NCBI GenBank assembly: GCA_947454395.1
Contig: CANGLG010000002.1
Coordinates: forward strand, 1 to 37,067
Source: Flavobacteriales bacterium
GTDB taxonomy: Bacteria > Bacteroidota > Bacteroidia > Flavobacteriales_D > Crocinitomicaceae
Direction of reading: 5' to 3'
DNA length: 37,067 nt
In this document: positions 1 through 37,067 of the stretch, in pieces
Position numbering within the stretch: position 1 is the first letter of the stretch
How the letters are laid out: the number at the start of each line of letters is the position of its first letter
The notes under the pieces: model-generated
Seen by the model: only the letters and a program-made list of their open reading frames with translations
What the model was told of the DNA's origin: nothing
The model's database searches: none
Translations under genes and position numbers: made by a program

Positions 1-92
1 AACTCAGCTAAAGATGCAACTCCGATTTTTTGAAGCATAGCTGATTGTTCAGCGCTGTTTGGACCAATGTGTCTTGTAGAAAAAGCGTTCAT
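1..92 (-). CDS. gcvP: Glycine dehydrogenase (glycine cleavage system P protein), N-terminal fragment, truncated by the window edge
   Basis: Reverse-strand ATG at 92 reads MNAFSTRHIGPNSAEQSAMLQKIGVASLAE..., the characteristic GcvP N-terminus (F-x-x-RHIGP). Open to the window edge. Confidence 0.85.
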   Translation of the reverse strand, partial: MNAFSTRHIGPNSAEQSAMLQKIGVASLAE

Positions 93-116
93 GAAATGAA
101 AATTTGAATGTGGGCA

Positions 117-147
117 CAAATATACGATTCCAAAAGTGAAATCACAA
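117..147 (-). promoter_or_regulatory. Putative Bacteroidota sigma-A promoter for gcvP (-33 TTG / -7 TATATTTG)
   Basis: Minus-strand TATATTTG (plus CAAATATA, 117-124) and TTG (plus CAA, 145-147) separated by 20 bp, located 25 bp upstream of the gcvP ATG. Confidence 0.5.
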
Positions 148-195
148 TGGTAAAACAAGCGATGTTGAAAAGAGTTTAGCGCTGTTTAAAACAAA

Positions 196-1167
196 TTAAT
201 TGTGTACATTCAAGTATTCAGAAAGTCGCAGTTTTGAATTCGCTTTGACATCTGCCCAAAATAAGTTGATATCGCCTATGTGATAATCGTCCATAGTCCA
301 AGCCATGCTTCTATAAGGAAAATGAGGAGTGCTAATCCAGATAGCACCGTCAATTAAATGAGTTGAAAAGGATTGGGTGTACATTTTGTTATTCGAGAAT
401 AGAAATCCTTTGTGCTTTTTTCTTTCAGCAACTTTTTCAGTGCTCCACGTAACAGGATTTATTACTGCTTTTCCTTTGTACCACATATCGTATTTTTCGT
501 GGTTGATTTTTTTCTTGAAAGTATTCCAAGTAACAAATCCACCAACTTGACTTTCTTGCGTCATCAATGGAATCGAGGCAAATTCATTTTGTTTAAGACC
601 AATTCCGGGCAAATAAGCAGCAACCAATTGTTTTTGAAGCGGTTTATTATCAAAAAAATCTTTTAATAACATGGCGACGTGTGTGGAACCCTGGCTGTGT
701 CCAGCAAGAATAATTGGTTTACCGTTGTTAAAATGGTCGAGGTAATATTGAAATGCTGCTTTAACATCTTCATAAGCAAAAAGCAAGGCTTCACGACCCC
801 CATTCTCAAGCATGCGATAAGAGCGAATATGCGCTTGACGGTAGTATGGCGCGAATAATCTACCGGTTTCAACCCATGCAGAAGCTTGAAATCTGATTGC
901 ATTTTCCATTACTTTTTTGCATTGAGCAGAGTCGTTTATTGGAATGTTCCATCGTTCATCTTTTTTATCTAGAAAAACGGTAGGATAGACATAAAAAACA
1001 TCTGCTTTTGAGTAGTTGTTCGTGTCTTTTAAGTAAGGCAATAATACACCAGGTATTTTGTTGCAATGCGCAGCCCAGTTGTCAAGATTACTAAAATCAA
1101 TTTGCTGAGCAAAAATAGCTGTGTTTTGAAAGAAAACTACTAATAAAATGAGAGATAACTTGTTCAT
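196..1167 (-). CDS. DUF3089-family alpha/beta-hydrolase-like secreted protein
   Basis: 323-aa ORF with signal peptide (MNKLSLILLVVFFQNTAIFAQ), motifs DVFYVYPT, FAPYYRQA and GHSQGS (nucleophile elbow) typical of DUF3089. Confidence 0.8.
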   Translation of the reverse strand: MNKLSLILLVVFFQNTAIFAQQIDFSNLDNWAAHCNKIPGVLLPYLKDTNNYSKADVFYVYPTVFLDKKDERWNIPINDSAQCKKVMENAIRFQASAWVETGRLFAPYYRQAHIRSYRMLENGGREALLFAYEDVKAAFQYYLDHFNNGKPIILAGHSQGSTHVAMLLKDFFDNKPLQKQLVAAYLPGIGLKQNEFASIPLMTQESQVGGFVTWNTFKKKINHEKYDMWYKGKAVINPVTWSTEKVAERKKHKGFLFSNNKMYTQSFSTHLIDGAIWISTPHFPYRSMAWTMDDYHIGDINLFWADVKANSKLRLSEYLNVHN

Positions 1168-1321
1168 TTTTTTATTTCGGAGAACAAAACTAAGATAATT
1201 GAACCATTATTTTTTATATTTCTAATGGATAAAAGTTTCAAATTTTTTGATGCTTTAGTTTTCTAAAATGTAATTCTTTAAAAAGTTGATTTAAGATATA
1301 TTTGTATGAAATTAATTATAA

Positions 1322-1996
1322 ATGATTAAAAAAATACTTTTTGTTTCGTTTCTACTGTTCAGTTTAAATTTTTCTTTTGGTCAACTTACGAGTTATAAAT
1401 GGCATACATTCGCAAAATTTAGTGGAGGTAAAATTGATACTGCGACTTATTTAAACGGGGGTTTAAGCGCTGAATACATCATTTTTAAAAATGTGGGACT
1501 CAACTACAACTTGGAATTTCAGCATCGTAGTGACTTGTACAATCATTTGCATGGTTCAATTGGTTCCGTTGGAGGTCCAGTGATTTTTGTTATAGGAGCG
1601 GCTACGGCCTTGTCAAATGCAGTTTCACTTGATAATAACTCTGGCATCGGAACCTTGGGGATGTTATTAGGAGTTATGGTATTTGTAGTGCCTGATGGCG
1701 TTAGTTACCATTTTCCAATTGGCTACAAGGGAGATATTTCTCCTTATTTTAATTTTCTGGGATTTGATTGGGTTAGTAACAAAAGCATTGGCTACAGTCA
1801 GTTTAAATACGCTTGTTCTTTTGGGGTTAGAGTGACCTATTTATTAAATGACCGAATGACCGCCATTGGATTTATTGAAACCAGAAAATGTGCTCCTACC
1901 GGTTGGGGAATCGGAGGGGGAATCGGATTGGGCTATTTGTTCAAATATAAAAATGAAGACGAAAACACTGTAAAACCTTCAATCAACTTATTTTGA
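1322..1996 (+). CDS. Hypothetical exported protein, possibly a small outer-membrane beta-barrel
   Basis: 224-aa ORF, signal peptide ending SFG-Q, alternating aromatic/glycine-rich strands. Confidence 0.6.
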   Translation: MIKKILFVSFLLFSLNFSFGQLTSYKWHTFAKFSGGKIDTATYLNGGLSAEYIIFKNVGLNYNLEFQHRSDLYNHLHGSIGSVGGPVIFVIGAATALSNAVSLDNNSGIGTLGMLLGVMVFVVPDGVSYHFPIGYKGDISPYFNFLGFDWVSNKSIGYSQFKYACSFGVRVTYLLNDRMTAIGFIETRKCAPTGWGIGGGIGLGYLFKYKNEDENTVKPSINLF

Positions 1997-2066
1997 TGTG
2001 CATAAAATATTTTAGCTGTTGAAAATATCCTAGGAATGGCATGAAATGACGGGTTACCTTTGTACG

Positions 2067-2762
2067 ATGAAAAAGTATTTATTTTCTTGTTTGGTTTTAT
2101 TCTCTTTTTTTCAAACATTTTCACAGTTGGAAGCCATTCGAAATCAGGCAGATTATCCTTTTTTATTACATTTGCCGGCTGATAGTATTCTAAAAAGTAA
2201 ACCTCCGATTTTAATTTTTTTACACGGTAGAAGTCTTTCAGGTAGCAACTTAGAATTGGTTAAGAAATATGGAGTGATTCACGAGATTGAAAAAGGCAGA
2301 AAAATTCCAGCGATTGTTATTGCTCCACAAGTTCCTGCAGGAAAGTCTTGGGAGCCTGAAAAAGTTTTGTCAGTTCTACAATTTGTACAACGTACGTTTG
2401 ACACAGACACGAACCGTGTTTATGTGGCAGGAATGAGTTTAGGCGGATATGGAACCTTGCGATTTGCTGGAGCTTATCCAGAAATTGTAACTGCGGCGGT
2501 AGCCCTTTGTGGTGGTGGAAATCCGAATGATGGGTGTGATTTAGCAACTGTTCCTTTGTGGATTCAACATGGAAACATGGATTCAGCCGTTCCAATTTCA
2601 GAATCAGATAAGATTGTGAATGCAATCAAAAACTGCAACGGTGGAGAGAACTTAAAGTACACAGTTGTTAAAGGTGCAAATCATGGGGATTTGGAAAAGG
2701 TATTTCGTTCTGACGAAATGTACAATTGGTTGTTTCAATACACCAAAGCAGACAAAGATTAA
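2067..2762 (+). CDS. Secreted alpha/beta hydrolase (phospholipase/carboxylesterase, predicted peptidase type)
   Basis: ORF given from 2046, but ATG 2067 (MKKYLFSCLVLFSFFQTFS signal peptide) preferred because a TACCTTTG -7-like element lies at 2055-2062. Contains PPILIFLHGRS, GMSLGGYGTLRFA and a C-terminal GANHGD. Confidence 0.8.
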   Translation: MKKYLFSCLVLFSFFQTFSQLEAIRNQADYPFLLHLPADSILKSKPPILIFLHGRSLSGSNLELVKKYGVIHEIEKGRKIPAIVIAPQVPAGKSWEPEKVLSVLQFVQRTFDTDTNRVYVAGMSLGGYGTLRFAGAYPEIVTAAVALCGGGNPNDGCDLATVPLWIQHGNMDSAVPISESDKIVNAIKNCNGGENLKYTVVKGANHGDLEKVFRSDEMYNWLFQYTKADKD

Positions 2763-3064
2763 GAAAACCAGATGTCATTTATGATTTCTTGTCCTGCATA
2801 TTCATTTACCCGTTGAATAACAATTTGTTTTCCGAGCAATAATTCTTCACGCATCACAGAAGAATCAATCGTTAAAAAAAGCTTTTTATTCTGAATACGA
2901 ATTTCTTTTGTACGATTAGCCACAGCAACTCCCATCAATTCCGACCAAGCAGCGATAACCTCCATCTCCTTCATTTTTCCGTCCCAAGCATAGGCCTTTA
3001 GAAATTTGTCGATGACTTCTTTCAACGGTTGCTCTTCTGCGGATCTTCGGTGGTCTTCTTTCAT
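2759..3064 (-). CDS. DUF721 (DciA-like) domain protein
   Basis: 101-aa ORF: '...WSELMGVAVANRTKEIRIQNKKLFLTIDSSVMREELLLGKQIVIQRVNEYAGQEIINDIWF', matching DUF721 layout, directly downstream of recF. Confidence 0.8.
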   Translation of the reverse strand: MKEDHRRSAEEQPLKEVIDKFLKAYAWDGKMKEMEVIAAWSELMGVAVANRTKEIRIQNKKLFLTIDSSVMREELLLGKQIVIQRVNEYAGQEIINDIWFS

Positions 3065-3072
3065 CCTCGAAT

Positions 3073-4182
3073 TTAAAGTTTTATTTCGGTTATTTGTGAT
3101 TCATCAACCTGGAATAATTTTCGTTCAATATTCAAGGATTCAAATAATTCAATCATGCGGCGGTTGTCGGTATCAGTTACAATGACTTGTCCGAAATAAT
3201 CAGCTGTTACAAGTCGAATTAGTTTTTCAACTCTTAGGTTATCTAGTTTGTCAAAAATGTCGTCCAAAAGCAAGACTGGCTTGGTATTTTTATGCATTTT
3301 TAAGTAGTCGTATTGTGCTAAACGCAAAGCGATTATAAAAGACTTTTGTTGGCCTTGAGAACCAAATTTTTTCACAGGGTGCCCTTTGATGGTAAAAATC
3401 AAGTCGTCTTTGTGCGTACCAACATTTGTATATTGTGTGAAAGCATCTTTTTTCTCCGATGCGGCAAGTAAATCTGTAAATGAACCTTCATTCAACTGGG
3501 AACGATATTCTAATCCGATGGATTCATTGTCATTTCCGATTTCGTAGTAGAATCTTTCAAAAACAGGAATAAACTCTTCCAAAAAAGTGGCCCTTTTTTT
3601 AAAAATCTTTTCCCCTAATGCGACCAATTGAATGTTCCAAACTTCGATGGATTCGCGATCAAAAAGACGATGTTCAAACATGTTTTTTAAAAGTGCATTT
3701 CGCTGATCCAATACTTTTTGATAACGTTGTAAATCTTCAAGATAGTTTTTATCCAACTGTACCAAAATCCCATCCATCCATTTTCTACGCATATCACTCC
3801 CTTCAGCGATCAAATCGCCGTCATAAGGAGAAATAAAAACAACCGGAAAACGGCCAATGTGGTCGGCGATTTTTTCGTAGGGTTTTTTGTTGTATTTAAT
3901 GACTTTTTTTGCTCCAACTTTGAAAGCACAATGCACTTCGGAGATTTTCTCATCTGAATTCCAATTTCCTTGAATGAAAAAAAAACTTTGGTCAAAATGC
4001 ACGTTTTGTCGGTCAATGTTGTTCAAATACGACTTACACATGCTAAGGTAATGAACCGCATCAAGTACATTTGTTTTTCCACAACCATTTTTCCCTACCA
4101 AGCCATTAATTCCGGGAGAAAGTTCCAAGTCTAAAAGTTGATAATTCTTGAAATTTTGAAGAAGAAGTCTGGATAGAAACAT
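3073..4182 (-). CDS. recF: DNA replication/repair protein RecF
   Basis: 369 aa; N-terminal LQNFKNY, Walker A GKNGCGKTNVLDAVHYLS, signature FGSQGQQKSFIIALRLAQ, Walker B KPVLLLDDIFDKLD. Confidence 0.97.
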   Translation of the reverse strand: MFLSRLLLQNFKNYQLLDLELSPGINGLVGKNGCGKTNVLDAVHYLSMCKSYLNNIDRQNVHFDQSFFFIQGNWNSDEKISEVHCAFKVGAKKVIKYNKKPYEKIADHIGRFPVVFISPYDGDLIAEGSDMRRKWMDGILVQLDKNYLEDLQRYQKVLDQRNALLKNMFEHRLFDRESIEVWNIQLVALGEKIFKKRATFLEEFIPVFERFYYEIGNDNESIGLEYRSQLNEGSFTDLLAASEKKDAFTQYTNVGTHKDDLIFTIKGHPVKKFGSQGQQKSFIIALRLAQYDYLKMHKNTKPVLLLDDIFDKLDNLRVEKLIRLVTADYFGQVIVTDTDNRRMIELFESLNIERKLFQVDESQITEIKL

Positions 4183-4217
4183 GCTTTTTCAAAGTTAAGT
4201 ATAATCTCGACAATGAA

Positions 4218-5432
4218 TTAATCTGAGATCACATTCGCAATTTTTTTTCGAAAGAACAGGTAACGCATACCCAAAATCAATGATAATCCTGTCAAAATGT
4301 AGAAATTCCAATGGAAATTGGATTTCATGGGTTTGCGCTTCTTTGGTTTGATATTAAAAAGTTCTTTTCGAATCGTTTCATTCGTTTTCTCCATGGATTG
4401 GATTACTTGTTTAACGGAGTCAATCAGCTGTTTATTTTTTTTATCTTGAAAATGCTGAAAACGCCATTCGTAAACTTCCAATTCCTTTTTAACCAAGTTG
4501 TTTTCTTTTGCAATTTGAAAGCAAGAATCCATGTATTTCAATGAAAAATCGAGTTTGTCGGGATAATGGAATCGAGCTAGATTATTATACGCATCGAATG
4601 TATTAAATGGAAAAGCTTCTTTCTTCCTTCGTGTCAATACCTCTTTGAAAAGAAATAAAGCAACCTCATTTTTCCCTTGGTAAAAAGCATTTATCGCTTG
4701 ATTGTTTAAAGAACGACTAATATATGCAGCATTTTTTGATTTTTTGGCATAAAAGTATTGTTTATCAAATTGAGTTTGCGCTGTTTTAATTTGATTTTTA
4801 TTAAGGGCAATTTCCCCGAGTAAAGAGTAGGCATTGCTTACTGACTCATATTTTTTTAATGTCAGAGAAGCTATAATGTAATGGTTTAATAGAAATTTCG
4901 CTTCAGGAATTTTTCCTTTTTCGAAATACACTTTGGCTAGATTTACTTCGGCTAAAAAACGGTTGGTCGCAATCGGTGATTCTTCCCCATATTTCATTGA
5001 TTCTTTAAAAAAACTCTTTGCTGTTTCTAAATCTCCTTGTAGGAAGTAAGCAATTCCGATTTCGTTCATTGACTCACAAATCAATTCAAAGTCATTTTGA
5101 GCTACAAAATAATTTTTGGATGCATTTAACAAACGAATTCCTCTTTCAATTTTTCCCGTTCGGACATCATAACAACCAAGAATTCTTTGTGCAATTGCTT
5201 TTCCATAATTTGATTTTTTATCAGAAGAAATTTTGTACAGATCTGTTCCTAGAATTCGAAGTGAATCAATTGAGTTCGCAATGTAATATTCCCATAAAAT
5301 CAGAGCTTTGTTGCTTTTTGATTGGATATTATTTTCACAAAGATATTGCTTATATGTTCCTTTAGAAAAAACAAAATGCGAGGTACAAAAGACGATAATT
5401 AAACTAAAAAGTCTCAATTTCATCTTCTTCAT
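4218..5432 (-). CDS. Secreted tetratricopeptide-repeat protein with C-terminal transmembrane segment
   Basis: ORF called to 5483; the internal ATG at 5432 (MKKMKLRLFSLIIVFCTSHFVFS signal peptide) is the likelier start. TPR-like helices (e.g. LICESMNEIGIAYFLQGDLETAKSFFKESMKYGE) and a terminal TM helix. Confidence 0.75.
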   Translation of the reverse strand: MKKMKLRLFSLIIVFCTSHFVFSKGTYKQYLCENNIQSKSNKALILWEYYIANSIDSLRILGTDLYKISSDKKSNYGKAIAQRILGCYDVRTGKIERGIRLLNASKNYFVAQNDFELICESMNEIGIAYFLQGDLETAKSFFKESMKYGEESPIATNRFLAEVNLAKVYFEKGKIPEAKFLLNHYIIASLTLKKYESVSNAYSLLGEIALNKNQIKTAQTQFDKQYFYAKKSKNAAYISRSLNNQAINAFYQGKNEVALFLFKEVLTRRKKEAFPFNTFDAYNNLARFHYPDKLDFSLKYMDSCFQIAKENNLVKKELEVYEWRFQHFQDKKNKQLIDSVKQVIQSMEKTNETIRKELFNIKPKKRKPMKSNFHWNFYILTGLSLILGMRYLFFRKKIANVISD

Positions 5433-5464
5433 TTGGAATTTCCAATTCGTTCGCATAATCTTCT

Positions 5465-5495
5465 TTGCAAGGATAGTCAACAATCGTTACTTTTG
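5465..5495 (+). promoter_or_regulatory. Putative promoter for pruA (-33 TTG, -7 TACTTTTG)
   Basis: TTG 5465-5467, 20 bp spacer, TACTTTTG 5488-5495, 16 bp upstream of ATG 5512. Confidence 0.5.
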
Positions 5496-5511
5496 CAACA
5501 AAATAAAAATT

Positions 5512-7140
5512 ATGTCAAACGCATTTTTTAATGTCCCGGTTGCAAAGAATGAGCCGGTAAAAGCATACGCACCTGGTTCTGCTGAAAGAACTTCACTTTT
5601 AGCGAAATATCAAGAAATGTATAACCAAAATCCAATTGAAGTTCCAATGTACATCGGCGGAGAAGAGGTTCGTACTGAAACGAAAAAGCCACTGACTTCT
5701 CCACATGATCACCAAAAAGTACTAGGTCATTACAACGTAGGTGAGGCACAACATGTTGAAAATGCTATTAAGTCGGCTTTGGAAGCAAAAAAGAAATGGG
5801 CAGATTTACCTTGGGAAGATCGTGCGGCCATTTTTCTAAAAGCTGCGGATTTACTTGCCGGACCATTCAGAGATAAGATGAACGCTGCCACGATGTTGGC
5901 ACAATCAAAAAATGTATTTCAAGCAGAGATTGATGCAGCTTGTGAGTTGATTGATTTCTTCCGTTTCAATGTTCAGTACATGACTCAAATCTACAAAGAG
6001 CAACCTGAGTCTTTGCCTGGCATGTGGAATCGTTTGGAATATAGACCATTGGAGGGATTTGTGTTCGCGCTCACTCCGTTTAATTTTACTTCCATCGCAG
6101 CAAATTTATCTGCAGCTCCTGCTATGATGGGAAATGTGATAGTATGGAAACCGGCTGAAACACAAATTTATTCTGCCCAAGTGATCATGGAATTATTTAA
6201 AGCTGCCGGTCTTCCAGATGGGGTAATCAATATGGTGACTGTCAGTGGTCAAATTGCGGGTGAAGTTATTTTTAAACACAAAGATTTTGCTGGTCTTCAT
6301 TTCACTGGTTCAACTGGAGTATTTAGAAATTTATGGAGACAGATTGGTGATAATTTGGAGCGTTATAGAGGCTATCCACGTATAGTCGGAGAAACAGGTG
6401 GAAAAGATTTTATCATTGCACACAAATCGGCGGTTCCTGCTGAAGTTGCGACAGCTATGTCACGTGGAGCTTTTGAATTCCAAGGACAAAAATGTTCAGC
6501 TGCTTCAAGAGCATACATTCCAAGCAACATTTGGCCAGAGGTTGAAAGAATTTTTGTGGAGCAAGTCAATTCGTTCAAGATTGGTTCACCAGATGACACA
6601 AGTAATTTTGTGAACGCCGTAATTGATGGTCGTGCTTTTGATAAAATTTCAAGTTATATTGACTATGTCAAAACGCAGGCAGATGCAAAAATAATAACTG
6701 GTGGAAATTACGATAAATCAAAAGGTTATTTCATCGAACCAACAACTGTTGTAACAACCAATCCAAAATTCAGAACGATGTGTGAAGAGATTTTTGGTCC
6801 AGTTTTAACTGTATATGTATATGATGCCGATAAATTTGAGGAAACACTTGATTTATTGGACGAAACATCTGAATATGCTTTGACCGGTTCGATTTTGTCG
6901 CAAGACCGTTATGCGATTAACTTAGCTACAAAAAAATTAGAGCATGCTGCAGGAAATTTCTACATCAATGACAAACCGACAGGAGCGGTAGTTGGTCAGC
7001 AGCCATTTGGAGGAGCCAGAGGTTCAGGTACAAACGATAAAGCCGGAGCAATGATGAATTTATTGCGTTGGACATCTGCTCGCACGATTAAAGAAACATT
7101 TGTTCCACCAACAGATTACAGATATCCGTTTTTGGGGTAA
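5512..7140 (+). CDS. pruA: L-glutamate gamma-semialdehyde dehydrogenase (1-pyrroline-5-carboxylate dehydrogenase)
   Basis: Aldehyde dehydrogenase motifs (VGETGGKDFI, FEFQGQKCSAASRAYIP, CEEIFGPVLTVYVY, PFGGARGSGTNDKAG). ATG 5512 (MSNAFFNVPVAKNEPVKAYAPGSAER) is in frame; the ORF-track start at 5308 is a 68-codon artefactual extension. Confidence 0.95.
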   Translation: MSNAFFNVPVAKNEPVKAYAPGSAERTSLLAKYQEMYNQNPIEVPMYIGGEEVRTETKKPLTSPHDHQKVLGHYNVGEAQHVENAIKSALEAKKKWADLPWEDRAAIFLKAADLLAGPFRDKMNAATMLAQSKNVFQAEIDAACELIDFFRFNVQYMTQIYKEQPESLPGMWNRLEYRPLEGFVFALTPFNFTSIAANLSAAPAMMGNVIVWKPAETQIYSAQVIMELFKAAGLPDGVINMVTVSGQIAGEVIFKHKDFAGLHFTGSTGVFRNLWRQIGDNLERYRGYPRIVGETGGKDFIIAHKSAVPAEVATAMSRGAFEFQGQKCSAASRAYIPSNIWPEVERIFVEQVNSFKIGSPDDTSNFVNAVIDGRAFDKISSYIDYVKTQADAKIITGGNYDKSKGYFIEPTTVVTTNPKFRTMCEEIFGPVLTVYVYDADKFEETLDLLDETSEYALTGSILSQDRYAINLATKKLEHAAGNFYINDKPTGAVVGQQPFGGARGSGTNDKAGAMMNLLRWTSARTIKETFVPPTDYRYPFLG

Positions 7141-7158
7141 TTGAAAATAAGCAACTTG

Positions 7159-7190
7159 AAAGGGGAATGTCGTTGATGTTCCCTTTTTTT
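7159..7190 (+). terminator. Rho-independent terminator after pruA
   Basis: AAAGGGGAA ... TTCCCTTTTTTT hairpin (one bulge) followed by a T-run. Confidence 0.7.
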
Positions 7191-7220
7191 GTTTCTAGAA
7201 ATCATTTGTCTAAATAATAC

Positions 7221-7246
7221 GCGTGTCAATCCATGGAATGACACGC
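7221..7246. repeat. 26-bp near-perfect palindrome GCGTGTCA-A-TCCATGGA-A-TGACACGC
   Basis: Direct reading: 8-bp arms GCGTGTCA/TGACACGC flank a self-complementary TCCATGGA core, with one A·A mismatch each side. Confidence 0.85.
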
Positions 7247-7332
7247 TCACAAAAGTACATTACAAACAAGATGAATTTATTTCAGTAAGTTTTCTTAAGT
7301 GTATTCATATCAAGGAAAACAAAGTACTTATA

Positions 7333-7359
7333 TAATCTCTTTTAAAATTAAAGAGATTA
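7333..7359. repeat. 10-bp perfect inverted repeat TAATCTCTTT-taaaatt-AAAGAGATTA
   Basis: Direct reading; 7-nt loop, no T-run immediately 3'. Confidence 0.85.
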
Positions 7360-7574
7360 TTGAAAAATAGACAGAATTAATTTAATCCAATTTAATGGGT
7401 TTAAAAAACGATAATTATCTGCTTCACATAACAATCTAAGTAGTTCTTCGTAGGTTTTGTTGTGTGAGAAATTGTAAATTGTAAACGGTGTGCACAATTA
7501 TTAAAGATTTAAAGTTTAAAATGCCACACCTTTGATTTAAGAAACAACAAAACAAAAACTTTAAATAATACATC

Positions 7575-7928
7575 ATGAAAGCAAAACTATTTTTCACAGC
7601 ACTATTCGCAAGTTTATTATTAATCAGTAACAATAATTGTGAAGCACAAAAAAAATTGGACAATTCACCATTTTCAATAATTAAAATCGTAGAAAACAGC
7701 CAGAATAATTCCATTACAATTATTTGGAATGATGCTCGATTTGATGAAGTAGAAATTTATAACGAAAATGATCTATTTATGCCTTCCATGCCAATTTTTA
7801 AATCAAAAGAAATACACTTAAACGACCTTGCTGACGGAAATTACTATGTTAATTTTAAAAGTGAGAATCAAATTATTGAATCAAAAGAATTTAAAGTAGA
7901 ACAACACAATTACATGGCTAAGAACTAA
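7575..7928 (+). CDS. Small exported hypothetical protein
   Basis: 117-aa ORF with signal peptide MKAKLFFTALFASLLLISNNNCEA and a short beta-rich Ig/Fn-like segment (ITIIWNDARFDEVEIYNENDL...LNDLADGNYYVNFKSENQIIESKEFKV). Confidence 0.65.
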   Translation: MKAKLFFTALFASLLLISNNNCEAQKKLDNSPFSIIKIVENSQNNSITIIWNDARFDEVEIYNENDLFMPSMPIFKSKEIHLNDLADGNYYVNFKSENQIIESKEFKVEQHNYMAKN

Positions 7929-8024
7929 AACAACTAAACTTAACAAAAATGAAAACAATTTTCTCAATTGTCAGACCTTGGTAGAAATCGACAATGCACT
8001 TTAATGTAACAAGACAAACTAGTA

Positions 8025-8052
8025 AAATCCACTTTAAAAGGTGGATTTTTTA
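8025..8052 (+). terminator. Rho-independent terminator
   Basis: AAATCCAC-TTTAAAAG-GTGGATTTTTT hairpin with T-run. Confidence 0.75.
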
Positions 8053-8144
8053 ATTTCAGAACATGTCGTTTGTCGTTGTTTTTAATTACGAAAAATGAAA
8101 TGCAATTCATGGTTCAGATTTTAAAATACTTCAATTTCTTTTCA

Positions 8145-8152
8145 TAACTTTG
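8145..8152 (+). promoter_or_regulatory. Putative -7 element (TAACTTTG) upstream of sucA
   Basis: TAnnTTTG match 26 bp upstream of ATG 8178; no clear -33 TTG at proper spacing. Confidence 0.35.
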
Positions 8153-8177
8153 CTCTCCTTAAAAGTGCACACAGCAA

Positions 8178-10904
8178 ATGGATAAAGTTTCTTATGTAGG
8201 AAATGCGGATGTGAATGCGATTGATCATCTCTACAAACAGTATCGTCAAGACCCCGAGAGTGTAGACATCGGTTGGAAAAAGTTTTTTGAAGGATTTGAG
8301 TTTGCTCAAACAAATTACGAAGAAGGTGGTGAAATCCCTGAAAATTTCCAAAAAGAATTTAAAGTCCTCAATCTTATAAATGGCTATCGTTCAAGAGGTC
8401 ATTTGTTTACAAAAACGAATCCTGTTCGTGAGCGACGAAAATATTCGCCAACCCTTGAAATTGAAAATTTCGGTTTATCTGAAACTGATTTAGATGAAAT
8501 TTTTCAAGCAGGTGAGGAAGTTGGAATTGGTGCTGCAACACTACGAAATATTATTAATCACTTGGAACTAACCTATTGTCAATCCATAGGGATTGAATAT
8601 GCATACATGCGAGATCCAGAGCGAATAGATTGGTTCAAGAATAAAATTGAAATTACGAATCGTCCTGAGTTTGATAAGGAACGAAAAGTAAAAATCTTCA
8701 AAAAATTAAATCAAGCCACTGGATTTGAGGCTTTCCTTGGTAAAAAATTCGTGGGGCAAAAACGATTTTCCATTGAAGGTGGTGAAGCACTTATTCCTGC
8801 GCTGGACACTTTAGTTGAAAAAGGTTCAGAACTTGGTGTTGCATATTTTGTTATGGGTATGGCTCATAGAGGTCGTCTGAATACATTAACAAATATTTTT
8901 CAAAAACGACCAAGAGATATTTTCTCTGAATTTGAAGGTAAGGAATTTGATTTCGAATCTACGTTTGATGGAGATGTGAAATACCATCAAGGATTTACCT
9001 CCCGTATTACCCTTTCCAATAAAAAAGAAATGGGTGTTACCCTTGCTCCTAACCCTTCTCACTTGGAAGCTGTAAACACAGTAGTGGAAGGTATTTCAAG
9101 AGCCAAAATTGACCACGTTTACCACGATGAGAAAAAGGTTTGTCCTGTTTTGATTCACGGAGATGCGGCTGTTGCAGGACAAGGAATTGTTTATGAAACG
9201 ATTCAGATGGCTCATTTGGACGGTTATCGCGCTGGTGGAACTATTCATATTGTAGTTAACAATCAAGTTGGGTTTACAACCAATTATTTGGATGGACGTT
9301 CATCAACGTATTGTACTGACGTTGCAAAAACAACTTTATGTCCCGTTTTCCATGTAAATGGAGATGATGTTGAGGCCGTAGTTCAAGCAATTGAAATTGC
9401 AATTGAATACCGTCAGCAATTTGGTCGTGATATTTTCATCGATTTATTGTGCTACAGAAAATATGGTCACAACGAGGGTGATGAACCTAAATTTACACAA
9501 CCTGCACTTTATAATATCATTGCGAAACATCCAAATCCGAAAGACATTTATTTGACTCAATTGACGAATGAAGGTGTTATTTCAAAAGAGGATGCAAAAA
9601 AAATTGAAGATGAATACTATCAGTTTTTGGAAGATGAATTTGATGCTTCACGTAAAAACGAAAAAGCACTTGTATACGATTTCTTAAGTTTAACATGGGA
9701 GGGATACCGACATGGGAATTCTAAGGATTTCGAGAAGTCTCCAGAAACTGGTGTTGACAAAAAGAAATTAAATGAGCTTGGTACCAAGCTAGCTTCTTTA
9801 CCTGAAGGAAAAAAATACTTTAGGAAAATTGCAAAAATCTTTGAAGACCGTTTGAATGCGGTTAAAGACAATAAATTGGATTGGGGTACAGCTGAAATGT
9901 TGGCCTATGCTACTTTATTAGCGGAAGGTCACCCTGTTCGTATTTCCGGACAAGACGTGGAAAGAGGAACTTTCTCACACCGCCATGCTGTTGTGAAAAC
10001 TGAAGATTCGGAGGAGGAAATTGAAACATTGAACTTACTTTCTAAAGATCAGGCGAAATTTACTGTTTACAATTCTTTATTATCTGAATATGGTGTTTTA
10101 GGATTCGAATACGGTTACTCACTAGCTACACCAAATGGTTTAACTATATGGGAAGCGCAATTCGGTGATTTCTTCAATGGTGCACAAATTATGATTGACC
10201 AATTCATTAGTGCCGGAGAAGACAAATGGGCAACGCAGAGTGGTTTGACGCTCTTGTTACCTCATGGTTACGAAGGTCAGGGAGCGGAACATTCAAGCGG
10301 GCGTATGGAACGATTCCTACAACAATGCGCCGATTTAAACATGCAAGTCGTTAACACTTCAACTCCAGCAAATCATTTCCATTTATTACGTCGTCAGTTG
10401 AAGCGTGAGTTTAGAAAGCCTTTGGTTGTTTTCTCTCCTAAAATGTTACTTCGTTATCCAGCTGCAACTTCTACTTTGGAAGAAATGGCAAAAGGTTCTT
10501 TTCAGGAAGTAATTGATGATGCTACCGCCAATGTAAAAACAGTAGATACCGTTGTACTTTGTTCTGGGAAGTTCTATTACGAGTTAAAAGAAAAAGCGGA
10601 ACAAATGGGTGTTGAAAATATCGCTTTTGTTCGAATTGAGCAATTGTATCCATTACCACAAAAACAAATCGAAGCAATCTTGGCTAAATATAAAGCAGAA
10701 AACGTTATTTGGGCACAAGAAGAACCTGCAAACATGGGTGCTTGGACCTACATTGCAATGAGTTTGAGAAAATTAGACTTAATCGGTATTTGTCGTCCAG
10801 CAAGCGCTGCATCAGCAGAAGGATCTAAGAAATTACACGAGAAACGATTGGCAAAATTGTTTAATGAGATTTTCTCGTATGCTAAAGTTAAAGTTATTAA
10901 ATAA
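8178..10904 (+). CDS. sucA: 2-oxoglutarate dehydrogenase E1 component
   Basis: 908 aa; GMAHRGRLNTL, HGDAAVAGQGIVYE, YRKYGHNEGDEPKFTQP, LLPHGYEGQGAEHSSGRMERFLQ and AQEEPANMGAW are hallmark OGDH E1 motifs. Confidence 0.97.
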   Translation: MDKVSYVGNADVNAIDHLYKQYRQDPESVDIGWKKFFEGFEFAQTNYEEGGEIPENFQKEFKVLNLINGYRSRGHLFTKTNPVRERRKYSPTLEIENFGLSETDLDEIFQAGEEVGIGAATLRNIINHLELTYCQSIGIEYAYMRDPERIDWFKNKIEITNRPEFDKERKVKIFKKLNQATGFEAFLGKKFVGQKRFSIEGGEALIPALDTLVEKGSELGVAYFVMGMAHRGRLNTLTNIFQKRPRDIFSEFEGKEFDFESTFDGDVKYHQGFTSRITLSNKKEMGVTLAPNPSHLEAVNTVVEGISRAKIDHVYHDEKKVCPVLIHGDAAVAGQGIVYETIQMAHLDGYRAGGTIHIVVNNQVGFTTNYLDGRSSTYCTDVAKTTLCPVFHVNGDDVEAVVQAIEIAIEYRQQFGRDIFIDLLCYRKYGHNEGDEPKFTQPALYNIIAKHPNPKDIYLTQLTNEGVISKEDAKKIEDEYYQFLEDEFDASRKNEKALVYDFLSLTWEGYRHGNSKDFEKSPETGVDKKKLNELGTKLASLPEGKKYFRKIAKIFEDRLNAVKDNKLDWGTAEMLAYATLLAEGHPVRISGQDVERGTFSHRHAVVKTEDSEEEIETLNLLSKDQAKFTVYNSLLSEYGVLGFEYGYSLATPNGLTIWEAQFGDFFNGAQIMIDQFISAGEDKWATQSGLTLLLPHGYEGQGAEHSSGRMERFLQQCADLNMQVVNTSTPANHFHLLRRQLKREFRKPLVVFSPKMLLRYPAATSTLEEMAKGSFQEVIDDATANVKTVDTVVLCSGKFYYELKEKAEQMGVENIAFVRIEQLYPLPQKQIEAILAKYKAENVIWAQEEPANMGAWTYIAMSLRKLDLIGICRPASAASAEGSKKLHEKRLAKLFNEIFSYAKVKVIK

Positions 10905-10922
10905 TAGAAAGATACAATTGTC

Positions 10923-12179
10923 ATGGCAATATTAGAAATGAAAGTCCCTAGTCCGGGAGAATCGATATCAGAAGTTGAAATTGCACAATGGTTAGTTTCC
11001 GACGGTGACTACGTTGAAAAAGATCAAACAATCGCCGAAGTTGACTCGGATAAAGCAACATTGGAGCTTCCTGCAGAAGCAAGTGGAACTATCACGTTGA
11101 AAGCTGGAGAAGGAGATGTTGTAAAAGTGGGACAAGTCGTTTGTTTGATTGATACAGATGCCGCGAAACCGGAAGGAAGCGCTGCGCCTAAAGTTGAAGA
11201 AGTAAAACCTGTTGTCGCTTCAGCTGCTGAAGTTAAAGCGGTTGTTCCGAATCCGGATCCAATAAAAAAAGAGACTTCATATGCTTCTGGGACGCCATCT
11301 CCAGCTGCAAGTAAAATCATGCATGAAAACGGAATTTCTTCCAAGCAAGTTGCTGGCACAGGAAAAGATGGACGAATCACAAAACAAGATGTTGTAAATG
11401 CCATGTCAGCTGGATTCTCCTCTGAAGCAACTCAAGGTTGGGGAGGCACAAGAAATCAGAATCGCGAAAAAATGTCGATGTTGCGAAGAAAAATCGCAGA
11501 ACGTTTAGTTTCTGTTAAAAATGAAACAGCGATGTTAACTACGTTCAATGAGGTTGATATGAAACCAATCATGGACATTCGTGCCAAATACAAAGATAAA
11601 TTTGCTAAACACCACGAAGTGAATTTAGGATTTATGTCTTTTTTCACAAAAGCAGTTACTGAAGCATTAAAATTATTTCCTGCGGTTAACGCACAAATCG
11701 ACGGTAATGAAATGATTTTCCACGATTATGCGGATGTGGGAATTGCCGTTTCATCTCCAAAAGGATTAATGGTTCCTGTTGTTCGCAACGCAGAACAAAT
11801 GTCTTTGGCTGAAATTGAAAGAGAAATTAAACGATTGGCTGTAAAAGCCAGAGATGGCAAAATCACGCCAGACGATATGACTGGAGGAACATTCACGATT
11901 ACCAATGGAGGTGTTTTCGGTTCGATGTTGTCAACACCAATTATCAATCCACCGCAATCTGCGATTTTAGGTATGCACAATGTGGTTGAAAGACCGGTTG
12001 CAATCAACGGTAAAGTTGAAATTCGTCCAATCATGTATGTAGCTCTTTCTTATGACCACAGAATTATTGACGGAAAAGAATCTGTTGGTTTCTTAGTAAA
12101 AGTGAAAGAAATGCTGGAAAATCCAGAAAGAATGATTTTTGGAGCGAAAGATCCAATGGAGATTTTGTTGGGTTTATAG
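10923..12179 (+). CDS. sucB: Dihydrolipoyllysine-residue succinyltransferase (E2 of 2-oxoglutarate dehydrogenase)
   Basis: Lipoyl domain ([17 protein letters not shown]), E3-binding domain ([29 protein letters not shown]), catalytic [13 protein letters not shown]; 18 bp after sucA. Confidence 0.97.
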
Positions 12180-12200
12180 AAAAATTTGATAAATTGTTTA

Positions 12201-12229
12201 GGGAGGTGAATTTCATCTCCCTTTTTTTT
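12201..12229 (+). terminator. Rho-independent terminator after sucB
   Basis: GGGAGGTGA-ATT-TCATCTCCC followed by TTTTTTTT. Confidence 0.8.
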
Positions 12230-12284
12230 ATTTTTTAAAGTATTTTATCTGAATAAACAATAATATCGAAGCATTTGAGTTCGA

Positions 12285-12313
12285 TTGATTTTCACTTCTT
12301 TTTCGTATATTTG
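12285..12313 (+). promoter_or_regulatory. Putative promoter for maeB (-33 TTG, -7 TATATTTG)
   Basis: TTG 12285-12287, 18-bp spacer, TATATTTG 12306-12313, 17 bp upstream of ATG 12331. Confidence 0.55.
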
Positions 12314-12330
12314 GCTCCCTTTACATACTG

Positions 12331-14595
12331 ATGGCGAAAATTAGAAAACAAGACGCACTAGATTATCATTCTTCTGGAAAACCTGGAAAAATCGAGGTTG
12401 TACCGACAAAACCATATTCTTCTCAAAGAGACTTATCTTTAGCTTATTCACCAGGTGTTGCTGAACCTTGTATAAAAATTGCAGAAAACGTTGAGGATGT
12501 CTACAAATATACAAGCAAAGGAAATTTGGTTGCTGTAATATCAAATGGCACTGCAGTTCTAGGTTTAGGTGATATCGGGCCTGAAGCGTCGAAACCTGTA
12601 ATGGAAGGTAAAGGACTGTTATTTAAAATCTTTGCGGATATTGATGTTTTTGACATTGAAGTTGATGCAAAAGACCCGGAACTTTTCATTCAAACAGTAA
12701 AAGCTATTGCACCTACTTTTGGAGGAATTAACTTAGAAGATATCAAAGCTCCTGAAGCTTTCGAAATTGAACGCAGGCTGAAAGAAGAATTGGATATTCC
12801 AATCATGCATGATGACCAACATGGTACAGCAATAATTTCATCTGCGGCTTTAATAAATGCGCTTGAACTAGCGGAAAAAAAAATCAATGATGTAAAAATT
12901 GTTGTATCCGGTGCTGGACCTTCAGCACTTGCTTGTGCTAAATTATATCATGCTATTGGCGCAAAATTGGAGAACATCTTCATGTTTGATTCAAAGGGAT
13001 TAATAAGAGCCGAAAGAACGGATCTAGACCCTATGAAGCAAATTTTTTCAGTACATAAAAGAGATATTTCTTTTGCCGATGCTTTTAATAATGCTGACGT
13101 GTTTTTAGGTTTGTCTCGAGCAGGACTTGTTTCAAAAGAAATGATTTCTGTTATGGCAAATGACCCAATTGTTTTTGCTCTGGCGAATCCTGAACCTGAA
13201 ATATCCTACAAAGAAGCGACATCTGTAAGAAAAGATATAATAATGGCAACCGGTCGTTCAGATCATCCGAATCAGGTGAACAATGTTCTTGGGTTTCCTT
13301 TTATATTCAGAGGAGCTTTGGATGTTCGAGCAACCGCTATTAATGAAGAAATGAAACTGGCTGCTGTTAAAGCAATCGCTTCGCTCGCAAAAGAAACCAT
13401 ACCTGAAGAAGTAATTGAAGCTTATGGAGAAAAAAATATTTCTTTTGGCCGAGAGCAAATTATTCCTAAACCACTTGACCCAAGACTCATATATTACGTT
13501 GCACCGGCAGTTGCCAAAGCAGCAATGGATTCAGGAGTTGCGAAAAGTCCAATAACGAACTGGGAAGACTACGAAACTCATTTAAAGAATCGTTTAGGAC
13601 TTGATAATAAATTAGTTCGAAACATGACTTCCAAAGCACAAAGCAATCCTAAAACAGTTGTTTTTGCTGAAGCTGATAATGTAAAAATTCTAAAAGCAGC
13701 ACAAGTTGCTTATGACGAAGGTGTTGCATTTCCTATTCTCCTTGGAAAAAAACAACGAATTATCGATTTAATTAATGAATATGCAATTGAGCTTCCTGAA
13801 GTTGTAATTGTTGACCCAAAATCAGAAGAAGAAGAAAAAAGAAGAATTGCCTACGGAAAAGCTTTTTTTGAGAAACGAAAACGAAAAGGTTTTACCGAAT
13901 TTGAAGCCATTCAAATCATGAGAGAAAGAAATTACTTTGGCGCTATGATGGTCGACCAAGGAGATGCAGATGCAATGATTACCGGTTTAACCAGAAGCTA
14001 TCGATCTTCAGTTCGTCCTGCTTTACAAACAGTAGGCCTTCAAAAAGACGTTAAAATCATTTCGGGAATGTATATCCTGAATACAAAACGAGGTCCTTTG
14101 TTTCTAGCAGACACTACAGTAAATTTAAATCCGACAGCTGAACAAATTGCAGAAATCACGTTTAATGTTTCCAAAATTATTCGAAAATTAAAAGTTACTC
14201 CCAGAATTGCCTTGCTTAGTTACTCCAATTTTGGATCGTCTCCAGGAGAGGATTCTGAAAAAATGGCAAAAGCTGTTAGAATTCTTCATGATAAACACCC
14301 ATCACTTGTTGTCGATGGTGAAGTTCAAGCAAATTTCGCATTGAATTCGGAATTAATGAATGAGAAATTTTCTTTTTCACAATTAGCCAATAAAGAGGTA
14401 AACACGTTGATTTTTCCAAATTTATCAGCTGGAAACATCTCATATAAGTTACTTCAACAAATGACTGACGGTGACGCGATTGGACCAATTTTAGTCGGCT
14501 TGAAAAAATCAATTCACGTGTTACAACTTGGATCATCAGTTCGCGAAATTGCCAACATGGTGAAAGTTGCAGTTATAGATGCTCAAAATAAATAA
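12331..14595 (+). CDS. maeB: NADP-dependent malic enzyme with C-terminal phosphotransacetylase-like domain
   Basis: 754 aa; [53 protein letters not shown], then a PTA-like half ([18 protein letters not shown]...). Confidence 0.95.
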
Positions 14596-14597
14596 AG

Positions 14598-15173
14598 ATG
14601 ATTGGTTTACTCAGTGGCAGATTGATTGAAAAAAGTCCAACTGAATTACTCATTGACTGTTCAGGTGTAGGCTATGAAGTAAAAATCTCTCTAAACTCTT
14701 TTTCTCAACTTTCTGATAGTGAGTCAATTCGGATTTACACTAAACTGATTGTTCGGGAAGACGCTCATTTATTATTTGGTTTTTGTACCAAAGAAGAACG
14801 TGAAATGTTTAATCACTTGATAAGCGTTTCAGGCATTGGTCCAAACACTGCTCTTATCATGCTTTCTTCGCTGAAAACTGAAGAAATTGCCAATGCTATC
14901 CAAACAGAAGATGTAAAAACCATTCAAGGGATAAAAGGAATCGGTGCTAAAACTGCTCAACGTGTCATTATCGACTTGAAAGGAAAAGTGTTAAAATTTA
15001 GTTCCACTTCAGAAAATATGTTCTCTCAAAACAATACAAATCGTTTTGATGCGTTAACAGCATTAGTTTCACTAGGCTTTGACAAAAAAGCCGCTGAAAA
15101 AGTATTAGACAAAATTGATACTGGAGAACAAACTGTTGAACTATTAATTAAAGAAGCTCTGAGAATACTATAG
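14598..15173 (+). CDS. ruvA: Holliday junction branch migration protein RuvA
   Basis: 191 aa; MIGLLSGRLIEKSPTELLIDCSGVGYEV, LISVSGIGPNTALIMLS, IQGIKGIGAKTAQRVIIDLKGK (tandem HhH), C-terminal domain DALTALVSLGFDKKAAEKVLDKI. Confidence 0.96.
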   Translation: MIGLLSGRLIEKSPTELLIDCSGVGYEVKISLNSFSQLSDSESIRIYTKLIVREDAHLLFGFCTKEEREMFNHLISVSGIGPNTALIMLSSLKTEEIANAIQTEDVKTIQGIKGIGAKTAQRVIIDLKGKVLKFSSTSENMFSQNNTNRFDALTALVSLGFDKKAAEKVLDKIDTGEQTVELLIKEALRIL

Positions 15174-15174
15174 A

Positions 15175-18100
15175 ATGGTTTTATTAAAAAAGACATATTC
15201 CTTAAAAAAGCAACAAATATTGTTGGTGCTATTTTTTTTAATTAGCACAAGGTTATTTGCTCAAAATACACCTGACCTCCCATTTCCTTTAATAAATCCA
15301 CTTAATCCAAGCCAAAACTTACCACAAAGTTTTGATTTAGGAGATCCAACAAGTTTAAAACAATCCATTGTTTACGACCCTATTTCTGGCACTTATATTT
15401 TCTCGCAAACGATGGGTAACGGTTTAAATTTCAGAAATCCATCAGCAATGACGTTGGATGAGTATCTGGAATACGAACGAAAAAAGTCCATGACGCAGGA
15501 CTGGCAAGAAATTATTGAGGAAGAAACTGCAGAAAACAGGAATTTTGAGTTGCCAATTAAAATAGGAAGTAAAATTTTTGAAAGTTTCTTCGGATCGGAT
15601 GAAATCAAAATTATTCCTGGTGGGAACTTAGAGCTTTTCCTAGGGATTAATCACTCACGAATCGATAACCCGATGCTACCAATGCGTCAAAGGAAAATCA
15701 CTCGTTTTGATTTTAATCAAAATATTAATTTAGACATTACCGGACAGATTGGAACTAAACTTAAAATCAATACGAAATATAACACTGGCGCCACCTTTGA
15801 TTTTGACAACATTTCCAAACTAGAACATACTGGAAATGAAGACCAAATTCTTCAAAAAATTGCATTAGGGAACGTTTCGTTGGATCTTCCGACTAGTTTA
15901 ATTCAAGGTTCTCAAACATTGTTCGGAGCAAAAACACAATTAAAATTTGGGCGATCAACTATCGACCTAATTGCTGCATCCTCCAAAGGAAAAAGAACTG
16001 AAATTAATGTTACAGGAAAAGCTCAAACACAAACGTTTGAAGTCACTGCCGACAATTACGAAGCAAATAAACACTACTTCCTAAATCTTTATCATCAACA
16101 ACATTATGATACAGCAATGTCTACTTTGCCGGTAGTTAATTCGACTGTTTTCATAACCCGTATCGAAGTATGGGTAACAAATCGCTCAAACGTAACAGAA
16201 AACACAAGGAATATTGTAGCATTTGCAGATTTAGGAGAATCAAAACCAGAAAACTGGCAAGGAAATCCAGGCGGAGCATCAGGAAGCGAAATACCTGACA
16301 ATCAATCCAATAACTTGTATGACTGGGCCTCAAACCAACCGTTAATAAGAGGTTTTTCCAATTCAGTTAGTACTTTAAGTGCACAAGTAACCTCTCCGGG
16401 TCCATTTCTTCAGGCAATTGAATATGAAAAAGTTGAAAATGCACGTCGCCTAACAGAAACCGATTTTTCATTTAATGCCTTGCTTGGTTATATCTCTTTG
16501 AATCAAGCACTGAATAACGATGAAGTTTTAGCTGTTTCCTATGAATATACTTACAGAGGCCAAACTTATCAAGTTGGCGAATTCTCAACAGATGGCTCAA
16601 ACGGCAAGGAAGCTTTGATTTTGAAACTTTTAAAACCAACAATAACAAATCCTAATAATAAGATTTGGGACTTGATGATGAAAAATGTTTATTCAATTGG
16701 TGCATATAATGTTGACCAATCTGGTTTCAAAATCAATATTTTATACAACAATCCCGATCAATCGATAAATATCCCCTATTTTCCTCTAGACGGAGTAAAA
16801 GACAAGCAATTAGTTACTTTGCTTGACATGGATAAAATCAATCAAAATAATCAACCTTTTTCAGATGGTGTATTTGATTTTTCGCCATTTAATCAAGTAA
16901 ATAATAAAATTGATAACGGAGGAACTATCAATAAAAAAAGCGGACGTATCTTCTTTTCAACGGTAGAACCATTTGGTAAAACATTGGCAAAGAAATTAGA
17001 TGCAGTAAACATTCCAACAACAACCGTAAATAGAGTCTCTTTTTATGAACTTTATGACTCAACAAAAACAGCCGCTCAACAGATTCCAAGTAAAAACCGA
17101 TTTACTTTAAAAGGTGAATATCAGTCATCCGTAAGCTCCGAAATTCCACTAAACACCCTGAATGTTCCTCAAGGTGCTGTTAGCGTTACTGCTGGAGGAA
17201 TGAAACTTGTGGAAGGAACAGATTATACAGTTGATTACAATTTAGGACGCGTAAAAATTATAAATACGGGAATACTTGAATCCAATACACCGATAAAAAT
17301 CTCAATTGAAAGTAACTCAGTATTTGGTTTTCAAGCACGATCCATGATGGGAGGACACTATCAATATCGTTTCAGTGACCGAATCAAAATTGGTGCAACT
17401 TGGGTTCGAATGATGGAAAGACCGGTAACCCAAAAAGTAGACTTTGGAAGCGAACCTTTTAAAAACAATGTTATTGGTGCTGATTTTGCTATTAGAACTG
17501 ATTTGCCTTTTCTAACGAAATTGGTAGACATGTTGCCCGTTATCTCCACAAATCAAATGTCTACACTTTCACTTACTGGTGAAGTAGCACATTTAATCCC
17601 TGGACAACCAAGAGCAATTAATAAATCTGGTACTTCCTATGTAGATGATTTTGAAGCAAGTCAAAGTGCAATTGACTTACGTTCAGTGAATGCATGGAAA
17701 TTGGCATCTGTTCCTCAAGGTCAACCTGATTTATTTCCTGAAACCACAAAAAAAGATTTATCTGTCGGATTTAAACGATCAAAGACAGCTTGGTATGTCA
17801 TTGATCCTTTATTCTACCAAAGTAATACACTCACTCCTCAACACATTAAACAGAATCCTCAAATGCTTTCTGATAGCCGAATGAGGCTTGTGAATCAAGT
17901 TGATATTTTTCCGAATTTACAACAGCAATATGGTTCTATTCCTAACATTCCAATCTTAGAATTAGCATACTATCCTAAAGAAAGAGGAATGTACAATTAT
18001 GACACTACAAATACAGTTGATTCTGCAGGGTATTTTATTAATCCTGAAAATCGATGGGGTGGTATTCAACGTGGATTAACTACAAACGATTTCGAATTAG

Positions 18101-21100
18101 CAAATGTTGAATTTATTCAATTCTGGGTGTTAGACCCTTTCAATCAAGATGCTGAAAACTCCGATCCGAACACGGCAATGACAGGTGGTGATTTATACTT
18201 CAATCTTGGAAATATTTCTGAGGATGTCTTACCAGATTCAAGAAAAAGTTTTGAAAACGGATTGCCAGCATCTGCTGCTGTTTTGGGTGATAATCTTGAT
18301 ACAACACTTTGGTCAAAAGTTTCTACGCAGCAAATTGTTATCAATGCTTTCGATATGGATCCACAATCACGACTCAATCAAGATGTCGGAATTGACGGAT
18401 GGAAAAGCGAAGAAGAGAAAACTGCATATAACAATTTTGTCGCTTGGGTTCAAAATAATACAACTCTTACTCCTCAGGCAAAAGCTAAATTAATAGCAGA
18501 TCCTTCAAATGATGATTATAAATATTATTTGGATGATAATTATGATACTCAGTCATTAGATATTTTAAAAAGATATAAAAAATATAACGGAATGGAGGGA
18601 AACTCCCCTACCACAGAAATGTCAGATACCGCAAATTCCTCCAGTTATCCTACTCAAGCTACAATACAACCCGATAATGAAGATATCAACCAAGACAATA
18701 ACCTATCTGAAAGCGAAAGCTATTTTCAATATCGTGTGAGCATGCGTCCGAATGATATGGTTCAAGTAGGACAAAATTATATTACAAACAAACAAGTTTA
18801 TACGAACGGAAATAAAACTGAAACATGGTATCAGTTTAAAGTTCCAATTAGAGATTTTGAGAAAAAAGTGAATGGGATTCAAGATTTCAGATCGATTCGT
18901 TTTATGCGAATGTTTTTGAAAAATTTTGATGAAGAAGTTGTTCTTCGATTCGCTAGATTAGAGTTAATTCGTGGTGAATGGAGGAGATATTACAAAGATC
19001 TTTCCCAACCTGGACTAAGTATCCAGACGGATCCAAATCTTACAACTTTTAACATTGCAGCCGTAAATGTTGAGGAAAATTCACAAAGATCTCCTATTAA
19101 TTATGTTGTTCCTCCAGGAATTACAAGGGAAATTGACCCTTCTCAAGTTTACCAGCGCCAAATGAATGAACAAGCTTTGGTTCTTGAAGTTTGCAATTTA
19201 CAAGATGGTGATGCTAGAGCCGCTTATAAAAACGTAACTTTTGATGTTCGTACTTATAAAAAACTAAAAATGTTTGTTCATGCTGAGGCTGCGCAACAAA
19301 ACCAACTTAAGGACAACGAACTTACGATGTTTATTCGTTTAGGGACTGACTATGTTGAAAATTACTACGAATATGAATTTCCCATGAAAATTACGAATTG
19401 GGGAGAAACAACACCTGAAGCAATTTGGCCAGAAGGAAATAACATGGAGATTGTTTTCGACGACTTACTCGACATTAAAAAAGAAAGAAATGCTAAAATT
19501 GAAAACGGTGCAGCAGGCGTTTCTTATGTGATTGAATACTCAAAGCAAGATCCGAATAATTCTGAACGAAAAATAAAGGTAAAAGGTAGCCCGAATTTAC
19601 AAGCCATGAAAACAATCATGGTAGGTGTTAGAAATCCTTTGAAAAGCGACCCAGATAATCCATGGAAACCAGATGATGGAGATGCGGAATGTGCAATTGT
19701 TTGGATCAATGAAATGCGTTTAACCGATTTCGTTAGTGAAGGTGGTTCGGCAGCAGTTGGTCAAATGCAATTACAAGTTGCAGATTTTGCAAATATCAAT
19801 GCCTCCGGTAATTATTCAGGTATAAACTGGGGAAGTGTTGAAAGTCGCGTTCAAGAACGTCAACGAAACGAGCGAATCGGAGTAGACTTGAATTCTACGG
19901 TTCAATTAGGCCAGTTTTTCGGGAAACAAGCGCGTGTATCTTTACCTTTTTTCTATGGTTACTCACTGGGAATTGTAAATCCAGAATACGACCCATTCAA
20001 TCCTGATGTTAAGTTGGCTGATTACGACCTTGCCACAAGAAAAGATAAGGCAAAAGCGGGACAAGAATTTAACGAAAGAAGATCCTTCAATTTTACAAAT
20101 ATTAGAAAAGAGGCTAAAGCTGGAGCAAAACCTCACTTCTGGAATGTTTCCAACTGGTCTGCTACTTATGCTTATGCTCAAAACATGAAGCGTGACTTTA
20201 ACATCAATTATGATCGTACAAAGACATGGACTGGTGCCTTAAATTACAACTTTACTTTCCCTGGAAAAGCGATTGAACCATTTAAAAAATGGAAACCTGT
20301 ACAAAAATCGAAATGGTTCCAAATTGTAAAAGACTTCAATTTGTATCTGATGCCCAAGAATATTTCATTTACCAATGATTATTCAAGGATTTATAATGAA
20401 CGACAAGTAAGAAACAACATTGTTCCTGACTATAAATTTGAACCTGTTTATTTAAAAAGATTTGACTGGAATAGAAATTACCAAATTGGTTACGATTTAA
20501 CGAAAAATATCAAAGCTACTTATACAGCTACGAACAAAGCCATATTTGCTGAAGGAAATCACGGTGTTGACCGAGTGACTAACCCAGAAGGTTACCGCGA
20601 ATTTATGGATACCATTCGAAACCAAATACAAACTTTTGGTAAAACAATGGACTACACCCACAATTACAACTTGAGTGTAACGATACCTTTTGACAAATTC
20701 CCTTTAACGGACTGGTTGAATGTAAATGCAAAATACAGCGGCACATACAATTGGCAGCGAGCTCCATTGGCCCAATCAGAATTTGGAAATACAATTCAGA
20801 ACAACAGATCGATTAACATGACTGCTCAGGCAAACATGATGACTGTTTACAATAAAATACCAATGTTCAAAAAAGTCATTGGAGACAATAAAGGTCCAAG
20901 AGCTACTGTTCCGACAAGAGGATTAGTTGGAGACGGAAGTAATAAATCACAGGGAAATAAAACGGAAGAAAAAACAACACTTGAAGAATTCAAGCCGAAA
21001 AAACCAATTGAAGAAATGACTCCAAAAGAGTTAAAACAATATGAACGAGAGAAAAAAAGATGGGAGCGCAAGCAGAAACGTGAACAGCGTAAAAAAGAAA

Positions 21101-22515
21101 AAGAAAAGGAAAAATTAAATCCTGCGGTTGGATTCTTTGCTCGACTATTAATGACTGTTAGAAATGTATCGGGGACCTACGCATTAAACGATGGGACTTT
21201 ATTGCCTGGTTACTCACAGGAATCAAGTATCCTTGGAATGAATGGTTCGGATTTCGGATTAACTAATTTCGTTTTCGGTAAACAAGGCTATGACATTCTC
21301 GGAAGAACAAATGGATATAACGTTGCAAATTTCTCTCGTGACAACAATTGGCTTGTTCAAAATGAAAACATGAATAAACAATTTACAACAACGCACTCTG
21401 CTAATCTTCAAATGAAAGCAACATTAGAACCTTTGAAAGATTTCAATGTGAACATGAATCTGAATAGAAATTACAGCAGAAATTCCGGTGAATTCTATCG
21501 TTGGAATCCCACAAGTAATTCATTTGAAAGTCAAAGTAAATTCGAAACAGCGACCCTAACCTACTCAACGGTAACCTTGGGAACAGCTTTTGCAAAACAA
21601 GGAAGAGAATATCAATCAGAAGTTTTCCAAAAAATGCTTGATAACAGAAGTGAAGTTTCTAAACTTATTGGTGCAGGAAACTCAAACTCTTCATTACTAC
21701 CGAATGGGTTTTATGACGGGTACTCAGGATCTCAACAAGAGGTTGTCATAGGAGCATTTCTATCGGCCTATACCAATTCATCCGTAAATCAAAGAAGTAT
21801 AAATCCTTTAAACAATATTCCACTACCAAACTGGACCGTAAATTACAGTGGATTAACAAAATTTGACTTCACAAAAAAATTCTTAAAAACGTTTACATTA
21901 AAACATTCCTATAGTTCTACAGTGACAGTTGGGGGCATGCAAACGAATTTAAATGCAACTTTTGATGTAAATGGCAACGCGAATGCACTCGACCTCAATC
22001 ACAATTACATCGCACCAATGCAGGTTCAAAATATTACAGTTTCAGAACGATTTGCCCCACTAATTGGTGTGAATGCAACGTGGACTTTATTTGGCAAAAC
22101 TTTAATGACGAACTTCGAATATAAAAAGGATAGAAATGCAACTTTGTCTTTAGCAAATAATCAAATTTCAGAGAATTTAGCAAAAGAAATTGTTGTAGGA
22201 ACCACATTTACTTATCCAAAATTAAAATTACCGATTAGATCTATTAAAGCAAGTGATTTAATTGTCAATATGAATTTAGGTTTCAAAGATAATCTAACAG
22301 TTATTCGTAAAGTTGTTGAAAACACTAATCAAGCAACAGCAGGGCAAAAAACAGTTAACATTAAAATTGATGCTAACTACAAGCTCACTGAATATCTTAC
22401 GGCTATTTTCAATTATGAACAAGGAATCATCAATCCAAAAGTTCAAACGGCAGTTCCAACAGGAAACCTGAAAATTAACTTTGCGATTCGTTTCGACTTG
22501 AATGGATTAAGATGA
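15175..22515 (+). CDS. sprA: T9SS outer-membrane translocon protein SprA (Sov)
   Basis: 2446-aa secreted protein immediately after ruvA; motifs GGNLELFLGINHSRIDNPMLPMRQRK, GTSYVDDFEASQSAIDLRSV, FIQFWVLDPF, YGYSLGIVNPEYDPFNPDVKL typical of SprA; ruvA-sprA neighbourhood is common in Bacteroidota. Confidence 0.93.
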   Translation: MVLLKKTYSLKKQQILLVLFFLISTRLFAQNTPDLPFPLINPLNPSQNLPQSFDLGDPTSLKQSIVYDPISGTYIFSQTMGNGLNFRNPSAMTLDEYLEYERKKSMTQDWQEIIEEETAENRNFELPIKIGSKIFESFFGSDEIKIIPGGNLELFLGINHSRIDNPMLPMRQRKITRFDFNQNINLDITGQIGTKLKINTKYNTGATFDFDNISKLEHTGNEDQILQKIALGNVSLDLPTSLIQGSQTLFGAKTQLKFGRSTIDLIAASSKGKRTEINVTGKAQTQTFEVTADNYEANKHYFLNLYHQQHYDTAMSTLPVVNSTVFITRIEVWVTNRSNVTENTRNIVAFADLGESKPENWQGNPGGASGSEIPDNQSNNLYDWASNQPLIRGFSNSVSTLSAQVTSPGPFLQAIEYEKVENARRLTETDFSFNALLGYISLNQALNNDEVLAVSYEYTYRGQTYQVGEFSTDGSNGKEALILKLLKPTITNPNNKIWDLMMKNVYSIGAYNVDQSGFKINILYNNPDQSINIPYFPLDGVKDKQLVTLLDMDKINQNNQPFSDGVFDFSPFNQVNNKIDNGGTINKKSGRIFFSTVEPFGKTLAKKLDAVNIPTTTVNRVSFYELYDSTKTAAQQIPSKNRFTLKGEYQSSVSSEIPLNTLNVPQGAVSVTAGGMKLVEGTDYTVDYNLGRVKIINTGILESNTPIKISIESNSVFGFQARSMMGGHYQYRFSDRIKIGATWVRMMERPVTQKVDFGSEPFKNNVIGADFAIRTDLPFLTKLVDMLPVISTNQMSTLSLTGEVAHLIPGQPRAINKSGTSYVDDFEASQSAIDLRSVNAWKLASVPQGQPDLFPETTKKDLSVGFKRSKTAWYVIDPLFYQSNTLTPQHIKQNPQMLSDSRMRLVNQVDIFPNLQQQYGSIPNIPILELAYYPKERGMYNYDTTNTVDSAGYFINPENRWGGIQRGLTTNDFELANVEFIQFWVLDPFNQDAENSDPNTAMTGGDLYFNLGNISEDVLPDSRKSFENGLPASAAVLGDNLDTTLWSKVSTQQIVINAFDMDPQSRLNQDVGIDGWKSEEEKTAYNNFVAWVQNNTTLTPQAKAKLIADPSNDDYKYYLDDNYDTQSLDILKRYKKYNGMEGNSPTTEMSDTANSSSYPTQATIQPDNEDINQDNNLSESESYFQYRVSMRPNDMVQVGQNYITNKQVYTNGNKTETWYQFKVPIRDFEKKVNGIQDFRSIRFMRMFLKNFDEEVVLRFARLELIRGEWRRYYKDLSQPGLSIQTDPNLTTFNIAAVNVEENSQRSPINYVVPPGITREIDPSQVYQRQMNEQALVLEVCNLQDGDARAAYKNVTFDVRTYKKLKMFVHAEAAQQNQLKDNELTMFIRLGTDYVENYYEYEFPMKITNWGETTPEAIWPEGNNMEIVFDDLLDIKKERNAKIENGAAGVSYVIEYSKQDPNNSERKIKVKGSPNLQAMKTIMVGVRNPLKSDPDNPWKPDDGDAECAIVWINEMRLTDFVSEGGSAAVGQMQLQVADFANINASGNYSGINWGSVESRVQERQRNERIGVDLNSTVQLGQFFGKQARVSLPFFYGYSLGIVNPEYDPFNPDVKLADYDLATRKDKAKAGQEFNERRSFNFTNIRKEAKAGAKPHFWNVSNWSATYAYAQNMKRDFNINYDRTKTWTGALNYNFTFPGKAIEPFKKWKPVQKSKWFQIVKDFNLYLMPKNISFTNDYSRIYNERQVRNNIVPDYKFEPVYLKRFDWNRNYQIGYDLTKNIKATYTATNKAIFAEGNHGVDRVTNPEGYREFMDTIRNQIQTFGKTMDYTHNYNLSVTIPFDKFPLTDWLNVNAKYSGTYNWQRAPLAQSEFGNTIQNNRSINMTAQANMMTVYNKIPMFKKVIGDNKGPRATVPTRGLVGDGSNKSQGNKTEEKTTLEEFKPKKPIEEMTPKELKQYEREKKRWERKQKREQRKKEKEKEKLNPAVGFFARLLMTVRNVSGTYALNDGTLLPGYSQESSILGMNGSDFGLTNFVFGKQGYDILGRTNGYNVANFSRDNNWLVQNENMNKQFTTTHSANLQMKATLEPLKDFNVNMNLNRNYSRNSGEFYRWNPTSNSFESQSKFETATLTYSTVTLGTAFAKQGREYQSEVFQKMLDNRSEVSKLIGAGNSNSSLLPNGFYDGYSGSQQEVVIGAFLSAYTNSSVNQRSINPLNNIPLPNWTVNYSGLTKFDFTKKFLKTFTLKHSYSSTVTVGGMQTNLNATFDVNGNANALDLNHNYIAPMQVQNITVSERFAPLIGVNATWTLFGKTLMTNFEYKKDRNATLSLANNQISENLAKEIVVGTTFTYPKLKLPIRSIKASDLIVNMNLGFKDNLTVIRKVVENTNQATAGQKTVNIKIDANYKLTEYLTAIFNYEQGIINPKVQTAVPTGNLKINFAIRFDLNGLR

Positions 22516-22955
22516 TTTCAATAAGACAAGCAGTTCCTGGTGATGAAAAAGCAATTTTTTATTTAATTAAAGAATTGGCACTTTTTGAAAAAGCTCCGGA
22601 ACAAGTAACAAATACAGCATCCCAACTTGCAAAGGATTTATTTGAAGATTGCATTTGCGAAGCGATCGTTTCAGAATTGAATAATGAAATTGTCGGTTTT
22701 GCACTCTATTACACGTCTTATTCTACATGGAAAGGAAGATGCCTTTATCTAGAGGACTTTTATGTCAAAGAAGAGCATCGGAATAAAGGAATTGGCAGCC
22801 TACTTTTTGACAAAGTTGTTCAGATCGCCAAGGAAAAAGGGGTTAAAAGAATGGATTGGCAAGTTTTGGAGTGGAATAAAACTGCTATTGATTTTTATAC
22901 CGCAAGAAAGGCAATTCTAGATCCTGAATGGATAAATGGCAGGTATTTTTTCTAA
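22512..22955 (+). CDS. GNAT-family N-acetyltransferase (SAT1/diamine acetyltransferase-like)
   Basis: 147 aa; IRQAVPGDEKAI, LYLEDFYVKEEHRNKGIGSLLFDKV (acetyl-CoA site), WQVLEWNKTAIDFY; ATGA overlap with the sprA stop. Confidence 0.88.
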   Translation: MISIRQAVPGDEKAIFYLIKELALFEKAPEQVTNTASQLAKDLFEDCICEAIVSELNNEIVGFALYYTSYSTWKGRCLYLEDFYVKEEHRNKGIGSLLFDKVVQIAKEKGVKRMDWQVLEWNKTAIDFYTARKAILDPEWINGRYFF

Positions 22956-22990
22956 ACAAGTTTTCGCTTAAATAGGCAACTAACTACAAG

Positions 22991-23560
22991 TTGAAAACAG
23001 AAATAAATATTGAAGCGCTAAAGTCTCAAGATTCAAAAGAGTTTGAACTTTTTGTAACTCAATATGAAAAATCCATTTTCAATATGGCTATTTATTTACT
23101 TCAAAATAAACAAGAGGCAGAAGATGCAACACAGGAGATTTTTATGTCAATTTACCAGTCAATTGTATTTTTCAAAGGAGATTCTTTACTTTCAACTTGG
23201 GTCTATCGAATAACGATAAACAAATGCCGTGAAATTATCCGTCACAAAGGCAGAAAAAAACGATTTGGTATACATAAAGAAATGAATGATACAACTACTT
23301 TTCAATTGCCTTCTGAGAATAAAAATCCTGAAGAAATTTTAGCTTCAAACGAGAGAATTCAAACACTAATGTCTGCAATAAATGCTTTACCTGAAACTCA
23401 GAAAATAGCATATACTCTTCATAATATGGAAGACTTTAGTTATAAAGAAATTGCGGAAATGATGCAGCTTTCATTATCAGCCATCGAATCATTGATATTC
23501 AGAGCAAAGCAAAATTTGAAAAAAACCCTTTTAAGTTATTATCAAAATAATGAGCAATAA
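22991..23560 (+). CDS. ECF-type RNA polymerase sigma factor
   Basis: 189 aa, TTG start; sigma-2 region (YLLQNKQEAEDATQEIFMSIYQSIVFFKGDSLLSTWVYRITINKC), sigma-4 (INALPETQKIAYTLHNMEDFSYKEIAEMMQLSLSAIESLIFRAKQNLKK). Confidence 0.93.
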   Translation: MKTEINIEALKSQDSKEFELFVTQYEKSIFNMAIYLLQNKQEAEDATQEIFMSIYQSIVFFKGDSLLSTWVYRITINKCREIIRHKGRKKRFGIHKEMNDTTTFQLPSENKNPEEILASNERIQTLMSAINALPETQKIAYTLHNMEDFSYKEIAEMMQLSLSAIESLIFRAKQNLKKTLLSYYQNNEQ

Positions 23561-23568
23561 GCAAGAAA

Positions 23569-23856
23569 ATGAAATATTCATCATCTGAAAATAATATGCA
23601 AGAGAATCCATTTTTTGAAGAACTTTTAAATTTGAAATTTCAAGAGCGGTTTGAAGTTTCTGAAGACATGCACCTGCGTTTTTTACCAAACAACCATTTG
23701 AAAAAAAATAAATTCAATAGCATCTTGATTGCTGCAGCAGGAATTCTCTTGCTGATTTGCATTAATTTATTATCAATTCATCATTACAAAAAACAACTTG
23801 TTAAGGAAGAATTAAAAGAAACCTACAGCTATAATTGGAATAACTTAAATTTATAA
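23569..23856 (+). CDS. Single-TM small protein, putative anti-sigma factor
   Basis: 95 aa; charged N-terminal part, one TM (SILIAAAGILLLICINLLSI), short C-terminal tail; 8 bp after the sigma gene. Confidence 0.65.
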   Translation: MKYSSSENNMQENPFFEELLNLKFQERFEVSEDMHLRFLPNNHLKKNKFNSILIAAAGILLLICINLLSIHHYKKQLVKEELKETYSYNWNNLNL

Positions 23857-23858
23857 CG

Positions 23859-24290
23859 ATGAAAGGAAAAATCTCGAAGTACATAATTGTTTTATTAATT
23901 ACATTGAATTTGGTTAGTCTGTTTTTTTTATTGAAACCTCATAGACCAAATCCTCCAAAACTTACAGATGTAATTGTATTTGATGAACCAGTTAAATCAA
24001 AAATTAATGAAATGGAAAAGATTCATTTTTATCAAATGAAATTCTACATGAAAAAAATACAAGCCATTCGGAGTAAAATCTATTCGAAACATTTAGAAAA
24101 TTTAGACAAAATAGATTACGAATCTTATTTTAATGATATTGCAGAATACACTAAAAAAATTGAGAAATTGCGTTTTCAGTATTTTTTAGAAATAAGAAAT
24201 CTATGCAATGAGAAACAAAAAGACGAATTGGATTTATTTATTCAACATATGATTGAACACGAATCTATGCGAAGAACAAAAGGGAAATGA
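23859..24290 (+). CDS. Membrane-anchored periplasmic helical protein, candidate heavy-metal sensor (CnrX/Spy/ZraP-like)
   Basis: 143 aa; N-terminal TM anchor (YIIVLLITLNLVSLFFLL), helical periplasmic part with His/Met clusters (EKIHFYQMKFYMKKI; FIQHMIEHESM), placed behind sigma/anti-sigma. Confidence 0.6.
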   Translation: MKGKISKYIIVLLITLNLVSLFFLLKPHRPNPPKLTDVIVFDEPVKSKINEMEKIHFYQMKFYMKKIQAIRSKIYSKHLENLDKIDYESYFNDIAEYTKKIEKLRFQYFLEIRNLCNEKQKDELDLFIQHMIEHESMRRTKGK

Positions 24291-24937
24291 AATTTTTATT
24301 GATACCTATTTTTATTTTTTTTAACTTCAATCTGTTTGCTCAGTTACATTTTCAATTTTGTTGGGGAACGGAACCCATTGTAAATTCAAAAAAATATGTC
24401 TTGAATGAAAAAGACTCTATAAGCTTTTCCGAATTGAAATTATACCTCTCCAACTTCATCATAAAATCGAAAGACGTAGCTTTAGAAATCAATGAAATTG
24501 ACCTCATCGAAAATGACAATGAAGAATCTAAAATAATTCTTGATTCAATTCAAGTAACAAATTTCAACACACTAATTTTTACCTTTGGACTTGACAGCAG
24601 CACAAACACATCTGGAATATTAACAGAGGATTTAGATCCAGTTAACGGAATGTATTGGGCTTGGAACAGTGGTTATATTCATTTAAGAATGATTGGGAAT
24701 TCCAGTATAATTAACACAAGTAAAGAGCTATTCCAGTACCACTTAGGCGGATATCGCAATCCTAATCAAACGAACTTTCCAGTTTCTGTTTCAATTAAAG
24801 GAAATATTCTAAAATTTGATTTGAAACCAATTTTCACAAATCATATACAACTTGACAAAAAAAATAATTTAATGATTCCAGGAAAGGAGGCTCATGAGAT
24901 ATCAAAATTTGCGGCTTCCTTATTTAGTACAGAATGA
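24287..24937 (+). CDS. MbnP-like protein (putative copper-binding partner of a MauG/MbnH-type peroxidase)
   Basis: 216 aa; signal peptide MKFLLIPIFIFFNFNLFAQ; pattern LYLSNF...ITFxxGLDSSTN...LDPVNGMYWAWNSGYIHLRMIG...YHLGGY as in MbnP family; ATGA overlaps with both neighbours. Confidence 0.78.
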   Translation: MKFLLIPIFIFFNFNLFAQLHFQFCWGTEPIVNSKKYVLNEKDSISFSELKLYLSNFIIKSKDVALEINEIDLIENDNEESKIILDSIQVTNFNTLIFTFGLDSSTNTSGILTEDLDPVNGMYWAWNSGYIHLRMIGNSSIINTSKELFQYHLGGYRNPNQTNFPVSVSIKGNILKFDLKPIFTNHIQLDKKNNLMIPGKEAHEISKFAASLFSTE

Positions 24938-25971
24938 AAAATAAAATTTTACTTTCAGCGTGTCTTCTATTCTTAGGGCTTTTTAGCTTTATAAAAGTGG
25001 AAGTTTTACCGTTTTACATTCCTGAAGGTTGGCCTAAACCAATTTATAATTTCAGTGAAAATAAGCTTTCATCTGAAAAATTCAAACTTGGACGAACGCT
25101 TTTTTATGACGCTGATCTTTCTCGCGATAGCACAATATCATGTGCAAGTTGTCATCTTCAATTTTCAGGATTCACGCATATCGACCATGCTTTGAGCCAT
25201 GGAATCGATGGACAGATAGGCACAAGAAATTCTCCTGTTCTCATTAATTTGGCTTGGAATAAATTTTTCCATTGGGATGGAGGAGCTGGAAATCTAAATC
25301 AGCAAGCAATAAATCCGCTTACACATCCAAAAGAAATGGATAACAATCTGAAAGAAATTCTCCGAAGATTGAATCAATCGAACTTTTACAAAAATAAATT
25401 TTTCGCAGCCTTTGGTGATTCAGTTATTACTACTGATAGATTATTAAAATCATTGGCAAGTTTTACAGTTAGTCTTGTTTCTGCAAACTCTAAATATGAT
25501 CTTTACAAACGAGGAGAAATTGAATTCAATGAACAAGAAAAAAATGGCTATCAGCTTTTTAAAAATTACTGTTCATCATGTCACTCGGAACCTTTGTTTA
25601 AAATAGATGCTTTCAAAAACAATGGTCTTCCGATCGATTCTGATTTGAATGATTTAGGAAGAAAAACTATTACTGAAAAAGAAAATGACAATCTCCAATT
25701 CAAAGTTCCAACTTTAAGAAACATTGAATTCAGTTTTCCATACATGCATGACGGGCGATTTAAAAAATTGAAAGAAGTTATTAATCATTACAGTGAGCTT
25801 CATAAATCTGACATAGAATATAGCAAGGAATTAAAAAAAATTAAAAAACCAATGAGTGAAAGTCAGCAAAAAGACCTAATTTCATTTCTTAAAACACTAA
25901 GCGACAAAGATTTTCTGTACAATCCTGTTTTTATGTATCCAAAAAATGAAAGGATTGAACAAGAAGAATGA
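24934..25971 (+). CDS. Diheme cytochrome c peroxidase / MauG-MbnH-family protein
   Basis: 345 aa; two CxxCH motifs (CASCH 25141-25155; CSSCH 25570-25584), LGRTLFYDADLSRDSTISCASCH, FFHWDGGAGNLNQQAINPL, PYMHDGRFKKLKEVINHY. Confidence 0.92.
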   Translation: MKNKILLSACLLFLGLFSFIKVEVLPFYIPEGWPKPIYNFSENKLSSEKFKLGRTLFYDADLSRDSTISCASCHLQFSGFTHIDHALSHGIDGQIGTRNSPVLINLAWNKFFHWDGGAGNLNQQAINPLTHPKEMDNNLKEILRRLNQSNFYKNKFFAAFGDSVITTDRLLKSLASFTVSLVSANSKYDLYKRGEIEFNEQEKNGYQLFKNYCSSCHSEPLFKIDAFKNNGLPIDSDLNDLGRKTITEKENDNLQFKVPTLRNIEFSFPYMHDGRFKKLKEVINHYSELHKSDIEYSKELKKIKKPMSESQQKDLISFLKTLSDKDFLYNPVFMYPKNERIEQEE

Positions 25972-25998
25972 AAATTTAGTCTCTAATAAAAAAAATCA

Positions 25999-27363
25999 AT
26001 GCTTATGAAAAGAATTTTATTGTCATTCACGTTGTTATCTGCAACATGTAATGCTTTTTCTCAATTAAACCCGGGAATTACATCTTGGTTGCAAAATAAC
26101 ACGGCAACTGGTAGTTATTACGTCTCTGGAAATTCAACTGCGATTCCAAATAATATTTTAGTCAATTGTCAATCCGTTCAATACTCAACGAACTGGGTTT
26201 ACGTAACAACAACTGGTGTTCCGGCGTATGTTACCGGTCCATTTTTAGATGGGAATCCTTCGCAAACTCAAAATCAGAATGCAATTTTCAAAATTCCTTT
26301 GAACCCAACTCAAAATACAGGAACCCTTACCTCAACTACAGGAGGAAATATTGGAATCTTCATAAATGGAGTTGCTCTTTTTGACTACCGAGATGGTGTT
26401 GCATGGAATACAAGCACTAATTCTCTTTGTGGAGGGTTACCTGGAATGTCTCCATGTCCTGGAGGGCCTGGTACATCACAGTCTTGGAATAGAGATGCAG
26501 TTCGTGCTGAAAAAGCTGGTTTTGACTGTGCGAAAGGACATCCTGCAAATGGAAACTACCACCACCATCAAAACCCAAGTGCTTACAAACTTGATTTAAG
26601 TGTAATTTCAACAGTTTGTAATCTATATGATGCAGATGGTCTTTATGCGATTGACTCAACAATACATTCACCATTAATTGGATTTTCTTATGACGGGTTC
26701 CCAATTTACGGAGCATATGGATATAAAAATGCCGATGGGACTGGAGGAATTACAAGAATAAAATCGGGTTATCAGTATAGAAATATTACAGATAGAACTG
26801 TTTGGGCAGATGGAACGGATGTATCAGATGGACCTTCCGATTTCACAACTTACCCATTGGGATATTTCAGAGAAGACTATGAATTTGTTTCTCATGCGGG
26901 ACAAGAAGATTACTTGGATGCTCACAATGGTCGATTCTGTGTGACACCTGAATATCCAAATGGTATCTATTGTTATTTTGCAACAGTGGATGAAAATTGG
27001 AACTCGGCTTATCCATATGCTGTTGGACCCTATTTTTATGGTGTAAAAACAGCAGCAAAAGTTACTAGTATTACTGAGACAGTAACAACCTATACATCTC
27101 CTACTTCAGGATTGGGCGAAATAGATGATTTGAATTTATCAGTATTTCCTAATCCAGCAAATGAGCTTTTAATCCTTCAAGTGAATGGCCTTAATAAAAA
27201 AGACATTGAAGTAGAGTTGTTTGACATTACAGGGAAATTAGTAGGGAAACAAAGAATTCTGCAAGGAAGTACATTAACTTATTTTGATGTTTCAACGCTG
27301 TACTCAGGCATTTACTTTTTGAAAGCTGAAAATAAAACATTTGAAGTAAAGATTGGTAAATAA
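25999..27363 (+). CDS. YHYH-domain secreted protein with T9SS type A C-terminal sorting domain
   Basis: 454 aa; signal peptide, GNYHHHQNP (26557-26568 = YHHH), LIGFSYDGFPIYGAYGY, YFREDYEFV..LDAHNGRFCVTPEYPNGIYCYFAT, and C-terminal LSVFPNPANELLILQV...YSGIYFLKAE sorting tail. Confidence 0.85.
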   Translation: MLMKRILLSFTLLSATCNAFSQLNPGITSWLQNNTATGSYYVSGNSTAIPNNILVNCQSVQYSTNWVYVTTTGVPAYVTGPFLDGNPSQTQNQNAIFKIPLNPTQNTGTLTSTTGGNIGIFINGVALFDYRDGVAWNTSTNSLCGGLPGMSPCPGGPGTSQSWNRDAVRAEKAGFDCAKGHPANGNYHHHQNPSAYKLDLSVISTVCNLYDADGLYAIDSTIHSPLIGFSYDGFPIYGAYGYKNADGTGGITRIKSGYQYRNITDRTVWADGTDVSDGPSDFTTYPLGYFREDYEFVSHAGQEDYLDAHNGRFCVTPEYPNGIYCYFATVDENWNSAYPYAVGPYFYGVKTAAKVTSITETVTTYTSPTSGLGEIDDLNLSVFPNPANELLILQVNGLNKKDIEVELFDITGKLVGKQRILQGSTLTYFDVSTLYSGIYFLKAENKTFEVKIGK

Positions 27364-27497
27364 GAACTAATTCAAATTCTGGTTAACTATAATGTTCAGA
27401 TAAATCTAACTAATATTCGTTGAAACTTTCTCAATATTCATTGAAAAAAAATGAATCAAATTAATAATCTATATTCGTTAAAGAAATAAGGAGATAA

Positions 27498-27622
27498 TAG
27501 GACACTTCTTATGTTATTAAGTTGATTTGCTGCTTGGAGAGGCAGTTTCATTTTCTAGTTTGATAAGAGTTTTATAGTTTTTAATCAACGCCCTCAAAAA
27601 GGATAATACATAAGAAGTTCCT
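27498..27622 (+). ncRNA. Candidate structured RNA: 19-bp closing stem, 7-bp internal stem and 6-bp GGAG-loop hairpin (6S-like shape, identity unproven)
   Basis: 27499-27519 (AGGAcACTTCTTATGTtATTA) pairs with 27604-27622 (TAATACATAAGAAGTTCCT) with two 1-nt bulges; inside GTTGATT (27521-27527)/AATCAAC (27583-27589) and CTGCTT-GGAG-AGGCAG (27530-27545). No supporting ORF. The strand is inferred. Confidence 0.5.
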
Positions 27623-27680
27623 GTTTCCTATACTCTACTTCCGAAAGAACCACTCAGACTTTAAAGTCTACTATTACGAT

Positions 27681-27710
27681 AAAGGGCTATTACGGCCCTT
27701 TATTTATTTT
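27681..27710 (+). terminator. Rho-independent terminator between the YHYH/ncRNA region and the convergent cyclase gene
   Basis: AAAGGGC-TATTACG-GCCCTTT followed by ATTTATTTT; overlaps the stop of the minus-strand cyclase. Confidence 0.6.
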
Positions 27711-28446
27711 CTATCTTATACAAAACTGGTCTACTCGGACTTGCATCATTTTCAAAAGGAGCTACTTGTAATTCTAAAATATAGTTCCCATCTTCAATTT
27801 GTGAGTCTACGAATATTAACTCCGTAATTGTTCTATTGAAATTAGGATTTCTTGGAACTTCCCAAAAAGCATGATGAAATGCAAGTGCACCTCCGTCAGA
27901 TTCCCTATCAACCGAGGGCAAGTCGATTAATAAATGATCAACTTTTAATTCATTTAACAATTCAATCACCGAAAGATCAATATAGGCAGGATTCGAATTA
28001 GAAAAATCTTTTGCTGTTTTATCTGAATTATTAGGAAGAGTTCGAATAATAATTGCCTCCGAAAATTCAGAATCAATCTTCCCTTTAAAATGAGATGGGA
28101 AAATAACAGAATCGCCATTGCCAATTAAATCCGGTTCAACAGTAATTAATGTTGCTTTAAAAAAATATTTTTTTAAGTGTTGATTTACTGAAAAAACTTC
28201 TTTGGTGATGTGACCGCAACATTCCGTGTGCGTACCATGTCCATGTGGATTAAAGAAAATATTTCTAAAGTTCACAGTTCCTCCTTCTGCAACACTACCT
28301 AAAAAGCCATTGGCCCGAACGGGCTCAAATTTTGGGGGATCTACATACCACGCGCGGAGATTTTCTTCCCCAGAGCGTAACCCAATAGAAATATCCAAAG
28401 GATTATTTGTCTCTATATAATTGTTGTTATCGATAAAAAAGCGCAT
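27700..28446 (-). CDS. Cyclase-family protein (kynurenine formamidase/KynB-like fold)
   Basis: 248 aa; PLDISIGLRSGEENLRAWYVDPP, metal-site motif HGHGTHTECCGHI, HLLIDLPSVDRESDGGALAFHHAFW; no signal peptide. Confidence 0.85.
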   Translation of the reverse strand: MRFFIDNNNYIETNNPLDISIGLRSGEENLRAWYVDPPKFEPVRANGFLGSVAEGGTVNFRNIFFNPHGHGTHTECCGHITKEVFSVNQHLKKYFFKATLITVEPDLIGNGDSVIFPSHFKGKIDSEFSEAIIIRTLPNNSDKTAKDFSNSNPAYIDLSVIELLNELKVDHLLIDLPSVDRESDGGALAFHHAFWEVPRNPNFNRTITELIFVDSQIEDGNYILELQVAPFENDASPSRPVLYKIENK

Positions 28447-28532
28447 AAGTCAAAATTAAGGAAAGATTCCCTATTCATAGTTTATTGTTGAAATTGTTTT
28501 TTTTCAAGGATATTTACAGCTGATTTAGCAAT

Positions 28533-28540
28533 TATATTTG
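28533..28540 (+). promoter_or_regulatory. Putative -7 element (TATATTTG) of glyS
   Basis: Exact TAnnTTTG 5 nt upstream of ATG 28545; -33 element not convincing and the implied leader would be very short. Confidence 0.3.
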
Positions 28541-28544
28541 CATT

Positions 28545-30095
28545 ATGGAACAAAATCAAGACAAATTAAAAGACATTATTTCTCATTCTAAAGAGTACGG
28601 TTTCATATTTCCTTCCTCTGAAATTTATGATGGACTTGCCGCTACTTATGATTACGGACAACTTGGTTCCGAATTGAAAAACAACATTAAAACCTATTGG
28701 TGGAAAGCAATGGTTCAAATTCATGAGAATATTGTTGGGATTGATGCTGCGATATTTATGCACCCTACTACTTGGAAAGCCTCCGGACATGTGGATGCTT
28801 TCAATGATCCATTAATTGATAATAAAGACTCTAAAAAACGTTACCGAGCTGATGTTTTACTCGAAGAACACATTGAGAAAATCAGGCAAAAAATCGAAAA
28901 AGAGGTTGAAAAAGGACGTAATCGTTTTGGAGATTCATTTGATGATGCTCAGTTTAGAGCAACAAATCCAAACGTGGTTCGAAATACGGATAAAATTTCT
29001 AGTATTGAAGAGCGCATGAAAAATGCCCTTGAAGCAAATGATTTGGAAGGAGTTAGAAATCTAATCATTGATTTGGAAATCGTTTGTCCTATATCTGGTT
29101 CAAAAAACTGGACGGAAGTTCGTCAATTCAATTTGATGTTTTCTACCGAACTTGGTTCGGTTGCTGGCGACGCTTCTACCATTTACCTTCGACCTGAGAC
29201 TGCACAAGGAATATTCGTGAATTTTTTGAATGTACAAAAATCAGGTAGAATGAAAATTCCGTTTGGGATTGCACAAATTGGCAAAGCGTTCAGAAATGAA
29301 ATTGTTGCTCGGCAATTTATTTTTAGAATGCGTGAATTTGAACAAATGGAAATGCAGTTCTTTGTTCGTCCCGGTGAGGAAATGAAATGGTACGAATACT
29401 GGAAAGAAGCACGAGCTAAATGGCATAAAAATTTAGGTCTTGGAGACCAACTTTACCGTTTTCATGATCATATCAAACTAGCACATTACGCAAATGCTGC
29501 TTGTGATATTGAATACAATTTCCCGATGGGATTCAAAGAGCTTGAAGGAATTCATTCAAGAACTGATTTTGACCTTAAACAACATGAACAATTTTCAGGG
29601 AAAAAACTTCAATTTTTTGATCCGGAATTAAACCAAAGCTATGTGCCTTATGTCGTTGAAACCTCTGTTGGACTGGATCGCATGTTTTTAGCCGTTTTGA
29701 GTGCTGCATTCCAAAACGAAAAACTGGAAGATGGCTCAGAAAGAATTGTTTTGAAAATTCCTGCAGCATTGGCACCTTACAAAGCGGCTATTCTTCCATT
29801 GATTAAAAAAGATGGACTTCCAGAAAAAGCGCGTGAAATTCAAAAGTTGCTACAACTCGATTACAATATTCAGTACGACGAAAAAGATGCAATAGGAAGA
29901 AGGTATCGCAGACAAGACGCCATTGGAACGCCATTAAGCATTACAGTTGACCATCAAACTTTGGAAGATAACACAGTAACCATTAGAGATCGTGACACTA
30001 TGTTGCAAGAGCGCGTTTCTGTAAATGAACTTGAAACTAAAATCGCTAATAAAGCAAGCTGGAAATCTATTTTAAACGATTTGATAAAAAACTAA
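28545..30095 (+). CDS. glyS: Glycyl-tRNA synthetase (class II, single-chain)
   Basis: 516 aa; GFIFPSSEIYDGLAATYDYGQLGSELKNNIK, YLRPETAQGIFVNF, QIGKAFRNEI, REFEQMEMQFFV, ETSVGLDRMFLAVL, anticodon-binding domain with DEKDAIGRRYRRQDAIGTP. Confidence 0.97.
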   Translation: MEQNQDKLKDIISHSKEYGFIFPSSEIYDGLAATYDYGQLGSELKNNIKTYWWKAMVQIHENIVGIDAAIFMHPTTWKASGHVDAFNDPLIDNKDSKKRYRADVLLEEHIEKIRQKIEKEVEKGRNRFGDSFDDAQFRATNPNVVRNTDKISSIEERMKNALEANDLEGVRNLIIDLEIVCPISGSKNWTEVRQFNLMFSTELGSVAGDASTIYLRPETAQGIFVNFLNVQKSGRMKIPFGIAQIGKAFRNEIVARQFIFRMREFEQMEMQFFVRPGEEMKWYEYWKEARAKWHKNLGLGDQLYRFHDHIKLAHYANAACDIEYNFPMGFKELEGIHSRTDFDLKQHEQFSGKKLQFFDPELNQSYVPYVVETSVGLDRMFLAVLSAAFQNEKLEDGSERIVLKIPAALAPYKAAILPLIKKDGLPEKAREIQKLLQLDYNIQYDEKDAIGRRYRRQDAIGTPLSITVDHQTLEDNTVTIRDRDTMLQERVSVNELETKIANKASWKSILNDLIKN

Positions 30096-30099
30096 ATAT

Positions 30100-30996
30100 T
30101 TGCAGCGCTTTATTTTTTTCTTAATCCTTTTCTTAATTGCTCAGACGTTTGTAGCCCATAGTCAGATGATTAATAATTTGGAGGGAAATGCGTTTTCAGA
30201 TCAGCCTTTTTTCGACCGAGATTTCATCAAAACAAATAACATCAAATCCTTAGAGGGTCTATACTCTAAAAAGAAAGACGGAGATATAGTTCGTTCAACA
30301 AATGATTTTTTCAAATATGAATTTGACAGTTTAGGGAATTTATCACAAACGATTCAGGTAAGATCGAATGCAGGTAAAAAAGACACCTCTTTCAATTATT
30401 ACATTTACAACGATAATAACCAACTAATTACTCACAAAAAAACTGAAAGTGGTGGACTAACCGCTCTGCATTATATATTCGACAGCCTTTCTCGAATTAC
30501 CGGAATAGAACAAAGCAGAGAATTACTCGACTTAAAGGGCAATGTTCTACAATCTATATCTATCAATAAAGAAAGTATCCGATATTTTAAAACTGATAAG
30601 GGAATAAAAAAAGTTACATATAATAACTATGGTTTACCCTACATGGATGAATTTACTGTTTGGAATGAAGATGGTTATAAACTCGAAGCAATTCAAAAAT
30701 TACGGATGGCTTCAGCCGAATACAAAAAGAAATTCATTTACAATGAAAAGGGATTATTGGCTGCTATTCAAACCTTTTATAATTATTCGGAAAATCCAGT
30801 TCAGGAAATAACTTTTAAATACGACCATTTTGGAAATATAATTGAAAAAAAACACTTTAAAGAGGGCATTTTTATTGGTGAACTTCAAATAATTTATGAC
30901 AACAAAACGCAATTACTTGGTTCAACAATAGAGAAAATGGAAGGGAGCAATATGATGTATATTCTTAGATTTAATACCATCAAATTTTATAATTAA
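30100..30996 (+). CDS. Exported protein with RHS/YD-like repeats, function unknown
   Basis: 298 aa from a TTG start; signal peptide QRFIFFLILFLIAQTFVAHS; repeated Y-D/N-x2-G-x-L motifs (FDSLGNLSQTIQV, YNDNNQLITHKK, FDSLSRITGIEQ, YNEKGLLAAIQTFYNY, YDHFGNIIEKKHF). Confidence 0.65.
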   Translation: MQRFIFFLILFLIAQTFVAHSQMINNLEGNAFSDQPFFDRDFIKTNNIKSLEGLYSKKKDGDIVRSTNDFFKYEFDSLGNLSQTIQVRSNAGKKDTSFNYYIYNDNNQLITHKKTESGGLTALHYIFDSLSRITGIEQSRELLDLKGNVLQSISINKESIRYFKTDKGIKKVTYNNYGLPYMDEFTVWNEDGYKLEAIQKLRMASAEYKKKFIYNEKGLLAAIQTFYNYSENPVQEITFKYDHFGNIIEKKHFKEGIFIGELQIIYDNKTQLLGSTIEKMEGSNMMYILRFNTIKFYN

Positions 30997-31151
30997 TTTC
31001 CGATAACAAAACTTTAACATTTCTCTGTAATCAACCTACAAATGCTCGGAACGGAGTTTTTTTAATTAAAAATCAGAAATTTACAACAACCTCACTTTTT
31101 TTTCAGAATTTTGGCATGATTATCGGAAACCCGAACTAAAAATAAAACATT

Positions 31152-34100
31152 ATGAAAAATTTCTACTTGGCCACATTAATCTTCATTTCGTTTTTTGCGA
31201 ACAGTCAAAAAGTTGATTATGACCACTCTTCAAAATGGTTTTTAGGATTTAACGTTGGTGGCACTTGGCAAACTACGGATGTAAAAAATCAGACTTCCGC
31301 AGGTTGGGGTTTAATATTAGGAAAATCCTTCAATTACGACTACGGTAAAGTTCTAAGCTTTGACCTTCGTGGTAGATATCTTCGCGGATATTGGTATGGA
31401 CAAGATTTAGATACTACCTCTTTGGCAAACTACGCTGGTACCAATGGAGCGTTAACTTCATACAAAGACCAATATGGATTTACAATAAATAATTTTCAAG
31501 CGGATGTGCATCGTTTGGCTCTAGAATTAGCAGTTCACTTGAACTCCATTACAGAAAAAACAGGATTCGATCCTTATGTTTTTGGTGGAGTCGGTGTCAC
31601 ATGGAAACAAACATATGGTGATTTATTCTTGAACGATTCAACTTCGTTATACAATTACTCTTCACTTATCGCAAATGGTCCAATTAACGCTTCTCAACTT
31701 GATGTTACGTTGGATAATATTTATGACTCTCCATTGGATGGTAGTAAAAAAACGTATAGTGCCTTTTTCATGCCGAGCCTTGGATTTGGATTAGGGTATC
31801 ACATTGGGAAAAGAACAACACTAGGGATAGAACACAAAACAACATTCACATTGAGAGATGATTTCGACGGTTATGTTTCCTCAACTCCAAGAGCAAAAAA
31901 TGACATTTACCATTACACATCTGCTTATTTGAAATTCAGATTTAAAGTCAGAGGTGATGGGTCTTCTAGCTCATCAAGTAATGGAATCGGGTCGAACAGC
32001 AATGGAAATATTTCAAATTTCACAACGAATTGTCCAGCTCCTGTTGTTTCTATAAATAATCAAAACAATCTGACTGTAAACAATACCTCTTTTAAAATTG
32101 AAGGGAAAATAACTGAAGTAACTTCAAATAATTCAATAACTATTTTACATAACAACAACCTGCCAGTAACTTTTACATTTAACTCAATTTCAAAAAGTTT
32201 TGAAGCTAACGTTACATTAAAACCTGGAATAAATACGTTTACAGTTAAAGCGGAAAACACTTGTGGTAAGGATTCAAAAACGCTAACTGTTAATTATGTT
32301 CTTTGCGATTTACCTACCGGGAATTTCACGAATCCAAGCAACAACCAAATATTAGTTCAAAATCCAAATTTTGTTATAAACGCTTTATTAAAAGGCATTC
32401 AGAATCCTGCAAATATTACTTTGTATCAAAATGGAACAATAATTAATACTCCAGGTTTTAATACAAATACTGGAATCTTGCAGTCAAATGTTGTATTGCA
32501 ACCGGGATTGAATACTTTCAAAATTGATTTTTCAAATAACTGTGGAACCGGAAGTATTTCAACAACTGTAAACTACAACAATTGTGTTGCTCCATCTATT
32601 CAATTCGTTACTCCAACAGCAGCAGGAACAACAGTTAATTCTTCAAATTTCAAAGTAACGGCACGAATTTCAAATTTGAACGATGGAAAACTGACTGTTT
32701 TGGTGAACGGCATAAATTGGACAAATTTCACAGTCAACAACGGTCAAGTAGAAATACCATTGACATTGAATGCAGGCAATAACACTATTTCACTTAACGT
32801 TACAAATGCCTGTGGAACAGATACCGAATCTACTTCCATAATTTATCTAACTTGTGACGCACCAATTGTATCAATCTCATCCCCAATTGCAAACTCTGTT
32901 GTTACAAATCCTGTTGTTTCATTAAAAGGGAAAGTTGAAAACGTAGCTGGAAAACAATTCATTAAAGTTCTATTGAATAATATCAACGTACCCGTTTTCA
33001 ACTACAATGCAACCACTAAACTAGTTGAGACCACGCTGACTTTAGTTCCTGGAAACAATACAATTACTATTTCTTCTACTAACAATTGTGGTTCAGATAT
33101 TGAAACTTTGAATATTGAATATGACGCTTGTAAAACACCCGTTGTAAGCATACAAAATTCAAATACTACGGTAACAAACAGCTCATTTATCTTGAATTCA
33201 ACTATTCAAAACATGCCTTCCTCTCAAGGAATTACACTTACTCAAAATGGATTACCCGTTAACTTCTCATATGTAAATGGAAATTTATCAAGCTCCGTTT
33301 CATTAAACCCTGGAGTAAATACATTTATTTTAACAGCAACAAGGCTATGTGGCACATCCTCTAAAACATTGGTTATAAATTACAATAATTGTGTTCCACC
33401 TGTAATAAGTTTATTAAATCCAGTTGCAGCTGGCATTACTGTTAACAATTCATTATACAACTTTAAGGCAACGGTGTCAAACATTACCTCAAATCAAGGC
33501 ATCACCTTTAAATTTAACGGAGTGAATGCACCATTTACTTTTACAAATGGACTTGTTCAAGCAAACTTGACATTGATAAATGGAAATAACAGTTTTCTTA
33601 TTGAAGCAAGCAACGCGTGTGGAACAGATAATGAATCCTCATCTGTAAATTTAGTAAACTGTACACCACCGCAAATTTCAGTTGTTAATCCTACTAATAA
33701 CGTTACAGTTACAAATTCAGGATTCAATTATCAAGCAACAATTTTAGGCGTGGCTAATGCAAGCGCGATTACATTTAAACAAAATGGACAAGCTAAAGCG
33801 TTCTCATTTATTAATGGGCAATTAAATTCTACTCTTTCACTTATTCCAGGTGCAAACAGCATCACATTAACAGTTATTAATGATTGTGGAAATGACATTG
33901 AAACGAGCGTAATCACTTACGACAATTGTGTTCCACCGGTAATCACAATTTCAAATCCAACACAATATACACTAACTACTACTAACAGTCAATTTCAAAT
34001 TCAGGCTCAAATAACAAATTCAACAGCTCAAGGAATTACATTAACTCAAAATGGAACAAATGCAGTTTATTCATTCCTAAACGGGACTTTAAATTCAACA

Positions 34101-36428
34101 TTGACACTTGTTCCCGGTAACAATACGATTGCAATTTCCTCATTAAATAGTTGTGGAAATGACGTGGAATTTATCAACGTTACATATAATAATTGTACTG
34201 CGCCACTTGTTAGTATTATTTCACCTGCAATTTCCGGCACAACTGTAAATACAGCCTCTTATAACTTCAAAGCATCAGTTCAAAATGTAACAAGCTTGCA
34301 GGGAATTATTCTAACAATGAATGGCACCATAATTCAAGGAGCAACCTTAAATAATGGAGTGATTTCTGCGAATGTAACATTAATACCTGGACTTAATTCA
34401 TTTTCAATTTCAGCAACAAATTTATGTGGTAATGATTCTAAAACAAGTACCATTAACTTTAATAATTGTACTGCTCCTGTTCTTAACTTAACGTCTCCCA
34501 CAAATACTGGTTTAACTGTTATAAATAGTGCATTTAATTTGACGGCATCGATTCAAAACATTTCTAGTATACAAGAAGTTTCAATTACTTTTAATGGTGC
34601 TCCAGTAACTAATGTAAACTTATCAAATGGTCAGATTGCAGCCTCAGTTAATCTTGTTCCTGGTGTAAATAATTTTTATTTGACAGCGACCAATAGTTGT
34701 GGAAATGATACAAAAAGCTTTACAATCATCTACGATAATTGTAAGGCACCATCAATTCAAATAAACACTCCAGCTACGAATGATCTTTCAGTAGTAAATT
34801 CGAATTACACATTTAACGCAAGTGTTCAAAACATGACAACTGCTCAAGGCATAGTTATGACTCTTAATGGAAATACAGTTTCTGGAATAAATTATTCAAA
34901 TGGTCAAATTTCAGCAAATGTGATTTTAACACCTGGATTAAATACTTTTGTAATTACAGCAACTAATGGGTGTGGGTCTGATACAAAAACGAAAACAATT
35001 ACTTTTAATAATTGTACGGTACCAGTTGTTTCAATTATCAATCCGACTTCGGGAAATAATAATGTGATTAATTCAAACTTTATTTTCTCAGGAACTGTTC
35101 AAAACATGAATTCGAGCGCCGGAATTGTTTTAACGTTAAATGGCAATCCTATTTCAAATGTAAGTTTCAGCAATGGTCAGGTTACCGCAAATGTTACATT
35201 GATTCCAGGTATAAACACGTTTTCACTAACCGCCTCTAATGCTTGTGGAAACGACAATGCCGTATCAACAATTACTTTTGATAATTGTGTGGCTCCTATT
35301 GTCAATTTCACAACAAACCCAATATCCGGAACTGTAACTTCCGCAACTACACTCTTACTTTCTGCAGAAATAATAAATTACAGCCCATCTACAGTATTAA
35401 CTGTTAAAGCAAATGGCAATATTGTCAACTCCTATAATAACAACAATGGAATTATTTCTAAAAATGTGAATTTACCAATTGGTACAATTAGTATTGAAAT
35501 TACAGCAAGTAATAACTGTGGTACTGACACAAAAACTTATACAATTACTAGATGTGACAGAGCTACTATTACTTTACAAAATCCTATATCAGAAGCATAT
35601 ACAACAACTAATTCTTCAGAAGTAATCATTTTCAATGTTACAAATGTAAGTTCATCGGAAATTTCAATTACTCAAAATGAAAATGCTTTGTCAGGATTTA
35701 CATTAACCGGAACAACTTACCAAGGTCAAGTAACTTTAATTAGCGGATTGAACACTTTTGATTTAAGTATAAATACGAATTGTAGTCAAGTTACAAAAAC
35801 TATAACCATTGAATATGTAGCACCATCAAGCCCAATTAATAATTCAGATGGTGGAACTAATAATAACGGTAACGGAACAGGTGGTTCAACAGACGGACAT
35901 GATAATAACGGGCATGGTAACAATACCGATGGAGTAGATTCCTCAAATCCAGGACAAGGCGGTGGTGGTCCAAATGGACAAACTGACACAAACGGAGGAG
36001 TGGACGATGAAAATGGTACTCAAAACTCTGGATCAAGCGGTTCGCAAAATTCAAATAATAACACTCCTACAAATGGAAATGGACCAAATTCAAATGGGAA
36101 TAACCCTCAAAATGGAAACGGTAATGGAAACAAAAATGCTAACTCCGGAAATGGTAATCAAAACCCAACAAAACCCGCCACGAATGTTATCAAACCAAAT
36201 CAGAATTCAAAACCTGAAAACACCAATAATGGTGGAAATAAACCTACTGTAAATAAACAGGTTACAACAAATCCAACACCTACAAATATTTCCAAACCTG
36301 AAAATTCGAATGGAGATGCGATGAAAGAAAATAATCAGAAAACTGAGCCTTCAAAACAAGGAACAGATATAAAAACCGAACCTCAAAAACCGGTAAATAA
36401 ACCTAAAGGAATTGGAGGAGGCAGATAA
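31152..36428 (+). CDS. Large outer-membrane-barrel plus Ig-like tandem-repeat protein with Asn/Gly-rich C-terminal tail
   Basis: 1758 aa; signal peptide (MKNFYLATLIFISFFANS), about 250-aa barrel-like N-terminal domain, 14 repeats of about 85-93 aa, then a low-complexity N/G/S/P/K-rich tail. Confidence 0.85.
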   Translation: MKNFYLATLIFISFFANSQKVDYDHSSKWFLGFNVGGTWQTTDVKNQTSAGWGLILGKSFNYDYGKVLSFDLRGRYLRGYWYGQDLDTTSLANYAGTNGALTSYKDQYGFTINNFQADVHRLALELAVHLNSITEKTGFDPYVFGGVGVTWKQTYGDLFLNDSTSLYNYSSLIANGPINASQLDVTLDNIYDSPLDGSKKTYSAFFMPSLGFGLGYHIGKRTTLGIEHKTTFTLRDDFDGYVSSTPRAKNDIYHYTSAYLKFRFKVRGDGSSSSSSNGIGSNSNGNISNFTTNCPAPVVSINNQNNLTVNNTSFKIEGKITEVTSNNSITILHNNNLPVTFTFNSISKSFEANVTLKPGINTFTVKAENTCGKDSKTLTVNYVLCDLPTGNFTNPSNNQILVQNPNFVINALLKGIQNPANITLYQNGTIINTPGFNTNTGILQSNVVLQPGLNTFKIDFSNNCGTGSISTTVNYNNCVAPSIQFVTPTAAGTTVNSSNFKVTARISNLNDGKLTVLVNGINWTNFTVNNGQVEIPLTLNAGNNTISLNVTNACGTDTESTSIIYLTCDAPIVSISSPIANSVVTNPVVSLKGKVENVAGKQFIKVLLNNINVPVFNYNATTKLVETTLTLVPGNNTITISSTNNCGSDIETLNIEYDACKTPVVSIQNSNTTVTNSSFILNSTIQNMPSSQGITLTQNGLPVNFSYVNGNLSSSVSLNPGVNTFILTATRLCGTSSKTLVINYNNCVPPVISLLNPVAAGITVNNSLYNFKATVSNITSNQGITFKFNGVNAPFTFTNGLVQANLTLINGNNSFLIEASNACGTDNESSSVNLVNCTPPQISVVNPTNNVTVTNSGFNYQATILGVANASAITFKQNGQAKAFSFINGQLNSTLSLIPGANSITLTVINDCGNDIETSVITYDNCVPPVITISNPTQYTLTTTNSQFQIQAQITNSTAQGITLTQNGTNAVYSFLNGTLNSTLTLVPGNNTIAISSLNSCGNDVEFINVTYNNCTAPLVSIISPAISGTTVNTASYNFKASVQNVTSLQGIILTMNGTIIQGATLNNGVISANVTLIPGLNSFSISATNLCGNDSKTSTINFNNCTAPVLNLTSPTNTGLTVINSAFNLTASIQNISSIQEVSITFNGAPVTNVNLSNGQIAASVNLVPGVNNFYLTATNSCGNDTKSFTIIYDNCKAPSIQINTPATNDLSVVNSNYTFNASVQNMTTAQGIVMTLNGNTVSGINYSNGQISANVILTPGLNTFVITATNGCGSDTKTKTITFNNCTVPVVSIINPTSGNNNVINSNFIFSGTVQNMNSSAGIVLTLNGNPISNVSFSNGQVTANVTLIPGINTFSLTASNACGNDNAVSTITFDNCVAPIVNFTTNPISGTVTSATTLLLSAEIINYSPSTVLTVKANGNIVNSYNNNNGIISKNVNLPIGTISIEITASNNCGTDTKTYTITRCDRATITLQNPISEAYTTTNSSEVIIFNVTNVSSSEISITQNENALSGFTLTGTTYQGQVTLISGLNTFDLSINTNCSQVTKTITIEYVAPSSPINNSDGGTNNNGNGTGGSTDGHDNNGHGNNTDGVDSSNPGQGGGGPNGQTDTNGGVDDENGTQNSGSSGSQNSNNNTPTNGNGPNSNGNNPQNGNGNGNKNANSGNGNQNPTKPATNVIKPNQNSKPENTNNGGNKPTVNKQVTTNPTPTNISKPENSNGDAMKENNQKTEPSKQGTDIKTEPQKPVNKPKGIGGGR
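32031..35817 (+). repeat. 14 diverged tandem protein repeats (about 270 bp each), each with a C-x-x-P opening and NxCG near the end
   Basis: Units start CPAP, CDLP, CVAP, CDAP, CKTP, CVPP, CTPP, CVPP, CTAP, CTAP, CKAP, CTVP, CVAP, CDRA; most share ...L-x-PG-x-NTF-x-A-x-N-x-CG-x-D-... Confidence 0.9.
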
Positions 36429-36440
36429 GCCTCCTTTTTT
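36417..36440 (+). terminator. Terminator overlapping the 3' end of the repeat-protein CDS
   Basis: GGAGGC-AGATAA-GCCTCC-TTTTTT; 5' arm encodes the last residues, loop contains the TAA stop. Confidence 0.75.
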
Positions 36441-36502
36441 CATTGAAATAACTATTTTTTTTAGACAATTCTTCATATCTTCGCACACTTAAAAAATTAG
36501 AT

Positions 36503-37067
36503 ATGGCGATTATTGGAAAAATACGTAATAACTCAATGATTATTATTATCGCATTTGTATTAGTTGGTTTTGCAATGCTTTATCAATCTTTTCAAACTGC
36601 AAATCCAAACTTCAGTCTTTTTGGAGGGAATGTTGAATACGGAATAGGAACCGTTTACGGTGAAAAAGTAGACGGAACTAAATACTCAGTTATCAGTTCT
36701 CGGATGCAGGAACAGGACAGAATGCAAGCACAGCAACAACAAAAAGAGTATTCTGAACGTGACATTGAAAGATCAAATGATAACTCATGGAGTATTATTG
36801 TAGATTCAATATTATTAAGTAAAGAATATGATGCCTTAGGAATTGATGTTACAGATCGTGAGTTTAATGCTTATTTAATGGCTACTGATGGATTTAATGT
36901 GCTTCAAGATTTGGCTCAATTTTTTACTGATTCTTTGACTGGTACAATTACAGATCAATCAACTATTAAAGGAAGACAAAAACTTCAAGCAACATTAAAT
37001 CAGTTAAAATCTAACAAAGATCCGCAAGCTGTTCAACAGTGGAATAATACAAAACAATACTACACAA
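36503..37067 (+). CDS. PpiD/SurA-type peptidyl-prolyl isomerase, N-terminal part (runs off the window)
   Basis: ATG 36503 open to the edge: MAIIGKIRNNSMIIIIAFVLVGFAMLYQSF... IGTVYGEKVDGTKYSVISSRMQEQ...; TM anchor plus SurA_N-like layout. Missing from the ORF track because no stop is in the window. Confidence 0.75.
   Translation, partial: MAIIGKIRNNSMIIIIAFVLVGFAMLYQSFQTANPNFSLFGGNVEYGIGTVYGEKVDGTKYSVISSRMQEQDRMQAQQQQKEYSERDIERSNDNSWSIIVDSILLSKEYDALGIDVTDREFNAYLMATDGFNVLQDLAQFFTDSLTGTITDQSTIKGRQKLQATLNQLKSNKDPQAVQQWNNTKQYYT

Follow-up and report, generated by a model that had tools for sequence, protein, structure and literature searches.

The locus studied occupies positions 22991-27363 of contig CANGLG010000002.1 (assembly GCA_947454395.1, 86% complete) from a Flavobacteriales bacterium of the Crocinitomicaceae. 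The window referred to below is the whole stretch of DNA analysed, 37,067 nucleotides in length. Six open reading frames, all on the + strand, were found at their predicted coordinates, and two promoter-like motifs were located by motif search:

22954..22981, + strand: ECF-type promoter-like motif AAACAAGT-N12-AGGCAACT (CAAGTTT-N11-GGCAACT), from a de novo motif search
22991..23560, + strand: ECF sigma factor, 189 aa, TTG start, CnrH-like role (Pfam Sigma70_r2, Sigma70_r4_2)
23569..23856, + strand: one-TM protein, 95 aa, putative anti-sigma, CnrY-like role (position, size, layout)
23859..24290, + strand: membrane-anchored periplasmic sensor, 143 aa, CnrX/Spy-type helical hook (model, Foldseek, conservation)
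24287..24937, + strand: MbnP, 216 aa, Sec-type signal peptide (PF20243, invariant motif)
24934..25971, + strand: MbnH-like diheme enzyme, 345 aa (PF03150, PDB 6e1c match, alignment)
25957..25984, + strand: weak promoter-like motif copy upstream of YHYH, GAACAAGA-N12-TAGTCTCT (10.2 bits)
25999..27363, + strand: YHYH protein with T9SS type A sorting tail, 454 aa (PF14240, PF18962)

The close same-strand spacing that had been proposed for these genes is apparent from the coordinates, with intergenic distances of 8, 2, -4, -4 and 27 bp in order and ATGA overlaps at the sensor/MbnP (24287-24290) and MbnP/MbnH (24934-24937) junctions. Translation of the ECF gene begins at TTG 22991: a TAG in the same frame closely precedes it, and the stretch ahead of the conserved part of the protein offers no alternative start codon. 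Pfam searches agreed with the gene identities read from the sequence, with matches to Sigma70_r4_2 (1.1e-16) and Sigma70_r2 (3.8e-11) in the sigma factor, to the MbnP and CCP_MauG families described below, and to YHYH (PF14240, 5.4e-57) and Por_Secre_tail (PF18962, 4e-13) in the last gene, whose predicted structure was of low confidence (pLDDT 41). The second and third gene products of this strain had no credible Pfam or NCBIfam match. The second is a putative anti-sigma factor with a cytoplasmic N-terminus, one TM helix and a periplasmic tail of ~20 residues, and its position, size and layout are alike in ECF-bearing relatives.

The predicted model of the third gene product (pLDDT 89.6) retrieved only CnrX and NccX at Foldseek ranks 1-15, and its comparison with CnrX gave a VIA Z of 11.1, a value that rests on a predicted model of a helical bundle, a class of fold that can score middling by chance. 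The model thus supports the sensor proposed for this gene, with a metal-sensor fold: a CnrX-fold periplasmic sensor anchored by one TM helix. Weak profile matches to NccX, CnrR and Spy were also obtained, and Pfam Metal_resist was matched in 11 of 27 sensor homologues. The metal ligands of CnrX are H42, H46, E63, H119 and M123; at the corresponding positions (offset 11) the sensor carries N31, L35, M52, Y108 and I112, a different set of residues. Only the position equivalent to CnrX 119 is mostly His among the homologues (16/27). Since few of the Ni-site residues are retained, the sensor may respond to a different cue, and sequence conservation suggests the near-invariant H56, the invariant C116 and position 108 (H/Y) as candidate metal ligands. 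Because the predicted sensor fold matches CnrX/NccX, the regulatory trio can be described as CnrYXH-like, in line with the separate ECF/anti-sigma/sensor module of the original prediction. CnrYXH and NccYXH of Cupriavidus metallidurans likewise encode an ECF sigma factor, a small membrane anti-sigma and a helical-hook sensor together, but the order here is sigma/anti-sigma/sensor and the output is MbnP-MbnH-YHYH rather than an RND efflux pump.

Failure of 24287-24937 to match MbnP would have counted against the original prediction; Pfam PF20243 matched this gene at 6.5e-33 (114.7 bits against a cut-off of 27). The score against the equivalog model TIGR04052 was 33.8 bits, under its curated cut-off of 140; the same model was matched at E <= 0.001 by 32 of the 35 MbnP homologues. 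The motif N-G-M122-Y-W124-A-W126-N and H152 were invariant in all 35 homologues. In MbnP proteins the leading Trp of WxW is the one that becomes kynurenine, and the Cu(I) ligands in the published MbnP structure are reportedly His and Met. M122 and H152 are invariant and may correspond to these ligands; MbnP matched no PDB chain in either sequence or profile searches. MbnH matched CCP_MauG (PF03150) at 4.1e-52 and PDB 6e1c at 2.8e-37; its best NCBIfam match was TIGR04039, at 213.3 bits below the cut-off of 362.85. Both of its heme-binding CxxCH sites (CASCH 70-74 and CSSCH 213-217) are invariant, and the alignment also contains Trp114. Tyr286, invariant in 26/26 sequences, aligned with Met of 3o5c and Tyr of 6e1c and would be an axial ligand of the MauG type, in which Tyr rather than Met or His marks the separation from cytochrome c peroxidases (PMC7567364).

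In line with the first impression that no methanobactin genes are in view, a search of the window's own genome (assembly 86% complete) gave no MbnB homologue (PF05114), and the locus is not classed as a methanobactin operon. MbnP/MbnH pairs are known outside methanobactin operons (PMC3621798). The pair resembles that of Methylosinus trichosporium OB3b in its MbnP Pfam family, the WxW motif and the adjacent MauG-type diheme enzyme, and differs from it in lying in Bacteroidota with no methanobactin gene found, in scoring below the equivalog cut-offs, and in having its own ECF module and a YHYH partner. A kynurenine copper protein with a co-transcribed diheme c-type enzyme, as predicted here, is also found in CorA/CorB and MopE/SACCP (PMC3912023); CorA uses two His with Kyn and is copper-repressed, whereas MbnP here has invariant Met122, Trp124 and His152.

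The six-gene order is not unique to one strain and was present in 42 loci of Bacteroidota genomes. Among loci collected by MbnP alone, 22 of the 30 with adequate coverage kept the order; among family loci collected by YHYH, 26 of the 31 covered ones did. This return in both sets indicates an arrangement beyond chance. In three genomes of the same genus (G022, G053 and G065) the site is empty and the flanking genes adjoin, with ~330 bp in place of 4744 bp, and the block was found in several other chromosomal contexts; it is a discrete unit. A minus-strand gene at 27700-28446 matched an arylformamidase-like cyclase, a tempting link to kynurenine, and was dropped as syntenic flank because it keeps its place with GlyRS in genomes without the cassette and is missing from the other contexts. 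An inverted repeat that follows YHYH (27504-27514 / 27608-27618) was considered as a mobile-element end and had no second copy in the genome.

The regulatory trio with YHYH but without adjacent MbnP/MbnH occurred at four loci (L114, L116, L133 and L137), in genomes that hold other MbnP copies, and MbnP-MbnH-YHYH occurred without the trio at L120, L121, L125 and L143; the parts can therefore work apart. YHYH was the most conserved component, at 59-80% identity to 24 homologues compared with 26-54% for MbnP across the same loci. Judged by its conservation and by the loci lacking MbnP/MbnH, YHYH rather than the MbnP/MbnH core originally envisaged appears to be the constant output of the system. 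A T9SS multicopper oxidase gene lies inside the operon in L059 and L070, and a multicopper oxidase gene directly follows YHYH in L154; the presence of such genes near YHYH in two lineages supports copper as the metal.

A two-block motif was recovered de novo upstream of the ECF genes in 41 non-redundant loci (617 versus 440-457 for shuffles), and the copy at 22954..22981, just upstream of the ECF start, scored 14.9 bits. The pattern CAAGTTTN11RGCAWCT had a single exact match in the window's own genome, at the ECF operon; one-mismatch sites there were about as numerous as those of a reversed-pattern control and gave no further target. The copy before YHYH is not significant alone here and is stronger in several relatives, many of which also carry the motif in the ECF/anti-sigma gap. 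In most cassette genomes the motif precedes a distant secreted CotH-family gene, and in G063, G113 and G017 a lineage-specific variant is common to the ECF and CotH promoters. In cassette-free genomes, the CotH promoters showed no more than a divergent pair of blocks, scoring 11.2 bits or lower. The motif also precedes a VTC gene in relatives, more weakly than CotH; the window's own genome (assembly 86% complete) yielded neither a CotH nor a VTC gene. Because the motif also precedes the distant CotH gene, the regulon in relatives is not self-contained as had been proposed.

Taken together, we prefer to read the locus, with a probability of roughly 55%, as a metal-responsive operon, the metal probably being copper, that works on the CnrYXH principle. 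Periplasmic metal would bind the membrane-anchored sensor, perhaps through H56, H/Y108 and C116, and the metal-bound sensor would loosen the one-TM anti-sigma and free the ECF sigma factor. The freed sigma factor would transcribe its own operon from the CAAGTTT-N11-GGCAACT motif, which it presumably recognizes, and in many relatives would also drive the distant secreted CotH and possibly the VTC protein. MbnP and MbnH would be sent to the periplasm, where the MauG-type diheme MbnH, by analogy with characterized homologues, may oxidize the leading Trp of WxW in MbnP to kynurenine and thereby create a Cu(I) site. YHYH, as the regulon's most constant output, would reach the cell surface via the type 9 secretion system, where our working guess for its role is the binding or shielding of metal.

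Whether such an operon would answer metal excess or metal shortage bears on the scavenging role first proposed. Under scavenging, the operon would be on during copper limitation, and MbnP and YHYH would capture copper for uptake. The genes corA/corB and mopE of methanotrophs are indeed switched on by copper limitation, and CorA, a characterized surface Kyn-copper protein, is copper-repressed and proposed for acquisition (PMC3912023); in one relative (L217) the motif precedes a TonB-receptor-like gene. Among the loci read, however, no TonB receptor was recognized within a cassette, and in CnrX-type modules the presence of metal sets the sigma factor free (PMC4803752), opposite to the copper repression of CorA/MopE, which makes the handling of excess metal at least as likely. 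On this analysis scavenging appears unlikely, and we would favor induction by metal excess. It is also rather improbable that the operon is a general envelope response to which copper is incidental, with a Spy/CpxP-like sensor acting as a detector of damage to the envelope or of a different metal (Ni, Co, Zn). CnrX, NccX, Spy and CpxP share one common fold, the sensor retains just part of the Ni ligands of CnrX, and the regulon of relatives includes CotH and perhaps VTC, which are not obvious copper genes and count against the copper reading. Against this detector, C116 and H56 resemble metal ligands, multicopper oxidases occur in related cassettes, and the MbnP/MbnH precedents are, to our knowledge, copper-linked. 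Least probable is that YHYH, alone or with MbnP, is the substrate of MbnH and that MbnP is a helper. This would fit the higher conservation of YHYH and its gene position directly downstream of MbnH, but YHYH accompanies the trio at loci without MbnP/MbnH, though these genomes carry other MbnP copies, and the WxW is invariant in MbnP. An apparent MbnH-YHYH fusion in L075 is no evidence for it, as the translation shows an N run between both parts and the fusion is an artefact.

Compared with known systems, the CnrYXH-like operon favored here is a new, conserved combination of known parts. No description of the six-gene block as a unit was found in the open literature, and nothing relevant was found there on MbnP in Bacteroidetes or on YHYH with copper or CotH. 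Because the recurring block joins a CnrX-type sensor and sigma factor to an enzyme pair and an exported YHYH protein, it has the appearance of a system dedicated to metal handling, probably of copper. The YHYH protein is a clear domain match to PF14240, a family whose function is not known; here it is predicted to be T9SS-exported and is tied to an ECF metal-sensor-like module. We tentatively suggest, with less confidence than for the operon itself, that the loci represent an undescribed Bacteroidota surface metal-handling regulon with a CnrX-type sensor and ECF sigma, YHYH as core effector, and lineage-dependent MbnP/MbnH, CotH, VTC and multicopper oxidase; if so, this would be the first functional context for YHYH, as an extracellular (copper) metal protein. 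The loci place the widespread YHYH family in a concrete regulatory setting with a promoter motif, and nominate CotH, VTC and multicopper oxidase as its candidate partners. A defined sensor and a sigma factor are now linked to the predicted post-translationally built copper site, and the physiological cue for MbnP/MbnH outside methanotrophs is therefore directly testable with one promoter fusion.

The six-gene block most likely encodes a CnrYXH-type, probably copper-responsive, envelope system, with the surface YHYH protein as its most constant output and MbnP, a predicted kynurenine copper protein, as partner. Each part is of a known kind. Of their combination, which is kept as one block and comes with a promoter motif of its own and a small regulon, we found no description in the open literature searched. 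The original prediction had the coordinates and gene identities right, as HMM assignments and ORF positions agree:

22991-27363, + strand, six-gene block, gaps of 8, 2, -4, -4 and 27 bp
gene 1, + strand, ECF sigma factor (HMM)
gene 2, + strand, one-TM protein, no family match (HMM)
gene 3, + strand, membrane-anchored helical protein (the sensor), no direct family match (HMM)
gene 4, + strand, MbnP (PF20243, 6.5e-33)
gene 5, + strand, CCP_MauG diheme enzyme (PF03150, 4.1e-52); top NCBIfam match MbnH TIGR04039, score under the TIGR04039 cut-off
gene 6, + strand, YHYH protein with T9SS sorting tail (HMM)
22954-22981, promoter-like motif upstream of the ECF gene, 14.9 bits

A cyclase/arylformamidase-like gene (27700-28446, - strand) adjoins the operon; it was rejected as a cassette member and is a flank gene conserved with GlyRS.

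The gene order recurs outside this strain. A search with MbnP only gave 44 named loci. Flanking sequence was sufficient on either side in 30, and the full order of ECF, TM protein, sensor, MbnP, MbnH and YHYH was present in 22 of these. Searching 120 genomes of the same family with the YHYH profile gave about 40 strong matches, and the order was found in 26 of the 31 loci covered. With eight duplicate contigs discounted, the six-gene order is present at 42 loci, the window among them (two extra genes separate MbnP from MbnH in two of them, L059 and L070); these loci are mutually related and therefore do not represent 42 independent events. Beyond the family the block is less common, and a strong YHYH match occurred in 9 of 395 genomes of a phylum sample, the window's own counted. 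A locus from another family of the order (L157) carries ECF, sensor, MbnP, MbnH and YHYH, and one from the phylum sample (L150) joins MbnP-MbnH-YHYH to the trio of ECF sigma factor, putative anti-sigma protein and sensor; further-out loci of that sample have MbnP-MbnH-YHYH blocks lacking the trio. Crocinitomicaceae-type loci place a GNAT gene on one side and the cyclase/GlyRS pair on the other, and at other loci the block lies behind a different housekeeping-like gene set or elsewhere. GNAT and cyclase are about 330 bp apart in three block-free genomes of the same genus, versus 4744 bp with the block. Given these empty sites and varied contexts, the block is acquired or lost as a whole. A second arrangement, in which YHYH precedes a different MbnP-MbnH pair, is seen at five loci from one genus of the family (L006, L012-L014, L023).

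Within the set, conservation is highest for YHYH: identities across loci are 59-80% for YHYH but only 26-54% for MbnP and 16-57% for the sensor at the same loci. At four loci (L114, L116, L133, L137) the trio is followed directly by YHYH, without MbnP or MbnH; L116 is truncated ahead of the ECF gene. These loci sit at separate places among six-gene loci in the YHYH tree, which suggests at least two losses of MbnP/MbnH with YHYH retained. L120, L121, L125 and L143 have MbnP-MbnH-YHYH without the trio. A sulfatase gene lies beside or near YHYH at several distant loci (L045 5464-6618, L152, L153, L131), and YHYH proteins with extra BACON domains, of about 720-815 aa, occur in Chlorobiota-type and other distant genomes (L049 7685-10129, L154 6422-8584).

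The predicted sensor model (pLDDT 89.6) combines a helical hook with an N-terminal TM helix. In a Foldseek search of the PDB, CnrX and NccX structures took all of the top 15 places (probability 1.00; TM-score by target up to 0.78; E-values 0.013-0.16). VIA-align against CnrX gave Z 11.1; a common helical arrangement alone can reach such a value, but CnrX heads the list and spans the whole periplasmic domain. When a sensor-homologue profile was searched against the PDB, weak matches to NccX, CnrR and Spy ranked near the top, and Pfam Metal_resist was matched by 11 of 27 homologues. The Ni ligands of CnrX are mostly not kept; instead the sensor has C116 (invariant in 27/27 homologues), H56 (25/27) and His or Tyr at position 108 (26/27), which may form a different, softer candidate metal site. 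In relatives the TM protein consists of a short cytoplasmic stretch, a single TM helix and a brief periplasmic tail, the layout of CnrY, and would act as the anti-sigma factor. In CnrYXH, the presence of metal releases CnrH from the CnrYX complex (PMC4803752); we infer the metal and the direction of the response in the present system.

When the regions ahead of 41 non-redundant ECF genes were searched de novo for two-block motifs, the result was CAAGT-N12-(TGG)CATCT (score 617, against 440-457 for shuffled sets). About two-thirds of these genes have the motif at the expected place, and more distant ECF genes are without it. Random 130-mers give 8.8 bits at the 95th percentile and 12.0 at the 99th, and the window's own assembly holds a single exact match to the pattern, at this operon. 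Relatives carry further copies in the ECF/anti-sigma gap, many of them at 15-20 bits, and several have one upstream of YHYH at 14-16 bits; the window's copy upstream of YHYH, at 10.2 bits, is not significant alone.

A scan of cassette genomes showed the motif in two of them ahead of the gene for a secreted CotH-family protein (CotH, LTD and T9SS tail), at a distance of about 27 bp and far from the cassette. Only ECF promoters went into training the motif, so CotH provides an outside test. CotH was then sought in further genomes (CotH loci of cassette genomes, L182-L198), and its upstream DNA was readable in 15 cassette genomes. In 14 of these a site lies between -47 and -59, with scores from 8.3 to 23.0 bits; seven exceed 12 bits, and the lowest is close to the 95% level of random sequence. 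In the fifteenth, G108, the site is at -75 and scores 10.0 bits. The variant AAAAG(A/G) is common to ECF and CotH promoters in G063, G113 and G017. No comparable site (<=11.2 bits) was found upstream of CotH in trio-free G053, G022, G065 and G015, or in G046. In several cassette genomes a VTC-domain gene (L230-L242) has a weaker similar site, at about -68, and no motif copy was found at the VTC genes of three cassette-free genomes; as regulon members, both VTC and the TonB-receptor-like gene of L217 are only leads. Neither CotH nor VTC was found in the window's own incomplete genome.

MbnP keeps NGMYWAWN and H152 in 35/35 homologues. In Methylosinus MbnP, MbnH converts the first Trp of WxW to kynurenine, in a site with His and Met; the same conversion would occur here. 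Kynurenine copper sites have been seen in crystals of CorA and MopE (PMC3912023). Both CxxCH motifs of the MbnH-like enzyme are invariant, as is Tyr286, at the position occupied by Met in cytochrome c peroxidases; a Tyr there is characteristic of MauG-type enzymes (PMC7567364). In L059/L070 the two genes between MbnP and MbnH encode a T9SS multicopper oxidase and a redoxin (by Pfam, run on L070), and in the distant L154 a multicopper oxidase gene comes after YHYH; these oxidases are independent hints at copper. At L123 (3091-3819; G076, same genus), a bacteriorhodopsin-like gene lies between MbnH and YHYH.

Follow-up and report, generated by a model that had tools for sequence, protein, structure and literature searches.

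A predicted small RNA gene and its surroundings

The window, that is, the whole stretch of 37,067 nucleotides analysed here, contains a gene (25999-27363) for a protein that has a YHYH domain and ends in a type IX secretion tail; the gene lies immediately 5′ of the element described below. The YHYH gene ends at 27363 and is followed, after a gap that we measure at ~336 bp, by a cyclase gene on the minus strand (27700-28446), a convergent neighbour that is kept on the 3′ side of the element in many genomes. Comparative analysis identifies between the two genes a structured small RNA gene of ~223 nt (~27484-27706, +). By the same sequence comparisons this small RNA is previously uncatalogued and is conserved within a single family of aquatic bacteria. 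Its 5′ end is best set at ~27484, from which the transcript would start with GAAATAAGG. The bounds of the feature should also take in the promoter, from ~27393. The elements recognised at the locus are as follows.

27393-27399 (+): distal LytTR-type box TGTTCAG, at -91 from the RNA 5′ end (21-bp period; 0 expected in window shuffles)
27414-27421 (+): middle LytTR-type box TATTCGTT, at -70 (21-bp period)
27435-27442 (+): proximal LytTR-type box TATTCATT, at -49 (most conserved of the three; 86/95 distinct copies)
27470-27477 (+): -7 promoter element TATATTCG (Bacteroidota TAnnTTTG with one mismatch)
27484-27706 (+): structured small RNA gene, ~223 nt, from the predicted 5′ end to the terminator (conservation, covariation, fold)
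27484-27494 (+): 5′ tail AAATAAGGAGA (nearly invariant within the genus)
27499-27519 (+): P1 closing stem, 5′ arm AGGACACTTCTTATGTTATTA (8/19 pairs with double-sided compensatory change)
27521-27527 (+): P2 inner stem, 5′ arm GTTGATT (3/6 pairs with double-sided change; cognate-versus-swapped arm test)
27530-27545 (+): P3 hairpin CTGCTT-GGAG-AGGCAG (invariant in most genera; pairing predicted)
27546-27582 (+): near-invariant, mostly unpaired core TTTCATTTTCTAGTTTGATAAGAGTTTTATAGTTTTT, ~37 nt, presumed interaction region (cross-genus conservation; folds)
27583-27589 (+): P2 inner stem, 3′ arm AATCAAC (covariation; cognate-versus-swapped arm test)
27604-27622 (+): P1 closing stem, 3′ arm TAATACATAAGAAGTTCCT (covariation)
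27656-27669 (+): small hairpin or palindrome AGACTTTAAAGTCT (conserved in part of the genus)
27678-27704 (+): intrinsic terminator, hairpin GATAAAGGGC-TATTACG-GCCCTTTAT with T-rich tail

A preliminary description had proposed a structured intergenic RNA here, built on a 19-bp long-range stem, an internal GTTGATT/AATCAAC stem, a CTGCTT-GGAG-AGGCAG hairpin, a palindrome at 27656-27669 and a terminator-like hairpin, and every helix it listed is found in the sequence where it had been placed. The long-range stem is P1, in which AGGACACTTCTTATGTTATTA pairs with TAATACATAAGAAGTTCCT across 84 nt; the internal stem is P2, and both covary strongly. The proposal of a structured intergenic RNA is strongly supported by covariation, family-wide conservation, and the presence of a promoter and a terminator. 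One element did not hold up: the stretch 27590-27603, described as an open bubble, belongs to a variable 3′ hairpin region that has no conserved bubble. The upstream regulatory repeats and the two-component connection treated below had no place in that description.

The region 27480-27720 (+) folds with a predicted energy of -58.3 kcal/mol (z -3.15; equalled by 2/200 dinucleotide shuffles), and the RNA proper, 27484-27706 (+), stands out further (z -3.81; 0/200), while the minus-strand fold is less stable relative to shuffles (z -2.16). Two terminator-like sites are seen versus 0.1 expected, the second being the GGAG hairpin. Comparison of copies revealed no conserved ORF within the RNA, and the core differs in length by single nucleotides between copies.

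Covariation, conservation and distribution

Support for the fold comes from 23 genus sequences, in which 8 of the 19 P1 pairs and 3 of the 6 P2 pairs change on both sides, a level that 0/500 shuffles reached; all covariation measures collapse once the partner strand is slid by 1-3 nt. The arms of a given copy also pair better with each other than with swapped arms (P<=0.0002 for each of P1 and P2) in 41 family and 53-54 genus sequences, where for the genus set undefined energies distort the P1 means and the P2 arms overlap P1. Intermediates with U-G and G-U pairs favour the plus strand. The P3 hairpin CTGCTTGGAGAGGCAG is almost invariant between copies, and because it hardly varies its pairing is predicted, with no covariation support. 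A second helix within the core (P5) showed 0 double changes, and hence no claim is made for it. The fold common to the family consists of P1 and P2, a head that carries the GGAG hairpin and the unpaired core, and a further hairpin on the 3′ side. The core, UUUCAUUUUCUAGUUUGAU(UA)AAGAGU-UAAYAGUU, is nearly invariant across genera, and the 3′ part of the RNA varies between lineages.

Rfam 15 gives 0 matches in the window at the gathering level, with matches appearing only at E<=10 and at chance level, so that the suggestion that the RNA might be something new is strongly supported. Its distribution is narrow. A DNA search of 58 relatives recovered the element in most genomes of the genus (34 searched), with no convincing match in other families. 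A 20-nt motif of the core, searched for exactly in GTDB species genomes, occurs in 55 stretches, almost all of them under the titles Crocinitomicaceae or Flavobacteriales. Of the few with another organism name, L049 (Pelagibacteraceae) alone was without the RNA by model search. The covariance model R1 found 141 positives among 393 genomes of the order, all from the window's own family, comprising 71/75 members of the genus and eight other genera, the family name Crocinitomicaceae being taken for relatives from record titles. The core-only model R2 was confined to the same family in 388 genomes of the class, save one marginal match (E 0.009). No RNA was therefore found in other families by R1 (393 genomes) or, apart from that marginal match, by R2 (388 genomes), in searches run with stricter filters under which weak matches can be lost and on genomes that are largely MAGs. 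A phage origin was rejected on 0 exact matches in viral contigs.

Some genomes carry tandem copies ~300 nt apart, with four matches in G343. Arrays of 2-4 copies spaced ~270-480 nt apart are present in marine relatives (L020-L023, L026, L053, L074, L077, L081, L082). The copy nearest the cyclase gene, the third or 'c' type, has no LytTR boxes and an altered 5′ half of the core, and such copies show compensatory P1 changes (CTTCTCACGC/GTGTGAGAAG), a pattern which suggests that they may be diverged paralogues. Individual modules have also been lost: the GGAG hairpin in L028, L029 and L210, the core in L025, L027, L030, L031 and L209, and the GGAG of the tail in L127 and L128. As some copies lack the GGAG hairpin and others the core, no single module is universal. 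In G133 the core is kept and the GGAG hairpin lost; in G095 the core is gone, and by eye a P1-like stem and terminator apparently remain downstream of a LytTR gene.

Promoter boxes and a LytTR-type two-component system

Upstream of the RNA the window carries the direct repeat T[AG]TTCAT at 27393, 27414 and 27435, a period of 21 bp, where 0 are expected by chance. Alignment of 95 distinct copies on their 5′ ends showed T[AG]TTCA boxes at ~-49, -70 and -91, followed by a Bacteroidota-type -7 element, with TAnnTT[TA][GA] present in this interval in 70 of the 95. Pairs of T[AG]TTCA exactly 21 bp apart were observed 79 times in these copies versus 0.015 expected in shuffles; many a/b copies have the -49 box alone. 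The 21-bp period of the boxes matches that of LytTR binding sites, in which repeats of 9 bp are separated by spacers of 12 bp (PMC2766830). On the basis of the spacing a LytTR regulator was suspected before the neighbouring genes were inspected.

The neighbours proved consistent with this suspicion. In g24, g27, g55 and g58 a gene for a LytTR-domain response regulator lies ~100-180 bp 5′ of the RNA on the same strand, and wherever the flank extends far enough it is preceded by a histidine kinase gene. The window's genome encodes a LytTR ortholog (63% identical) together with a TPR/His_kinase partner at G000:C8, unlinked to the RNA. Since the orthologous pair sits elsewhere, the linkage appears to have been lost in the window's genus and the boxes kept. 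In the window's genome it is the YHYH gene that occupies the place of the LytTR gene upstream of the RNA.

In those family genomes that were checked for the RNA as well as for a LytTR ortholog (threshold >303 bits), the RNA is present in 41/47 with the ortholog versus 0/18 without it (Fisher 2.7e-11, with no correction for phylogeny). The density of double boxes is 0.45 per Mb where the genus bears the regulator versus 0.11 in the other genera (P 2e-9), and 0.35 per Mb in regulator-bearing genera once the RNA's own sites are removed (P 6e-6). Several of the other genes with double boxes resemble secreted or surface proteins.

Further observations concern the wider set of boxes and regulators. 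A double box lies upstream of a sigma-70-like gene in 4/29 congeneric genomes, including the window's own; this gene of 289 aa (L170, at G000:C14:4131-4997 on the minus strand, L171, L172 and L293-L321) is represented by two paralogues per genome. In G059, near-identical double-box promoters (TATTCATCTAGAA[AG]CACAAAATATTCATT) precede several related genes (L182, L183), which look like a paralogous, co-regulated set. The G103 and g28 genomes (L200-L206) have a LytTR homolog in the equivalent place with no recognisable RNA downstream, and a 351-bp gap remains in G103.

Competing explanations and a proposed regulatory circuit

From sequence and gene context the element is probably a stand-alone regulatory sRNA that serves as the output of a LytTR-type two-component system. 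Among the alternatives, the one that fares best, and which we consider unlikely, is an RNA that sequesters protein in the manner of CsrB or RsmY, its GGAG loop and AAGGAGA tail titrating an RNA-binding protein. The strong conservation of GGA motifs in both the apical loop and the 5′ tail would fit such a role. However, there are only about two motifs, the tail GGAG is lost in L127/L128 and the loop GGAG in L028/L029/L210, and CsrA is not known from most Bacteroidota.

Less probable still is that the RNA is the 6S RNA of the family, diverged beyond the reach of the Rfam models and binding RNA polymerase by mimicking an open promoter. The preliminary description had likened the outline to 6S RNA and named 6S-Flavo (RF01685), a family that occurs in Bacteroidota (PMC2864571). 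Several points speak for it: the RNA stands alone, its closing stem is long, most genomes have a single copy, and in these genomes the models find no 6S RNA and its seat looks vacant; the same double box also lies at the second sigma-70-like gene in the 4/29 genomes noted above. Against this, the RF01685 covariance model gives no match at the locus at the gathering score or at E<=10; its best match in the window's own genome scores 18.3 bits against a cut-off of 85 and lies at another place, and no convincing match was found in the window's genus. The 6S model RF00013 matched 0/58 relatives, with controls such as E. coli positive. The head is branched with invariant loops, lacking the 6S rod and central bubble, and the promoter bears regulator boxes. 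The RNA is, unlike a housekeeping 6S RNA, missing where the LytTR ortholog is missing, its patchiness following that of the regulator, and it forms tandem arrays of 3-4 copies in marine relatives. The 6S resemblance is thus not supported, since both models fail and the fold is branched. Separately, members of family f3 (L032, L033, L034) match 6S-Flavo below threshold (38-46 bits against a cut-off of 85) and possibly hold diverged 6S RNAs of another family of the order; on inspection by eye the matches in L032 and L033 look unrelated.

We regard it as very improbable that the RNA acts in cis on a downstream gene, as a riboswitch, attenuator or leader: it is structured with a terminator, and in g24 a same-strand ORF does come downstream, but the next gene is the convergent cyclase in the window and most genera and no downstream same-strand gene is conserved. 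Least probable of all is a conserved DNA structure, such as a recombination or protein-binding hairpin, for which the intergenic position, inverted repeats and tandem copies might speak, against G-U pairs retained on one strand, minus-strand matches of ~30 bits or less versus ~146 for the same copies, and a rightly placed promoter and terminator.

The two-component output model can be drawn as a series of steps. A TPR-containing histidine kinase would phosphorylate the LytTR response regulator, which would bind the two or three direct repeats of 21-bp period at ~-49/-70/-91 and so activate the TAnnTTTG promoter of the sRNA. Transcription would run from 27484 to ~27706, stopping at the intrinsic terminator, and the RNA would fold into the P1 closing stem, the P2 inner stem and a branched head showing the GGAG loop and the long unpaired core. 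The loop and core would then work in trans, with pairing to mRNAs the likeliest means. The half of the model leading from kinase through regulator to sRNA draws on the repeats, the adjacency in several genera and the co-occurrence, all shown computationally like the conserved structure, and on the density of boxes; transcription, regulator binding and the direction of control are inferred. The half leading from sRNA to targets, and with it action in trans, is inferred from the free-standing gene, the terminator and the invariant unpaired core. One such mode, antisense pairing of the core at start codons (AUCAAACUAGAAAAUGAAA), was rejected after a scan of 58 genomes for near-perfect complements with one mismatch allowed: matches were about as common in genomes that lack the RNA, inspection of the list showed no gene that recurs, and no conserved mRNA target emerged.

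Most known circuits in which a response regulator controls an sRNA come from Firmicutes and Proteobacteria. In Staphylococcus aureus the LytTR regulator AgrA activates a structured regulatory RNA, RNAIII, through direct repeats. The combination of LytTR regulator, direct repeats and structured RNA is shared here, with control proposed from sequence, whereas RNAIII exceeds 500 nt and codes for a peptide, the present RNA being ~223 nt with no conserved ORF. A closer parallel in organisation is FasX of group A Streptococcus, a 205-nt sRNA for which a ComE-like regulator is the proposed activator (PMC12675982). In FasBCA-FasX and in g24, g27, g55 and g58 alike, histidine kinase gene(s), response regulator and sRNA follow in that order, the sRNA is ~200 nt and is the effector (proposed so here), and the promoter of the sRNA is preceded by a proposed site for the regulator. 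The phyla differ, and it is organisation that is compared, sequence homology not being implied; in the system described here, moreover, many copies have three boxes, the RNA is branched and its long core near-invariant, and in the window's genus the genes are unlinked. Within the Flavobacteriales, Rfp18 and other structured trans sRNAs of Flavobacterium psychrophilum likewise have no Rfam match (PMC9723704), a likeness by description only, and the text of that paper mentions no LytTR link. In the open-access literature a phrase search found nothing on noncoding RNAs of Crocinitomicaceae.

The best reading is a new RNA family of the two-component-sRNA kind. A broader reading, for and against which we find the case evenly balanced, is that this Crocinitomicaceae-restricted family serves as effector of a LytTR system whose controlled genes encode secreted or surface proteins, with a sigma factor among them in some species. 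It would then be the counterpart in Bacteroidota of FasBCAX and agr-RNAIII, probably of independent origin, and its marine tandem paralogues would have diverged in promoter and core. An uncatalogued RNA family in Bacteroidota is thereby provided with a probable regulator, putative binding sites and a kinase, and because these can be named the chain from signal through regulator and sRNA to target is directly testable. Given how well the core is conserved between genera, a target or protein partner should be findable.
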